Assembly: GCA_947453205.1 (NCBI GenBank)
Contig: CANGFT010000005.1
Span: 62,001-126,000, forward strand
Direction: 5' to 3'
Origin: Beijerinckiaceae bacterium
Lineage (GTDB): Bacteria; Pseudomonadota; Alphaproteobacteria; Rhizobiales; Beijerinckiaceae
DNA length: 64,000 nt
Below, one piece after another: positions 1 through 64,000 of the stretch (positions are counted from its first letter, which is position 1; every line of letters begins with the position of its first letter). The notes under the pieces were generated by a model. The model made no database searches, was not told the origin of the DNA, and saw only the letters and a program-made list of their open reading frames with translations. Both the position numbers and the translations under genes were made by a program.

Positions 1-990
1 CTCGACATCGAGCACGAAGGGCGCCGCCGTTGAAAGGCCCGCCGCGCTTTGCGCCATATTCGCGACCGGCGCCAGCGGATAGGAGCCGCGCGGCTGTTCG
101 GCGACCCAGTTCACGACTTCACCTGACGATGCGAAGGCGCGCAAGACGGCGGCGCCCAGGGCTTCGCCCGGTTGTTGCGCAAAATCCATCAGGACCGCGT
201 GGGCGGCGTCGAAGGATTGCTGCACGCCCGCGTCGCGCGCGAAGCTGCGCACATGGCGCGTCCAAGCGCCCTTGTAGGCGAGCGAAACGCGGGCCGCATA
301 TGTGTCGCCCAGAGGCCCCATGGAATCGGTGCGCACGAAGGCGCCGCTCGCGCTGAGATCGCAGGCGACGAGGGTGAAGCATTCCTCGGCGCCGCCAAGG
401 CGAGCGACGGATTCGGCGGGGGCGATGAAATCGCGCGCATGGAGGCTGGCGACGTCGACGGCGCCGCAGGCGGCCTGCGCCAGCGCATCGGCCTTCGTCA
501 GCAGGAGCCGCTCCACCGCATCAGCCTCGCCCCGCACACGCGCGAAGGCCTGCGTCACATCCACCAGCTCCACGCCGGGCGACGCAGCCAAAATCGCCTG
601 CGCATGGCCCGCAGGAAAGTCGTCAAGCTCAAGAACGCCGATGCGCTTTGCGCCATCACGGGCGATATGTTCTCCGATGAAGGCGGAGGGACGCGGCGTG
701 GTCGTGACCTCGCCAGCGGGCATGACCGAGCTGATCCATTCGGCCACGCGCTTTGAAAGGGCGGTGGCGAAGACCATCTCGCCCTGTGCGGGCGCATAGA
801 GCAGACCTTCATTCCAATAAGGCGTGAAGCCGGTGAGCCACCAGACCGAACCGCCGCGCGCGATGTTGGTGTAGGCGACGAAGACGTCGACGCCCTCGCG
901 CGCGAGCTCGGCGCGCAGGCGCGCGAGGCGATCGGCAAGAGCGGAAGCGGGAACCTCTGCGGGATCCCAGGCCATCAAACCACGACGCAT
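1..990 (-). CDS. M24-family (Xaa-Pro aminopeptidase/creatinase-like) protein, partial, runs off window start
   Basis: Reverse-strand translation from ATG at 990 reads MRRGLMAWDPAEVPASALADRLARLRAELAREGVDVFVAYTNIARGGSVWWLTGFTPYWNEG..., a creatinase N-domain-like start; open to position 1; 7 nt from the next M24 gene. Not in the ORF track because it is truncated by the window edge. Confidence 0.7.
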   Translation of the reverse strand, partial: MRRGLMAWDPAEVPASALADRLARLRAELAREGVDVFVAYTNIARGGSVWWLTGFTPYWNEGLLYAPAQGEMVFATALSKRVAEWISSVMPAGEVTTTPRPSAFIGEHIARDGAKRIGVLELDDFPAGHAQAILAASPGVELVDVTQAFARVRGEADAVERLLLTKADALAQAACGAVDVASLHARDFIAPAESVARLGGAEECFTLVACDLSASGAFVRTDSMGPLGDTYAARVSLAYKGAWTRHVRSFARDAGVQQSFDAAHAVLMDFAQQPGEALGAAVLRAFASSGEVVNWVAEQPRGSYPLAPVANMAQSAAGLSTAAPFVLDVE

Positions 991-997
991 GGCGTCC

Positions 998-2104
998 TCA
1001 CTGCAAGGGAACGGAGAAGAGTTCGCGCTTCGTGCCGCAGAGCAGCTCATGCCCGCCCTCGCGCACCACAAGCGAATCGCCCAGCACCAGATAGCCCACC
1101 GCGGGATGATAGGTGTTGGGGTGGACGATGAGCGTCATGCCCGCCTGAAGCGTGATTTTCACATCCTCCAGAATGGCTGGCTTCTGGTCGGGGAAGAGCC
1201 CCATGCCATGGCCGCGCACGCGCGTATATTCAGACGTCACATATTCGCCAAGGCCATATTTGCGGAAGACGTCGTTCTCCGCCTTCGCCACATCAGCCGC
1301 CGTGACGCCTGCGCGCACCGTGGCGATGCCCGCCTCCATGGCCTCAAGATAGACCGCGAAAGCCTGCCGCTGCGCTTCGCTCGGCTCGCCCACCACGAGC
1401 GTGCGGCAGATCTGCGCATAATAGCCATCAAAGCAGGGCGTCAGCTCCGTCGTCACCATGTCCCCCTTCTTGAGGATCTTGCCGCCGGGCGGCGCCATGC
1501 CCCGCACCTCCTGACCGCCGACGCCGACGATCATGAAATTCTCAGGCACGCCATGGGCGCGGAAGAAGGACTCCATCTCCGCGACGAGCTCATAGTCCTT
1601 GCGGCCCGGACGCGCCGCCTGCCGGAAGATGGCGTAGCCCTGATCGGCGAGCGCGGCGGCCTTGCGCACGGCGGCGATCTCGACCTCCATCTTGGTCATG
1701 AGCAGATGTTCGACGATCTTAGCGCCATCGGCGACGCGCAGATCCTTCTCGCCATGCAGCAGACCATAGGGCAGCAGATGATAGGGGGCTGCCGCGATGT
1801 TGTGATTGCCCGCGCGCGACAACTGCCGCTTCGCCTCCTGCACGAGGGCGGGGGCGAAGATGGTTTCACAAACAGTCTCACAGCGCGCCCGCTCGCATTC
1901 GGCGGGATCGTCGAGGATCAGGGTGATGGACCCGTCCTCGCGCACGAGCGCTATGCCCTGTCCCTCCTGAATGCCGAAATCCGTCGCATAGCGCAGATGA
2001 TCGGCATGCCAGTTATTGCCGAAGAGCACGAGAATCTCCACATTCTCGCGCGTCATGGCCTCCTTCAGGGCGGCTGTTCGCGCCGCAAGCGCTTCCTTGC
2101 TCAT
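998..2104 (-). CDS. M24-family peptidase-fold protein (creatinase-like)
   Basis: 368 aa; GDMVTTEL...GYYAQICRTLVVGEPSEAQR and GHGMGL motifs align with the M24 fold. Confidence 0.85.
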   Translation of the reverse strand: MSKEALAARTAALKEAMTRENVEILVLFGNNWHADHLRYATDFGIQEGQGIALVREDGSITLILDDPAECERARCETVCETIFAPALVQEAKRQLSRAGNHNIAAAPYHLLPYGLLHGEKDLRVADGAKIVEHLLMTKMEVEIAAVRKAAALADQGYAIFRQAARPGRKDYELVAEMESFFRAHGVPENFMIVGVGGQEVRGMAPPGGKILKKGDMVTTELTPCFDGYYAQICRTLVVGEPSEAQRQAFAVYLEAMEAGIATVRAGVTAADVAKAENDVFRKYGLGEYVTSEYTRVRGHGMGLFPDQKPAILEDVKITLQAGMTLIVHPNTYHPAVGYLVLGDSLVVREGGHELLCGTKRELFSVPLQ

Positions 2105-2139
2105 TTAAGCCTCTTGTTGGACAAGCGAGGTTACGCCGA

Positions 2140-3825
2140 TCACGCGCCCGCGCGCCAGCCGTAAAATTCCGACGCCCTGGCGGGCGACACGAAGCCCTGC
2201 GCGACATCATTGGCGATCTCAGCGCGGTCGCGCTTCTTCGGGTCGCCATAGCCGCCGCCGCCCGCCGTGAGGAAGGTGACCGAATCGCCCTTGAGAAGCT
2301 GGATCTCCGTGCCCTTGTAGACCGTGCGGTCGGCGACGCCCTGCGAATGGATCACCGCGACATTATGCGCGCCGACGCCTCCGCCGCACAGGCCCCACGG
2401 GGGAACCTGCGTGCGCTCGCAATTGATCGTGACCTTGCAGGGAACGAGCGAGCGATAGGTGATGCGCACGCCAAGGCCGCCGCGATATTCGCCAGCCCCG
2501 CCCGAATCCTCACGCAGCGCATGTTCCTCGACGAGGACGGGATAGCGGATCTCCTGCAATTCGACGGGGGTGTTTCGCACATCGCCCTGACAGACGGAGA
2601 CGCTGGCGTCCTCGCCGTCCTCGGTCGGGCGCCCGCCCCAGCCGCCGCCGAAAATGTTGAGCAGCAGGAAGCGGCTGCCATCTTCGCGGAAACCATAGAA
2701 GGAGCAGCCGCCCATGTCGCCCTTGTGCGCGGCGGGAATCACATGGGGCAGCGCGGGGGCGAGGGCCTTCAGGATGGTGTCGATGGTCGTGGGCAGCGCG
2801 ATGCTCCACAAGCCGATGGCCGTGCCGGGCCTTGCGCTGACGATCGTGCCTTCGGGAATGATGACGTCGAGCGCGCGGAAGCAGCCGTCATGCACATCGA
2901 GCTCCGGCGAGGTGATCGCCTTGAAGGCGACGCGCGCCGCCGCGATGCCGCCGGACTTGCCGGAGTTGAGCGGGGAATGTGTCTGCGGATTCATCTCGGA
3001 GAAATCGACCGTCATGGTCGAGCCCTTGATGGTGACGGTGGTCTTGATCTTGATGGGCTGGTCGAGATTGCGCCCGTCGTTATCGAGCGCGCTTTCGGCC
3101 ACATAGACGCCATCGGGAATCTTCTCGATGACGCTGCGCACGGTCATGTCCGCCTGATCCCAGATGCGGTCGATGCAGGCCTCCACGACATCGCGGCCAT
3201 AACGCTGCACAAGTTCACCATAACGGCGCGCGCCAAGCTGGCACGAGGCGATCTGCGCACGCATGTCGCCAAGGCAGGCCTGAGGAAAGCGCACATTGTC
3301 CTGAATGATCTGCCAGAGCGTCTCATTGCGCACGCCCGCTTCATAGATCTTCAGCGAACGCATCTGCAGGCCTTCGGCGAAGATCTCGGTCGTCAGCGAA
3401 GAGCCAAAACCGATGCGCATGCCGCCAATGTCGACCCAGTGCGCGCGGTTGGCCGCGAAGGCGACGAGTTCGCCGTCCACGAAACAGGGGGCATAGAGCA
3501 CGACATTGTTGAGATGCTGCCCGCAGACCTCGCCATGATTCATGATGAGGATGTCGCCGGGCTTGAAGCCGTCAAGGCCCCAGCGCTTGATGCCGTCCTC
3601 GACCGCGACGCCAAGGTCGGCGAGGAAGATCGGCAGGCCCCCGCGGTTCTGCGAGATCATGCGGCCCTGCGTGTCGATGAGGCCGCAGCAGAAGTCGCGG
3701 ACCTCATAGATCATCATGTTGTAGGCGGCCTTGCACAGGGCGTTGGCCATTTCGTCGGCATAGGCGACGATGGAGTTGCGCACCACTTCGACAGTGATGG
3801 GATGAGCGCCCGCAGCGTTCGTCAT
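2140..3825 (-). CDS. Hydantoinase B/oxoprolinase family protein
   Basis: 561 aa; N-term EVVRNSIVAYADEMANALCKAAYNMMIYEVRDFCCGLID typical of HyuB; adjacent to HyuA. Confidence 0.9.
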   Translation of the reverse strand: MTNAAGAHPITVEVVRNSIVAYADEMANALCKAAYNMMIYEVRDFCCGLIDTQGRMISQNRGGLPIFLADLGVAVEDGIKRWGLDGFKPGDILIMNHGEVCGQHLNNVVLYAPCFVDGELVAFAANRAHWVDIGGMRIGFGSSLTTEIFAEGLQMRSLKIYEAGVRNETLWQIIQDNVRFPQACLGDMRAQIASCQLGARRYGELVQRYGRDVVEACIDRIWDQADMTVRSVIEKIPDGVYVAESALDNDGRNLDQPIKIKTTVTIKGSTMTVDFSEMNPQTHSPLNSGKSGGIAAARVAFKAITSPELDVHDGCFRALDVIIPEGTIVSARPGTAIGLWSIALPTTIDTILKALAPALPHVIPAAHKGDMGGCSFYGFREDGSRFLLLNIFGGGWGGRPTEDGEDASVSVCQGDVRNTPVELQEIRYPVLVEEHALREDSGGAGEYRGGLGVRITYRSLVPCKVTINCERTQVPPWGLCGGGVGAHNVAVIHSQGVADRTVYKGTEIQLLKGDSVTFLTAGGGGYGDPKKRDRAEIANDVAQGFVSPARASEFYGWRAGA

Positions 3826-3827
3826 GG

Positions 3828-5885
3828 TCAGTCCTTCCGGGCGATGTCGACGATGAGATGGCCCGCTTCAGTCACGGTCACCTTGTCGCCGGGGTGGATG
3901 AGGATGGTGGAGTTGGGCTCTTCGATGACGGCGGGACCGGTGATGCTCATGCCGGCCGGCATCGAGGGCCGCCAGAGCACGCGCGCGCGCAGCGGATTTT
4001 TGGGATCATCATAGACGACGTCGCGCGCGGTTTCGGGCTTGTCGTCCGTGGGGGTCCAGGGCTCGGTCAGCCATTGCTCGGCGAGCGTGTCGGCGCGCGG
4101 GGCGGTGAGGACCAGGCGCAGGTTGACGATCTCGAGCTGCTCCTCGACCGCCGCCTGACCGTAGCGCTGGTCATGCTCCTCATGGAAGCGGCCGCGCACG
4201 AGGCTGGTGTCGCCGGACAGCAAGTCGGCGTTCTCGATGCGGATGGAAAGCGCATGCTCCTGACCGACATAACGAAGGTCGGCGTAGAAGCGGAAATCCG
4301 CCACGTCGCCAGATACGCCATCGCGCTGCATCTGCGCCTTGCCGTCTGCGGCGAGCTCGTTGAAGACGCGCTCGACGATGGACTTGTCGAGACCGCCGAG
4401 GCGCCCGACGAGCGTGCGCACGAAGTCCTGACGCCATGAGGCCATCAACATGCCGAGCGCCGAGAAGGTGCCGGGAAGCTTGGGAATGATGACCTGCGGA
4501 ATGAAGATTTCGCGCGCGATGGCGATGGCGTGCAGGGGGCCTGCGCCGCCAAAGGCGATCATCGAGGTCTCCCGGGGATCGACGCCCTTGTTGACGGAGA
4601 CGGCGCGCACCGAAAGGGACATGTTGTTGTCGGCGATGGTGGCGACGCCGAGCGCGGCCTCCATGGTGGAGAGGCCCAGGGGCTTGCCGACTTTTTCATC
4701 GAGCGCACGGCCGGCGGCGGCGATGTCGAGCTGCATGGCGCCGTCGAGGAAGCGGCCACCATTGATGCGGCCGAGCATGAGATCGGCGTCGGTGACGACG
4801 GGGTCCATGGAGCCCTTGCCATAGCAGGCGGGGCCGGGATCGGCGCCCGCGCTCTTGGGCCCGACATGCAGGCCGCCTGACAAATCGACCCAGGCGATGG
4901 ACCCGCCGCCATTGCCGACCTCGACGATGTCGACGACCGGCAATTGCATGGGCTGGCCGGAGGCGTGATCGCCGATGACATAGCCGTCTTCAATCGCGGG
5001 CTGGCCGCGCGTGATGAGCGAGGACTTGGCGGTGGTGCCGCCCATGTCGAAGCCGATGCATTGTTCAAGCCCCAGATGCGCCGCAAGACGACCAGCGCCA
5101 ATCATGCCCGCCACGGGGCCCGACTCCATCATGGACACCGGCTGCACGCGCGCCTGATCGAGCGACATGACGCCGCCGTTCGAGCGCATGATGTGCACCT
5201 TGCCGCCGAAGCTCTCGCCGCGCAGATAGGTTTCGAGCGTGTTCAGGTAATTGCGCACGCGCGGGCCGACGAAGGCGTTGAGCGCGGTGGTGGAGGTGCG
5301 CTCATATTCGCGGAACTCGCGCAGGATCTCGTGGCTGAGCGTGACGAAGAGGGTGGGATTCACGCGGCGCAGAATGTCGCCGACGATCTTTTCATGGTCG
5401 GGATTGGCGTAGGAATGCAGGAAGCAGACGGCGACCGCCTCCACGCCCGCCTCTTTCAGCTCCAGCGCGAGCCGCTCGACCTCGGCCGTGTCGATGGCGG
5501 TCATCACGTCGCCATTCGCGTTGATGCGCTCGTGCACTTCGAATGTGTGGCGACGCTCGACGAGGGGCTTGGGGCGATGGAACCAGAGATTGAAAGCCTC
5601 GATGCGGTTGCCGCGCCCGATGGCGTAGACATCGCGGAAGCCCTTGGTGGTGATGAGCCCGGTGACGGCGCCCTTGCGCTCCAGCACGGTGTTGATGGCG
5701 ATGGTCGAGCCATGCAGCACTTCGCTGAGAGAGGGCAGGTGGCAAGCGGCGAGGGCGAGCGAGGTCGCCACGCCGAGGGTCGGATCGGCGGGGGTGGTCG
5801 ATGTCTTGGATGTGACGATCCGTCCATCCACGCAGCCGACGAGGTCCGTGAACGTCCCGCCGATGTCTATGCCTACGATGTTCAT
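3828..5885 (-). CDS. Hydantoinase A/oxoprolinase family protein
   Basis: 685 aa; MNIVGIDIGGTFTDLVG N-terminus, IGFDMGGTTAKSSLI, GNGGGSIAWVD; overlaps downstream permease by 4 nt. Confidence 0.92.
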   Translation of the reverse strand: MNIVGIDIGGTFTDLVGCVDGRIVTSKTSTTPADPTLGVATSLALAACHLPSLSEVLHGSTIAINTVLERKGAVTGLITTKGFRDVYAIGRGNRIEAFNLWFHRPKPLVERRHTFEVHERINANGDVMTAIDTAEVERLALELKEAGVEAVAVCFLHSYANPDHEKIVGDILRRVNPTLFVTLSHEILREFREYERTSTTALNAFVGPRVRNYLNTLETYLRGESFGGKVHIMRSNGGVMSLDQARVQPVSMMESGPVAGMIGAGRLAAHLGLEQCIGFDMGGTTAKSSLITRGQPAIEDGYVIGDHASGQPMQLPVVDIVEVGNGGGSIAWVDLSGGLHVGPKSAGADPGPACYGKGSMDPVVTDADLMLGRINGGRFLDGAMQLDIAAAGRALDEKVGKPLGLSTMEAALGVATIADNNMSLSVRAVSVNKGVDPRETSMIAFGGAGPLHAIAIAREIFIPQVIIPKLPGTFSALGMLMASWRQDFVRTLVGRLGGLDKSIVERVFNELAADGKAQMQRDGVSGDVADFRFYADLRYVGQEHALSIRIENADLLSGDTSLVRGRFHEEHDQRYGQAAVEEQLEIVNLRLVLTAPRADTLAEQWLTEPWTPTDDKPETARDVVYDDPKNPLRARVLWRPSMPAGMSITGPAVIEEPNSTILIHPGDKVTVTEAGHLIVDIARKD

Positions 5886-6730
5886 TCCTTCACCGAATTC
5901 TTGAGCGTTGGAGGTCGGCGCTTGCCGGGCGTGAGATGGTTCTGGGCGATGCGCACCAGTTCATTGAAGATCACCGCGATGATGGCGAGGCACCCTGTGA
6001 GGGCGAAGAGGGGCGCTGGATCATAGCTCTCCGCAAAGACGCGGGTGAAATAGCCGATGCCCCCTGTCGAGACATAGAGCTCGGCCAGAATCACACCCAG
6101 AAGCGTGAGCGTCATGCCAAGCCGCAAGCCCGTGAAAAGGCTGGGCACAGCATGAGGCAGAATCACATGGCGGATCGTGTCCATGCGGCTTGCGCCCATG
6201 GAGCGCGCCGCGCGCAGATGCAGCTCCTTCACGTCGCGCATGCCCGCCACCACATTCATGATGATGGGAAAGATGCCGTGGCTGAAGCCGAAGGCGATCT
6301 TGGCCGCAGGCCCAAGGCCGAACATCAGGATCACCAGCGGCAGCAATGAGACCTGGGGAATGGCGTAGAGCAGCAGAATGATGGGCAGGAAGGCGCTGCG
6401 GCTGAAACCGGACGCGCCGATCAAAAGACCTATGAGGATTCCGAAGACCACCGAGAGCGCATAGGCGGCGGCGATCTGCGCGACGCAAAACCAGAGAGCC
6501 TCGAGAATCTTCGGCTGCGGCGCGATCTTGTCGAAGAAGGCCTTCACGATGAGGCTGGGCGGGCTCATGAAGGCGGGGTCCGCATAAAGCCGACCATAGA
6601 ACTCAAGCAGCGCCACCACCCCCGCCAGAAGCGCCACGCGCAGCCAGAGGGGCTTGCGCAGAGCCCTGGCGAAAACGCCCGGCGAGGCCGCAAGCGCGGG
6701 ACTGTTTTGCGGGGAGGCGAGATCGCTCAT
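5882..6730 (-). CDS. ABC transporter permease (SsuC/TauC-like)
   Basis: 282 aa hydrophobic; EAA-loop-like ELHLRAARSMGASRMDTIRHVILPHAVPSLFTGLR. Confidence 0.88.
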   Translation of the reverse strand: MSDLASPQNSPALAASPGVFARALRKPLWLRVALLAGVVALLEFYGRLYADPAFMSPPSLIVKAFFDKIAPQPKILEALWFCVAQIAAAYALSVVFGILIGLLIGASGFSRSAFLPIILLLYAIPQVSLLPLVILMFGLGPAAKIAFGFSHGIFPIIMNVVAGMRDVKELHLRAARSMGASRMDTIRHVILPHAVPSLFTGLRLGMTLTLLGVILAELYVSTGGIGYFTRVFAESYDPAPLFALTGCLAIIAVIFNELVRIAQNHLTPGKRRPPTLKNSVKE

Positions 6731-6734
6731 CTGA

Positions 6735-7487
6735 TCACCGGCTCCTGATGTGGTTTTCTAAGCTGTAGACCAGCAGATTCAGGGTCACGGAGGTCGCGAT
6801 CACAAAGGTGATCCAGGCATACATCCGCGCGGACTCCATGAGCTCCGCGGCGAGGGCTATGTTGCGTCCGATGCCAGCCACAGAAGAAATCGTCTCGCCC
6901 CCCAGCACGGAGGCGAAACAGATGAAGAAGCCGATGCGCATGCCCGTGATGAGCACGGGCAAGGCGCCGGGCAGCAGCACATGGCGGAAGGTGTCGAATT
7001 GGCCTGCGCCCATGGAGCGCGCCGCGCGCAGGTAACGCTCCTCCATGTTGGAGAAGGCGGCGATGGTGTTCAAAGCGATGGGAAAAAAGGCGTAAGTCGC
7101 GCCATAGGCGACCTTCGAGCCCGTGCCGATGCCGAAGAAAAGAATGAACATCGGGAAGAATAAAGTGATCGGCACGGTGAAGAGCCCGGCGATGACAGGC
7201 TCGATCACTTGCGTGGCGAGTTTGGACCGGGTGATGGCGTAGCCCGCCAGAACGCCCGCGACGATGGCGATGGCGAAAGCCTTGGCGATGGTGGTGAGCG
7301 TGACCATGACCGCTGACCAGAAGGAGGCCGTCTTCACGAGCCGCTCGAGCGCGACGTAGACGCTCGCAGGCTTCGGCAGGAACAGGGGCGTGACGCTGCC
7401 TGTCTCAGTGGCGAAGAACCATGCGCCCGCGACCACCGCCAGAAAGGCGAGCTGCACCGAACGCGTCGCGAAACTGGAACGCTCCAC
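6735..7487 (-). CDS. ABC transporter permease (SsuC/TauC-like)
   Basis: 250 aa; EERYLRAARSMGAGQFDTFRHVLLPGALPVLITGMR. Confidence 0.88.
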   Translation of the reverse strand: MERSSFATRSVQLAFLAVVAGAWFFATETGSVTPLFLPKPASVYVALERLVKTASFWSAVMVTLTTIAKAFAIAIVAGVLAGYAITRSKLATQVIEPVIAGLFTVPITLFFPMFILFFGIGTGSKVAYGATYAFFPIALNTIAAFSNMEERYLRAARSMGAGQFDTFRHVLLPGALPVLITGMRIGFFICFASVLGGETISSVAGIGRNIALAAELMESARMYAWITFVIATSVTLNLLVYSLENHIRSR

Positions 7488-7489
7488 CC

Positions 7490-8317
7490 TCAGGCTCCCG
7501 CGCTCTGGGGTTGAGGGTCACGCTGGGCGGCCATGGTGGCGCGGATCTCGTCGCGCAGCAGCGCATAACATTCATTGCGCAACTCGCTGAAGCGGGGCTC
7601 CAGCATGAAGTCGGGCGAGCGCGGATGGGGCTCATTGACGTCGATGATAGTCTTGATGCGCCCCGGACGCGCGCTCATCACCACAATACGGTCCGAAAGA
7701 AAGACCGCCTCGGCGAGCGAATGGGTGACGAAGACGATGGTCTTGCCGGTCGCCGCCAGCAACTGCGAGAGATCCTCGCCCAGCACCATGCGCGTTTGTT
7801 CATCAAGCGCCGCGAAGGGTTCATCCATGAGCAGGATGTCGGTTTCGACGCAGATGCCGCGCGCCATGTTCACGCGCTGGCGCATGCCCACCGAAAGCTG
7901 CTCGGGATAATGGCTCGCAAACGAGGCCATGCCGACCGCTTTGAGCGCGCGCATGGCCCGGTCGTCCCATTCCGCCTGAGGAATGCCCTGAAACTTGAGG
8001 GCGATGCGGAAGTTCTCGATCACCGTATACCAGGGAAAGAGCGTGCTTTCCTGAAACACGAAGGCGACCTTGTCGGGATGGGGCTCGCCATCGACAAGCC
8101 TCCCATTGACCATGCAGGTTCCGCTCGTTGGCTTGAACAGGCCGCCGACGATGTTCAGCAATGTGCTCTTGCCGCAGCCGGAAGGGCCGAGCAGGCAGAG
8201 GAATTCGCCTTTCTTGATGTCGAGCGACACATCGTCGAGGGCCAGCACGGCGCCAGATTCATCCGCAGCGCCATAGCGCTGCGTTATGTTGCGGATCGAG
8301 ATAGCCGTTTCGCTCAT
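7490..8317 (-). CDS. ABC transporter ATP-binding protein
   Basis: Walker A GPSGCGKSTLL, Q-loop, signature LSVGMRQRV, Walker B ILLMDEPFAALD. Confidence 0.95.
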   Translation of the reverse strand: MSETAISIRNITQRYGAADESGAVLALDDVSLDIKKGEFLCLLGPSGCGKSTLLNIVGGLFKPTSGTCMVNGRLVDGEPHPDKVAFVFQESTLFPWYTVIENFRIALKFQGIPQAEWDDRAMRALKAVGMASFASHYPEQLSVGMRQRVNMARGICVETDILLMDEPFAALDEQTRMVLGEDLSQLLAATGKTIVFVTHSLAEAVFLSDRIVVMSARPGRIKTIIDVNEPHPRSPDFMLEPRFSELRNECYALLRDEIRATMAAQRDPQPQSAGA

Positions 8318-8327
8318 GGGTTCAGCT

Positions 8328-9311
8328 TCACAGCTTCACCGGCGCGAAGCCGGGCAGGAAGAGTTCGCTGGCTTCCGGGGTCCGGTCGAGGATTTCAAGA
8401 TCCTTGAGGGATTTGCGGATGGTCTCGATGGCCTTGGGATTGAAGGCGCCGTCCATGGAGAGCATCTGCATCTCATAGTCGTAGCTCTTGTCCACGACGC
8501 TGACCGGCAGGCTCATGGTGGCCGCGATGAGCTTCACCGTCTCCTCGCGATTCTCCTTCATGAATTTCGTGGTGGTGAACCAGGCGTGCAGAAATCGCTT
8601 CAGCAGATCAGGATTGTTCTTGATGAGATTGCGATGCGCGAAGATCGCATGGGTGTGAAAGTCAGGAACCGCGTCGCCGAAGGTGGCTAGCAGGCGGCCT
8701 TCGCCATTCTCGACGAGGTTCCATGTCTCCTGGATCGAATTGACGCTGCCAGCGAGTTCGCCCGACTTCATGGCGGCAAGGCGCGTGCGCATTTCGCCCA
8801 TGGCCGTCACCTCGATGCCGGTTGCGCCCCAGCCCTTGCTCTCGGACAGGCGGCGGGTGAGCCAGTCGGTGAGGGAGCCAGCGGTGGTGACGCCGATGCG
8901 CTTGCCCTTGAGGTCGTCGATGGACTTGATCGGGCCGTCCTTCATCACGACCAGCGACATGTTGCGGGGTTCGCTCGCCATGGCGGCGACCGCGATGGCC
9001 GGCACGCCCTTGGCGGCATAGCCCATGCCCGGCCCCGAGCCGAAGCCGACATCAAGGACGCCGGCGGCCATGGCCTGCTGCATCTGGCCATCGCCGCGGA
9101 AGACGGAGATTTCAGCGTCGATGCCGGCAGCGGCGAAAAAGCCCTTGGTTTTCGCGAGATCCGCGCCCGAGAAGGGGAAGGATGAGCCGATGGATTTTCC
9201 GACGCGCAATTTGTCGGCCGCGAAAGCCGGGCCGGTCTTGACCGCCATGCCTGCCATGGCCGCGAGGGCGAGCGCGCTGCGACGCGTGACCATCATTTTC
9301 GTTTCTCCCAT
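8328..9311 (-). CDS. ABC transporter substrate-binding protein (SsuA/NMT1-like)
   Basis: 327 aa with signal peptide; LRVGKSIGSSFPFSGADLAKTKGFFAAAGIDAEISVF. Confidence 0.88.
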   Translation of the reverse strand: MGETKMMVTRRSALALAAMAGMAVKTGPAFAADKLRVGKSIGSSFPFSGADLAKTKGFFAAAGIDAEISVFRGDGQMQQAMAAGVLDVGFGSGPGMGYAAKGVPAIAVAAMASEPRNMSLVVMKDGPIKSIDDLKGKRIGVTTAGSLTDWLTRRLSESKGWGATGIEVTAMGEMRTRLAAMKSGELAGSVNSIQETWNLVENGEGRLLATFGDAVPDFHTHAIFAHRNLIKNNPDLLKRFLHAWFTTTKFMKENREETVKLIAATMSLPVSVVDKSYDYEMQMLSMDGAFNPKAIETIRKSLKDLEILDRTPEASELFLPGFAPVKL

Positions 9312-9451
9312 CTGACCGCCTCAGCGGCGCCCGCCTCAGGCGGGTTCTCGGCGACGGAGCCGATCTGGCCCGCCTGCCGGGACTATAGCCCGACCATTCC
9401 ATTCCATAGATCACAAGTGCTCGAAGCAAGGCGTCGGCAGGCTTTGTCAAA

Positions 9452-9469
9452 TATAGTATAAAGACTATA
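9452..9469. promoter_or_regulatory. Candidate LysR operator (inverted repeat TATAGT-N6-ACTATA)
   Basis: Perfect 6-bp arms in the divergent intergenic region 8 nt before the LysR start. Confidence 0.45.
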
Positions 9470-9476
9470 AGGCGCT

Positions 9477-10385
9477 ATGATATCTCTCAGCACACGCGCC
9501 CTTCAGGTCTTCGTCGCCATCGTGGACGCCGGCTCCTTTGCGGGGGCGGCGCGCAGGCTGGGCATCGCCCAACCCTCCATCAGCGCCCACGTGCAGGGTC
9601 TTGAGCGGGAAACCGGCGCGCGCCTGTTCGAGCGCGCCAGCGGGCGACAGGCAAGCCTCACCGAGGCGGGGCGCAGCCTGCTGGTTCACGCCCGCGACCA
9701 GTTGGAGCGCACGGCCAGACTTGAGCAGGAGCTTTCCGAGGGCGCGGAGGCGGCGGGCGCGAGCGTGGCCTTCGCCTGCCAGCGCTCGCTGGCGCTCACC
9801 ATTTTGAGGGCGCCCATAGCCAATTACGCCCGCGCCCGCCGCGACACGCGGCTGTCGCTGCGCATCGCCTTTCAGGAGGAGGTCATGGCGGCCGTCCGCA
9901 TGGGGGCGACGGATCTGGGCTGCCTGATCTCCAACGAAGAGCCGGAGGACATCCCCTCCCTCATCATCGGACGCCAGCGCTTCGTGGTCTTCGCAGCGCC
10001 GGATCATCCGCTGGCCGGACGCAGGCGCATTCCCGCGCGCGACCTTTCCGATCACGACTTCATCGGGCCGGTGGCCTCGTCCCTGTTCGGGCGCACCCAG
10101 AAGAAGCTTCTGGCGGGCATCGGCGTGGAGCGCATGCGCGTCGTCGCCGAGGGGACTGAGTTTTCCCTTGTGCGGGATCTTGCAGCCGCAGGACTTGGCC
10201 TTGGCTGCTCTCTTCTCGCCTCGGTGGAGCCCGATCTGGCGGCGGGACGCCTCGCCCTGATCGACATCGACGGGCCGCCGCTCTTTCTCGACGTGCGCCT
10301 GCTCATGAACCCGCAGCGCCGTCTCGCCCGCCCCGTGCAGGAATTCACCGATTTTCTGCGGGAGACGTTCGCCGCTGTCGACTAA
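9477..10385 (+). CDS. LysR-family transcriptional regulator
   Basis: 302 aa; LQVFVAIVDAGSFAGAARRLGIAQPSISAHVQGLERETGARLFERASGRQASLTEAG HTH. Confidence 0.95.
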   Translation: MISLSTRALQVFVAIVDAGSFAGAARRLGIAQPSISAHVQGLERETGARLFERASGRQASLTEAGRSLLVHARDQLERTARLEQELSEGAEAAGASVAFACQRSLALTILRAPIANYARARRDTRLSLRIAFQEEVMAAVRMGATDLGCLISNEEPEDIPSLIIGRQRFVVFAAPDHPLAGRRRIPARDLSDHDFIGPVASSLFGRTQKKLLAGIGVERMRVVAEGTEFSLVRDLAAAGLGLGCSLLASVEPDLAAGRLALIDIDGPPLFLDVRLLMNPQRRLARPVQEFTDFLRETFAAVD

Positions 10386-11230
10386 CGACCGGCGCCCGAC
10401 CGCACCACCGGGCCAAGCGCGGGGTGGCGGTTGACGTCCTTATAAAGCAAGTAGCGGAAAGGGCCGGGCCCGCCCGCGTAGCAGGCCTGCGGGCAGAAGG
10501 CGCGCAGCCACATGAAATCCCCCGCCTCGACCTCGACCCAATCCTGATTGAGGCGGTAAACGGCTTTTCCCTCAAGCACATAGAGACCATGCTCCATGAT
10601 ATGGGTCTCGGCGAAGGGGATCACGCCGCCGGGCTGGAAGGTGACGATGTTCACGTGCATGTCGAAGCGGATGTCGTCGGGGTCGATGAAGCGCGTTGTG
10701 GCCCAGACCCCATTCACATCCGGCATGAAGGCGGGCGCCACGGTCTGGTCGCTGGAGACGAAGGACTCAGGGGCGGGCACGCCGCGCAAGGGCTCATAGG
10801 CCTTGCGGATCCAGTGGAATTTCGCGAGGCCTGCGCCCGTGTTGCGCAGGGTCCAGCGGGAGGCGGGGGCGAGCCAGGCGAAGCCGCCAGCCGTGATTTG
10901 ATGGACCCTGCCCGCGACCTCGAGGCGCAACTCGCCCTCGACCACGAAGAGCGCGCCCTGCGCTGACGGATCAGGCTCGGGGTCCAGACTGCCGCCGCCG
11001 GGGCCGACCTCCATCACATATTGCGCGAAGGTCTCGGCGAAGCCCGACAGGGGCCGCGCGATGATCCAGGCCCGCGTCTTCTCCCAGAAAGGCAGGTTGC
11101 TGGTCACGATGTCGCGCATCACCGCCTTCGGGATCACCGCATAGGCCTCGGTGAAGACCGCGCGCCCCGTCAGAAGCTCGGTCTGCGGAGGATGGCCGCC
11201 GGGGATCGCGTAGTAGCTTTTGGGGCTCAT
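10382..11230 (-). CDS. allE: (S)-ureidoglycine aminohydrolase-like bicupin
   Basis: 282 aa; MSPKSYYAIPGGHPPQTELLTGRAVFTEAYAVIPKAVMRDIVTSNLPFWEKTRAWIIARPLSGFAETF...; next to ureidoglycolate lyase. Confidence 0.8.
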   Translation of the reverse strand: MSPKSYYAIPGGHPPQTELLTGRAVFTEAYAVIPKAVMRDIVTSNLPFWEKTRAWIIARPLSGFAETFAQYVMEVGPGGGSLDPEPDPSAQGALFVVEGELRLEVAGRVHQITAGGFAWLAPASRWTLRNTGAGLAKFHWIRKAYEPLRGVPAPESFVSSDQTVAPAFMPDVNGVWATTRFIDPDDIRFDMHVNIVTFQPGGVIPFAETHIMEHGLYVLEGKAVYRLNQDWVEVEAGDFMWLRAFCPQACYAGGPGPFRYLLYKDVNRHPALGPVVRSGAGR

Positions 11231-11242
11231 GATCGTCTCCGT

Positions 11243-11761
11243 TCAGGGGGCAAGCGTGAGCTGTTCGCCCGCTTCCAGCCAGACCTCTTCCAGATTATTC
11301 CCCGGCCCGCCCCTGTCCACAACGAGAAACCGGCTGGCGGGGTCAAGCACCAGGAGAGGATGGTGCCAGACATTGCGGGCGTAATTCACGCCCTGCCGCC
11401 CGCTCGCCGCAAAAGCGCGATAGGTCGAGGCGTTCCGAGGATCGGTGCAGACGAGCACCAGCCAGGGGCGGTCCTGCAGGGGCTGGAAGAGCTGGGTTCC
11501 CAGCGGATGCCGCTCCATGATCTCCACGCGGATCGGGAGGGGTCGCGGCTCGGCGACGAAGAGGCTGATGTTCACCACCCCGCCCTCGGCGCCCACATCG
11601 ACGCCAGCCAGACCATCGCAGCGGGTGGCGAAACCCTGGTTGATGGCCTTGACCAGAGCCCCATCCGCCTCGACGACATCCCCGAAGGGGGCGAAGGCCT
11701 CTTTGGTGAGCGGCGCGATGAAAATGCTGGACATGCCGGGGCCTGCGCTCGTTCGAATCAC
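11243..11761 (-). CDS. allA: Ureidoglycolate lyase family protein (start possibly 11734)
   Basis: IFIAPLTKEAFAPFGDVVEADG..INQGFATRCDGLAGVDV..VNISLFVAEPRPLPIRVEIMERHPLGTQLFQPL. Confidence 0.85.
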   Translation of the reverse strand: MIRTSAGPGMSSIFIAPLTKEAFAPFGDVVEADGALVKAINQGFATRCDGLAGVDVGAEGGVVNISLFVAEPRPLPIRVEIMERHPLGTQLFQPLQDRPWLVLVCTDPRNASTYRAFAASGRQGVNYARNVWHHPLLVLDPASRFLVVDRGGPGNNLEEVWLEAGEQLTLAP

Positions 11762-11908
11762 ACGGACGCCCGCGCGGGGGGCGCCGGGCGAGGAACGGGT
11801 ACCATAATTTTAAGCCCCTCACCTGCGCAACGCCTCAACCACCACCTTGCCGCTGACGCCCCGGCAAGGCTAAATGCCTCCAGAAAATTTTCGGGGGAAA
11901 CACCGCAC

Positions 11909-13066
11909 ATGAGTTCGGACGCCAAGAAACGCTACGATGTCGACCTTGCATCAACCATGCCCGGCACGCCCGGCGGCGTCTTCATGCGCCAGTTCTGGAT
12001 TGCGGTTCACGACAGCGACGACCTTCCCGTCGGCCGCGCCAAGCCGATCCGCATCATGGGCGAGGACTACGTGATCTTCCGCACGCAATCGGGCGTCGCG
12101 CAGGTCATGGCGCAGCGCTGCCCGCATCGCGGGGCGCCGATGCATCTGGGCTGGGTCGAGGGCGAGGAGCTGCGCTGCGTCTACCATGGCTGGAAATTCG
12201 ACTGCTCCGGCGCCTGCACCGAGCAGCCTGCAGAAGAGCCCGGCTATAACGAAAAGGTCCGCATCAAGACCTATCCCACTGGCGAGCATATGGGCCTCGT
12301 CTTCGCTTATTTCGGCGAGGGAGAGCCGCCCCATTTCCCGCCCTTCCCGGAGCCCGAGGGCGAGGGCGTGATCGAGGTGCGGCCCTCCACCGAGGCGCCC
12401 TGCAACTATCTCCAGTGTTTCGAGAACAGCATGGACGAGGTGCATGTCGCCTTCACCCATGCGCCCGGCGGCACCCATGCCAAGATCGCCCATGACCTGC
12501 CGATCATCACGGCGGAGGAGACGGACTGGGGCATGATGCGCTATGGCCGCCGCAAGACGGGGGAGGTGCGCCACACCCTCCATTACGCCCCCAACGCCGT
12601 GCGCGTCTTCGTGCCGCCCATGTTCGGCATGGGCGCGGTCGGCGGCTGGCCGGAGCTGATCCTCATCTTCACGCCCGTGGACGACCATAACTGCCGCTGG
12701 TTCGCCACCAGCAAGGTCCATGTGAGCGGCGAGGAGGCGGAGAAATACTGGGCCAAGCGCCATGAAATGGAATCGAAGGCCGGCGACTTCCGCCCGGTCA
12801 TGGATGTGGTGCAGGACATCTGGAGCGGCAAGCTCATTTATGAGGAGGTGCGCCATCCCCAGCTCGCGCGCGTGCAGGACATCGCCGTGCAGGCCGGGCA
12901 GGGCCGCATCGCCGACCGGGAAAATGAGTTCCTGGGCCGCTCGGACGCGGGCATCGTCGCCTGGCGGCGCATTCTGCTGCGTGAATTGCGCGCCATCGCC
13001 AATGGACAGCCCCACAAGAAATGGGCGACCCCGCCCGCCGACGTGAAGCCGGTCATGGGCGCCTGA
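11909..13066 (+). CDS. Rieske 2Fe-2S aromatic ring-hydroxylating oxygenase, alpha subunit
   Basis: Start ATG at 11909 (MSSDAKKRYDVDLAS); Rieske CPHRGAPMHLGWVEGEELRCVYHGW; catalytic ENSMDEVHVAFTH. Confidence 0.9.
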   Translation: MSSDAKKRYDVDLASTMPGTPGGVFMRQFWIAVHDSDDLPVGRAKPIRIMGEDYVIFRTQSGVAQVMAQRCPHRGAPMHLGWVEGEELRCVYHGWKFDCSGACTEQPAEEPGYNEKVRIKTYPTGEHMGLVFAYFGEGEPPHFPPFPEPEGEGVIEVRPSTEAPCNYLQCFENSMDEVHVAFTHAPGGTHAKIAHDLPIITAEETDWGMMRYGRRKTGEVRHTLHYAPNAVRVFVPPMFGMGAVGGWPELILIFTPVDDHNCRWFATSKVHVSGEEAEKYWAKRHEMESKAGDFRPVMDVVQDIWSGKLIYEEVRHPQLARVQDIAVQAGQGRIADRENEFLGRSDAGIVAWRRILLRELRAIANGQPHKKWATPPADVKPVMGA

Positions 13067-13079
13067 CAGGGAGGACATC

Positions 13080-14060
13080 ATGTTGACATCCATCACACGG
13101 CGCGACGCGCTGGTCAGCCTTTCCGCAACCCTCGCCCTCGCGGGCGCCGGCGCGCAGGCCCAGACCTATCCCGCGCGCCAGATCCAGATGATCCTGGGGT
13201 TTCCGCCTGGGCCGGTCGACATCGTCGGCCGGCCCGTGGCGGCGAAGCTGCAGGAGGCGCTGGGGCAGACGGTGGTCTTCGAGAACCGTCCGGGCGCCAA
13301 TGGCGCCATCGCGACCGAACAGGTCATGCGCGCGGCGCCCGACGGCTACACCATCCTGCTCGCCACCTCCGGCACTCATGTCACCGCCGTGCATCTGACG
13401 AAGAACCTGCGCTACAATCCGGTGAAGGATTTCGAGCCGATCATCGCCGCCGTCGAGCCGGTGACCTGTCTGGTGGTGCATCCCTCCGTGCCAGCCAATA
13501 CGGTTCAGGAACTGATCGCCTGGATCAAGGCCAACCCCGGCAAGGTCTCCTACGGCACCTCCGGCAATGGCTCCGTCTTCCATCTGACTGGCGAGCTCTT
13601 CAAGCAGACGACGGGCGTGCAGATGGCTCATGTGCCCTACCGGGGGCTTGATCCCGCCATGAGCGACCTCATCGCAGGCCATATTCCCGTGCTCTTCACG
13701 GCCATGTCGACGGCGGCGCCGCAGGTGGACGGGGGCAAGGCGAAGCTCATCGCCATGCTGGAGCCGGACCGCTTCGAGCGGCGCCCCAACACGCCCTCGA
13801 TCAGCGAGGCGATCCCCGCCTTCCGCAAGCCGCCCACCTGGTTCGGCTTCTTTGCGCCCAAGGGCACGCCGGAGCCCATCATCGCCAGGCTCAATGCGGA
13901 AATCGCCAAGATCCTGGCATTGCCCGACATGCAGGCGCGCTTTCAGGACGCGGGCTACGCCATGCTCGGCGGATCGCCCCAGCGGCTGCACGACATGATG
14001 GTGGACGGCATCGACCGCTTCGGCGCCATCATCAAATCCGTCGGCATCGAGCCGGAATAG
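13080..14060 (+). CDS. TctC/Bug-family tripartite tricarboxylate transporter substrate-binding protein
   Basis: 326 aa, signal peptide, YPARQIQMILGFPPGPVDIVGRPVAAKLQEALGQTVVFENRPGANGAIATEQV. Confidence 0.92.
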   Translation: MLTSITRRDALVSLSATLALAGAGAQAQTYPARQIQMILGFPPGPVDIVGRPVAAKLQEALGQTVVFENRPGANGAIATEQVMRAAPDGYTILLATSGTHVTAVHLTKNLRYNPVKDFEPIIAAVEPVTCLVVHPSVPANTVQELIAWIKANPGKVSYGTSGNGSVFHLTGELFKQTTGVQMAHVPYRGLDPAMSDLIAGHIPVLFTAMSTAAPQVDGGKAKLIAMLEPDRFERRPNTPSISEAIPAFRKPPTWFGFFAPKGTPEPIIARLNAEIAKILALPDMQARFQDAGYAMLGGSPQRLHDMMVDGIDRFGAIIKSVGIEPE

Positions 14061-14078
14061 GGGCGCACAAGGCGCCCC
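14060..14078. terminator. Hairpin between convergent genes (GGGGCGC-ACAAG-GCGCCCC)
   Basis: Perfect 7-bp arms between the stop codons of convergent CDSs; no clear T-tract. Confidence 0.5.
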
Positions 14079-14087
14079 CGTCACGCC

Positions 14088-15191
14088 TCAAGTGTTCAGG
14101 CGGGGAATCAACCGCAGGGCGTTGCCCCGGTCGATGGTCTGGCGCACCTCGGGCGTCAGCGTCCGCTCCGCCATATATTTCACGGCCTTCTGCACCGTGC
14201 CGAAGGGCGCGTCTGACCCGAAGAGGATCTGCTTCGACGTCGCCATGATCGTCAGCGCGGCGAGCGACGCCTCGGAATTGGCGCTGGCTGTGTCATAATG
14301 GAGCTTGCGCAGCTCAGGCAGCAGGCCATCGGGGAAATATTCGGCATATTTTTTGTTCTTGCCGATATTGTCCTCGAGCCGACCGGCCAGCATGGGCGTG
14401 GCGCCGCCGCCGTGGGAGAAGATCCATTTGATGTCCTTGTAGCGATGCACCGCGCCATTGATCATCAGGCTCACGATGGCGCGGGTCGAATCGAACGGAT
14501 ATTCCTGCGTCTGCGGCGGCAAGTCCGGAATGATGTTGCCGCAGCAGTTCGCCAGCGTCGGGTGGAAGAAAACCACCGCCTTGCGCCGGTTCAACTCCTC
14601 GAACACCGGCTTGAACGCCGCATCCCCGGGATATTTTCCATCGTAATTGCTGAGCAGGCCGATCCCGTCCGCCTTCAGCACATCGAGGGCATATTCAATC
14701 TCCTTCAGACTGCCTTCGATGTCGGGGAGCGGCAGCACGGCGAAGAGGCCGAATCGGCCCGGCCAGGTCTTGATCTGCTCTGCGGCGTAATCGTTCCACA
14801 TGCGCGCGAGGCGCCGACCGGCGGCGACATCCCCATACCAGACCCCGGGGGTCGAGATGGAGGCGATGGCCGTTTCGACGCCCGCCTCGTCCATGCCCTC
14901 CAGCGTGCGCTCGGGGGTCCAGGCCATGAGCGCGTCAGGGGGCAGATTATGGGCGAAATTCAGCCGATCATGCTCTTCCTTGATATATTTGGGCGGCATG
15001 AAATGGTGGTGAATGTCGATCCGGCGCGGCTTTGGCTGCGGCGCCTTGTCCTGCCCAAAGGCCCCGCCGCTGAAGGCCCCGATTCCCGCGCAGGCGATGG
15101 AGCCTGACAGGAACGAGCGACGTGAACGCGGCGCCCGCGCGCCGTGATGCAAAGGCTCGGCGCAGGCGCAATCCGGCGTGATGATGGTCAT
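14088..15191 (-). CDS. Amidohydrolase family (ACMSD-like) protein with Tat-type signal
   Basis: 367 aa; RSRRSFLSGSIACAGIGAF twin-arginine motif; IDIHHHFMP metal site; LFGSDAPFG. Confidence 0.85.
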   Translation of the reverse strand: MTIITPDCACAEPLHHGARAPRSRRSFLSGSIACAGIGAFSGGAFGQDKAPQPKPRRIDIHHHFMPPKYIKEEHDRLNFAHNLPPDALMAWTPERTLEGMDEAGVETAIASISTPGVWYGDVAAGRRLARMWNDYAAEQIKTWPGRFGLFAVLPLPDIEGSLKEIEYALDVLKADGIGLLSNYDGKYPGDAAFKPVFEELNRRKAVVFFHPTLANCCGNIIPDLPPQTQEYPFDSTRAIVSLMINGAVHRYKDIKWIFSHGGGATPMLAGRLEDNIGKNKKYAEYFPDGLLPELRKLHYDTASANSEASLAALTIMATSKQILFGSDAPFGTVQKAVKYMAERTLTPEVRQTIDRGNALRLIPRLNT

Positions 15192-15257
15192 GTCTCCCCC
15201 CTATTGTTATGGGGGCATCATCGCTGGATGCGGCGAATCCCGCAAGCGGGGGCCGCC

Positions 15258-15473
15258 TCAATAATGGGGCGGCGGCGGCTCCGGGCCATCGCGCTGCGGC
15301 GCGCTGTTCTGCACCTCCTCGCGCAAATGCGCCACCTGCCGCTCCAGCGCGCTGATCTTCAGCCATTGCGCCGTGATGACCTCGTTCAGCTCGGCGCTCA
15401 TCTGGTCCTGATGGGCGATCCGCACCTCAAGGTCATCGAGCCTTCTGAGGACTTCGACCAATTTGTCGCTCAT
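15258..15473 (-). CDS. slyX: SlyX family protein
   Basis: 71 aa; [45 protein letters not shown]-terminal PPPHY. Confidence 0.85.
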
Positions 15474-15570
15474 TCCGGGGTTCCTGGCGCAGCTTGCTGA
15501 AATGTTCGACCATCCTACAGGGATCGCCTACCATCGGCGATGGAATTGTCGAGAGGCGCCGGAACAGCCC

Positions 15571-16059
15571 ATGAATGAAGCGAATGAAAAAGGCCCGATC
15601 CTCATCATGATCGACGCCGACGCCTGCCCCGTGAAGAACGAGGCCTACAAGGTCGCCGAACGTCACGATGTCAAAACCTTCGTCGTGGCCAATAGCTGGA
15701 TCAACACGCCGCGCGACCCCATGATCGAGCGCGTGGTCGTTCCTGCGGGGCCCGACGTCGCCGATGACTGGATCGCGGAGCGCGCAAGGCCCGGCGTCGT
15801 GGTGGTGACGGCGGATGTGCCGCTGGCGGCGCGCTGTCAGAAGGCGGGCGCCCATGTCATAGCGCCCAGCGGCCGCGCCTTCACCGAGCAATCCATGGGC
15901 ATGGCGCTGGCCGTGCGCAACCTCATGGACGACCTGCGCTCGCAAGGCGAGACCACCAGAGGCCCGCCGCCCTTTTCACCAAAGCAACGCTCGGAGTTCC
16001 TCTCGGCGCTCGATCTGGCTCTGGTGCGATTGGTCCGGGCGGGCTTCCCCAAGCGTTAG
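15571..16059 (+). CDS. YaiI/YqxD family (DUF188) protein
   Basis: In-frame ATG at 15571: [23 protein letters not shown]...[29 protein letters not shown]. Confidence 0.9.
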
Positions 16060-16439
16060 CGCGGCGCAGGCGATTTTGCGCCTGGCAGCCGCTCCACCGC
16101 CCTTGCGAGATCTTCGCACCCAAAGGGCTTTCGAAGGAACGGCCGATCCTGAAAGCGCGGCGCGACCTCGACCTGGGCTGAGCCTGTGCAGAAGATGAAG
16201 GGTATGTGGCGCAGGGCGAGCGCATCAGCGACGGCGTCGCTCTTTCGTCCCTGCAGATTGACGTCGAGCAGGGCTGCATCGAAGGCCTGGCTTTCGATCA
16301 GCCTGATCGCCTGCTCAGCTGTTGAGACGGACGCCACAGATGCGCAGCCAAAGTCCCGCAGCATGTCCTCGACCATCATGACAAGCAGGATCTCGTCTTC
16401 GACGAGCAGGAACCGGCGCGCTTTCTGCTTCACGATCAT
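16056..16439 (-). CDS. Single-domain response regulator (REC only)
   Basis: Start MIVKQ at 16439; [35 protein letters not shown] receiver residues. Confidence 0.85.
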
Positions 16440-16634
16440 CGGATCGCTCACGTCGATCCATGGTTTGCAAACTGCGCGTTCATGAACCCTGCCCCCTCCG
16501 AAAGCCACCCCGCCTGTCGATATCTCTAATCGTCCTGACGGGATAAAAGTTCTCTTCGGGCGCCGAAAAACGGATTTAAAGAACCATGACACGAGCCACG
16601 CGCGCGAAAGGCGGAGGCTGAGCCGCCCGCTCAC

Positions 16635-17675
16635 TTACGTTTCTGCGGCGATGGGCGCTGGCGCTGGTATGTCCAGCTCGCAGACAAGCCCCTCGGGCCT
16701 GTAATCGAAATGAGCCGAGCCGTTCAGCTCATAAGCGAGGCCACGGCTGATCATCTGCGATCCGAAGCCCTGATGGGTCGGCGGCTTGACCGGCGGCCCC
16801 CCCATTTCTCGCCAGATCAGCTTCAACCGCAGCCCTTGCGGCGATGGCGCAAGGCGCCAGTCAATGTGGACCGACCCGCCCTTGCTCAGCAGCGCGCCAT
16901 ATTTCAGCGCATTCGTCGCCAGTTCATGGAAGACCATGTAAAGCGCCAGCGCCTCCTTCGGGGGAAAGCGAATGTTGTCGCCGTGAATCACGATGCGGTC
17001 CTGAAGGCCATCCACCGATTTGAAAGGCTCAAGCGTGTTTCTGATGATGTCGAAAATCCCCGCGCTGATCCAATTTTGCTGCGCCAGAAGGTCGTGCGAT
17101 CGGGCGAAGGCGGACAGGCGCGATTCGATGATTTTCTTGACCGCAGGCCGGTCGGCCTCTGTGGCCAAAGCCTGCTTGACGATCGACTGAGCCATGGCGA
17201 GGCTGTTTTTGACACGATGATTCAATTCATCGATGACCAGCTTCCAATGGGCCTCCTCGTATTTATGCTCGACGAAGGATCCGAAATACTGGACCTTTCG
17301 TCCTGCGGTGTCGCTCACCGGCGTGATGAAGACCGAGGCGCGGAAAACATCCCCTGATTTGCGCACGCAATCGATTTCAGAATCGATGGGCGTTCCTTCG
17401 GCCAGCCCCTGCCGCAGCTTGGCGATAAGCGCAGGATCTGTGCCCGGGGCGATCAGCGCATAAATGCTTTTTCCGAGCAGTTCCTGCGCTGAATATCCCA
17501 GCAGGCTGAGCATGCTGTCATTGGCGTAGACGATGCGGTTCTCGGGGTGGTTCGCATCGGTGAAGACAATAGGCAGTTTCGACATCTCGCAAGCCAGCAC
17601 GAAGGGGCCGCGCCCTTCCTGCAGCAGCCTGACCCTGGCTTCCGCTCTTTGTTGCACATGGGATTTCTTTGGCAT
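16635..17675 (-). CDS. PAS-domain sensor histidine kinase, HWE/HisKA_2 type
   Basis: Start MPKKSHVQQR at 17675; PAS NRIVYANDSMLSLLGYSAQELLGKS; H-box VIDELNHRVKNSLAMAQSIVKQ. Confidence 0.88.
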   Translation of the reverse strand: MPKKSHVQQRAEARVRLLQEGRGPFVLACEMSKLPIVFTDANHPENRIVYANDSMLSLLGYSAQELLGKSIYALIAPGTDPALIAKLRQGLAEGTPIDSEIDCVRKSGDVFRASVFITPVSDTAGRKVQYFGSFVEHKYEEAHWKLVIDELNHRVKNSLAMAQSIVKQALATEADRPAVKKIIESRLSAFARSHDLLAQQNWISAGIFDIIRNTLEPFKSVDGLQDRIVIHGDNIRFPPKEALALYMVFHELATNALKYGALLSKGGSVHIDWRLAPSPQGLRLKLIWREMGGPPVKPPTHQGFGSQMISRGLAYELNGSAHFDYRPEGLVCELDIPAPAPIAAET

Positions 17676-18151
17676 CAGCGGGAGCCCGGTCTTCGTGGAT
17701 TGACGAACAGACTGCGGATCAAACCTCAACCGTTGACAAACTCCATCCCTTAAATGGAGGTAGACTTGAGCCTCGCCGCCGCAAGAAGGCCCACCCAAAA
17801 GCCCGGCTCCGGCGGTTTTCAGAGCCTAACGAGCTGGGCTTTGCAATGTTGAGCGGCGACGCCTCATCCTTTCGTGCAGCAGCGAAACGGCAGGCTACGG
17901 GCCGTGCTGCGCCGGGATCATAGGCTTGCTCAAGATGCGGTTGCACCCACGGGGTCCCCGATATTGACCTGGCGCTCCGCCTTGGGGATTGCGGGCGATC
18001 TCATGGACTCCATCCGCCAGAGATGCTGGAGCCTGACCGCCGCGCGAGCCAGCCACGATTTGAAATCTGCTTGAGGCCATCGACTTTTCGTCCGCCATCT
18101 CGCTTTTTGACGGCAGGCCCGCCATCATTTCCGGGCTCGGCGGCGCCGGGC

Positions 18152-18457
18152 CTACGCGCAATTCGGCATCGGCGCAAGCCGCTTCACCTTCAGCCCCGTG
18201 GTATCCTCATAGGGACGCTTGTTGCTGCGCGTGTGAATGAAGATGTTGCCGATGCCGCGACGATAGCCACGGGTGTCGATGAGGTCAGCCAGTTCCTGCA
18301 CGCTGGGCTTGCCAGCCTTTCGCGCGACGATGGCGGCTTCGAGCTTCTCGGCTTGAAAATGCTCAAGCGCGTCGGCGCGGTCCTCGTGGCTCATGCAGGA
18401 GACCGCGTCCTCACCGCCAAGAAGGGCCAGCAATTCTTCTCTAAGCGACATTTCCAT
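18152..18457 (-). CDS. Hypothetical protein (101 aa)
   Basis: AGGAGG-like SD upstream of ATG; MEMSLREELLALLGGEDAVSCMSHEDRADALEHFQAEKLEAA...; family not recognised. Confidence 0.55.
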   Translation of the reverse strand: MEMSLREELLALLGGEDAVSCMSHEDRADALEHFQAEKLEAAIVARKAGKPSVQELADLIDTRGYRRGIGNIFIHTRSNKRPYEDTTGLKVKRLAPMPNCA

Positions 18458-18664
18458 TGTTCCTCCTGAAAACCTTTCTCAACACTGTTTTATGCGCAGC
18501 TATCGCAGACCTTTTCAGGGGTAAGGCGACCTTTGCAAGCTCGGCCTTTAGTGTGCGTTCGGTGATGCCTAACCGAAGTTTTGAACAAACAAATCAACCC
18601 GACTGCGTGTGGGCGGCAGGCGCCGTCAACATCTCCATGACCAGCCGCTTCGGCTGCGGTCGCC

Positions 18665-19339
18665 TCACGGCGAAGGCCTTGCGGTCAGGCCCGCGATGAT
18701 GAAGGCGATCATGTCATCCAGCGTTGCGCCTGGCTTGTGATTGAATTGCGCGATCATCTGAGGGTGGAAAAAGCGGAGCATGGCGGCGCTGGCGCATTTG
18801 GCGGCGACTTCGACATCCGCCACATGAAACAGGCCTGCGGCGGCGCCGTCTGCGATGACCTGTGCGATAAAAAGGGTGATCTGGAGGATATGGGCCTCGC
18901 AAACATCCCAGGCCTCCTCCATCGCCACCGCGACCATCTCATGGATTTTCGAGTCCTCGACATAGCGCGCGGCGTTCATATGGTGGACCGTGGTCAGAAG
19001 GGTCCGCAAGCGCTCGGTTGCGGGCTCTTGTCCGTCCGCAATGTTTCGGGCTGCGGTCTCGACTTCGCCCATCAAGAAGCGGGCGGCGCTTTCATGGATC
19101 TCCTTCTTCGACTCGAAGAATCGGTAGATGTTCGCCGGGCTCATCCGCAGCGCCTTTGCAATGTCCGCTACGGTCGTCTTGTGATAGCCCACATCGCGGA
19201 ACAGTCGGATCGCGGTCACCAGAACCGCTTCACGCATTTCGCCATCCGGCCTTGTTGATCCTGCGCCCATGGTTTTCTCATTCGCCGGATTGCGGTTCAT
19301 GGCGCATCGATCCTGTGTTGGCGGGTTCTGTGTTTTCAC
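18665..19339 (-). CDS. TetR-family transcriptional regulator
   Basis: AIRLFRDVGYHKTTVADIAKALRMSPANIYRFFESKKEIHES; overlaps RND gene by 4 nt. Confidence 0.93.
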   Translation of the reverse strand: MKTQNPPTQDRCAMNRNPANEKTMGAGSTRPDGEMREAVLVTAIRLFRDVGYHKTTVADIAKALRMSPANIYRFFESKKEIHESAARFLMGEVETAARNIADGQEPATERLRTLLTTVHHMNAARYVEDSKIHEMVAVAMEEAWDVCEAHILQITLFIAQVIADGAAAGLFHVADVEVAAKCASAAMLRFFHPQMIAQFNHKPGATLDDMIAFIIAGLTARPSP

Positions 19340-22300
19340 GCATCCAGCCGCTTCGCGAACCAGAGAGCATAGAGGCCCGGGAGAAAAAGAAGGGTCAGGA
19401 AGGTCGCGACGAAGAGGCCGCCCATGATGGTGATCGCCATAGGCCCCCAGAAGGCGGAGCCTGACAGGGGAACCATGGCGAGGATCGCAGCCAGCGCTGT
19501 GAGGATGACGGGCCGCGCGCGCCGCACCGTGGATTCGACAATGGCGACGCGCAGGCTGAGGCCCTCGCGCACATCGCTCTCGATCTGATCCACAAGAATG
19601 ACCGCATTGCGCATGATCATGCCCGCAAGCGCGATCAGACCCAAAAGCGCGACGAAGCCAAAGGGCTTGTTCGCGAGATTCAGACCAAGGGAGGCGCCGA
19701 CGATGCCCAGGGGCGAGGTGAGAAAAACGAGTATCACCTGCGAGAAGTTCTGCAGCTGGATCATCAGCAGCGTCAGCATGGCGAGCACCATGAGAGGGAA
19801 GAGGGCGAAGATGGAGCCATTGCCCTTCTCCGACTCTTCGATGGCGCCGCCGATCTCGATCCTGTAGGCCGACGGCAGGGCGTCGCGAATGGATTTCAGT
19901 TGCGGCCAGATCGCTGTGGTGGCGTCAGGAGCCTGCACGCCATCGATCACGTCAGCGCGCACGGTGATCGCCATGTCCCGATTGAGCCGCCAGATGATCG
20001 GCTCCTCATGGGCATATTCAAGCCGCGCCACCTGAGAAACGGTGATTGGCGCGCCGTTGATGGTCCTGATCACCAGATCGCCAATACGATTGAGATCGCG
20101 ACGCTCGGCCTCGCTGGCCCGCGCCACGACGTCAATTTTCTCGACGCCTGCGCGAATGGTCGTGATCGGAACGCCCGTCAGCAGCATGTTGAGGGATTGC
20201 GAGATATCCTGCGGCGTAAGGCCCAGCGCCCGCGCGCGGTCCTGGTCCACATCCAGCCGTATGGAAGGCGATTGTTCGTTCCAGTCAAGACTGGGGTCCA
20301 CGATCCACGGATGGACGCGCATGACGTCGCGCACCTGATAGGCGATGGCGCGGACCTGCGCGACATCAGGTCCGATGACGCGGAACTGCACAGGAAAGCC
20401 CACGGGCGGGCCGAAGTTGAAGCGATCGACACGCACGCGAGCCTGCGTCAGGCGCCCATCCCTCACCGCCTTTTCGAGCCTCGCCTTGATGCGTTCGCGC
20501 GCCTCGACATTTTTCGAGACGATCACGATCTCCGCGAAGGCTTCGTTGGGCAATTGCGGATTGAGCCCCAGCCAGAAGCGGGGCGAACCCTGGCCGACAT
20601 AGGCGGTGAAGGTGCTGATGTCCGCGTCATCCTTCAGCAGCGCTTCGGCCTCGGCGACCGCTTTATGCGTGACGCCGAAGGCGGTTCCCTCTGGCAGGCG
20701 CAGTTGCAGGAACAGTTCAGGGCGCTCCGAGAGAGGGAAGAATTGCTGCTGCACATGGCCGAAGCCCAGAATCGACAGGGCGAAGACGCCGCCCGTCGCG
20801 CTCACCACCCATCCGCGATGATCCACGCACCATTGGATGACCCTGCGCAGGGCGCGGTAGCTGCGCGTTTTATATAAAGCGCCAGCATCAGGATGCGAGG
20901 CGTCGGCGCCAAGGGCTGGCAGGAGCTTGACGCCGATATAGGGGGTGAAGACGACGGCCACCACCCATGAGGCGAGCAGGGCGATGGCGACAATCCAGAA
21001 AATGCCGCCCGCATATTCGCCCACGGACGAATTGGCGAAGCCGATGGGCAGGAATCCCACCGCCGTGACCAGCGTGCCCGTCAGCATGGGAAAGGCGGTG
21101 GACTCCCAGGCGAAAGAGGCGGCGCGGACGCGGTCCCAGCCCTGCTCGATTTTAACGACCATCATCTCCACCGCGATGATGGCGTCGTCCACCAGCAACC
21201 CGAGGGCGATGATGAGCGCGCCCAGCGTGATCCTGTGCAGGTCGATGCTCATTGCGTTCATGACGATGAAGACAATGGCCAGCACCAGCGGAACCGACAG
21301 GGCGACCACGATTCCTGTGCGCAGGCCCAGCGCGAGAAAACTGACCAATAGGACGATCACCAGCGCCTCAGCGAAGGACCGCAGGAACTCGCTCACCGCA
21401 TGTTCGACCACCTGCGGCTGATCGGCGATCTGCGTGAGGTCGAAGCCTCGCGGCGCAGCGCTCATGAATTCCGCTGAGGCTGCGTTCACCTGCTTGCCGA
21501 AGTCGAGGATGTTGCCGCCCTTGGCCATCACCACGCCGACGCCAATGGCGGGTTTGGCCTCCTGCCGCGCGACGAAGTCCGGCGGGTCCGAAAATCCGCG
21601 CGTGACGGCGGCAATGTCCCCGAGACGGAAGCTGCGCCCATTTACGGCGACCGGCGTGTCGCGCACCGATTCCAGCGTATCGAGCCGACCGCTCACCCGC
21701 AGCGGTATGCGCTGGGCGGAGGTTTCGACGACGGCGCCGGGGACGACAGCGTTTTGCTTTGCAAGCGATGCGAATATGTCCTGCGGATCGACGCCAAGGG
21801 TCGCCAGCTTCGCATGGGAGAATTCGACGAAGACCTTCTCATCCTGCGCGCCATAGATATTCACCTTGCTGACGCCGCTGGTCCGCAGCAAACGCTGGCG
21901 CAGGCCCTCCGCAACCGTTTTCATCTGCGCATAGTCCGCGCCATCCGCCGTCAGCATGAAGAGGATCGAATCCACATCTCCATATTCGTCATTGATGGTG
22001 GGGCCGATCAGGCCCTGGGGAAGGTCGTTCTTGATGTCGCCCAGCTTCTTGCGCAACTGGTAGAAGAGATATGGCACGTCACGGGCGGGGGTGCTGTCCT
22101 TGAAGACCACCTGCATGGCGGTGAAGGAGGGTTTTGTGAAGGTGACGACCTTTTCAAACCAGGGCAGCTCCTGCAGCTTCTTCTCGATGGGGTCGGCGAC
22201 CTGATTTTGCATCTCGGCGGCGCTCGCGCCCGGCCAGACCGCACGAACGACCACCACCTTGATAGTGAAAGAAGGATCTTCCGCGCGCCCCACGCCCTGA

Positions 22301-22398
22301 TAGGAGAAGGCGCCGGCGGCGGCGAGCGCCAGCATGAAGAAGAGGGTCAGGGCCGGATGCGAGACCGCCCAGGCCGAAGCATTGAAACGTTGCATCAT
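19336..22398 (-). CDS. RND efflux transporter, inner-membrane permease
   Basis: 1020 aa; multiple TM segments, LGLLVDDAIIAVEMM, IALAGMIMRNAVILVDQIE. Confidence 0.95.
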   Translation of the reverse strand: MMQRFNASAWAVSHPALTLFFMLALAAAGAFSYQGVGRAEDPSFTIKVVVVRAVWPGASAAEMQNQVADPIEKKLQELPWFEKVVTFTKPSFTAMQVVFKDSTPARDVPYLFYQLRKKLGDIKNDLPQGLIGPTINDEYGDVDSILFMLTADGADYAQMKTVAEGLRQRLLRTSGVSKVNIYGAQDEKVFVEFSHAKLATLGVDPQDIFASLAKQNAVVPGAVVETSAQRIPLRVSGRLDTLESVRDTPVAVNGRSFRLGDIAAVTRGFSDPPDFVARQEAKPAIGVGVVMAKGGNILDFGKQVNAASAEFMSAAPRGFDLTQIADQPQVVEHAVSEFLRSFAEALVIVLLVSFLALGLRTGIVVALSVPLVLAIVFIVMNAMSIDLHRITLGALIIALGLLVDDAIIAVEMMVVKIEQGWDRVRAASFAWESTAFPMLTGTLVTAVGFLPIGFANSSVGEYAGGIFWIVAIALLASWVVAVVFTPYIGVKLLPALGADASHPDAGALYKTRSYRALRRVIQWCVDHRGWVVSATGGVFALSILGFGHVQQQFFPLSERPELFLQLRLPEGTAFGVTHKAVAEAEALLKDDADISTFTAYVGQGSPRFWLGLNPQLPNEAFAEIVIVSKNVEARERIKARLEKAVRDGRLTQARVRVDRFNFGPPVGFPVQFRVIGPDVAQVRAIAYQVRDVMRVHPWIVDPSLDWNEQSPSIRLDVDQDRARALGLTPQDISQSLNMLLTGVPITTIRAGVEKIDVVARASEAERRDLNRIGDLVIRTINGAPITVSQVARLEYAHEEPIIWRLNRDMAITVRADVIDGVQAPDATTAIWPQLKSIRDALPSAYRIEIGGAIEESEKGNGSIFALFPLMVLAMLTLLMIQLQNFSQVILVFLTSPLGIVGASLGLNLANKPFGFVALLGLIALAGMIMRNAVILVDQIESDVREGLSLRVAIVESTVRRARPVILTALAAILAMVPLSGSAFWGPMAITIMGGLFVATFLTLLFLPGLYALWFAKRLDA

Positions 22399-22428
22399 AT
22401 GTCTCGTGAAAAGGCGGAACGGCGCGGT

Positions 22429-23535
22429 TCAGAAGGCCAGAGAGGACACGATCCTGATCTTTTGCGAGGGATCGAGCTTCTGCACACCAAGGGTGACGAC
22501 CTGCGCGCCTTCCGCGACGCCGCCGGTGATCTCGACGTCCTGCGCGCCATAGGATCTGACCGTCACCTTTTTGAGGGTGACGCCATTGGCACCTTCATTC
22601 ACCACATAAAGCGATGGTCCGGCGCCTTGATTGAAAAGAGCCGAAATGGGCACGCGCGCCACCGGCGCGCCGCCGTTCTCCGAGAGGGTCAGGGTGGCGG
22701 TCATGCCAAGGCGCATGTCATCGCCAGCGCCGGAGATGGAAAAACGCGCGAGAAAGGTGCGCGTGACAGGATCAGCGGAAGGCGCCAGCTCCCGCAGCTT
22801 CGCCGCGTATTTCCTGTCGGGCGACGTCCAGAGCGACACGGAGGCGGCGCTGTCCCTCGCGCTCGCCACAAGGGCTTCGGGCAGGGACACGACAACCTCT
22901 CGCTGCCCCGCGCGCGCCACGCGCACGGCGGTCTGCCCGGCCGCCAGCACCTGGCCGGGCTCGACGAGGGTCGCGGTGACGACGCCCGGGCCATCGGCGA
23001 GCAAGGTGGCGTAGGACAGGCTGTTTTTCGTCAATTCGACCGTGCGCTGGGCGCGCAGCAGTCGCGCCCGCGCCTCGTCGGCAGCCGCCCGCGTTTGCTC
23101 GATCTGGGCGTCGGTTGACCATCCCCCGCCCCGAAGCCCCTTTGCGCGCTCCTCCGCCGCCGCCGCCTGCTCAAGCGCGCCCCGGGCGGCCCGTTCTTCG
23201 GCCTCCGCCTGATCCGCTTGCAGGCGCAGATCAACGCCATCGAGCGCCGCCAGCGGCTGGCCCTTCTCAACCACGTCCCCCACCTCAACCAGGCGCGTCA
23301 CGACCTTGCCCGCAACGCGAAAGCCAAGGTCGGCTTCGACGCGTGGCCGGACGACCCCGACAAGGCTGCGATCCACCACCTGAGGTTTGTAATGGATGGT
23401 CGCCACCAGCACGGGACGGACGATCTCCACCTGTTTTTTGGCGGAATCCTCGCAGCCCGTCAGCAACAGGAGGGCGCAGAGCGCCATCATGGGCCGCAGT
23501 CGAGCATGTTCGGCTGGTTTGCGGATGGTCAGCAT
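22429..23535 (-). CDS. RND efflux periplasmic adaptor (MFP) lipoprotein
   Basis: 368 aa; lipobox-like LLLTGCE; LGFRVAGKVVTRLVEVGDVVEKGQPLAALD. Confidence 0.93.
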   Translation of the reverse strand: MLTIRKPAEHARLRPMMALCALLLLTGCEDSAKKQVEIVRPVLVATIHYKPQVVDRSLVGVVRPRVEADLGFRVAGKVVTRLVEVGDVVEKGQPLAALDGVDLRLQADQAEAEERAARGALEQAAAAEERAKGLRGGGWSTDAQIEQTRAAADEARARLLRAQRTVELTKNSLSYATLLADGPGVVTATLVEPGQVLAAGQTAVRVARAGQREVVVSLPEALVASARDSAASVSLWTSPDRKYAAKLRELAPSADPVTRTFLARFSISGAGDDMRLGMTATLTLSENGGAPVARVPISALFNQGAGPSLYVVNEGANGVTLKKVTVRSYGAQDVEITGGVAEGAQVVTLGVQKLDPSQKIRIVSSLAF

Positions 23536-23582
23536 AGTTGGAGCCAGTCACGAGAAAGAATGCCCGAGATTTTCATGATGAA

Positions 23583-23604
23583 TGACGAATGTCAATAATC
23601 GTCA
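23583..23604. promoter_or_regulatory. Candidate TetR operator (TGACGA-N10-TCGTCA)
   Basis: Perfect 6-bp inverted repeat about 48 nt upstream of the adaptor gene of an operon that ends in tetR. Confidence 0.4.
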
Positions 23605-23912
23605 GTATTTCATAAAATTGGCATCTCCTGTCGCCTTCAAGGGGAACCGCATGGTCAAAGAGATCACCCAGCCGCACAAGCCCGCGGCGTGATCCAATTC
23701 GCGCTTGGGCCTGCCAATCAATCCAGACTTTTCATTGGGGTCTGCAAGCTTTGTCAGAACTCGACAGGTCACCGCTCAAATATCGCGCGGTCGCGCCAGG
23801 CGCGGCGGTAATACTAACAAGCAGATTTTTGGAAAAGACATTCCAAGCGTCAGGCGCTTATGGCACGGTATGGCCTGTAAGTTTGCGTCAATAGGCGTAT
23901 GGGGGCGTTGAT

Positions 23913-24119
23913 ATGTTCGAAATGGTTGAAAAACGGTCGGAATTCATCGGCACATATTACTGTGTCTATCTGGATGATTGGCTGGTGTTTCGGACCAAGA
24001 ACGCACGCACCGCCGCTCTCTGCCAGATGGGACGTGTCCAGTTCGGGAAGAAAAGCTTTCTGGCGCTGAGGGACGAGTCTGAAGCCAGGAAATCTCAACA
24101 GGCTGAAGAAGCTGCTTGA
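23913..24119 (+). CDS. Small hypothetical protein (68 aa)
   Basis: MFEMVEKRSEFIGTYYCVYLDDWLVFRTKNARTAALCQMG...; followed 25 nt later by a hairpin terminator. Confidence 0.5.
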   Translation: MFEMVEKRSEFIGTYYCVYLDDWLVFRTKNARTAALCQMGRVQFGKKSFLALRDESEARKSQQAEEAA

Positions 24120-24143
24120 GCGCTCTGACCCGAGACGAGCACC

Positions 24144-24166
24144 CTCGACGGGCGAAACCCGTCGAG
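24144..24166 (+). terminator. Rho-independent-like terminator (CTCGACGGG-CGAAA-CCCGTCGAG then AGTTGTTTT)
   Basis: Perfect 9-bp stem followed by T-rich tract. Confidence 0.7.
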
Positions 24167-24174
24167 AGTTGTTT

Positions 24175-24399
24175 TCAGGCGGCGATTTGAGGCTTCATCC
24201 GGTCAGCCGAGATCAACCCCGCCATAATCACCACATCGCCATTTTCGTCCCTGACGATGACGCGAAGGCCCGGCGTCGGAAATTCAGCAGATAATTTTTC
24301 GATGACCCCCCAGACGTCTGTGGGGTCAGAAATGATCACGTTCTCAAGAGAATGAAGAACGTGATCGCCTTGCTTGATCGTGACGCTATAGCTTGGCAT
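24175..24399 (-). CDS. Small hypothetical protein (possibly DUF6894-like)
   Basis: Start MPSYSVTIKQGDHVLHSLENV at 24399; ends GLRVIVRDENGDVVIMAGLISADRMKPQIAA. Confidence 0.5.
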   Translation of the reverse strand: MPSYSVTIKQGDHVLHSLENVIISDPTDVWGVIEKLSAEFPTPGLRVIVRDENGDVVIMAGLISADRMKPQIAA

Positions 24400-24469
24400 T
24401 TCAAGTTCCTTGTTCTGGTTGGAACAGCGCTCAGATGGGAATTCCGCTAAGCGGTTTTCAAGACAAGCT

Positions 24470-24585
24470 GATGACTCCCCGGGCGCCGACTGTGATCCGT
24501 TCGGGGAGTTGGGGCGTAGGATGGAGGACGTTTCCTCCCGAAACTTCCTACTTCGCCCAATCCCCTTGAGGGGATTGGGTTTTTT
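24470..24585 (+). ncRNA. Candidate trans-acting small RNA with CU-rich (anti-SD) hairpin loop
   Basis: No plus-strand gene here, yet a strong terminator; hairpin 1 ACTCCCCG(24474-24481)/CGGGGAGT(24502-24509); hairpin 2 GTAGGA(24516-24521)/TCCTAC(24546-24551) with inner GTTTC-CTCCC-GAAAC (24530-24544). Confidence 0.5.
24556..24585 (+). terminator. Strong rho-independent terminator (CCCAATCCCC-TTGA-GGGGATTGGG-TTTTTT)
   Basis: Perfect 10-bp stem, 4-nt loop and run of T. Confidence 0.85.
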
Positions 24586-24711
24586 ATTGCCTGAGCGGCC
24601 TCGCCGCTCCAACCCGCTTGCTGGCCCCGCTGGAGGCCGCAAAAGCAACGTCCAGTTCACCAGCCCTGATGGCGGCCAGGCAAGAGTTCTCTGCGAGCGA
24701 CCAAACTGGCC

Positions 24712-25653
24712 TCAAGCCCCGAAGATCGACCACCCCGTGCGTCGGGTCAGCTCTTCAAGAGCGATCCGACCAAGATGGGAGTTGCCGGCCTGATCCAATC
24801 CGGGAGACCAGACCGCGATGGACGCCTTGCCTGGGGCTATGGCCAGAATCCCGCCCCCTACTCCACTTTTCCCGGGCAGACCGACGCGATAAGCAAACTC
24901 CCCCGAACCGTCGTAATGGCCACAGGTCAGCATCATCGCATTGATGCGGCGCGCGCGCTCCGCTGAGACCACCGAAAGTCCGGTCAATGGATTCACACCA
25001 TTGCAGGAGAGAAAAAGGCCAGCACGCGCCAGTTGCTCGCAGGTCATTGAAATGGCGCAATGATGAAAATAAACGCCGAGGGTGTGATCAACGGGGTTCT
25101 CAATGACCCCGAAGCTCTTCATATAATTGGCGAGCGCCGCATTACGAAAGCCAGTGCGCTTTTCCGAAGCCGCCACGTCTTTGTCGATGGACACGGCTCC
25201 ATCATCAGCGAGAAATTGCACAAAACGCAAAATTTCGCCCAATGTCTCCCGTGGCTGACGACCAGACAAGATGACATCCGTAACCGCTATCGCGCCGGCG
25301 TTGATGAAGGGATTTCTCGGAACGCCCAATTCATGCTCAAGCTGCACAATGGAATTGAAGCGATTGCCGGATGGCTCCCGCCCCACATAGCGCCACAGCC
25401 GATCGCCAATGCGCCCCAGCGCCAATGTCAAAGTGAAGACCTTTGAAATGCTCTGAATTGAAAAAGGAACGGTGCAGTCGCCTCCGGAGAAAACATTTCC
25501 CGCCACATCGACGATCGCCAGACCAAAATGATCTGGATCGACATTAGCAAGCTCCGGAATATAGGTCGCAACAGTCCCGCGATCCTTACGCGCGCGCATT
25601 TCTGCAACAATCTCGCTCACAATCACATCAAGGTCTGGCGCAGACTGCTTCAT
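24712..25653 (-). CDS. glsA: Glutaminase
   Basis: 313 aa; [67 protein letters not shown]. Confidence 0.95.
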
Positions 25654-25717
25654 CCCGGTCTCCGATCGCAGCCAAAAAAATCAACCGCTTGATTTATATC
25701 AGCGCAAGCAAAGGCGA

Positions 25718-25876
25718 TCACTTTTTGGCCGCCGCCCTCTGCGCGGCAAGCTTGAAGATCTTCTTCACCGTCGCATCGCTCAAAGTCATTTGGGCGCTTC
25801 CTGAACCGATCAATCCAGATGTCTGCACGCCCGGCGTTTTCGGCGGTGTTTTCGGTTTCGTCTCCTGCTTCGCCAT
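25718..25876 (-). CDS. Small hypothetical protein (52 aa)
   Basis: ATG at 25876: MAKQETKPKTPPKTPGVQTSGLIGSGSAQMTLSDATVKKIFKLAAQRAAAKK; 19 nt downstream of the GlcG-like gene. Confidence 0.45.
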   Translation of the reverse strand: MAKQETKPKTPPKTPGVQTSGLIGSGSAQMTLSDATVKKIFKLAAQRAAAKK

Positions 25877-25895
25877 GACGAACTCTCCTATCGGT

Positions 25896-26309
25896 CTAGC
25901 CTGCGTCGGCAGCCAATCCCGCGCCGGAGATTCCCTCGACGGCGGCGATCTCGTCGTTATCAGAGGAGTCGCCGGATACGCCGACAGCGCCAAGAATTTC
26001 GCCCGAGGCGTCCCGCACCAGCACGCCGCCGGGCACGGGAACGAACAGCCCGCCCACCGCATGGGTGACGGCGGCGAGGAATTGCGGCGCCCGCTTGGCG
26101 ATGTCCCGCGAACCAAATCCCATGGCGATGGCGCAATTGGCCTTGCCCGTGGCGATTTCGACCCGTTTCGTGCTCGTTCCATCTTCTGAAAGCGCGGCGC
26201 GGATGGCCCCGCGCGCATCCATGACGACAATGGCGAGAGGCTGGAAGCCATGACGACGGCCGGCCGCCCGCACACCATCAAGAATCTCACGGGCCACTTC
26301 GTATTTCAT
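25896..26309 (-). CDS. GlcG/HbpS (DUF336) family heme-binding-like protein
   Basis: AIVVMDARGAIRAALSEDG..., GGLFVPVPGGVLVRDASGEILGAVGVSGD. Confidence 0.88.
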   Translation of the reverse strand: MKYEVAREILDGVRAAGRRHGFQPLAIVVMDARGAIRAALSEDGTSTKRVEIATGKANCAIAMGFGSRDIAKRAPQFLAAVTHAVGGLFVPVPGGVLVRDASGEILGAVGVSGDSSDNDEIAAVEGISGAGLAADAG

Positions 26310-26334
26310 GAGCTGCTCCTTGGCCGCAGAACAA

Positions 26335-27459
26335 TCACCTGATTCTCAGGCGGTCCAGATTGTCGAGGTCGACTTCCACGCCAAGGCCAGGCGCATTGCG
26401 CAGAAAACTTTTCCCCTCGATCACCTGCAGGGGCATGCGGACCAGGTCTGCGGCGAGATAGGCGTGCGTGAGGCTCACGCCCCAGTCCACCAGCCCTACG
26501 ACCGAAGCAAGATGCATGATCGCGGAAGATGCAATGCTTGATTCGGCCACCTTCGCCGCGACGATGATCTTCATCCCGTTATCCTGACAGATCGACGCCG
26601 CTCGAAGCGAAGGCGTGACCCCGCCGAGTTTGTTCAGCTTCAGCGCGACGCCCGAGACGCCGCATTGCGACTGCAAATGAATGTCTGCAATGTCATGCAC
26701 GCTCTGGTCAGCGCATATCGGAATTGATCCGTCCGCCGCCAGCGACCGGAGCGAGGCGAGATCATTTCTGGGAAAGGGCTGCTCGATGAATTCGACATGC
26801 GCTGACTGGGTACCCGCGATATACTTTCTAGCCTGCGCGAGCGTATACCCCGAATTGGCGTCTATGCAGAGCCTCACGTCCTGTCCAAGCGCTTCGCGAA
26901 GGCGCATAGTGGCTTCAATTTCGCGGTCGATCGACTGCGTTCCGCCCTTCAGCTTGAAAAAGCGATAGCCCTGATCATGCCGGTGTCTGGCGTCTGCGAT
27001 GTCAGCATCCACCGACCCGTTGCCCAGAATCCACATGGGCTCCACATGATCGCGGCACATGCCGCCAATCAGCATGGAGAACGGGACATTGAAACGATGT
27101 CCGAGAAGATCGATCAGAGCGATCTCCACGGCGGATACGGAACCCGTGGCGCCAAAAACATTGGCGCCGATGCGATCCATCAGCTTAGACCTCAGCCGGG
27201 CGTCGCGGCCAATCAGCAATGGCGCGATGAAGCCCTGGATAAGGGCCACCATTCCCTGCCATGTCTCCCCCGTCAGGCTGGGCGCCGAGGCCGCCTCGCC
27301 CCAGCCGACGAAGCCATCTTCAGACTCGATCCGCACGATGACGTTCTCGACCGTTTCAAAAACGGCGTGGGCCATCCTGATCGGCTTCGTCAGCGGCAAA
27401 GCCACCGCATAGGCCTCGACTGATTTGATGATGACTTGATCCGCAGCGCTCATGACCAA
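26335..27459 (-). CDS. Mandelate racemase/muconate lactonizing enzyme (enolase superfamily) protein
   Basis: 374 aa; YRFFKLKGGTQS, LCIDANSGYT, FIEQPFP, ICADQSVH motifs. Confidence 0.9.
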   Translation of the reverse strand: MVMSAADQVIIKSVEAYAVALPLTKPIRMAHAVFETVENVIVRIESEDGFVGWGEAASAPSLTGETWQGMVALIQGFIAPLLIGRDARLRSKLMDRIGANVFGATGSVSAVEIALIDLLGHRFNVPFSMLIGGMCRDHVEPMWILGNGSVDADIADARHRHDQGYRFFKLKGGTQSIDREIEATMRLREALGQDVRLCIDANSGYTLAQARKYIAGTQSAHVEFIEQPFPRNDLASLRSLAADGSIPICADQSVHDIADIHLQSQCGVSGVALKLNKLGGVTPSLRAASICQDNGMKIIVAAKVAESSIASSAIMHLASVVGLVDWGVSLTHAYLAADLVRMPLQVIEGKSFLRNAPGLGVEVDLDNLDRLRIR

Positions 27460-27487
27460 CCCTTGACTAGCATGTTTCCTGACCTTG

Positions 27488-28606
27488 CTAAGCTTTGACC
27501 ACGAGGCAGTCCGACTGGCTCATGGCGGCGAAGATGCTTTGCCCGAGGTCATAGTGCACGCCGACCTCACAGTCGGCCTTCAATTTCAGGGATCCTACGC
27601 ACAGCCCATATTCAATATAGGTGCCGAAGAAGACCCGCGATTCGACCACAGCTGGAAAACGCTGCAGGTTGGGGTCGGAAAAGTCATCCTGCGCAGACAG
27701 CCTGATCTTGTTCGAGCGGATGGCGATCGCAAGTTCAGCCCCTGTCGCGGGTTGGTCGCCGTGATGCTTGCCGGAAAAATGCGTGTCCGGAGCGACGCAA
27801 ACTGAGACGACTCCATTTCCAGAAACAGAGCTCGCCGTTCCCATGAATATATTGGAACAGCCCAGAAACCGCGCGGTGAAGACCGAACGCGGATAGGAGA
27901 AAATTTCCTCCGGCGGGCCGACCTGATCAATCCGGCCGCCATTCATCACGATGACTTCATCCGACAGCGACAAAGCCTCCCGCTGGTCGTGCGTGACATA
28001 AATGGCGGTGAACCCGATACGTTCTTGCAGCTCCTGCAGTTCATGGCGCATGTGATCGCGCAAATTCGCGTCGAGGTTCGACAGCGGTTCATCAAACAGG
28101 ACGACGCTTGGTTCAAAAACGAGCGCCCGGGCAAGGGCGACGCGTTGTTGCTGGCCTCCGCTCAGCTGCGAAGCCGGCCGATTGACATAATCCCCAAGCC
28201 CTACGGACTTGAGAATCTCCGCAACCTTATCGCGGCGCTCTTTCTGCGGCAGCTTTTTGATGTCGAGAGGGAAGCGGACATTCTCTCCTACGGTCATATG
28301 TGGCCATATTGCGTAGGATTGAAAGACCATGCCGACGTTTCTCTTTTCCGGCTCCAGCTCAAACTGCGCCTGTCCGTCGAAAACGAGGCGATCGCCAATA
28401 TGAATGACGCCAGATGTCGGTTCTTCAAGGCCAGCGATGCACCGCAAGGTCGTGGTCTTGCCACAACCGCTGGGCCCGAGCAGGGTCACTGTCTTGCCCT
28501 TCTTCACGTTAAAGGACACGGAATTGATGACCGTGACGGAGCCAAAGGCCTTGGTGAGGTTTCTGACCTCGACGGCGTTGGCGGATGTCTGCTGTCGCTC
28601 TGACAT
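27488..28606 (-). CDS. ABC transporter ATP-binding protein (Fe3+/polyamine type)
   Basis: Start MSERQQTSANAVEVRN at 28606; GPSGCGKTTTLR, LSGGQQQRVALARAL, VVLFDEPLSNLD. Confidence 0.93.
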   Translation of the reverse strand: MSERQQTSANAVEVRNLTKAFGSVTVINSVSFNVKKGKTVTLLGPSGCGKTTTLRCIAGLEEPTSGVIHIGDRLVFDGQAQFELEPEKRNVGMVFQSYAIWPHMTVGENVRFPLDIKKLPQKERRDKVAEILKSVGLGDYVNRPASQLSGGQQQRVALARALVFEPSVVLFDEPLSNLDANLRDHMRHELQELQERIGFTAIYVTHDQREALSLSDEVIVMNGGRIDQVGPPEEIFSYPRSVFTARFLGCSNIFMGTASSVSGNGVVSVCVAPDTHFSGKHHGDQPATGAELAIAIRSNKIRLSAQDDFSDPNLQRFPAVVESRVFFGTYIEYGLCVGSLKLKADCEVGVHYDLGQSIFAAMSQSDCLVVKA

Positions 28607-30303
28607 CAAAGACGCCCCTTCCTGTCTGCGCTTCCGTTCGCAGCAAATCTCAACAAGACGACGGCGCCCATCAGCAGCAACGTCTGCAACACGCCAAACG
28701 CGGCTGAAATTCCATAGGGCTTGTACTCCATGATCCTGATGAGCGCGATCGACAGGGTTTCCGTGCCCAGCGTATAGAGCATCACCGAAGCGCTCACTTC
28801 GCGAATGAATGTCACGAAGAGCAAGATCCAGGTGGAGATCATTCCCGGCGCGAGAAGCGGAAGCAAAATCTTGCTCATCGCCTGCCACCAGCTTGCGCCA
28901 GACATTCGACCTGACTCATCAAGCTCACGCGACACGGAGAGGACCAGAGCCTCCATGTTGCTGAGGCCGGTCGGCAGATAATGGACGATATAGGCGAACA
29001 TGATGATCCAGATCGTCGCGTAAAGCGGCGTGCTGATGAAACCGACGAGGAAGCCAAGACCCAGCACAATGCCGGGAATGGCGACCGGAAGCGAGGAGAT
29101 GAACGAGATCATCCTGCGCCCGGGCAATCTCGTTTTCTGGACGATCAGCGCCAGAAGGAAGCAGACGCCCACAGCGATCGTGGCTCCGAGCGACGAGATG
29201 ATCAGACTGTTGGAAAAGCCCCGACGGGCCGCATCTTCGATGAAAAGCACGGCGCGATAATTTTCGAGCGTTGAACGGCCCCATTCAAACGAGCCGGTCC
29301 ATGCGTCTTGCAACGAGACGGCGCAAAGGGCTGCAAAAGGAAGGCCGATCAACAAGACGTAAAGCAGATTGACGCCGAAGCCGAACCAGCGCCATTTGCC
29401 AAGTTTGAGAGGGCGCGGCCGATACCCCTTGCCGGTAATCGTGGCGAAGGACTTGTTCTTGAGAAACTTGACTTGCAGAACGATCAGCATCGCCGTGAAG
29501 ATGAAGAGCAGCAGGCTCAGGAGCGCCGCTGTCGGATAATCCGTCGGATAATCGTTCATCGCGCGGTAGATGATCGTCGACACCGTCGTAATGTGGCCGG
29601 GGGTCCCCAGAACCTGCGGCACGCCGAATATGCCCGCGCAGGTCACGAACACGAGCATGAAAGATGACAGGATCGCCGGCGCCGATAGCGGCAGCGTCAC
29701 TTTAAATGCTGTATTCAGGATCGAAGATCCCGCCATGCGCGCGGCCTCTTCCAGCGAGGCGTCCATGCTTCTGAGGCTTTCCAATGTGAAGAGATAGATG
29801 TAAGGCGCGTAAAAAAGTCCCAACACAAAGCCGATGCCGGTGATGGAATATATGTTCACCAAGGGCGACGCGCCGAACAAGGGCTCCAGCCACTTGTTCA
29901 GCAACCCTATCTTTGGCGACGCGATCACCTGCCAGCTCAAAGCGCCCACGACGCTTGAAAGATAGAAAGGCAGCATATTCAGGGGATCGAATATCCGGGC
30001 GAAGGGCATATCCGTGCGCGCGACCAGCCAGGCGAGGCTCACCCCGAGCGAGCCGGCGATAGCCGTCGCAAGACAGCTGATCTTGAGGGTGTTCACGATC
30101 GCGAGCCCCACATCGGCGTCGGTCAGGACGCTGTGGGCATGGGTGATGAACCCCTCCGAAGACTCAGCGATCGATTCATAGAGGATCATCAGCATCGGAT
30201 AGATGATGCTGATGATCAGGAGTGTGTAGATCAGACCTGAAAGGATCCGTCTTTGCACTTTCTGGCCGCCGCCACCCGGCGTCGCCGCGACTGTGACGGT
30301 CAT
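28606..30303 (-). CDS. ABC transporter permease (two fused permease domains, FbpB-like)
   Basis: 565 aa; two EAA-like loops (DASLEEAARMAGSSILNTAFKVTLPL; SRELDESGRMSGASWWQAMSKILLPLLAPG). Confidence 0.92.
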   Translation of the reverse strand: MTVTVAATPGGGGQKVQRRILSGLIYTLLIISIIYPMLMILYESIAESSEGFITHAHSVLTDADVGLAIVNTLKISCLATAIAGSLGVSLAWLVARTDMPFARIFDPLNMLPFYLSSVVGALSWQVIASPKIGLLNKWLEPLFGASPLVNIYSITGIGFVLGLFYAPYIYLFTLESLRSMDASLEEAARMAGSSILNTAFKVTLPLSAPAILSSFMLVFVTCAGIFGVPQVLGTPGHITTVSTIIYRAMNDYPTDYPTAALLSLLLFIFTAMLIVLQVKFLKNKSFATITGKGYRPRPLKLGKWRWFGFGVNLLYVLLIGLPFAALCAVSLQDAWTGSFEWGRSTLENYRAVLFIEDAARRGFSNSLIISSLGATIAVGVCFLLALIVQKTRLPGRRMISFISSLPVAIPGIVLGLGFLVGFISTPLYATIWIIMFAYIVHYLPTGLSNMEALVLSVSRELDESGRMSGASWWQAMSKILLPLLAPGMISTWILLFVTFIREVSASVMLYTLGTETLSIALIRIMEYKPYGISAAFGVLQTLLLMGAVVLLRFAANGSADRKGRL

Positions 30304-31421
30304 CCTGCCTTGCCTATGCCGGCCTTCTTGAGGAGATCGCGAATCTTCTTGATGCTGTCAGGCGTGCTGGTGTCCCAATCCATGGAAATCGCCTTTACGT
30401 CCTCCCAGGTGGGGAAAAGTTCAGGATCGGACGTTTTTACGCCCGGGCGGCCGAAGAAGAGCTCGGCCCCTGAGTTCTTGATCGTCTCGACCCCATGGGC
30501 GCTTCGCACGAAGTCCATAAAGAGGCGTGAAGCGTTGGGATGGGGCGCCTTTTTCAGGATCACGGGCGTATCGGGCATCAGCAGGACGCCTTCGCTTGGA
30601 AACACCAGCTTCACATCGATTTTCTGGTTCCGCAGGATGCTGGCGTTCTTGCCGTGGCCCATGAGCGTGATGGGAAATTCGCCCGACCCGACCCAGCTGC
30701 GGCCTTCCGCCGTTTTTGAAAAATAGACGGGCTTTACGATCTTGCCGAGCTTGTAGAAGAATTCGTCGCCATTCGTGCGGCGGATGCTCTCGGCCATCTC
30801 CGCGAAGGAAAAGGACTGGTTGACGTCGCCCAGCGACACCATGCCTTCAAACCGCGGGTCGAGAAAATCATTCCAGCTCTTTGGCTCGAAATTTGTGATT
30901 CCCTTCTGCTCCAGGACTTTCACGTTATACATGGGCTGATAGGTGCGCGCGTCCGAAGCCCAATAGCCGTCGAGCGACAAGCCCGCTTTTTTGGAAAGGG
31001 TGTACTGGTCATAATAGGGCGAGTGATATTGCAAGACCTCACCGCGTCGGTGCAGATCCTTGAACCAGGACCAGGCGGACGCCCAGACAATATCGAAATT
31101 CGTCTTGTTGGCCTTGATCTGCTGCTCGACCTGGGTCGCGAGCGGCCCCGAGCCGACGAATGAATATTCCATCTTGAGGTCAGGCAGACCGTAATAGAGT
31201 TTGAATTCGTCCTGAATCTTGCGAGCCTCCTCGGGCTCGATGAACACGCCAGCCCAGTGAAAGCTGCCTTCTTTTTTGGCCTCTTCGATCAGTTTGAGCA
31301 CGCGCTCGCGCTCAGCCGCGTTCTGCTCATTTTTAATGATCGGCGCAGGATCGTCAGCGAAGGCCGGCGACGCGCAGACCAGGCCCACCAACATCAGTGC
31401 GCTGCAAAAATTCTTCAACAT
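30300..31421 (-). CDS. ABC transporter extracellular substrate-binding protein (AfuA/FbpA-like)
   Basis: 373 aa; signal peptide; overlaps permease by 4 nt. Confidence 0.88.
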   Translation of the reverse strand: MLKNFCSALMLVGLVCASPAFADDPAPIIKNEQNAAERERVLKLIEEAKKEGSFHWAGVFIEPEEARKIQDEFKLYYGLPDLKMEYSFVGSGPLATQVEQQIKANKTNFDIVWASAWSWFKDLHRRGEVLQYHSPYYDQYTLSKKAGLSLDGYWASDARTYQPMYNVKVLEQKGITNFEPKSWNDFLDPRFEGMVSLGDVNQSFSFAEMAESIRRTNGDEFFYKLGKIVKPVYFSKTAEGRSWVGSGEFPITLMGHGKNASILRNQKIDVKLVFPSEGVLLMPDTPVILKKAPHPNASRLFMDFVRSAHGVETIKNSGAELFFGRPGVKTSDPELFPTWEDVKAISMDWDTSTPDSIKKIRDLLKKAGIGKAG

Positions 31422-31444
31422 CGCGGGCTCCTCCCCAAAGGCGC

Positions 31445-32662
31445 TCAGTATTTTGCTTTATAACGATCCGGAATTTCCAGATTGAAGACTTTGGCTGCGT
31501 TTCCGCCGAGAATGTTTCGTTTGCTCTGCTCGGTCAGGAAGGGCAAGTCAAACACGCGGGACGGCACGTCGAAATCCCAGTGCGGCCAATCCGAGGCGTA
31601 AAGCAACTGCGTTTCAGCTTTGATCGCCTCCAGCGTCCCCTCCAGCAATTTCATGTTGGTGGCTTCCATCGGCTGCACCGTGTAGAACATATCCTGCATG
31701 TATTCGCTGGGAAGCCGCTTCAGCAGCGGCGCTTCGGACACGCGCATCAGATATTCGTGATCGAGCCTTTGCATCAGGAAAGGCACCCAGGCCAGACCGC
31801 TTTCGATCCACATCACCTTGAGTTTGGGGAAGCGTTCCGGCAAGCCGTTGATCACCCAATTCGTCAGGTGGACCATATTGCTCAGGACGAAACTGAGCGC
31901 ATGCATCGACAAGAAACGGTTGAGCTGCTTGGTGTACTCGTTGTTCCAGTTGTGATGTGCATGGAAGCCGATGGGCATGCCCGCTTCCTCAAGCATGGAA
32001 TAGACCCGCATGTATTCATTCGCGTGCACAGGCTGGTAGCGTGTGCTCGTCACAAGGAAGCCTACCACGCCTTTGGCGCCGATGAACCGCTTGACCATCG
32101 CTTCAGCAGCTTCGGGCGTGTTGAAGGGAAGATAGAGCATCGCCTTCATTCGTGGTTCGTGAGGCAGAACATGCTCGACGATCCAGCGGTTGTAGGCGAT
32201 GGCCAGTTCGACTTCCATTTCCCGAACCGGATGCATCCCAAGGAACAGCAGCGCGCTGGGGAAGAAGACCTGATAGCTGAGGCCCATGGCGTCTATGGCG
32301 CGGCGGGCCAGGGTCACCACCCGGGGGACCGACTTGTCATCGATCTTTTCCTGCAGGGCGGCGCCATGGGGAATGCGGCCTCCGACGTGCTGCAATTGAA
32401 GGCCGGGGGTCGAATTGATATAGGCGCCGCGTCCGGTTCCGCCCCCGAAGAAAGCCGCCGCCTCGCGTGTGGCGTCGTTCTCGATATACTTCAGGATTTC
32501 CGGCCACGCCTCTGCGTCGCCGATGTGCGAATCCACGTCGACGATGAAATAATCATCCATGCGACGCTCAGTCGATTGCTGCCCCACCTTTGCGAGGATA
32601 TCGCCGGAATGAGTGAAAGCATCGATGATCGGAAGCTCTGATATTTTGTGCTGATCGGACAT
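31445..32662 (-). CDS. Amidohydrolase family (PF04909-type) protein
   Basis: 405 aa; YFIVDVDSHIGDAEAWPEI, IGFHAHHNW, LLYASDWPHWDFD. Confidence 0.85.
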   Translation of the reverse strand: MSDQHKISELPIIDAFTHSGDILAKVGQQSTERRMDDYFIVDVDSHIGDAEAWPEILKYIENDATREAAAFFGGGTGRGAYINSTPGLQLQHVGGRIPHGAALQEKIDDKSVPRVVTLARRAIDAMGLSYQVFFPSALLFLGMHPVREMEVELAIAYNRWIVEHVLPHEPRMKAMLYLPFNTPEAAEAMVKRFIGAKGVVGFLVTSTRYQPVHANEYMRVYSMLEEAGMPIGFHAHHNWNNEYTKQLNRFLSMHALSFVLSNMVHLTNWVINGLPERFPKLKVMWIESGLAWVPFLMQRLDHEYLMRVSEAPLLKRLPSEYMQDMFYTVQPMEATNMKLLEGTLEAIKAETQLLYASDWPHWDFDVPSRVFDLPFLTEQSKRNILGGNAAKVFNLEIPDRYKAKY

Positions 32663-32689
32663 ATGTGTCTCCCCACCCCTCGACCGGGT

Positions 32690-33007
32690 CTAGTCTCTCG
32701 GACGCGACGCCCACATCGAAAGGTCAAACAGATTCAAATTCACAACGTGCATGAGCTCCACCGTAAGCACCGCAGCCTCTGTCGCGGTGATGTTGGCGTC
32801 ATCGCGAACGGGAGAAAAATGCGACCGGCGCGCATCGATCTTGGCCGAATAGAGCTTTAGGGCTGCTGACATGAGGTTCTGGATGGCCGCATCGCTGACC
32901 TCGGCCGCACGACCCGCGCGGTCGATCGCTTGAGCCGCATGCCAAACGCCCTGCGTGCGCGCCTCAAATTCGCCGGCGATGACGCCGTCCAGCTCAGAGG
33001 GTGACAT
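32690..33007 (-). CDS. Small uncharacterised protein, co-transcribed with Rieske protein
   Basis: 105 aa; overlaps upstream Rieske CDS by 14 nt in the same operon; family not recognised. Confidence 0.7.
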   Translation of the reverse strand: MSPSELDGVIAGEFEARTQGVWHAAQAIDRAGRAAEVSDAAIQNLMSAALKLYSAKIDARRSHFSPVRDDANITATEAAVLTVELMHVVNLNLFDLSMWASRPRD

Positions 33008-33359
33008 AAACGCCCCCGTCCCGAACGGTCACAGGATAGCCTTTCAGCCTCAACCCGCCGGCGCCGTCATAACGCCCCGTGCGAACGTCGAACTCATAGC
33101 CATGCCAGGGACAGATGATGTTCAGGCTGTCATCTTTGTAATGAATGCCAAGGCTTTGCTTGTCTTCGGTGAGGCGCTCTTCGACACCTTTCATCAATTT
33201 GCCCTGACAGGCCGGTCCGCCCTGGTGGGGGCAATGATTGCGCCAGGCGTAGATGTCGGTCCCGACCTGGAAAATCCCGATCTCCACGCCATCGACTGAA
33301 ACGACCTTGCGGCGCGCCTCCAACAAATCAGCCTGCCTGACGACAAGAACCTCGGCCAT
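32994..33359 (-). CDS. Rieske 2Fe-2S ferredoxin-like protein
   Basis: Start MAEVLVVRQ at 33359; CPHQGGPACQG ... IICPWHGYEFDVRTGRY with unusually long CxH-CxxH spacing. Confidence 0.88.
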   Translation of the reverse strand: MAEVLVVRQADLLEARRKVVSVDGVEIGIFQVGTDIYAWRNHCPHQGGPACQGKLMKGVEERLTEDKQSLGIHYKDDSLNIICPWHGYEFDVRTGRYDGAGGLRLKGYPVTVRDGGVYVTL

Positions 33360-33419
33360 GCCCGCTCCCCCGGAGATCATCATGCCTTGAACCTATTGAT
33401 CTGGATCAATATAGACAAA

Positions 33420-33446
33420 TGCTATTTTACTATCTCTGAAATAGCA
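33420..33446. promoter_or_regulatory. Candidate LysR operator (TGCTATTT-N11-AAATAGCA)
   Basis: Perfect 8-bp inverted repeat in the divergent region just before the LysR start. Confidence 0.5.
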
Positions 33447-33459
33447 AAAAGGCATCGAA

Positions 33460-34380
33460 ATGGACGTCACCAGCCTCCGCTCTTTCATCAAGGTGGCGGA
33501 AATTGGCAGCATCACCCATGCAGCCGAACTGCTGCATCAGGCCCAGCCGTCTCTTACGCGGCGCATTCACGGGCTGGAAGAAGACCTCGGCGTCAAACTG
33601 TTCGCACGGGTGAACCGCGGCGTGCGCCTCACTGAGGCGGGCGAGCGATTGCTGGAAGGCGCGGTCCGCATTCTTCAGGAAATCGACCACCTGCGCGATG
33701 ATGTGGCTGCCAAAGAAATCGTGCCGCGCGGAACGGTCGTGCTTGGAATCACGCCCACGCTGTGTCCTGTCATTTTGCCGAAACTGATCACCGCAGTCGC
33801 CGCTTTTCCGCAGATCGACCTGAAGATCGAGCAACGCGGCAGCCTTGCTCTTCCCGAGAGCATTCTGAATGGGCAGATCGACCTTGGCGTTCTCGCGGAT
33901 ATGACGAAGAACCGGCTGCTCGACCGCACCGAGGTCGCACGGGAGGAGATGGTTCTGGTGACCGGCGCCCGGTTCGCCGGGATCGAAGGCGAGATCGTCG
34001 ACTGGCGCACGCTTTCAAGCCTTCCATTGATGCTCACCCACACCATTCGCCTGATCATGCAGAAATTGATGGCTTCGAAAGCCGCGCACCTCAATATCCA
34101 GGCCGAAATCAACAGCCTGGAGGCGCTGCGCGTTCTCGTGCAGGAGAACCATTGCGCGACCATCTTGCCCTATTCCTTCTGCCGCCGGGAATATCTGATG
34201 GGCCTCTTCAGGGTTCACCGCATTCTCGACGACAACATGCAGCGAAGACTTGTCATAGCCACTGCAAGATCCCGGCAGAAAGCACCCGCCGTGACACGCA
34301 TCGCTGCGCTTTGTTCCGATATTTTTTCTGATCTGGATGCACAAGGGATGTTCAAGAACGAACTTCAGGCCGCAAAGTGA
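33460..34380 (+). CDS. LysR-family transcriptional regulator
   Basis: LRSFIKVAEIGSITHAAELLHQAQPSLTRRIHGLEEDLGVKLFARVNRGVRLTEAG. Confidence 0.95.
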   Translation: MDVTSLRSFIKVAEIGSITHAAELLHQAQPSLTRRIHGLEEDLGVKLFARVNRGVRLTEAGERLLEGAVRILQEIDHLRDDVAAKEIVPRGTVVLGITPTLCPVILPKLITAVAAFPQIDLKIEQRGSLALPESILNGQIDLGVLADMTKNRLLDRTEVAREEMVLVTGARFAGIEGEIVDWRTLSSLPLMLTHTIRLIMQKLMASKAAHLNIQAEINSLEALRVLVQENHCATILPYSFCRREYLMGLFRVHRILDDNMQRRLVIATARSRQKAPAVTRIAALCSDIFSDLDAQGMFKNELQAAK

Positions 34381-34911
34381 GCGGTCCGGAAGCGGTCGAC
34401 GCCACAAATGCAATAAGCTGCGGCGCGCGGTAGCATTACTTGCTTCGCCGGAACATCCGCTGTTTGAACCTCGTTTCTGGCGTCAGGTCGTCACGCCTGC
34501 GCCGTCCACCGAAAACCGAGCCGCTCGGAAGCATGACATGGCCGACCGCAGAAAATTCGTGGCCGTTTGTCCGGCGTGTCTCGCCCACGTTCCCGCGCTG
34601 GGGCGGCCGGATGACGCTTTTCGATGAAAAGGGCCTCAAGGGTTGAACCCCGGTTGGAGACGCCAACATCTCCTTCAAAGATCGGGTCGTACAAGCCTAC
34701 CCCGGGCGACGGCCACCTCATGTGGCAGGAGGCATGTGCGGACTTCGACCTGCGCGCACACTCTGGATCGACGCCAATTCGAAACGTCGAACTTCGCCGC
34801 ATTGATTGCCGAGCCGACCAGGCGCCAGGGCTCGCCTATGGAATGGCCCTTGCGCTCAGATGCGCCCATACAAAAACCACTCCGCATGGTGATTTTTGAT
34901 TGCAATCATTC

Positions 34912-34974
34912 GCTGCGGGGACCCGAAACAACCGAGAGTAGAGCTGCTTTATTTGAGACGGAGCGGAGTTATCG
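34912..34974. repeat. IS-end-like repeat, copy A
   Basis: GCTGCGGGGACCCGAAACAACCGAGAGTAGAGCTGCTTTATTTGAGACGGAGC aligns well with the copy at 61541. Confidence 0.55.
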
Positions 34975-35142
34975 TGGGAGGTCACAGTCATCCATTACCC
35001 ATCTGCCCGAAGCCTGACGATGCAAGTTGACGAGGACCTTCGCACCAAAGCAGGCGCCGCTTTGCATCGAGCCCCATAAATTCCCTCACATTTTTGGCCG
35101 ATCATTTGCGTACTCTACGCAAAATTACGCCAGATCTAAGAG

Positions 35143-36180
35143 TTACTGTGCCGACAAGACCTCCTTCATCCGAGCCAGCAAAGCCGGCGGCGTCTTGCTC
35201 AGCTCCATCAAACGCTGCTGTAATTCAGCGCCGGTCATGGGGTTGAGATCAGCGCCGGACGTGGCGATTTCCGCCTTCAATTCGGGATCGTTCATGGCGG
35301 CGTCGAAAGCGGCGCGCAGTTCAGCGATCCGGATCGGCGGCAATCCGGGCGGCGCCAGGAAAGAACGACCAACGATGTCCTGCCCACTCGCATAAAGCGT
35401 GAGGATCTGCTTCCCCTCGTCGGTCTTGGCGATCTCCGCCGCGGCTGGCACATCCGGCAATTCCGCAAGCCGCTTGCTGGAATGCAGCAGCAAGACATTC
35501 ACGGTCTTATCCCGCAACCAATCCGCTTTTCCCGTCCGCAGCAGATTCCAATCGGTGGTGGCGGCCTCAACCTCACCGCGCTCCATGGCGAGCAAGGAAG
35601 GCGCTGAACCCTGATACCCCGCTACGATCTTGAAGCGGCTGTCGGCGAAGGCGTTCAAGAGCATGGAATAGCCGTAAGTCGTCGAGCCCGGTCCTGTCGT
35701 TGCGATCGGGATTTCCCGCTTGCTCAGGTCGGCCGCTGATTTCACGTTGGAGGTGTTCCAGGTCATGATGACGCCGACGACGTCGCTGACCCGCCCGACC
35801 CAGTTGAACTGCTCCGTCTTGTACCTGACCGCCGGATTGCCGAGCACCTCCTCGAGCCAGAGCGAAAGAGTGACGATGCCGATCGCGGTCCCATCACGAG
35901 GCGCGATGGTGAAAAGGTGGTTCGCAGCCCTCAAGCCGCCAGCGCCCGGCATCGAACTGACGATTACGGTCGGGTTGCCTGGGAGGTGCTTGCCGATATG
36001 ACGAGACAACAGGCGACCATAAAAATCGTAGCTGGCTCCAGGTTCGAACCCTACAAAGATAGTGAGGGTCTTTCCCTTGTAGAACTCTTGCGCGCTCGCC
36101 GCGATCGGCCCTGCCGACGACATCGTCAGGGCCATGATCAAGAGGGCTGAGGCTGCGTGGCGCTTAATCCAAGATGTCAT
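35143..36180 (-). CDS. TctC-family substrate-binding protein
   Basis: Start MTSWIKRHAASALLIMALTMSSAGP at 36180; FYKGKTLTIFVGFEPGASYDFYGRLLSRHIGKHLPGNPTVIVSSMPGAGGLRAANHL. Confidence 0.9.
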   Translation of the reverse strand: MTSWIKRHAASALLIMALTMSSAGPIAASAQEFYKGKTLTIFVGFEPGASYDFYGRLLSRHIGKHLPGNPTVIVSSMPGAGGLRAANHLFTIAPRDGTAIGIVTLSLWLEEVLGNPAVRYKTEQFNWVGRVSDVVGVIMTWNTSNVKSAADLSKREIPIATTGPGSTTYGYSMLLNAFADSRFKIVAGYQGSAPSLLAMERGEVEAATTDWNLLRTGKADWLRDKTVNVLLLHSSKRLAELPDVPAAAEIAKTDEGKQILTLYASGQDIVGRSFLAPPGLPPIRIAELRAAFDAAMNDPELKAEIATSGADLNPMTGAELQQRLMELSKTPPALLARMKEVLSAQ

Positions 36181-36226
36181 GTCTATGATCCTCTCCTGAA
36201 AGCACTGATGTGATGATGAGGTCGGG

Positions 36227-37417
36227 TCAGACCGGAACAAATGTGATGTTGGCCGGATGTGGCTGCGCAGCCCTGAAAGGAGTCGGCGAGAGCTTGCCGT
36301 CTTCACCGATCGAAAGCACAAGGACCTCTGAACTTAGGATCATCGCGACAAGCAAAAACCGACCATCGGGTGAGATGGTGCAATTGCGGGGATTCTTGCC
36401 CTCAAGTTGAATGGTCTGGATGCGCTCAAGCGCGCCTGTTTCCTGATCAATCCTGAAGACTGAAGCCGAATTGATGCCACGCACAAGCGTGTATAGATAT
36501 TCGCCGGACGGATGGACCTTGATCTCCGAGGGCATCATGGTGAGGCTGTCCTCGACGCCCTCAGGAAGCGAGCTTACGAGATGCAGCGGCTCAAGGCCGC
36601 CGTCTTCATCATAGCGAAAAGACGCGATGACTGATTTCGTCTCATAATTGGCGAAGAGCAAAGGAGCGTTTGGGTGGAAGACGCTGCATCGGACGGAAGC
36701 GCCGGGAATGGTGGCGAAGGGGCCATCGCCGCACAGAACCAGTTTGCGCGCGGCATAGTCGATGCGAAACATCAGGATCTGGTCGTTGCCCTTGTCGCCC
36801 ACAAGAAACAGCTTGCCCGAGGGCGACATAGAGACGGAGTGCAAATGGGGATGAGTCTGCTGCTTGAGCGGACCGCCGGCGCCTGTCTGGATGAAGATGT
36901 CGCAGGGATCACCGATGGAGCCATCCTCCGCCAGAGGAAACATGACGATCGAAGCGTCATCATATTCAGAGATCGTCGAATAGCGGCCCGCCTGGTCCCG
37001 CTTCACTTTGGTGACGGGAAAAGACCCGGTGTGATGCGGAACGATGAGATAATTTCCAGTGGGGTCCTGAGCGAGCGACACGGGCAATGCGCCATAGCTC
37101 GGCTGGTGGTTGATTTCGGTGAGATCACCGGTCGTTGCATCTATGGCGAAGGCGAAGACCTGGCCGCCGCCGCCATAGGGCCTGTCGGGAAGCGTCATAT
37201 CCTCGTGGCCGAAATAGATCGCGTTACGCCTCGCGTCGAGCAGGGCGTTGCCGGCCGTGATGTGGTCGTGAACGACCTTGAGCGGCGTCAGTTCTCCCGT
37301 TTCATTATCGAACCGACAAATGCCGATCCCATAACCCGAGGGCTGGGGCATGCCCCAGGTCTGCGGCCGCATCCTGAAGTTGCCAACGTAAACAAAAGAG
37401 TATGACGTATCGGTCAT
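36227..37417 (-). CDS. Lactonase family beta-propeller (6-phosphogluconolactonase/carboxymuconate cyclase-like)
   Basis: Start MTDTSYSFVYVGNF at 37417; repeated HPNAPLLFANYETKSVIASF / HPSGEYLYTLVRGINSASVFRID / SPDGRFLLVAM blades. Confidence 0.87.
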   Translation of the reverse strand: MTDTSYSFVYVGNFRMRPQTWGMPQPSGYGIGICRFDNETGELTPLKVVHDHITAGNALLDARRNAIYFGHEDMTLPDRPYGGGGQVFAFAIDATTGDLTEINHQPSYGALPVSLAQDPTGNYLIVPHHTGSFPVTKVKRDQAGRYSTISEYDDASIVMFPLAEDGSIGDPCDIFIQTGAGGPLKQQTHPHLHSVSMSPSGKLFLVGDKGNDQILMFRIDYAARKLVLCGDGPFATIPGASVRCSVFHPNAPLLFANYETKSVIASFRYDEDGGLEPLHLVSSLPEGVEDSLTMMPSEIKVHPSGEYLYTLVRGINSASVFRIDQETGALERIQTIQLEGKNPRNCTISPDGRFLLVAMILSSEVLVLSIGEDGKLSPTPFRAAQPHPANITFVPV

Positions 37418-37421
37418 CGCC

Positions 37422-38279
37422 TCAGACCCCCTTGAGCATCGAGTAGATGGTGAGGGCCGTTCCGCCGAGGATAAGATCGCGATCAACCTCTGAGAGGTCT
37501 GCGATCAAGTCTCTTGTCACCGCAAGGTTCTCAGCCATCGTTCCTGGCGAACTCGGCCAGTCCGAACCCCACGCGATGCGGCCCGCGCCGAATTCAGCGA
37601 CGACCTTCTTCATGAAGGCCCGGCCGTCAGCCTCGGCCTTGCGAAGAGACGACGGCACTGCGGGCGTGAGTTTGAGATGAATATTCGCAAGTGCGGCCAT
37701 GCCGAACAGGGGCGCCGCCGCAGCAAAGTCCCCGCCGCCCGTCACATCAGCCTGCGCGAAATGGTCGACAAGGATGGGAACATTCGGAAAACGCCGCGCC
37801 AGCGCCACGATCGCGGGAACGCCGGACACGTTGGTGTTGATGCACATGGACAGGCCGCGCTCCCCCATGAGATCCCAGACAGGATAAGTACGGGGATCAT
37901 CAAGGCTGCTGGCGTCGACCGCCTTGGTCGACCCGCCAGTAAAAATGCGGAAGCAGACAACGCCTCGTTCAATCCAGTTCTTCGCGCAGGCGATCGCGTC
38001 AGGCGCCAGCAGATCGATGGAGCCGACGGCGACGCAGCGATCGGGAGCGTGGCGCGCTGCGTCCACCACAAGCGAATTGTCGAAACCATAAACCGTCGAG
38101 GCATGGACGATCGCCGCCTTTTGCACCCCCGCGCGATCCATCTCGGCGAGCAGATCCTCGATGCGCGCGGTGCGGTTCTTCGACCAGTCGGAGCGGACGC
38201 CGAACAAAGGCGAAGGCGGGTAGCGCTCGACATCTGGCGAAATGGTGTGGGGATGAACGTCCACGATTGTGCTTGCCAT
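37422..38279 (-). CDS. Amidohydrolase_2 family protein (LigI-like TIM-barrel)
   Basis: Start MASTIVDVHPHTISPD at 38279; VDVHPH, RIAWGSDWPSSPG; close paralog of 59610-60467. Confidence 0.87.
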   Translation of the reverse strand: MASTIVDVHPHTISPDVERYPPSPLFGVRSDWSKNRTARIEDLLAEMDRAGVQKAAIVHASTVYGFDNSLVVDAARHAPDRCVAVGSIDLLAPDAIACAKNWIERGVVCFRIFTGGSTKAVDASSLDDPRTYPVWDLMGERGLSMCINTNVSGVPAIVALARRFPNVPILVDHFAQADVTGGGDFAAAAPLFGMAALANIHLKLTPAVPSSLRKAEADGRAFMKKVVAEFGAGRIAWGSDWPSSPGTMAENLAVTRDLIADLSEVDRDLILGGTALTIYSMLKGV

Positions 38280-38327
38280 TCGCAGTTTCTCCGATTGAAA
38301 GGGAACACTGGTCAACCGGGCGCTTGT

Positions 38328-39128
38328 TCAGCGCCCGTAAAACGCCTTCACGGTCTCTTCCGCCACAGTCTGGACGAAGAGCCGCGTCTCAGCGTCAAGC
38401 GCGCCGAAATAGTCATAGGGGTTGCCGACCGGGGAGCGTCCGTAGACGCTGGCGTAGACTACGCAGGCCGAAAGGTATTGCCCCGCAAGCGTCGGGTGGT
38501 TGGCGTCATAGCCGACTTGCAGCTTGAGGTCGGGACGTCTGCGATAAGCTTCCTTGAAAGCAGGCGCGAGAGGGATGACCAAGGCCTCCACCTCATTGCC
38601 GACCGCGAGCATCATATCGCCAGTTTTCTTGCCAAGATCGCTCGCGCCCTGCGGGCTGCCGGGGGCGAAGGCCGGGAGCCACAAAAGCGCTGTGCGGCCG
38701 CCTCTGCTCTTGATGGCCTTGTCGAACTCGATGACCTTCTGGCGATAACGCGCGCGGCCCTCGTCCGTTGCGGCATCCTGCGAATTGCCGCCAAGCACGA
38801 AGAGTTCGTAGGGCTCCTTCGGCCCGAGATTGCCGGGTGTCGTCAGGAACTCGATCGGATAATTGGCGAGGTTGGCGCCAGTGATATGCACCGACTTGTA
38901 GCCATCCTTGAGGTTGAGCGGATTCTTGTCCGCCGAGTCAAGGCGGTGCACATGGGTTTGCAGACCGCCGCTGTAATAGACGAGGCTGTTGGCGATGAAG
39001 AGGACGCGTTTGGGCGCAGAGCCCGGCAGGGTCTTCACGACCGGCGCGGAGGCATCCTGCGCAAAGGACGCCACGGGCGCGAAGATCGGCGTCGCCGCGA
39101 TCAATAGAGCCATGATGCGAGATTTCAT
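38328..39128 (-). CDS. SGNH-hydrolase-like exported protein
   Basis: Signal peptide; RVLFIANSLVYYSGGLQTH block and C-terminal YDANHPTLAGQYLSACVVYASVYG (DxxH-like). Confidence 0.6.
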   Translation of the reverse strand: MKSRIMALLIAATPIFAPVASFAQDASAPVVKTLPGSAPKRVLFIANSLVYYSGGLQTHVHRLDSADKNPLNLKDGYKSVHITGANLANYPIEFLTTPGNLGPKEPYELFVLGGNSQDAATDEGRARYRQKVIEFDKAIKSRGGRTALLWLPAFAPGSPQGASDLGKKTGDMMLAVGNEVEALVIPLAPAFKEAYRRRPDLKLQVGYDANHPTLAGQYLSACVVYASVYGRSPVGNPYDYFGALDAETRLFVQTVAEETVKAFYGR

Positions 39129-39142
39129 TGGCGCGTCTCCCT

Positions 39143-39922
39143 TCAGTGATGTTCAAACAGGACGGATTCGCGAACATCATGTTCGATGAGCTTCCAGATG
39201 TGATCGACGAGCGTGACGAATTTCGGATCGCGCTTGGTGGCTATGGTGCGCGGGCGCGGCAGGTCGATTTCGACTTCTTCCAGAATGCGGCCCGGACGAC
39301 GCGCGAAGACAAGGACGCGGTCTGACAGGAACACCGCTTCGTCGATCTGGTGCGTGACGAAAAGGACGGTCTTGCGCCCCTCTTCCCAGATGCGCTGCAA
39401 TTCAACTTGCATGATCTCGCGCGTCTGGGCGTCGAGCGCCGAGAAGGGTTCGTCCATGAGCAGCAGTTCAGGGTCGATGGCGAGGGCGCGCGCGAGGTTC
39501 ACGCGTTGCCGCATGCCGCCTGACAACTGGCGCGGAAAATAGTTTTCGAAGCCCTTGAGGCCCACGAGGTCGAGCAGCTTGCGTGTGCGCGCCAAATCTT
39601 CCGCCGAGATGCGGCCCGCCAGTTCGAGCCCCACGATGGTATTGTCGAAAATGTTGCGCCAGGGCAGCAGGCTGTCGGATTGAAAGACAAAGCCGCGATC
39701 GCGGCCGGGGCCGGAGATCGCGCGTCCGTCGACCTCCACAGCGCCGCCATCGGCGGTCTCAAGCCCTGCGACGATGCGCAGGAAGGTGGTCTTGCCGCAC
39801 CCGCTCGGGCCGACCAGCGCAACGAATTCGCCCTCGCGGATGTTTGCGGAGACCTCGTGCAGGACTTCAAGATCGCCAAAATGCTTGGTGAGGGCGCGGG
39901 CCTCAAGCTTGTCAGCGGTCAT
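39143..39922 (-). CDS. ABC transporter ATP-binding protein (SsuB/TauB-like)
   Basis: GPSGCGKTTFLR, LSGGMRQRVNLARAL, LLLMDEPFSALD. Confidence 0.95.
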   Translation of the reverse strand: MTADKLEARALTKHFGDLEVLHEVSANIREGEFVALVGPSGCGKTTFLRIVAGLETADGGAVEVDGRAISGPGRDRGFVFQSDSLLPWRNIFDNTIVGLELAGRISAEDLARTRKLLDLVGLKGFENYFPRQLSGGMRQRVNLARALAIDPELLLMDEPFSALDAQTREIMQVELQRIWEEGRKTVLFVTHQIDEAVFLSDRVLVFARRPGRILEEVEIDLPRPRTIATKRDPKFVTLVDHIWKLIEHDVRESVLFEHH

Positions 39923-39925
39923 CGG

Positions 39926-40750
39926 TCAATCCTTGGTCCAGGGCACGAGCCGCGTTTCAAGCTTCGAAAAAGCCGAGTTCATGAGGATGCCGCTCGCCGC
40001 CAGGATCGCCACGGCGGCGAAGAGTTCAGGCATGTTGAAACTGTCGGCGGATTGGCCGATGAGGCGTCCAAGGCCGAGGCGCGAGCCGAAAAGCTCCGCC
40101 ACGACGACGCCGATGAGACCGCGCCCGATGCCGAGCTTCAAACCCGCAAGGATGAAGGGCGTCGCGGAGGGCAGCGACACCTTCAGGAAAAGCTGGCGGG
40201 GCGTCGCCCCAAAGCAGCGCATCATTTCCAGATACCGCTCGCTCGTGCTGCGGATGCCCGCCTCCGTATTGATAGTCACGGCAAAGACAACGAGCAGCAC
40301 GACGACGAGCACCTTGGACCAGATGCCGATGCCAAGCCACAAAATGAAGAGCGGGCCCAGAGCCACCGTCGGCGTGGCGTAGAGGCCGGAGATCCATGGT
40401 TGAAGCCAGCTCTTCCAGAAGGGGCTGGTGGCGATAAGCAGGCCGGTCGCTACGCCCACCACCGCCGCGATGGCGTAGCCGAGAAGAAACTCGACGGCGC
40501 TGGTCTTCACATGGGCCCAGAGTTCGCCGCTGAGGGAAAGCGACACAAGGGCCTCAAGAACCTGCGTGGGCGAGGCGAGGAAGAGTGAATTGGCGATGAC
40601 GAGGTCGCTGAAGATCTGCCAGCCGATGAGCCCGACGACCACCGAGATGATGGCGACCTGATAGCCTTCGAGCTCGACGCGTCCGGACGCCGTCTTGCCG
40701 GAGCGGAGGAATGGCAGGGGGACGAGAGGTTTCTTGTCGTAGGCCATCAC
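39926..40750 (-). CDS. ABC transporter permease (SsuC-like)
   Basis: 274 aa; RYLEMMRCFGATPRQLFLKVSLPSATPFILAGLKLGIGRGLIG. Confidence 0.92.
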   Translation of the reverse strand: MMAYDKKPLVPLPFLRSGKTASGRVELEGYQVAIISVVVGLIGWQIFSDLVIANSLFLASPTQVLEALVSLSLSGELWAHVKTSAVEFLLGYAIAAVVGVATGLLIATSPFWKSWLQPWISGLYATPTVALGPLFILWLGIGIWSKVLVVVLLVVFAVTINTEAGIRSTSERYLEMMRCFGATPRQLFLKVSLPSATPFILAGLKLGIGRGLIGVVVAELFGSRLGLGRLIGQSADSFNMPELFAAVAILAASGILMNSAFSKLETRLVPWTKD

Positions 40751-41685
40751 CTGGTTCCGCCGTCATCTTTGCGACCCAAGAGCGCAAGTGCTTCGGCATG
40801 GTAGGAGAGATCGACATATCGCTGCGGATCAAGGTTCCCCGCCGCGCCGCCCTGCAGGCTCGCGCGCAAGGCCAGGGTATTGCGTATGCCCTCCTCATCC
40901 ATCGCTGCAGTTGGCTCAAGGCCGAAACCGGGCTGACGCAGGAGAACGAGAGTTTGTTCGGCGATGTCGCGTTCGGTCCCCAGATCTTCGATCAGCACCG
41001 TGACACAGTCTTCATGACGGTGTGGATCGAGCGTCAGGCTCAACCCTTCGAGATAGGCTGCGATATAGCGCACCAGCAAATTGCGGTTGGCCTGCGCCCA
41101 GGCCCGCATGACGAAAGCCGAGCCCGCCTGATAGGGCCCGACGTAGTTCGTGGTGTCGCCAAGACTACGGAAGCCGAGCCGGGTCGCGTCAAGCGAATAG
41201 GGAAGGTTCAGGATCGCGGCGGAATTATCCTTGTCCGCCTGCATGGCGGCGATGCGCAATTCCCCGCGCCCCACGGGCTTGACCTCATAATCGCGGTCGC
41301 GGACGAGTCCGTGGTCGGCGAAGATCTTGTAGGCCTGCAACGCGAAAGCCGTATCAGGCGCATCGACGATGAGGCGCTTTCCGCGCACGCCCTCGACCGA
41401 GGTGATTTCGGACTGAACGAAAAGTTCATTCATGCCGCTGTCGCCGCCAAGGACCACGACCACATCCTCGCCATCGACATCCTTCATGGAGACTGCATTG
41501 TCGAAAGCGACGTGGACGAGTTGAAAATCTCCGCGCGCAAGGCCGGTGCGCTGTTCTCGCGAATTCTCCGTCGATACAAGCTGCAGATCGACGCCGCGTG
41601 CAGCAAACAGGCCCGCGCGAAGCGCCATGCGGATTGGCAGCGATTTGGCGGTGGGGCTGCAGTTGACCGTAAGAACGTCGTTCAC
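40747..41685 (-). CDS. NMT1/THI5-like (SsuA-type) protein without signal peptide
   Basis: 312 aa, GTG start MNDVLTVNCSPTAKSLPIRMALRAGLFAARGVDLQLVS; overlaps permease by 4 nt. Confidence 0.82.
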   Translation of the reverse strand: MNDVLTVNCSPTAKSLPIRMALRAGLFAARGVDLQLVSTENSREQRTGLARGDFQLVHVAFDNAVSMKDVDGEDVVVVLGGDSGMNELFVQSEITSVEGVRGKRLIVDAPDTAFALQAYKIFADHGLVRDRDYEVKPVGRGELRIAAMQADKDNSAAILNLPYSLDATRLGFRSLGDTTNYVGPYQAGSAFVMRAWAQANRNLLVRYIAAYLEGLSLTLDPHRHEDCVTVLIEDLGTERDIAEQTLVLLRQPGFGLEPTAAMDEEGIRNTLALRASLQGGAAGNLDPQRYVDLSYHAEALALLGRKDDGGTR

Positions 41686-41706
41686 GGGATGATCCTTCGC
41701 GTGGAT

Positions 41707-42630
41707 TCAGAAAGGCTCGGACGAAAATTCGACGCTCCGCTCAGCCTTCACCATATCGGGGCTCGGCGGCGGCGTGGCGCCCCACTGGTCCATGCGGCCT
41801 GGCTGCGGCGTCCAGTCTTCCGGTGAGCCGACGCGGTAGGTCTCATCGATCTGCTGCACCTCCGTCGTATATTCCAGCGGAAGACATTCCGGCCCGACGA
41901 AATAGGAGAAGATATTGTCGCCGGGCCCGTGACGCCCGACGCCCCAGGCGATGTTCACGCCATATTCGCGCAGGCGCCCGACGCCCCGCATCAGGGCGTC
42001 GAATGTCGGGACCTCGAAGGCGATATGATGAAGTGAGGTATGCGAGCCCGGCACAAGGGCCACGCTATGATGATCTGAATTGCAATTCAGGAAGGTGATG
42101 CGGCGTGAGCGATCGACCAGCTTGAAGCCGAGCGTCTGCGTATAGAATGTCTCGACGGTCGGCGCATCCGACGTGTTCAGCACCACATGCGAAATCTTGC
42201 GCGGCCGGTCTATGGCGTCCTGCGTGTCGGCATGGCGATGGTCCCCGGCGAGGATGCGCAGAAGACGTCCCTCGGGGTCGCGCACGGTGAAGCCGTAACC
42301 GCCGCCATATTCTGCGATGTTGGCCGGGGCTGAAAGATCCGATGCGCCCGCCGCCGCGAGACGCGCATGGAGCACGTCGACGGCCGCCTTGTCCCAGGCG
42401 CGCAGGTCAACGCACAGAATTTCCATCCGCGCCCTCTGCTGCAATGCAACAACATAGGCGTCAGGACCAGTGCCCCTCAGGTGAACAGAGCCATCGTCGA
42501 CATTCGCCGCCGTCAGTCCCCACCCTTGCTTGAAAAACTCAATTGTATTTTCAAACTGGGTGACGCCGATATGCACGCTCCTGACGCCGCAGATCAGGGA
42601 CGGCGAAAATGGCGCGCGAGGCGTAGTCAT
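41707..42630 (-). CDS. VOC-family (extradiol dioxygenase-like) protein
   Basis: Start MTTPRAPFSPSLICGVRSVHIGVTQFENTIEFFKQGWGL; second module KISHVVLNTSDAPTVETFYTQTLGFKLVDRS...HHIAFEV. Confidence 0.87.
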   Translation of the reverse strand: MTTPRAPFSPSLICGVRSVHIGVTQFENTIEFFKQGWGLTAANVDDGSVHLRGTGPDAYVVALQQRARMEILCVDLRAWDKAAVDVLHARLAAAGASDLSAPANIAEYGGGYGFTVRDPEGRLLRILAGDHRHADTQDAIDRPRKISHVVLNTSDAPTVETFYTQTLGFKLVDRSRRITFLNCNSDHHSVALVPGSHTSLHHIAFEVPTFDALMRGVGRLREYGVNIAWGVGRHGPGDNIFSYFVGPECLPLEYTTEVQQIDETYRVGSPEDWTPQPGRMDQWGATPPPSPDMVKAERSVEFSSEPF

Positions 42631-42776
42631 CGGCTGTTCTCCACCCATATGGACGGTCTGTGACGGGTCCGTTACAATTCTTATTGCTATTGGACGGAAG
42701 GGCGGGATGAACGCCAATCCAAATGACGGTGTGGATCATTGCTTTTTCGGGATCAGATGACGGCGGATCGAACCGG

Positions 42777-44102
42777 ATGAACGACAGGCAGGCATTCGAT
42801 CGGCTTCGACTTCCCAGCTTCCGCCATTTGCGCGTCTTTCAGGCTGTCGCGAGCTCCAGCAACCTGAGCCGCGCGGCAGCAGAAATGAACATGTCCCAGC
42901 CAGCCGTGACGCAGGCCATGGCGAGGATCGAGGAATGGGTCGGCGCCACGCTTTTCCAGCGCAGCAGCAAGGGCACCTACCTCACGCGTGAAGGAAAGAT
43001 CTTCAACGATTGCGTCAATCGACTGTTCGATCGCATCATGGACCTGCTTGAAACGACGATCCTGCGGGATAGCTCGAAGCGGGCGGTGAGGGTCGCGGCA
43101 TCCCGCCTGAAGGCGTCGCACATCAACGTGCTGGCCGTGGTCGCCAGCAGCTATTCCTTCGAGGACGCGACGCTGGCCCTTGGCATATCGCGAACCACCG
43201 TGCAGCGCACAGCGCGGGAACTGGAAGCCATCCTCGGTCGGCAGCTCTATGAGCGCGGCCCCCATGGCATCGCCGTCACGAACGACACGCGCGAACTCGC
43301 CCGCGCCCTGCAGCGGATCTGTCAGGAATTGCGCGAGGAGATGAGCGAGGTCACGCTGCAACGCGACAAGTCAGCGCTGCGCGTCTTCATCGGGGCGCAG
43401 CCGCTCGCCTCCCGCGCGCTGCTGGCCGTCGCGATCAATGGCGTACTGTCGCAATATCCCGAGGCGCGCATACGCATCATCGAAGGCTCCTACCAATTTC
43501 TGCTTCAGGAATTGCGCAGCGGCCATATCGATCTGATGTTCGGCGGATTGCAGCGCCCGCCGAAGATCAACGACGTGATCGAGGAGCCGCTGTTTGAGGA
43601 ACCTTATTGCGTCGTAGCGCGCGCCGGCCATCCATTGGCGCGACGGAAAACCGTCAAGATCGCTGATCTTCTCGGGGTGGACTGGGTTCTGCCAGGCGTC
43701 GGCACGCAGCGCCGCCAGGCTTTCGAGCGCTTGTTTTCAACCGCAGGGCGCCTGCCCAATTGCTCCGTGGAGACGACCTCCGTCACCGCGCAGATCGCGA
43801 TTCTCGCAACGAGCGATCGCGTCACGCTTCTGACGCGGACCGAACTCACCCTGGAGCCGCAGATACGCGGCTTCACCGTCCTGCCGCTCAAAACCTCCAT
43901 CGCGCGCACGGCCGATGGCGTGACGATGCGCTCGGAATGGAAGCCGACCCCGGTGCAGGCCTGTTTTCTCGATCAACTGCGCGACTGCGTCCGAAAATTC
44001 GGCCTTGTGGCGGCGAATCGAGAGGTCGGACCGAAGGTGGATGTCTCCTGGCACGACAGAAGCGGCCGCGAGAACCATGAGGACGAGGGAGGAGCGCGGT
44101 GA
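42777..44102 (+). CDS. LysR-family transcriptional regulator (start 42777 or 42723)
   Basis: FRHLRVFQAVASSSNLSRAAAEMNMSQPAVTQAMARIEEWVGATLFQR. Confidence 0.93.
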   Translation: MNDRQAFDRLRLPSFRHLRVFQAVASSSNLSRAAAEMNMSQPAVTQAMARIEEWVGATLFQRSSKGTYLTREGKIFNDCVNRLFDRIMDLLETTILRDSSKRAVRVAASRLKASHINVLAVVASSYSFEDATLALGISRTTVQRTARELEAILGRQLYERGPHGIAVTNDTRELARALQRICQELREEMSEVTLQRDKSALRVFIGAQPLASRALLAVAINGVLSQYPEARIRIIEGSYQFLLQELRSGHIDLMFGGLQRPPKINDVIEEPLFEEPYCVVARAGHPLARRKTVKIADLLGVDWVLPGVGTQRRQAFERLFSTAGRLPNCSVETTSVTAQIAILATSDRVTLLTRTELTLEPQIRGFTVLPLKTSIARTADGVTMRSEWKPTPVQACFLDQLRDCVRKFGLVAANREVGPKVDVSWHDRSGRENHEDEGGAR

Positions 44103-44118
44103 CGCCCCGCGTCCGGTT

Positions 44119-45015
44119 TCAGGGAATAACCGACCTCGCAATGGACTGATCAAGCGCCTCGAAGTCATGATAGCCGATGAGATCGTAAAGCTCAGCTCGC
44201 GTCTGCATCTGCTGCACAAGCGATTGCGTGGAGCCCGCCTCGGACAGTGTCGCATAAAGGCCTTCCGACGCCTTCGCGGAGATGCGCAGGGAGCTCACCG
44301 GCCAGATCACCATGCGATAACCCATCTGGCGAAATTCCTCCGCAGTGAAGAATGGGGTGCGGCCGAATTCGGTCATATTGGCGAGCAGCGGCGCATCGAT
44401 CCTGCGCGCGAATTCGCGGAACATGCATTCGTCTGTCAGGGCCTCCGGGAAGATCGCGTCAGCTCCCGCCGCCAGATAGGCTTTGGCGCGTTCAACCGCC
44501 CCGTCGAGGCCCTCGCTCGCAGCCGCATCCGTGCGGGCGATGATGTAGAGATGGCGGCGAGCGCGCGCGGCGGCGGCGACTTTCGCCGCCATGTCATCTT
44601 TGCTCGCAATCTTCTTGTCGCTGAGATGGCCGCACTTCTTAGGCAGGATCTGATCCTCGAGATGGACCGCGCCCGCGCCCGCATCCTCAAAGCAACGAAC
44701 CATGTTCATGACATTGAGGGCCTCGCCATAGCCTGTGTCCCCATCCACCAGAACCGGGAGGCCGGAGGCCCGCGAAACCTGGCGGATATAAAAGGCCATA
44801 TCCTCGATCGTGAGGATGCCAAGGTCGGGCAAGCCCATAGAGGCGGAGACGGCGGCCCCTGACAAATAAAGCGCCTTGAAACCGGCGCGCCTCGCCTGCA
44901 GGGCGCAAAGGCCATTATGAGCGCCGGGCATGCCCAGGATCTCGCCATCGCGGATCAGCGCGCGAAAACGCTCCCCTGCAGGAGCATGCTCGTGAGTTTC
45001 GCCCAAGAGGTACAT
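44119..45015 (-). CDS. Isocitrate lyase/PEP mutase superfamily protein (methylisocitrate lyase-like)
   Basis: 298 aa; PVLVDGDTGYGEALNVMNMVRCFEDAGAGAVHLEDQILPKKCGHLSDKK. Confidence 0.9.
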   Translation of the reverse strand: MYLLGETHEHAPAGERFRALIRDGEILGMPGAHNGLCALQARRAGFKALYLSGAAVSASMGLPDLGILTIEDMAFYIRQVSRASGLPVLVDGDTGYGEALNVMNMVRCFEDAGAGAVHLEDQILPKKCGHLSDKKIASKDDMAAKVAAAARARRHLYIIARTDAAASEGLDGAVERAKAYLAAGADAIFPEALTDECMFREFARRIDAPLLANMTEFGRTPFFTAEEFRQMGYRMVIWPVSSLRISAKASEGLYATLSEAGSTQSLVQQMQTRAELYDLIGYHDFEALDQSIARSVIP

Positions 45016-45372
45016 ATCCTAATCCCGTCTTGCTGACTGCGCGATGAATCGCCGGGCCATGATGATCGGACCTGCCGGGAAAAGCGAGGCGGCGGGCGGA
45101 AAGTCAATGGCCAGAAGCCCATTTCCAATTATGGCGCCGCCATGCTGCGCCGCCGCCAACAGCCCCAGTGCAAAAAAGTTATGAAGTGGCGTCTTTTTCG
45201 GATTGGTCAAGGGAGCCTGAAAAACGGACAGTTCCACTCAATTGGGCAAAATCAGGTTCCGATGCGCGCATCGAAGGATGACGCCGGGTCGGGGAGGAGA
45301 ACAGGCCGCATGCCCGAGGCGACGCAGTCGCCTGTCGTATGGGGTTCCGCGACCTGACTGGAGGAGGACATC

Positions 45373-46374
45373 ATGGGGCCTGACTATCGCAAGATATGGA
45401 AGCGCAGCGCTGCGGCCTGCCTTATGGCTTTCGCTATCGTCGCCACGCCTCCAGCGTCAGCACCGACCGTCGCTGCGGAAAAGGTGGTCGTCACCGGCGT
45501 ACTGGGCTCCTGGACCTCCGGCCTGTGGCCTTTCCTGATCGCGCGGAAAAAAGGACTCTTCTCGCGGCATAACATCCGTCACGACATCGTGTTCGTTCCG
45601 ACGGCGCCAGGTCTTGTGCAGCAACTCACCGCAGGCTCCATAGACATGGTCGCGTTGAACGGGCTGGCAGAACCGCTGCACGCCGTCGAAAAGGGCGCGC
45701 CCGTCGCCATCATGCGCATCATGGGCCAGACATCCAACTATGTCATGATCGGCGGCAAGTCGATCAAGTCCCTTGCTGACCTGAAAGGCAAGAAAGTGGC
45801 CCTCGGCGGCCTGCGCGACATCAACAAGATCTACTTTGATCGCGTGATGGCCCATACCGGCCTCAAGGACTCCGACTTCGACATCATCGTGATCGGCGCG
45901 ACAGGAGCAAGGTTCGCTGCGCTCCAGTCGGGCTCCATCGACGGGACGATGCTGGTGCCGCCTTTTAATTTCACCGCCGTCAAGAATGGCTTCAATTCTC
46001 TCGGCCTCGTGCGCGACTATGCGCCTGATCTGCCGCAAACAGGCATGCAGGCTTCGCAACGCTGGGCGAAGGCGAATATGAGCGACGCCAAGGAGATCAA
46101 TATCGCCATCGATGAAGCCGTGGCCTGGTTCTATGACGATAAAAACCGGCAGGAAGCCATCGACATTCTTGTGGAGGCTTCAAAGGGCGACCCGAAGGAG
46201 ATCGGCGAGTCCTACGACTTTCTTCGCTCCATCGAATTCTTCGCGCGCACCAGCGTGATCCACACCAAGCCGCTCGAAAACATGATGCGCGATATGGTCG
46301 CCATCAAGGACATGTCGAAGATGATCCCCGTCTCCTCGCTTGTCGTGCCCGGACTCAACGAGATCGCCGACTGA
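45373..46374 (+). CDS. ABC-type substrate-binding protein (SsuA/NMT1-like), no adjacent permease/ATPase
   Basis: 333 aa with signal peptide; VVVTGVLGSWTSGLWPFLIARKKGLFSRHNIRHDIVFVPTAPGLVQQLTAGSIDMVALNG. Confidence 0.87.
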   Translation: MGPDYRKIWKRSAAACLMAFAIVATPPASAPTVAAEKVVVTGVLGSWTSGLWPFLIARKKGLFSRHNIRHDIVFVPTAPGLVQQLTAGSIDMVALNGLAEPLHAVEKGAPVAIMRIMGQTSNYVMIGGKSIKSLADLKGKKVALGGLRDINKIYFDRVMAHTGLKDSDFDIIVIGATGARFAALQSGSIDGTMLVPPFNFTAVKNGFNSLGLVRDYAPDLPQTGMQASQRWAKANMSDAKEINIAIDEAVAWFYDDKNRQEAIDILVEASKGDPKEIGESYDFLRSIEFFARTSVIHTKPLENMMRDMVAIKDMSKMIPVSSLVVPGLNEIAD

Positions 46375-46387
46375 TCAGGAAGAGACG

Positions 46388-47431
46388 ATGACCTTCACGC
46401 TCATGCTCACTGGCGACGTCAACCTGATGAACGTCACCGACCCCGACGTTCCCTTCCGCAGGGTGCGTGACGCCTTCAAAACCGCCGACCTGGTCTTCTC
46501 TAATCTTGAATGTTGCCTTACAGAGCGGCTGAACGAGGGCTCGACCCATGTCGAGGGCTTTTTCTCTGATCCGAAGGTCACAGAGAGCGCGCTGAAGAGC
46601 GCTGGCATCGAGGTCGTCGGCCTCGCCAACAATGTGAATTACGGCGAAGAAGCGATCAACGAATCCATCGGCCACCTCGACCGCGCGGGCATTCCCCATA
46701 CAGGCGCCGGCGCCAATGACGCCGCAGCACGCGCGCCCGCCACCGTCGAGCGCAAAGGCAGAAAGATCGCCTTTCTGCAGCGCAGTTCAGTCTATTGGGC
46801 GACCAACCACGAGGCGACGAAACATTCGGCCGGCATCGCCGTCATCCGAGGCCACACGGCCTATCAAGTGCCCATGTATAAAATGAAGAAAGAAATCCCC
46901 CCGCTGAACCGACCGGGGATTCCCCCTTATATCGTGACATGGGCTGACAAAGCCTATCTTGAGCGATTTGAAGCCGATCTTGCGAAGGCGCGGGCCGAAG
47001 CCGACATCGTCGTCTGCTCATTTCACTGGGGCCTGCACAAGGATGTGCTGGATTACATGAAGGAGATCGCTCATTGCGCCATCGACATGGGCGCGGATGT
47101 GGTGATCGGCCACGGCCCGCATTACTCGCTCGGCGTAGAGGTCTACAAGGGCAAGCCGATCTATTACGGCCTTGGCTCCTTCTCCTTCCATACCGGCCAC
47201 GGCGGCGTCGCCCATGGTGACTGGATCGGCATGATGGCGAAGGTGCGCTTCGGTGACGATGGCTTGGAATCCGCCGGCTTCGAATTCGTGCGCCACAACC
47301 AGGACAACGAAACCTATGTCTGCGACCTCGCGAAGGAAGAGGAGGAATTCCTCGACATCGAAAAGCGCTCGCGGGACATGGGCACGCGGATCATGCGTGA
47401 GGGCGATCACGTCTCGCTGAAACTGCGCTGA
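46388..47431 (+). CDS. CapA (PGA_cap) family metallophosphoesterase-like protein
   Basis: Start MTFTLMLTGDVNLMN at 46388; FSNLECCLTE, GLANNVNYGEEAI, FHWGLHKD, ADVVIGHGPHYSLGVEVYKGKPIYYGLGSFSF. Confidence 0.87.
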   Translation: MTFTLMLTGDVNLMNVTDPDVPFRRVRDAFKTADLVFSNLECCLTERLNEGSTHVEGFFSDPKVTESALKSAGIEVVGLANNVNYGEEAINESIGHLDRAGIPHTGAGANDAAARAPATVERKGRKIAFLQRSSVYWATNHEATKHSAGIAVIRGHTAYQVPMYKMKKEIPPLNRPGIPPYIVTWADKAYLERFEADLAKARAEADIVVCSFHWGLHKDVLDYMKEIAHCAIDMGADVVIGHGPHYSLGVEVYKGKPIYYGLGSFSFHTGHGGVAHGDWIGMMAKVRFGDDGLESAGFEFVRHNQDNETYVCDLAKEEEEFLDIEKRSRDMGTRIMREGDHVSLKLR

Positions 47432-47439
47432 GGCGGAAC

Positions 47440-48774
47440 ATGAGCGGTCCAAGCGCAGAACTCGCCCGTTTCGCCACGTCATTCTCCATTGATGACGCGC
47501 CTGCCCCCGTGATTGAGCGGGCGCGCGAATGCCTGATCGACACATTCGCCATCGCAGTGCGCGGACGGGCGACCAAGTGGGGCGAAATCGCCATCGCGCA
47601 GGCCAGCCAGTCCACCGGCCCCTGTCGATTGATCGGCATGCCCGGCGTCAAACTTGCCGCTGAACAGGCGGCCTTCGCCAATGGCCTCCTCGCCCATGCG
47701 CTCGAACTCGACTCGCTGCGCAAGCCCGGCGCTGGCGTGCATCCCGGCGCCATCGTCGTAGCGGCCGCCTTGGCTGCGGCGCAAGAGCGTGGCGCGAGCG
47801 GCCGGGCGCTGCTCGAAGCCATCATCGTAGGCTTTGAAACGCTCATGCGCATCGGCGCGTCGACGCTGCATTCCGCAGAACCGCGCGGCTTTCACGCCCC
47901 AGGCCTCACCGGACCCTTCGGAGGTGCTGCCGCCGCAGGCAGGATCTACGGCTTTGATGCAGAGCGCATGAACTCCGCCTTCGGCATCGCCGCTTCGCTT
48001 TCTGCTGGCCTGATGCAATTCGCCTATGAAGGTCAGGGGGCCATGGTGAAACGCCTGCACATCGGCCGCGCCGCGCAAAACGGCGTCTTCGCCGCACAGC
48101 TCGCCGCGCGCGGCTATGAAGGGCCGCATCAGTCGCTTGAGGGCAAGCGTGGATTTCTTGCGACCTTCTGCGGCAAGCAAGATCTGGCGAAGCTGACCGA
48201 CGGCCTCGGCCGCGACTTTGAAACGCTCAAGCTCTGCCTCAAGCGCTACCCCTGTCACATCACCGCGCATACTTCGATCTATGCCGTGGAATGCTGGCGG
48301 CGCGACATCGGGCTGGGGCCAGAGGATGTGGAGAACATCACCGTTCATGGCACGAGCCGGATGGCTGAACTGAATGGAAGCAAGGCGCCGAGCGATCCCG
48401 CCCTCGCCAACTACTCCATTCCCTTTTCGCTCGCCTGCGCTCTGACAGGCGACGCAGCCGATCCCGCAACCTTCGATCCAGCGAAGCTGCGCGATCCCCT
48501 GGTTCTGGCGCTGGCGCGCAAGATCGATGTGGTGAGCGATGGCCGCGAAAGCCATTCCGACTGGATGACTCGCAGCGTGCTCACACTGACCGATGGTCGT
48601 GTGCTGGAGCGTGAGGTCGCGGAATTTCCGGGCACGCCCGGCATGCCCCTGACGGCGGCGCAACTGCACGAACGCTTCGACATCATGACGCGCGATTATC
48701 CCGGCGATAAGGACGCCGTCTTCGCGCGGCTTCTCAAAATCGAACAAGAAAGGCAGCTCGACTGGCTGTCCTGA
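47440..48774 (+). CDS. MmgE/PrpD family protein
   Basis: 444 aa; ECLIDTFAIAVRG, AFANGLLAHALELD, MVKRLHIGRAAQNGVFAAQLAARGYEGP. Confidence 0.92.
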   Translation: MSGPSAELARFATSFSIDDAPAPVIERARECLIDTFAIAVRGRATKWGEIAIAQASQSTGPCRLIGMPGVKLAAEQAAFANGLLAHALELDSLRKPGAGVHPGAIVVAAALAAAQERGASGRALLEAIIVGFETLMRIGASTLHSAEPRGFHAPGLTGPFGGAAAAGRIYGFDAERMNSAFGIAASLSAGLMQFAYEGQGAMVKRLHIGRAAQNGVFAAQLAARGYEGPHQSLEGKRGFLATFCGKQDLAKLTDGLGRDFETLKLCLKRYPCHITAHTSIYAVECWRRDIGLGPEDVENITVHGTSRMAELNGSKAPSDPALANYSIPFSLACALTGDAADPATFDPAKLRDPLVLALARKIDVVSDGRESHSDWMTRSVLTLTDGRVLEREVAEFPGTPGMPLTAAQLHERFDIMTRDYPGDKDAVFARLLKIEQERQLDWLS

Positions 48775-48791
48775 AAGAGGAACGAAAAACC

Positions 48792-50189
48792 ATGGCCAAG
48801 TCCCACAACGGCGACAATCCGCACAGCAAGGCGATTGCGGAATTCGTCAGCGGATTCACCTTCGAGCGCATTCCCGCCGATGTGCTCAAGCGCATCAAGC
48901 TCCTCACCCTCGACTCGCTGGGCTGCGCCATTTATGGCGTCGATCTGCCCTGGAGCCGTATTCTGCGTGAGACGCTCGGCGAGGTCGATAAGACCGCGGA
49001 TTCCTCGGTCTGGGGCACGAAGGACAAGCTCTCCTCGCCGCACGCAGTCCTCATCAATGGCGCGCTGGTCCAGAGCTTCGAGCTTGACGACGTCCATCGC
49101 GTCGGCGTTCTGCATGTCGGCGCCGTGACGCTGCCCGGCGTGCTCGCGGTGCTCGAAAAAGATGCCTCCATTTCCGGCAAGGAGTTCCTCGCCGCCACGG
49201 TCGCTGGTTATGAAATTGGTCCGCGCGTCGGCATCTGCATGGGGCAGGAACATATTGGCCAGGGCTGGCATTCCGGCGCGACGCTAGGCGTCTTCTCTGC
49301 AGCGGCTGGCTCGGCGCGCGCGATGCGCCTTGACGTCGGGCAGACCATCAACGCCATTGGCATCGGCGGAACGCAGGCTGCCGGCCTCATGGCCGCGCAA
49401 TATGGCTCCATGGTCAAGCGCATGCATGCGGGACGCTCCGCGCAGTCCGGCTATTACGGCGCGCTTCTTGCGAAGAAGGGCTACACTGGCATTCAGGATG
49501 TGCTCGAAAGCGAATATGGCGGCTTCTGCACCACTTTCTCGCGCTCAACCGACCGGTTCAATCTCGCCGCTTTGTCCGATGGCCTCGGCGAGCGCTTCGA
49601 AACGATGCAGATCGCGCTGAAATTTTATTCTTGCGTCGGCTCGAACCACACCACGCTCGACGGCATCCGCGACATTCAGGCGCGTCGCCCCTTCACCCTC
49701 GCTGACATCGAAAAGATCATCGTCCACGGTTCGCGCGTCACGGTCGACCATGTGGGCTGGCCCTACAAGCCACAGGGGCTGACCTCCGCGCAGCTCAACC
49801 TGCCCTATTGCATCGCCACCTTCCTGCTCGAAGGCGACGCCTTCGTCGCGCAGTTCACGCAGGACATGGTGGCTGACCCCAGGCGCATCGAAGTCTCCAA
49901 GCTCGTCGATGTCGTCGAAGACCCTGCCATCACCGCGCTTGGCTCGCGCTACCGCCACAAGGTGCGCGTCGAGATTCGCTTCAAGAACGGCGACGTGCAG
50001 GAAGAAACGGTCGAGGCGCCCCGCGGCAGCGAGCATAAGTTCGCGACCGAGGAAGACGTCATCGCCAAGTTCCGCAAGCTCGCGGAGACCCAATTCTCGC
50101 GCGAGAAGACCGACCGCGTCATCGACCTCGTGATGAACGCCGAACGGCTCGCGAGCGCGCAGGACATCTCAAGGGCTCTTCAGGCCTGA
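48792..50189 (+). CDS. MmgE/PrpD family protein
   Basis: 465 aa; LLTLDSLGCAIYG, INGALVQSFELDDVH, MVKRMHAGRSAQSGYYGALLAKKGYTG. Confidence 0.92.
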   Translation: MAKSHNGDNPHSKAIAEFVSGFTFERIPADVLKRIKLLTLDSLGCAIYGVDLPWSRILRETLGEVDKTADSSVWGTKDKLSSPHAVLINGALVQSFELDDVHRVGVLHVGAVTLPGVLAVLEKDASISGKEFLAATVAGYEIGPRVGICMGQEHIGQGWHSGATLGVFSAAAGSARAMRLDVGQTINAIGIGGTQAAGLMAAQYGSMVKRMHAGRSAQSGYYGALLAKKGYTGIQDVLESEYGGFCTTFSRSTDRFNLAALSDGLGERFETMQIALKFYSCVGSNHTTLDGIRDIQARRPFTLADIEKIIVHGSRVTVDHVGWPYKPQGLTSAQLNLPYCIATFLLEGDAFVAQFTQDMVADPRRIEVSKLVDVVEDPAITALGSRYRHKVRVEIRFKNGDVQEETVEAPRGSEHKFATEEDVIAKFRKLAETQFSREKTDRVIDLVMNAERLASAQDISRALQA

Positions 50190-50213
50190 CACCTACCAAA
50201 AAAGGATAAGGAC

Positions 50214-51077
50214 ATGCGTATCTGCCGTTTCGGAGACGATCGCCTCGGCGTTGTGATTGGCGACAAGGTCCATGATGTCACGGACATCCAGACCGAGATC
50301 CGCGCCGCAACCCCCTATGTCGCGATCTGCGACGCCGTCGTCGCCGCCCTTCCGCGTTACAAGGACCGCCTCCTGGAAGCCGCCCGCAAGGCGCCGGGCA
50401 TCGATTTGTCCAGCGTGAAGCTTTTATCGCCCGTCGCGCGCGCCCCCAAGGTGGTGGCTGCGCCGACGAATTATCAGGACCATATCGTCGAAATGCAGCC
50501 GGGCCGTGACGCCACCGGCAACAAACACACCGCCAAGATCGGGACAGACGGGCTCTTCCTCAAGGCGGCGACCTCGCTTGTCGGACCCTCCGAGGGCGTG
50601 CCTGTGCGCTTCCCCGAGCGCCGCACAGACCATGAGCTAGAACTTGTGGTCGTCATCGGCAAGCAATGTTCGGATGTCACGCAGGACGACGCCCTCGATT
50701 ATGTCGCCGCTTATTCGCTTGGCCTCGACATGACGATCCGCGGGCCGGAGGATCGCTCCTTCCGCAAGTCTCCGGATGGCTATGTCGTGCTTGGCCCGTG
50801 GATGGTGACGGCCGATGAAATCCCCGACCCCGCCAATGTGCCGCTTGAACTCAAGGTCAATGGCGAGACGCGGCAGAAAACCAACACGAGCCACCTGATC
50901 TACAGCGTGCGCCGCCTCATCGAATTCGCGACGTCCTTCTATACGCTCTATCCCGGCGACCTCATCTACACCGGCACCTGCGCAGGCGTCGGCCCGGTGA
51001 AGCCCGGCGATGTGATCACGCTTGAGAGCCCGTTGATCGGCCGCATGGACGTGCCGGTGCGCACCCATCAGCACTGA
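50214..51077 (+). CDS. Fumarylacetoacetate hydrolase family protein
   Basis: 287 aa; KVVAAPTNYQDHIVEMQ, FLKAATSLVGPSEGV, DHELELVVVIGKQ, GDLIYTGTCAGVGPVKPGDVI. Confidence 0.93.
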   Translation: MRICRFGDDRLGVVIGDKVHDVTDIQTEIRAATPYVAICDAVVAALPRYKDRLLEAARKAPGIDLSSVKLLSPVARAPKVVAAPTNYQDHIVEMQPGRDATGNKHTAKIGTDGLFLKAATSLVGPSEGVPVRFPERRTDHELELVVVIGKQCSDVTQDDALDYVAAYSLGLDMTIRGPEDRSFRKSPDGYVVLGPWMVTADEIPDPANVPLELKVNGETRQKTNTSHLIYSVRRLIEFATSFYTLYPGDLIYTGTCAGVGPVKPGDVITLESPLIGRMDVPVRTHQH

Positions 51078-51088
51078 GGATCATCACA

Positions 51089-51889
51089 ATGCTCTATAGA
51101 AAAGCAAATGGACTGCGCATCGCCTATGACATCGTCGGCGATGAAAAGGCGCCGGTCGTCTATTTCGGCCACGCGCTCGCCTCCGACATGGGCATGTGGG
51201 CTGAACAGGTCGCGGCTTTCACCGCCGCTGGCTTTCGTGTGCTGCGCGTCGATCTGCGCGGCCATGGCGGCAGCGACGCCGCGCCAGGCCTCTATCTGAT
51301 GGATGACCTCGTCAACGACGCCGTCGAAGTCATGGATCGGCTGGGCATCCAGAAGGTCCATTTCTGCGGCCTCTCCATTGGAGGCATGATCGGCCAGGGC
51401 CTCGGCATCAACCACCCTGATCGCCTGCAGTCGCTGATCCTCTGCGACACCCAGAGCCAGTCGCCCGCCGACGCGCAGAAGCGCTGGGGCGATCGAATCA
51501 TCCTCATCCGCCGCGACAATTCGTTGGAGCCCATCGCCGACACGACGCTCGGCCGCTGGCTGAGCGCTGAATTCAGGGCCCGCAACCCCGCGCGTTGGGA
51601 ACAGATCCGCGAAACCGTCGCCGCCTGCACACCCACAGGCTATATCGGCTGCGCGGCCGCGATCCAGAATTTCAACTGGACAGGTCAGCTCTCCAAGATC
51701 TCCGCCCCGACCTATGTGCTGTGCGGCGAAGATGATCCCGGCGCCAACCCGGAGGAGAACAAGATGATCGCGCAGACGGTGCAACGGGGCGAATTTCTGG
51801 CGATCCCAAAGGCGCGTCACCTGCCGAACATCGAAGACCCCGATGGTTTCAACCGCATCGTCATCGACTGGTGCAAGCGGCACAACTAA
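51089..51889 (+). CDS. Alpha/beta-fold hydrolase (3-oxoadipate enol-lactonase-like)
   Basis: 266 aa; VVYFGHALASDMGMW, GLSIGGMIGQGLG nucleophile elbow, C-terminal ARHLPNIEDPDGFNRIV. Confidence 0.9.
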   Translation: MLYRKANGLRIAYDIVGDEKAPVVYFGHALASDMGMWAEQVAAFTAAGFRVLRVDLRGHGGSDAAPGLYLMDDLVNDAVEVMDRLGIQKVHFCGLSIGGMIGQGLGINHPDRLQSLILCDTQSQSPADAQKRWGDRIILIRRDNSLEPIADTTLGRWLSAEFRARNPARWEQIRETVAACTPTGYIGCAAAIQNFNWTGQLSKISAPTYVLCGEDDPGANPEENKMIAQTVQRGEFLAIPKARHLPNIEDPDGFNRIVIDWCKRHN

Positions 51890-51906
51890 AATCAGGAGGG
51901 GCTTTG

Positions 51907-52929
51907 ATGCGCAGGTTCGCCCATGCAATCACCCTTGCGTCGATCTGCCTCGCGCTCGTCACCGGGGGCGCGAACGCCGACTCCGTCGCTGATTTCTACA
52001 AGGGCAAGACGCTGACGCTGGTGTCAGGCTTCTCACCCAATGGCGAAAATGACCTTCAATTCCGGCTGCTCGGCCGTCACATCGGCAAGTATATTCCGGG
52101 CAATCCGCAGACGATCGTCTCCGGCATGCCCGGCGCCGGCACCATGCTGGCCGCCAACCATCTCGTGAAGGCGCCGGCTGACGGCACGGTCATCTCGACC
52201 TTCACATCGCAGGCGGCGATCGAGCCCTATCTCGGCAACTCAGCAGCTTTGTTCGATCCGCTGAAGCTGAGCTGGATCGGCAGCATGTCGCAGGAACGCC
52301 AGTTCTGCGCATTGGTGGGCGCGCCGCAGGGTGTGAACAGCTTCGACGATCTGCGCACAAAGGAAGTCGCCTTTGGATCGAGCGCGCCCTCGACGGACAT
52401 ATTCCGTTACAGCGTGGCGATCAAAAACCTGCTCGACGCCAAGATGAAACTGGTGCTCGGCTACGCCGGCATGCCCGGTGTTCGGCTCGCGCTTGATCGT
52501 GGCGAGGTCAATGGCGTGTGCGCCGTTTCTGAAATGATTTTACGGACCACGCTCGCGGACTCTCTCAAGGAGAAGAAGATCAATCTGATCCTCCAGATGG
52601 GACGTTCGACCACGGATGAATTCGGCCCCATCCCGAGCGTGTTCAGCTACGCCAGGGACGAAACGACGACACAGCTTCTTGAATTCTTCTTCAAAGACCT
52701 CGCGATCGGCCGACCAATCGCGGCGCCGGCAGGGGTTCCCGTCGAGCGGCTGGCCGCCTTGCGTCAGGCTTTGGCCGAAACGCTGAAGGACGATGCTTTT
52801 CTTGGCGAAGCCCAGCGCATCGGCATGTCCATCAGCCCGGTCGCAGCGACGGAGATTCAAGCCACACTCGACTCGCTCTCGAAGAAGCCCAAGAGCTTTT
52901 ACGACGACGTCAGGCGCGCATCCGAATAA
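51907..52929 (+). CDS. TctC-family substrate-binding protein
   Basis: Start MRRFAHAITLASICLALV; DFYKGKTLTLVSGFSPNGENDLQFRLLGRHIGKYIPGNPQTIVSGMPGAGTMLAANHLV. Confidence 0.9.
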   Translation: MRRFAHAITLASICLALVTGGANADSVADFYKGKTLTLVSGFSPNGENDLQFRLLGRHIGKYIPGNPQTIVSGMPGAGTMLAANHLVKAPADGTVISTFTSQAAIEPYLGNSAALFDPLKLSWIGSMSQERQFCALVGAPQGVNSFDDLRTKEVAFGSSAPSTDIFRYSVAIKNLLDAKMKLVLGYAGMPGVRLALDRGEVNGVCAVSEMILRTTLADSLKEKKINLILQMGRSTTDEFGPIPSVFSYARDETTTQLLEFFFKDLAIGRPIAAPAGVPVERLAALRQALAETLKDDAFLGEAQRIGMSISPVAATEIQATLDSLSKKPKSFYDDVRRASE

Positions 52930-52951
52930 GCCTGCGGCTGCGCGCATAAAA

Positions 52952-52975
52952 AGGGCCGGAAAATTTCCCGGCCCT
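52952..52975. terminator. Hairpin terminator between convergent genes (AGGGCCGG-N8-CCGGCCCT)
   Basis: Perfect 8-bp stem with nearby T-rich stretch (ATTCTTTTG). Confidence 0.65.
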
Positions 52976-52992
52976 ATTCTTTTGTCCCCGGC

Positions 52993-54198
52993 TCACTCCG
53001 GATCGGCGTAGGCCGCTGGCACGACAGGCGCCTTGTCCCACTCTTGCACGGGTTCGAAACCCCAGACCCAGGCGGTCTTGCCCTTTGTGCCGCCAGCGGA
53101 CGCGAGATCTTTCTTCTGCTTTTCCGCATCGTTCAAATGCTTGAAGCGATTATTGGCGTTCGACAGCCGCTGCACGCCATGGACGCGCGGCATGCGGATG
53201 CGGCGGAAATTTTCGAACGCTTCGATCGGGTCCGCGCATGCATTCATCCAACGGCCCAGAATATAGGCGTCTTCAAAAGCCATGCAGGCGCCCTGCCCTG
53301 CGCTTGGGACCATCGCATGCGCGGCGTCGCCAATGAGCTGGATGCGCCCGCGCCCCCAATTGTCATTGATGGGCCGGGCGAACAGACCCCATTTCGCACA
53401 GTCCTTCACACAGGCCAGAAGCCGTACAAGGCGCGGCTCCGCATCAGGATAGCTGGCGCGCATTTCTTCGGGATCGCCCTTGATCGACCAGCCTTCCTCA
53501 ACCCATTCATCGGTGTCGATCTGCGACACGATGTTTAACAGCCGTCCCTGACGGATGTAATAGGCGATGAGATGTCGTCCGGGGCCGATCCATTGAGTAT
53601 GGCCATGTGGCTCAACCACATCCGCCGGCGCGTCTTCGGCCTTCAGCAAGGCGCGCCAGACCATCTGGCCAGTGAAGGTCGGGTTGTCGTCGCCATAAAG
53701 GGCCTGCCGGAGGACCGACTTCACGCCATCGGCCCCGATGACATAGGCCGCATCCGCAGTCGACCCATTTTCGAAGCGGAGCGTGACGCCATCATCATGG
53801 GCGTCCACGCTTTTGAGACGATGACCAAGATGGATATGGCTATGGTCCAGCGGCTCAGCCAGCGCGTCGATCAGATCCGCACGATGGAAGCAATAATAAG
53901 GCTCGCCATAGCGCTCGGCGAGTTCGAAGCGGTTGACGTATTCGACGAACTCGCCGGTGACCATGTTACGGGTGTAGGGGCCGGGAGAACGATGCCCGAT
54001 CGCCGCGATCTGCTCCGCGACGCCGATGGCCTTGAGCGCCTTCACCGCTTGCGGACTGCAGTTGACGGAAGCGCCGATCTCGCCAAGTTCGGGCGCAGCT
54101 TCGAAGACCTCCGCCACAATGCCATGCGTCTGCAGCGCATTCGCGGCCGCCAGTCCAGCCAATCCGCCGCCAACGATAGCGATCCTGCAACTCGACAT
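52993..54198 (-). CDS. FAD-dependent aromatic monooxygenase (salicylate hydroxylase-like)
   Basis: Start MSSCRIAIVGGGLAGLAAANAL; YVIGADGVKSVLR; RGRIQLIGDAAHAMVPSAGQGACMAFEDA. Confidence 0.9.
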   Translation of the reverse strand: MSSCRIAIVGGGLAGLAAANALQTHGIVAEVFEAAPELGEIGASVNCSPQAVKALKAIGVAEQIAAIGHRSPGPYTRNMVTGEFVEYVNRFELAERYGEPYYCFHRADLIDALAEPLDHSHIHLGHRLKSVDAHDDGVTLRFENGSTADAAYVIGADGVKSVLRQALYGDDNPTFTGQMVWRALLKAEDAPADVVEPHGHTQWIGPGRHLIAYYIRQGRLLNIVSQIDTDEWVEEGWSIKGDPEEMRASYPDAEPRLVRLLACVKDCAKWGLFARPINDNWGRGRIQLIGDAAHAMVPSAGQGACMAFEDAYILGRWMNACADPIEAFENFRRIRMPRVHGVQRLSNANNRFKHLNDAEKQKKDLASAGGTKGKTAWVWGFEPVQEWDKAPVVPAAYADPE

Positions 54199-54377
54199 CT
54201 TGATCCCCCCAGAAACCGCCAAGCGGTCATTCGCCTGCCCCCGGGACAGAGATGACCCGGCTGTATCAGAATAGCAGAGCCACTAGGTTTCCTCGCCAAT
54301 AGAATTTTAGAGCGCCGCCATAGAAACAGGGGCCAGCAGCCAAAGCGCAGCGCCTGTGAGATCGTCGAGCAGACGAC

Positions 54378-55382
54378 CTATTGCGGCTCAAGGCCAATTC
54401 GCTTGACGATCGCTGTGATCACTTCGCCCTCTTCCTTGATTTTCTGCGTGACCAACTCGGGCGCGCCGCCGATGAAGCTCGTGAACTGACCCTTGAAGCG
54501 GCTGATCAGCTCAGGGTCCTTGAAGACGAGATTCATTTCACGATTCAAGGTGGCGATGATGTCGGGCGGCGTGCCTGCGGGAACAAAAATGGCCTGCCAA
54601 CCCGTGGGCGCATGCAGAAATAACGGAACCGTTTCGCGCGCGACCGGGAGCTCGGGAGCAAGCGGCGTGCGCTCATCGTCGCAGATGGCGAGGATGCGGA
54701 TGACGCCGGTCTTGGCCTGCTCATAAGTCAGCGACACCGAGGTGAAGGCGCAGGGAATCTGGCCTGCGATCACGTCATTGGCCGATTCCGGCGCGCCCTT
54801 GTAGGGAACATGATTAAGCTTGATGTCGGAGAGGGACTGCAGATATTCCGCGCAAAGATGCTGCGGCGATCCTATGCCAGACGAACCATAAGACACAGCG
54901 CCGGCATTGGCCTTCGCATAAGCGATGAATTCAGCCAGCGTCTGGGCCGGGAAGGATTTGTGCACGACGATCGCCACTGGCGATGAACCAACCAGCACCA
55001 CTGGCGCTAGGTTCTTGTCGACGTCATAGGGCATGTTCTTCATGACGAATTTATTCGTCGAAACGGGGCCGCTGACGCTGTAGAGAATGGTCTGCCCATC
55101 GGGCTTAGCGCGCGCAGCGCGGGAGACCCCCAGATTGCCCGCGGCCCCCGGCACATTCTCCACAACGAGCGGTTGACCGAGATCTTTCTGGAAACGATTG
55201 CTCGCAAAGCGCGCGATGAGATCGAGAACTGTGCCCGCGGGCAATGGGATAATCATCGAGATGGGGCCATTGGGATAATCCGCGGCTGAAGCGGCGCTCT
55301 GGCCCATAACTGCGACGGCGGCGCCAAATTTAATGGCGTCTCTCCGGCTCAACAATGTGCATTTCGCGTCATGCTGCGGCAT
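54378..55382 (-). CDS. TctC/Bug-family substrate-binding protein
   Basis: 334 aa; YPNGPISMIIPLPAGTVLDLIARFASNRFQKDLGQPLVVENVPGAAGNLGVSRAARAKPDG. Confidence 0.92.
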   Translation of the reverse strand: MPQHDAKCTLLSRRDAIKFGAAVAVMGQSAASAADYPNGPISMIIPLPAGTVLDLIARFASNRFQKDLGQPLVVENVPGAAGNLGVSRAARAKPDGQTILYSVSGPVSTNKFVMKNMPYDVDKNLAPVVLVGSSPVAIVVHKSFPAQTLAEFIAYAKANAGAVSYGSSGIGSPQHLCAEYLQSLSDIKLNHVPYKGAPESANDVIAGQIPCAFTSVSLTYEQAKTGVIRILAICDDERTPLAPELPVARETVPLFLHAPTGWQAIFVPAGTPPDIIATLNREMNLVFKDPELISRFKGQFTSFIGGAPELVTQKIKEEGEVITAIVKRIGLEPQ

Positions 55383-55403
55383 TCGATCCTCCCCAAACCG
55401 ATT

Positions 55404-55425
55404 TGCCTATGATATCATTCAGGCA
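55404..55425. promoter_or_regulatory. Candidate operator (TGCCT-N12-AGGCA with central ATGATATCAT palindrome)
   Basis: Dyad in the divergent region between the TctC gene and ligA. Confidence 0.4.
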
Positions 55426-55478
55426 TAGTTCGAACAAGCCAAGGCGCCCGCCCGGCTCTTCCAAAACAGGAGGTCTGC

Positions 55479-55877
55479 GTGACCAAACCTGCTGATGCAT
55501 TCGAAGACATTCCTGGCACCGTCCACTTTAATGGCGAGCGCCTGCGGCAAGGATATCAGCTCAACAAGTTTCTCTCGTCGCTGCTCGAACCGGACAATCG
55601 CAAGGCGTTCAAAGCCGATCAGGCGGCCTATCTGACGTCATTCAAAATGACTGACGAGCAGCGTCAGGCCGTACTGGATCGGAATTGGGTGCGCATGCTT
55701 GACCTCGGCGGCAACATCTTCTGCATGACGAAGCTCGCCCTTGTGGACGGCACGCCCTTTCAGCAGGTCAACGCCATCATGTCGGGCATGACGATGAAGG
55801 AATACGAAGAGATGATGAATGCGGGTGGTCGGCCCATGGAAGGCATTCGCTCGAAAAAGGAACAGAACATTGGCTGA
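55479..55877 (+). CDS. ligA: Protocatechuate 4,5-dioxygenase alpha subunit-like (LigA)
   Basis: 132 aa; GYQLNKFLSSLLEPDNRKAFKADQAAYLTSFKMTDEQRQAVLDRNWVRMLDLGGNIFCMTKLALVDG. Confidence 0.88.
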   Translation: MTKPADAFEDIPGTVHFNGERLRQGYQLNKFLSSLLEPDNRKAFKADQAAYLTSFKMTDEQRQAVLDRNWVRMLDLGGNIFCMTKLALVDGTPFQQVNAIMSGMTMKEYEEMMNAGGRPMEGIRSKKEQNIG

Positions 55878-56721
55878 GATCGTCGCAGGATTTTGCACCT
55901 CCCATGTGCCGCTTCTTGGTCGCGTCATCGATGGCGGAAGGACGCAGGAGCCTTATTGGAAGCCAATTTTTCAGGGCTACGAGCCTACCAAGAAATGGCT
56001 CGCCGACCTGAAGCCCGACGTCGTGATCGTCATCTACAACGATCACGCCAATGGCTTCTCCTTCAAATATACGCCGACCTTCGCCATCGGCTGCGCGGAT
56101 GAATTCAACCCCGCCGATGAAGGTCACGGGCCCCGTCACGTACCGGTCGTCCATGGCCATTCGCGCCTTGCATGGCATATGACGGAATCTCTTGTCGCAG
56201 ATCAGTTTGACATGACCATCATGAACGAAATGGATGTCGACCATGGCCTGACCGTCCCGCTCTCGCTGGCTTGCGGCCAACCTGAGGCATGGCCCTTCAA
56301 GGTGATCCCGATCTGCGTGAACGTCATTCAGTATCCCCAGCCCACGGCGGAGCGCTGCTATCTCTTGGGCAAGGCGATCCGCAGGGCGGTCGAATCTTAT
56401 GATGAAGATTTGAAGGTCGTCATCGCCGGCACTGGCGGCATGTCTCATCAGATCCACGGAGCGCGCTCCGGCCTCATCAACCAGAAGTTCGACAACTGGT
56501 TCATCGACAAGCTGACGACCTCTCCGGCCGAACTCACCAAAATCTCCCATGCGGAATATGTGCGCGAAGTCGGCGCCGAGGGCATGGAGATCATCATGTG
56601 GCTGACCATGCGCGGGGCCCTCGACGATAACGTCGACGTGCTCCACCGCTTCTACCATGTGCCAGCTATGAATACGGCCGTGGGAAATGTGATCATGCAA
56701 AACAGCAGGGCCAGCGCGTAA
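55870..56721 (+). CDS. ligB: Protocatechuate 4,5-dioxygenase beta subunit-like (LigB), TTG start
   Basis: TTG at 55870 overlapping ligA by 8 nt; AEIVAGFCTSHVPLLG (His12), VVIVIYNDHANGF, GTGGMSHQIHG. Confidence 0.9.
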   Translation: MAEIVAGFCTSHVPLLGRVIDGGRTQEPYWKPIFQGYEPTKKWLADLKPDVVIVIYNDHANGFSFKYTPTFAIGCADEFNPADEGHGPRHVPVVHGHSRLAWHMTESLVADQFDMTIMNEMDVDHGLTVPLSLACGQPEAWPFKVIPICVNVIQYPQPTAERCYLLGKAIRRAVESYDEDLKVVIAGTGGMSHQIHGARSGLINQKFDNWFIDKLTTSPAELTKISHAEYVREVGAEGMEIIMWLTMRGALDDNVDVLHRFYHVPAMNTAVGNVIMQNSRASA

Positions 56722-56727
56722 GACAAA

Positions 56728-56757
56728 GGCCCTGAAGCGCTCTCGCCTTTCAGGGCC
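56728..56757. terminator. Hairpin terminator (GGCCCTGAA...TTCAGGGCC)
   Basis: 9-bp stem between convergent ligB and CMD genes, followed by CTCTGTTT. Confidence 0.65.
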
Positions 56758-56777
56758 CTCTGTTTATCAGCGGGACT

Positions 56778-57434
56778 TCAATCGTGCGAGGCCAGCGGCA
56801 GCAAAGGCGTCAGGTCCGGGCGAAGCTGCTGATTGAAGGCGTGCAGAATGATCGCAGTCTGTGAGTAATTCGCCATCAAAAGCACCATCATCACCAGATT
56901 CTTCTGGCCGAACTGCTTCAACGCCTCGGCATAGGTCTCCGACGAGAGGTGATTGTCGCCAAGAAGCTCACGCGCGAACTGGATGATAGCGGCTTCCTGC
57001 GGCTCAACATCCGTGATCGGCCGACGATATTTCACGGTGTCCACAACATGCTGCGACAGCCCCGCCTTGAGCGCTGCAGGCTCATGGGCCGTCCATTCGA
57101 TCTGCGCATCAGCTTCACGCGCGGTTGTGAGGATGATGAGCTCTGTCAGCTTGGCGTCGAGCGGAAAACGATTTCGCAGGAACCAATTGATTTCGCGGAT
57201 ATGCGGAGAAAGCTCGGGAACATTGAGCCAGATGCCAGCGGGACCGATCAACTGGGCCTTGAGGCGGCTGTTAGGGTCGGTGATAGCGTCAAAAGCCTTC
57301 TGGCCGTTTTCATCGAGATCCTCGCGCTTCACCAACGGCAAGCGCGAACGCGACTCTGCATAAACATCCGCAGGCAAAACCGTCGGCTTGTCTGGAACAG
57401 TCTCCAACTTCTCCGGCCCATGCGATTGTGTCAT
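56778..57434 (-). CDS. Carboxymuconolactone decarboxylase family protein
   Basis: Start MTQSHGPEKLETVPDKPTV; FPLDAKLTELIILTTAREADAQIEWTAHEPAALKAGLSQHVVDTVKY. Confidence 0.87.
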   Translation of the reverse strand: MTQSHGPEKLETVPDKPTVLPADVYAESRSRLPLVKREDLDENGQKAFDAITDPNSRLKAQLIGPAGIWLNVPELSPHIREINWFLRNRFPLDAKLTELIILTTAREADAQIEWTAHEPAALKAGLSQHVVDTVKYRRPITDVEPQEAAIIQFARELLGDNHLSSETYAEALKQFGQKNLVMMVLLMANYSQTAIILHAFNQQLRPDLTPLLPLASHD

Positions 57435-57550
57435 CGAAACCCTCACGCTTTTGCGTCTGTTGCTCACATCGTCCCGACCGATTTGTGGGGACCGACCACC
57501 CATAACCAATCCTGCGTGAATTGAAAGATCGCGAAGCCCGATTGGCACAA

Positions 57551-58531
57551 TCAGATCTTCGGCAGCCAACGTCCTTCATAGGCAGCGCCGCTGTTGAGCC
57601 CGGAGAAAGGCGTCGCCTCTTCGCGCCAGCGCTGGGGCGGGCCATCGCCCCAGGGGATGAGCGACGGGCCTTGGGTGCTGTCCCAGGCATTGGGCACTTC
57701 CTCGGGATCCATGAACTGCATCGGCGGCAGGATGAATTCGATGCGATGCCCATCGGGATCCCGGAAATATAGGAAGACGCCGTTAGGCGGACCATGTCGG
57801 CTGACGCCATGTTCGACCTGTCGGCCATAACCATAGAACGAAGCCGTATCAGCAGCGCGCAGCATCGCCTGCAGATCCGAAACGACAAAGGCGAAATGGT
57901 GCAGGCGCGGCCCTGCCCCGCGCGCGAGAACGAGATCATGCGGATCATTCTTGCGATGCATGAAGATGCTGACGACCTTTCCCGTCTCGATCTCGGTGGT
58001 GAACTTCGAGGGGCGGAAGCCGAGCGCGCCGAAATGGCCAGCGGAGCGGTCCACATCCGGCACGACACATTGATAGTGGTTGAGGCGCAGCGCCTTGCCG
58101 CCCTTCTGCAGCGGATAGTCGGCAAGCAGGCGCGGCACCAATTCCATGCTGGCGCACAACTCCACCCGCGGCGTGGCGGGATCAATCGTCACAAGCAGCG
58201 ATGGACCCTGATGCGGTCGCGTCACGCGCTCCGCCCTCCCCCCAATGCCCGCAACCCAGGCCTCGGCCTTGGTGAGGTCATCGGGCGAGGCCACGCGCAT
58301 CCCGATATAATCACATGAAGGCTCCCCTTGAGCCTGCCTGAGGATGACGCTGTGGTGACACGCCTCCTCAATACCCCGCAGATAGAGCACTCCATTCTCT
58401 TCGCTGCTCACCACGAGGCCGAGCACTTCGGTATAGAAGTGTCGGCTCGCCGCAAGATCGCGGACCGTCAGGCAGACATGGCTCGCGCGCGTGATGTTGA
58501 AGGGCGGTTGTGCTGTGACATTGATCGACAC
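57551..58531 (-). CDS. VOC-family extradiol (catechol 2,3-dioxygenase-like) protein
   Basis: 326 aa; ITRASHVCLTVRDLAASRHFYTEVLGLVVS; RLHHFAFVVSD; GVSRHGPPNGVFLYFRDPDGHRIEFI. Confidence 0.9.
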   Translation of the reverse strand: MSINVTAQPPFNITRASHVCLTVRDLAASRHFYTEVLGLVVSSEENGVLYLRGIEEACHHSVILRQAQGEPSCDYIGMRVASPDDLTKAEAWVAGIGGRAERVTRPHQGPSLLVTIDPATPRVELCASMELVPRLLADYPLQKGGKALRLNHYQCVVPDVDRSAGHFGALGFRPSKFTTEIETGKVVSIFMHRKNDPHDLVLARGAGPRLHHFAFVVSDLQAMLRAADTASFYGYGRQVEHGVSRHGPPNGVFLYFRDPDGHRIEFILPPMQFMDPEEVPNAWDSTQGPSLIPWGDGPPQRWREEATPFSGLNSGAAYEGRWLPKI

Positions 58532-58550
58532 AGGGGCGATCCTTTCTTGC

Positions 58551-59570
58551 TCAGTAATTGCCTGCCATGATTTCGCCCGCTCGCTTCAAGACCGGCTCGG
58601 GGAAAGCGTAGACCGTCTTGGCGATGCCTTCGATCTGCTCGGGCGAGATGAAATTCACGACCATACGCTGCTTCGCCGCCTGCTCGAGCAGTTGCGGGTC
58701 TTTCAGCGCCTGTTCGAAAGCAGTGTTCAGCGCCTTCTGGCGATCATCCGGAATCTTGGGCGTCACGAAGACTCGGCCGATGGAGACGCTTGCGGAAACC
58801 GCTTCGATGACTTTTCGCTCCTCTTCGGTCTTGGCGAGTTCCTGAATGAGCGGAACATTGGGCAATTCCTTCGAGCGGACAGAGCCGATCTGGAAGAGCA
58901 CATTGACCTTGTCCATGGGCAAGCCGAGCAACAGGCTATCGAGGCCAATGCCGACGACGCCAGCGACTTCATTGCGCTGCATGGCGAGAACGACTTCATT
59001 AGAGCCGCGATAACCCGACACCAGCTTGAACTTCGTTCCGAGCAGACGGTTGATAGCGTCGGGGAAATATTGCGTGGTCCCGCCGGAACTGCCGATCGGC
59101 GTCTCCTTTGTGAACATGTCCGCAGCGGTCTGCGCGGGCGCGTCCTTGTTAAATGCCCCGATGACGATGATGGGCGCCGCGCTGCCGAGGTAGCGGAAGC
59201 CGTCCATCTTGTAGCGCACCTCCCGCGGATCGAAGATTGGCCGGAAGATGGCGCCATGCATGATGATCGCCATAGCCGTGCCGTCGGTCGGCGCATTATT
59301 GTAGATATAGTTCGTCTGGACGAGGCCGCCGCCGCCCGGCATGTTCTGCACGACGATGGCTGGATTGCCAGGAATCTTTTCTGTCATGAACCGCGAGACG
59401 AGACGGGCATAGGCGTCATAACCGCTGCCGGGCGTGTCGGGCGTATAAAGCGTGATGGTCTTGCCGCGATAGAAATCAGCGACGCCCTGCGCGCGGGCTG
59501 GCGCCTGCATGCTTGCAAATGCAAGGCCCGTCGTCGCTAGGGCAAGCAAGGCTCTCCTGAACAGTTTCAT
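58551..59570 (-). CDS. TctC-family substrate-binding protein
   Basis: Start MKLFRRALLALATTGLAFASMQAPARAQG; DFYRGKTITLYTPDTPGSGYDAYARLVSRFMTEKIPGNPAIVVQNMPGGGGL. Confidence 0.9.
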   Translation of the reverse strand: MKLFRRALLALATTGLAFASMQAPARAQGVADFYRGKTITLYTPDTPGSGYDAYARLVSRFMTEKIPGNPAIVVQNMPGGGGLVQTNYIYNNAPTDGTAMAIIMHGAIFRPIFDPREVRYKMDGFRYLGSAAPIIVIGAFNKDAPAQTAADMFTKETPIGSSGGTTQYFPDAINRLLGTKFKLVSGYRGSNEVVLAMQRNEVAGVVGIGLDSLLLGLPMDKVNVLFQIGSVRSKELPNVPLIQELAKTEEERKVIEAVSASVSIGRVFVTPKIPDDRQKALNTAFEQALKDPQLLEQAAKQRMVVNFISPEQIEGIAKTVYAFPEPVLKRAGEIMAGNY

Positions 59571-59609
59571 TCTCTTCCCTCCCAAAGTTTATCTTGCGCA
59601 GCCCGTTCG

Positions 59610-60467
59610 TCAGTCCTTAAGCACCGGATAAATCTCCATTGCCGTACGGCCCAGGATCCAGGCCTGATCTTCTTCGCCGAGGAACGAGATATGTTTGCGC
59701 ACCATCGTCACATGCTCGCGCAGATGGCCGGGTGAGGCCGGGAAATTGGAGCCCCAGGCGATGCGCTTTGCTGTGAAGGCCTTCACGACCAGCGGCAGGA
59801 AGGTCTCGGGGCGGGCTGCGCCGTTGTGCAGTTGCTCCAGCGCATAGGTCGTCAGCTTGAGATAGATGTTGGGAATTTGCGCGAGATCCAGCAGGGGCGC
59901 GGAGGCGGCATAGGGCGGGCCCTCCTGCGCGGGCGGGCGGCCTAGATGGTCGAGCAGGATCTTAGCATTGGGGTAGCGCTTCGCGAGCATGACGGCGACC
60001 TGCGCGCCCGCAAAGCTCGTTTGCAGCGCGACCGACATGCGCATGGAGTCGATCAGTTCCCAGAAAGGAAACGAGCGGGGGTCAGCGAAGATCTGCGTGT
60101 CGAAGGCGTCGGTCGTCGAGCCGCCGCTGAAGATGAGGAAGCCCGTGAAGCCGCGGTCGATCCAGTATTGCGCCTCCTCCACATTGTCGGACGCGAGCGT
60201 GTCGATGCTGCCGACGCCTGTGAAGCGATGCGGATGGCTCTTTAAAGCATCAGCAAGATAGCCGCAGTCATAGCCGTAGCAGGTGGAGGCGTGGACGATG
60301 GCCGACTTGTCGACGCCCGCCTCATCCATGGCGCGCACCATGTCGTCAACGCTCGTCGGGCGCTCTTCGGACCATTTCGACTGCTTGCCGAACAGCGGCG
60401 ACGGCGGATAGGCTTTCTGGTCGGGCGAAATGATGTGCGGATGAATGTCGACGACTTTGGTGGCCAT
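59610..60467 (-). CDS. Amidohydrolase_2 family protein (LigI-like)
   Basis: 285 aa; VVDIHPHIISPDQKAYPPSPLFGKQS; KRIAWGSNFPASPGH; paralog of 37422-38279. Confidence 0.87.
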   Translation of the reverse strand: MATKVVDIHPHIISPDQKAYPPSPLFGKQSKWSEERPTSVDDMVRAMDEAGVDKSAIVHASTCYGYDCGYLADALKSHPHRFTGVGSIDTLASDNVEEAQYWIDRGFTGFLIFSGGSTTDAFDTQIFADPRSFPFWELIDSMRMSVALQTSFAGAQVAVMLAKRYPNAKILLDHLGRPPAQEGPPYAASAPLLDLAQIPNIYLKLTTYALEQLHNGAARPETFLPLVVKAFTAKRIAWGSNFPASPGHLREHVTMVRKHISFLGEEDQAWILGRTAMEIYPVLKD

Positions 60468-60666
60468 TTCTTATCCATTGCCTGGGCGATGAGAGTGTCA
60501 CGCGCGAACAATGAGAGCAGGAAATGACCTTTTCATCCTATTCTTATGTGGATTTCTTCCATAGATTTTCCGCACGGTACCAGATGTATCGGTCCTTTAA
60601 GAAAAATTCAGCAGCAAACCAAACAAGCCTCAAATGATGCAAGAGGAAATGATTGTTGCTAGCTCG

Positions 60667-61155
60667 TCAAGTTCTCCGGTGTTCGTAGCGCGTGATCTGT
60701 CCGGTTCTGAAGCCCGTGGTCCGGGGCATGCCCCGGACCACGGGCTCGCGCCGCTGGAGAGGCTCGTCCGGAGGCTGTGAGGCGAGCGTTCCGTCGGGTT
60801 CGTAATCGGCCAGATGGTGCGGTCCCAGCCACACGGCGACCCGCCCGTCCGGGTCCTCCAGCAGCCGCACCGTCGCCCGCACGAAATGCGGCCGCAGGTC
60901 GCTTGGCGGGATCTGCAAGATCCGGCCTCGCCACTTAACCGTGTTGTCGGGGCCCACCACCCGCTCTTCCTGAACGCACAGAGCCCGCCGCCACTCGCCA
61001 GCCTCGTCCGGCACGAAGCCGCTGCCCGGCGCCTCGGGCGCGCGCGCGAAGCGGGCGTTGTGATCGGCGATGTAGACCTCCCGCAGCCACCGGTTCGCAG
61101 CCTCTATCGTGACGACGCCGGCCAGCCGGAACTCCTTCGGCAGGCGGACCTGCAA
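60667..61155 (-). pseudogene. Truncated transposase, C-terminal fragment (ISNCY-like)
   Basis: VRLPKEFRLAGVVTIEAANRWLREVYIADHNARFA matches the 'EANRFLRE.YI..FN.RFA' region of ISNCY-type transposases; in-frame stop just upstream, N-terminal half missing. Confidence 0.7.
60711..60746. repeat. Perfect 36-bp palindrome
   Basis: AGCCCGTGGTCCGGGGCATGCCCCGGACCACGGGCT equals its own reverse complement; lies in the 3' part of the transposase fragment. Confidence 0.9.
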
Positions 61156-61540
61156 GGTCCGGGGTCATGACGAAGCGCGCCAGCTACGCCGGCCTTGCGC
61201 CCGCCCAACCTCTGGTTACCACGACCGTGCCGACGGCGACGCGCACCGAGGCAGTGGACCGCTCGAACGCCCGCCCAGATCCTTCCCATCTTTTTCCTTG
61301 CCCCCTAGCTCGTTGCCGCCGCATCCGTCGCTGATCGCGCTGACCCGTCTGCTGGCGCGCCAGGTCAGCGGTTCTGGAGGCGCGGACGACGGAGATCATG
61401 AAGAACATAATCTTCTTAATGCAGAGCGTTTCCTGACCGCGAACCCGTTTTAAACATCTGTTTTATATGCAACCTCGGCACCGACAACCACCCGGAAGAG
61501 GGCGGTTCTGAAGGACCGAGAACTGAGTTCGGTCATGGTG

Positions 61541-61660
61541 GTTGCGGGGACCCGAAACCACCGACAGTTGATTTGTAAAGTTTGAGTTGGACCAAAGCGG
61601 CTGCGGGGATCCGAACCCACCGACGGTTGAGTTTCTGGGCTTAAGTTTTGTCAGAGAGGC
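61541..61660. repeat. Two tandem IS-end-like repeats (copies B at 61541 and C at 61600)
   Basis: GTTGCGGGGACCCGAAACCACCGACAGTTGATTT and GCTGCGGGGATCCGAACCCACCGACGGTTGAGTTT, about 59-nt period. Confidence 0.6.
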
Positions 61661-61681
61661 GACCACGCACCTTCTATCTCT

Positions 61682-62145
61682 GGCCACCGTGACATGGCCT
61701 ACATCGGCTCGTCGGAAAAACTGAGCACCGAGGCGCAGCGAGTGGCTGGGTTTCGCGAGGCGTTCACGCAGCTGGGTCTCGCGCCCATCTCATCCTCATA
61801 TGGACAGGACCGCCCCGCGCCAGCTAGGCCCGACAGGGGATCCAGCACCAACCGACAGCGATCATTTCAAGCGGCGCCAGGATCACGGTCGGAATTCTTG
61901 AGGAGTGGCATGAGCCAGGACGGACCGAGCCGGAGATTCTTTCGGTGATGGCTTTTGGGGATTCGCCATGGTTCAAATGGTGGGGCCCGGGACTCACGAC
62001 GATTGGCCTTCCCACGTCGAACCTCGTCAGGTCGCCCGCTGTTTTGATGATCCGCAGGCTAAGGGAAGGACGAACCGGCGCCGAAGCCAAAAGCGCCGTC
62101 AGATTCATTGATGAGCCTCGCTTGATCAAGCGGGCATTCTTATGA
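61682..62145 (+). pseudogene. LacI-family regulator remnant (5'-truncated, frameshifted)
   Basis: GHRDMAYIGSSEKLSTEAQRVAGFREAFTQLGLA in one frame, then MAFGDSPWFKWWGPGLTTIGLPTSNL...RLREG...DEPRLIKR in another; both are LacI effector-domain landmarks. Confidence 0.7.
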
Positions 62146-62297
62146 ACGTTCATCCGGGGCCTCCGGCTTGAGAGTTGGAGCTGCGCAACCCCAGTTTCTC
62201 AGCCAAGCCTCGGATGAACAACTTTCATAGCTTCGACACCTAGGCCTCTACAAAACGATAGTTGAAACTATGCTCACATCACGGATTGAGCGCAATT

Positions 62298-62329
62298 CCT
62301 GAACCCGGGACGGGAGCCGCGGGTTCAGG
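62298..62329 (-). terminator. Hairpin downstream of cupin gene (CCTGAACCCG...CGGGTTCAGG)
   Basis: Perfect 10-bp arms, 9 nt after the stop of the minus-strand cupin gene; no strong T-tract. Confidence 0.5.
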
Positions 62330-62337
62330 CTTGAGCA

Positions 62338-63567
62338 TCAGAACGGGTCTTTGAAGTCCTCGCCGGCCGCGAGAGGCCCTTCGTAGAAGCGCTGCTCCAT
62401 GCGTGAAACTGCGCCGTCGCGGGCGAGGGTTGCCTCGAATTCCTGACGCAGATGCGGATCTTCTTCGTGGTACGGAATGGCGCCACCGCCTTTCTTGATA
62501 TCAATTGCGCCCCGATCCGTTATCGCTTCGCCCGGCCGTCCGGGCTTACGCGACGTCGAATTGTTGGCGCCGAACCAGGCCGACAGGCGCAGTGGATCCC
62601 TGCTGACACCGAAATGCTGATGGAACCAATCGCCTGACATTGGAGCCGCCGAGACCATGCCGCCGTATTCGTAATCTTGCCGCATCACTTGCTCAGCGCG
62701 GCCATCCTTCCACGGCGTCGTGCCCAGGCCAGCAGGCCACGTGTAGGTGTAGCCCTTGCCTTTGAGGCAGATCAGTATCGCGGCGGAAGCATGCGCATGC
62801 GCCTTGGAATATCGTCCCGTCTCGTGTTGGCCGATCCACAGGTAGAAGCGATTGCCGGCCATATGAGGCTCGATGCGGCGGTAGCCGGGCGAGCGGCGAT
62901 TGTCGAGGGGTAGTTCAGCTGTGATGACGTCATGTACGAGATTGGTGCGCTTCATCGCGAGACCGCGCACGGGATCGGGCTCAATGTCGTCGTTTGGCTT
63001 GAAATAGTCTTCATTGCCCGCATAGCGGTCGCTGAAATTGTAGGGGCAGTTGAAGATGAAATGTGGATTGTCGACTAGGTTCATCATGTTTGGCGCCGTC
63101 GTGCCGCAGAGCAGGATCGCCGGTGAATTCGTCGCGTTGACGAAGCGGTGATAGGCGTTGAGCGGAATGGAGAACATAGAGCCCTTCTGCCACTCGAATG
63201 TCGCCTTTTTCGTCTGGCTTTCCTGCCAGACCTCCGTCGAGCCGCGGCCCTCGATCACGAGCACGACCTTCTCGTAGAAATGGCGCTCGATCTCAAGCGC
63301 GCCGCCCGCCGGCACTTCGACGACATACATGCCCCACAGCCCTTCGGTGCCGTAGAGCTGGATATAGGCGCCGCGTCCGCCCAGCCGCTTCCACGGCGCC
63401 ATCGGTAGGTCGAGCACCGTGCGCACGCCGATGCCGCGATGGCAGGGAATGCCTTCCGCGTCCATGAAGCGATCATAGGGCATGGCAGGACGCGCGAACT
63501 TGCCAAGGCCCGCGTTCTCGCCCGCCTTCGGTTCGTGCCAGTGCTTTCCGGATTCATCATGTGGCAT
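62338..63567 (-). CDS. Two-cupin-domain protein
   Basis: Start MPHDESGKHWHEPKAGENAG at 63567; cupin blocks GGALEIERHFYEKVVLVIEGRGSTEVW and GRYSKAHAHASAAILICLKGKGYTYTW. Confidence 0.8.
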   Translation of the reverse strand: MPHDESGKHWHEPKAGENAGLGKFARPAMPYDRFMDAEGIPCHRGIGVRTVLDLPMAPWKRLGGRGAYIQLYGTEGLWGMYVVEVPAGGALEIERHFYEKVVLVIEGRGSTEVWQESQTKKATFEWQKGSMFSIPLNAYHRFVNATNSPAILLCGTTAPNMMNLVDNPHFIFNCPYNFSDRYAGNEDYFKPNDDIEPDPVRGLAMKRTNLVHDVITAELPLDNRRSPGYRRIEPHMAGNRFYLWIGQHETGRYSKAHAHASAAILICLKGKGYTYTWPAGLGTTPWKDGRAEQVMRQDYEYGGMVSAAPMSGDWFHQHFGVSRDPLRLSAWFGANNSTSRKPGRPGEAITDRGAIDIKKGGGAIPYHEEDPHLRQEFEATLARDGAVSRMEQRFYEGPLAAGEDFKDPF

Positions 63568-63699
63568 GTTTATATCCCTTTCATCTGCCTTCGGTCGATT
63601 CAATAGCTGCCGGGTTTCGTTGAGTGCGATGGCAGAACGCTTCATTTCGTTGGTTGGCCTTTGGGCCGATCCACGCGCAATTTTCTTGTCATGTGGGTC

Positions 63700-63983
63700 T
63701 GCGGCGGCGTCAGATCCCAGTTCGAGCTTCCCGGAAAATTTCCGGCGCAAAAAATTGGTGAAGGCGCGCACTTTGTTTGGCGCATGTTCGTAATGCAGGT
63801 AGACGGCTTCGATCTGCCCGGTTTTGAGGAACCAGCATTGCAACACGCGAACGATGGCCCCTGAGGCCAAGTAGTCCTTGATGCAGGAGGATGGCGGGAT
63901 AGCGACGTCGGCATCTAGCAAAACTGATCGGCCCCCATCGACTGCTCCAAGCAGAATGTTAGTGCAAGATTGGTTTAGGCGCT
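63700..63983 (-). pseudogene. LysR-type regulator C-terminal remnant
   Basis: LDADVAIPPSSCIKDYLASGAIVRVLQCWFLKTGQIEAVYLHYEHAPNKVRAFTNFLRRKF resembles the LysR C-terminus; in-frame TAG upstream near 63984; no HTH before window end. Confidence 0.6.
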
Positions 63984-64000
63984 AGCGCGGTCGGCGGAGC

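Follow-up and report, generated by a model that had tools for sequence, protein, structure and literature searches.

The window, a stretch of 64,000 nucleotides from a Beijerinckiaceae bacterium, carries a candidate small RNA (sRNA) gene on the plus strand between two protein genes that both lie on the minus strand. The features of the locus are:

24175..24399, minus strand: gene for a 74-amino-acid protein, the divergent neighbour, with its start at 24399
24473..24586, plus strand: candidate sRNA gene, with hairpins, terminator, fold (z −4.1) and covariance-model match; ends inferred
24474–24481 and 24502–24509, plus strand: arms ACTCCCCG and CGGGGAGT of the 5′ hairpin, from sequence and fold; unconserved in two homologues
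24516–24521 and 24546–24551, plus strand: outer stem GTAGGA/TCCTAC, from sequence
24523..24528, plus strand: GGAGGA, predicted partner sequestering the anti-Shine-Dalgarno (anti-SD) sequence; not at the equivalent site in the homologues G016 and G033
24530..24539, plus strand: anti-SD seed GUUUCCUCCC, an exact match to the alphaR8 10-mer
24530..24544, plus strand: seed hairpin GUUUC-CUCCC-GAAAC, a palindromic variant of alphaR8 GUUUCCUCCCUAGACUU
24545..24555, plus strand: spacer from seed hairpin to terminator, longer than the typical alphaR8 spacer
24556..24585, plus strand: intrinsic terminator CCCAATCCCC-TTGA-GGGGATTGGG-TTTTTT (stem 24556–24579, six T 24580–24585)
24584..24691, minus strand: remnant (35 codons) of the C-terminal end of a DUF6641 gene, with its stop codon inside the sRNA T-tract
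24712..25653, minus strand: glutaminase gene (PF04960), the convergent neighbour, with its end at 24712

The three hairpins, the terminator and its TTTTTT had been described in an earlier sequence-only reading of this DNA, and every quoted element was found on the plus strand between 24474 and 24585. In the terminator, a GC-rich stem of 10 perfectly matched base pairs closes a TTGA loop and is followed by six T residues, and the T-tract is present on the plus strand only. No plus-strand gene explains it, as had been claimed: the upstream plus-strand ORF (23913–24119) is followed at 24144 by a terminator-like hairpin of its own, and the neighbours are both on the minus strand. A further plus-strand ORF at 24410–24793 was rejected as a protein gene, as it continues past the terminator and lacks an NCBIfam match. 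The 74-amino-acid neighbour protein matched nothing in Pfam or NCBIfam, and a sigma-70 promoter scan at the locus found no sigma-70-like promoter. At the sequence level there is good support for an unannotated sRNA-like gene that has an anti-SD element and ends in an intrinsic terminator. The seed is identical to the 10-mer of the alphaR8 RNAs (Rfam RF00519, suhB), known as MmgR in Sinorhizobium meliloti and SisA–D in Caulobacter crescentus.

Predicted folding of the RNA

A 131-nt stretch covering the locus folded at −61.3 kcal/mol, compared with −44.6 ± 4.1 kcal/mol for 200 dinucleotide shuffles (z −4.1), none of which was as good. Structures with CCUCC paired to the adjacent GGAGGA (24523–24528) scored −58.3 kcal/mol and were dominant in the predicted ensemble. 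When the seed hairpin alone was enforced the value was −53.2 kcal/mol, and the middle element as drawn earlier, with GTAGGA/TCCTAC enclosing the seed hairpin, gave −51.9 kcal/mol. Pairing of the anti-SD sequence with GGAGGA is therefore predicted to be better than the seed hairpin by about 5 kcal/mol. For this species there is reason to doubt the earlier picture of a loop that exposes CUCCC: the GGAGGA pairing scores better and dominates the ensemble, and the loop is not the predicted ground state.

Among the three genomes that carry the locus, the GGAGGA masking element occurs in this species alone. In the folding model this upstream sequence can mask the seed, so that activity would probably be set by the transcript start site, by processing, or by Hfq opening the stem. 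Whether the predicted masking is real depends on the 5′ end of the transcript and on Hfq.

Conservation of the locus

BLASTN searches detected homologues in two of 50 congeneric genomes, both Beijerinckiaceae assemblies: G016 (90% identity over 63 nt) and G033 (80% over 59 nt). The locus is thus present in three of 51 genomes of the genus, the window's own included. The part kept in both homologues is the 3′ half, from seed to terminator: TTCCTCCCG, the terminator and, between them, a spacer whose last bases are CTTCGCC. Neither the 5′ hairpins nor GGAGGA nor the GTAGGA/TCCTAC stem is conserved. Substitutions in the terminator stem preserve pairing across the three sequences (A-U to G-U, and G-U to G-C). 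The seed flanks in G033 are GAAGC/GCTTC rather than GTTTC/GAAAC, and a small CUCCC loop is possible there in another register. When the pattern TTCCTCCCG..TTCGCCCARTCC was searched in the genome contigs, the G016 and G033 matches were real and all others were due to chance. Palindrome or flank matches in G002, G087, G127 and G050 were rejected as opposite-strand ribosome-binding sites with no terminator.

The setting of the locus differs between the three genomes. In G016 the RNA lies tail to tail with an intact DUF6641 gene (L091:7177-7746), which likewise ends in the T-tract. In G033 it is found 1.7 kb past the glutaminase gene and is again convergent with it. Glutaminase synteny was discarded as an anchor, being loose in G033, lacking in G016 and not seen within 1.5 kb in the other congeners. 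DUF6641 has one PHROG match, to the phage protein cluster phrog_31551; a phage origin argued from this neighbour was also discarded, since the match is a single one and no relative was found in viral contigs or named phages.

Some of these observations would fit a decaying extra alphaR8-type copy, in which seed and terminator survive although expression has ceased or GGAGGA keeps the RNA locked: the seed is masked in the predicted fold, the promoter scan gave no match, the locus occurs in few genomes and in differing settings, and the adjoining DUF6641 gene is reduced to a remnant. However, the exact 10-mer and the perfect terminator have been kept amid diverged surroundings, and the G016 homologue retains its 90% identity across the functional 3′ half. 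We therefore regard decay as unlikely.

Relationship to alphaR8 RNAs

An Rfam scan of the window detected no family at its cut-off. The best match at the locus was to suhB/mmgR (RF00519), with 22.6 bits against a gathering cut-off of 41 (E 0.024 in a search of 571 bases, 0.04 in the genome), and the alignment rests on CGUUUCCUCCC and ACUU. Other sub-threshold matches, such as mir-1249, IMES-4, anti-hemB and CRISPR repeats, were at chance level. The proposed kinship with alpha-r14 or CcsR found no backing, as neither family was among the Rfam matches up to E = 10. A check against suhB, also suggested earlier, pointed in the right direction, suhB, mmgR and alphaR8 being the same family and the best RNA-family match. 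Because weak suhB matches occurred in 14 of 14 control genomes, the suhB score alone cannot separate true from false matches.

With both strands counted, the 4.2-Mb genome has exactly four copies of the 10-mer GTTTCCTCCC: those in three RF00519-level alphaR8 genes and the one in this candidate. It is followed here by GAAACUU, an RRACUU-type continuation as in alphaR8; among 152 viral copies, GAAACTT ranks as the third commonest form.

We trained a covariance model (R1) on 73 viral-contig and phage RNAs of alphaR8-like type, leaving this locus out. R1 matched the window at 24506–24585 with 28.3 bits (E 1.9e-7), the next match having 7.9 bits. Genome-wide the candidate ranked fifth (E 1.3e-5), after matches of 56.4, 55.7, 48.6 and 34.4 bits and ahead of one of 17.7 bits. 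The training RNAs had been picked because they carry the 10-mer, and R1 gives the isolated 15-mer palindrome 14.6 bits. The seed thus contributes roughly half of the candidate's 28.3 bits, with position and terminator supplying the other 14. A 27.1-bit suhB match elsewhere in the same genome (L052) was rejected, as it is without CCTCCC and reached only 8.8 bits with R1. At least one R1 match, and often two to five, was found in all but three of the 51 genus genomes. In the window's genome (G000) two of the RF00519-level genes are in tandem on contig 87 and one is on contig 46, where it has a 33.5-bit partner; these form two tandem alphaR8-type gene pairs, contig 87:5256-5538 and contig 46:13557-13784.

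Besides the 10-mer and its continuation, the candidate shares with alphaR8 an intrinsic terminator shortly after the seed, though with a longer spacer, and the occurrence of several siblings at separate loci per genome. It differs in lacking the GCCC...GGGC hairpin directly before the seed: its own 5′ hairpin, of different and unrelated sequence, stops 20 nt upstream, and the alphaR8 5′ helix is mostly unpaired in the R1 alignment. It also has a palindromic GAAAC after the seed in place of UAGAC/UUGAC, and a self-complementary GGAGGA upstream. As the match lies below the Rfam cut-off and the 5′ hairpin is missing, we call the candidate alphaR8-like rather than a member of RF00519. A CU-rich anti-SD motif and a terminator are also common to the candidate and SmelA075/SmelA099, alpha-r14 (NfeR1) and CcsR. 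SmelA075 and SmelA099, however, have three or four hairpins, every one with CCUCCUCCC in its loop (PMC3927594), whereas the candidate has one UUUCCUCCC; the CCUCCUCCC loop motif is absent, and the motif there is a single copy of GUUUCCUCCC.

An anti-SD sRNA of independent origin that converged on the seed, for example from another CU-rich-loop family, would account for the low Rfam score and for a 5′ half and spacer that do not align with alphaR8. We consider this improbable, because the identity exceeds a Shine-Dalgarno complement, with ten bases and then ACTT at the same distance, the order of seed and terminator is that of alphaR8, and each of the other three 10-mer copies in the genome belongs to an alphaR8 gene. 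The element could also be nothing more than a terminator, one that stops read-through or marks the end of a convergent minus-strand transcript and makes no functional RNA. Its location next to glutaminase, with another gene on the other side, and its place at the DUF6641 gene end in G016 would suit this reading, but we find it very improbable given that the T-tract is on the plus strand alone and that the seed upstream of the stem, needless for a terminator, is also conserved.

The best reading of the locus is therefore a real, divergent alphaR8-like sRNA gene, which by analogy would share the alphaR8 mode of action. It is probably a trans-acting sRNA of the MmgR/SisA type, about 75–115 nt long, with its own terminator. 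As such it would be a fifth, divergent member of the alphaR8-type set in one genome, missed by Rfam, and its possibly auto-masked seed would make it a case in which one can test how sibling sRNAs come to be controlled differently while they retain one seed.

Proposed function and targets

The 10-mer of SisA, an alphaR8 RNA, pairs with mRNA and represses a TonB-receptor mRNA, as confirmed by compensatory mutation (PMC12559287), and MmgR of S. meliloti influences polyhydroxybutyrate storage (PMC12559287, PMC7143759). We infer that the candidate is transcribed and binds Hfq, which would hold the U-rich 3′ end while the GUUUCCUCCC seed, by analogy with SisA, pairs with GGAGGAA-type ribosome-binding sites. 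Such pairing would repress translation of the targets, mainly periplasmic substrate-binding proteins and metabolic enzymes. These targets would overlap those of the four alphaR8-type siblings elsewhere in the genome, and the candidate would have its own promoter and its own 5′ half, distinct from those of the siblings.

Start sites of the form GGGAGGAA-N1-9-ATG number 35 in the genome, compared with 5 for the reversed pattern. They precede 22 distinct ORFs, six of which encode periplasmic substrate-binding proteins according to Pfam (NMT1 four times, TctC and Peripla_BP_6). The others include two PQQ dehydrogenases, a CoA-transferase, an enoyl-CoA hydratase, an acyl-CoA dehydrogenase and a Rieske oxygenase. 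An exported-looking N-terminus was seen in approximately 11 of the 22 ORFs and in 1 of 14 after a control Shine-Dalgarno sequence (hypergeometric P ~0.008, worked by hand from signal peptides judged by eye). This bias towards exported and transporter proteins fits the transporter-rich SisA regulon, and concerns all the siblings rather than this copy specifically. The full complement of the 10-mer, GGGAGGAAAC, was not found in the genome outside the sRNA genes.

alphaR8-type RNAs in phages and plasmids

Searches for relatives of the candidate brought up alphaR8-type RNAs in more than 100 viral contigs and in several named phages. Typical alphaR8 cores gave at least 120 matches in viral contigs, and among the matches listed the 10-mer was accompanied by a terminator at 148 of 299 viral loci. 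The palindromic 15-mer was found in 69 viral contigs, with a terminator within 55 nt in 24 of them, compared with about 1% of random places.

The RF00519 cut-off was exceeded in viral contigs and in named phages: Bradyrhizobium phage ppBeUSDA76-1 scored 62.8 bits, and two phages recorded for Microcystis, Mwe-JY08 and yong2, scored 62.8 and 47.0 bits. Further R1 copies were detected in Bradyrhizobium phages ppBdUSDA122-1 and BDU-MI-1 and Erythrobacter phage XM05. No RNA feature was annotated at any of these copies. Such unannotated alphaR8/mmgR-type sRNAs are present in the named phages L430, L431, L432, L433, L434 and L233, and in viral contigs including L177:3724-3799, L219:3814-3897, L303 and L340.

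The phage alphaR8-type RNAs, many of which exceed the Rfam cut-off, adjoin terminase, portal, HNH or repressor genes. The copies in ppBeUSDA76-1 and ppBdUSDA122-1 lie just upstream of HNH, terminase and portal genes, that in XM05 just upstream of portal, and that in L177 between terminase and portal. The commonest matches of 113 flanking proteins were to terminase large subunits, head proteins, HNH nucleases, endolysins and integrases. Some of the viral contigs derive from isolate genomes, and their flanks may include host DNA, but neither the named phages nor the terminase-flanked copies can be accounted for in this way. It appears that alphaR8-type RNAs are common phage cargo in Alphaproteobacteria. 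A literature search found no paper linking alphaR8 or MmgR with phages; MmgR papers of 2016 and 2017 lay outside it, and an earlier mention is possible.

Phage palindromic alphaR8-like RNAs (L163, L165, L177, L219 and others) have the same GTTTCCTCCCGAAAC seed hairpin as the candidate, followed by an intrinsic terminator. They differ in having a short spacer and another terminator and 5′ hairpin, and they lie among phage genes, whereas the candidate lies among chromosomal metabolic genes. Because the candidate has the phage-type seed hairpin and adjoins a remnant of DUF6641, a family with a phage-protein cluster, it is conceivable, though we think it doubtful, that alphaR8 anti-SD RNAs are a mobile, phage-carried class tuning host or phage translation and that the window locus is a domesticated phage-derived copy. 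The phage alphaR8 RNAs matter more than the single locus. Together with the plasmid copies, they make phage manipulation of a host transporter-regulating sRNA network testable, and likewise the phage-mediated spread of the alphaR8 family.

Plasmids also carry such sequences: alphaR8-like matches were found in 91 plasmids, of Azospirillum, Methylobacterium, Bradyrhizobium and others, and those among the matches listed are unannotated. One example is on a Methylobacterium bullatum plasmid (NZ_LR743512.1:12319-12384). One common palindromic GTTTCCTCCCGAAAC alphaR8-like RNA is present in the related phages L163, L165, L173, L179, L203, L212, L225 and similar ones, where it lies between the holin/tail region and a RecE-like exonuclease operon. 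The viral contig L340, which bears an alphaR8 sRNA, also carries a phage diversity-generating retroelement RNA (RF03022) at L340:3208-3340.
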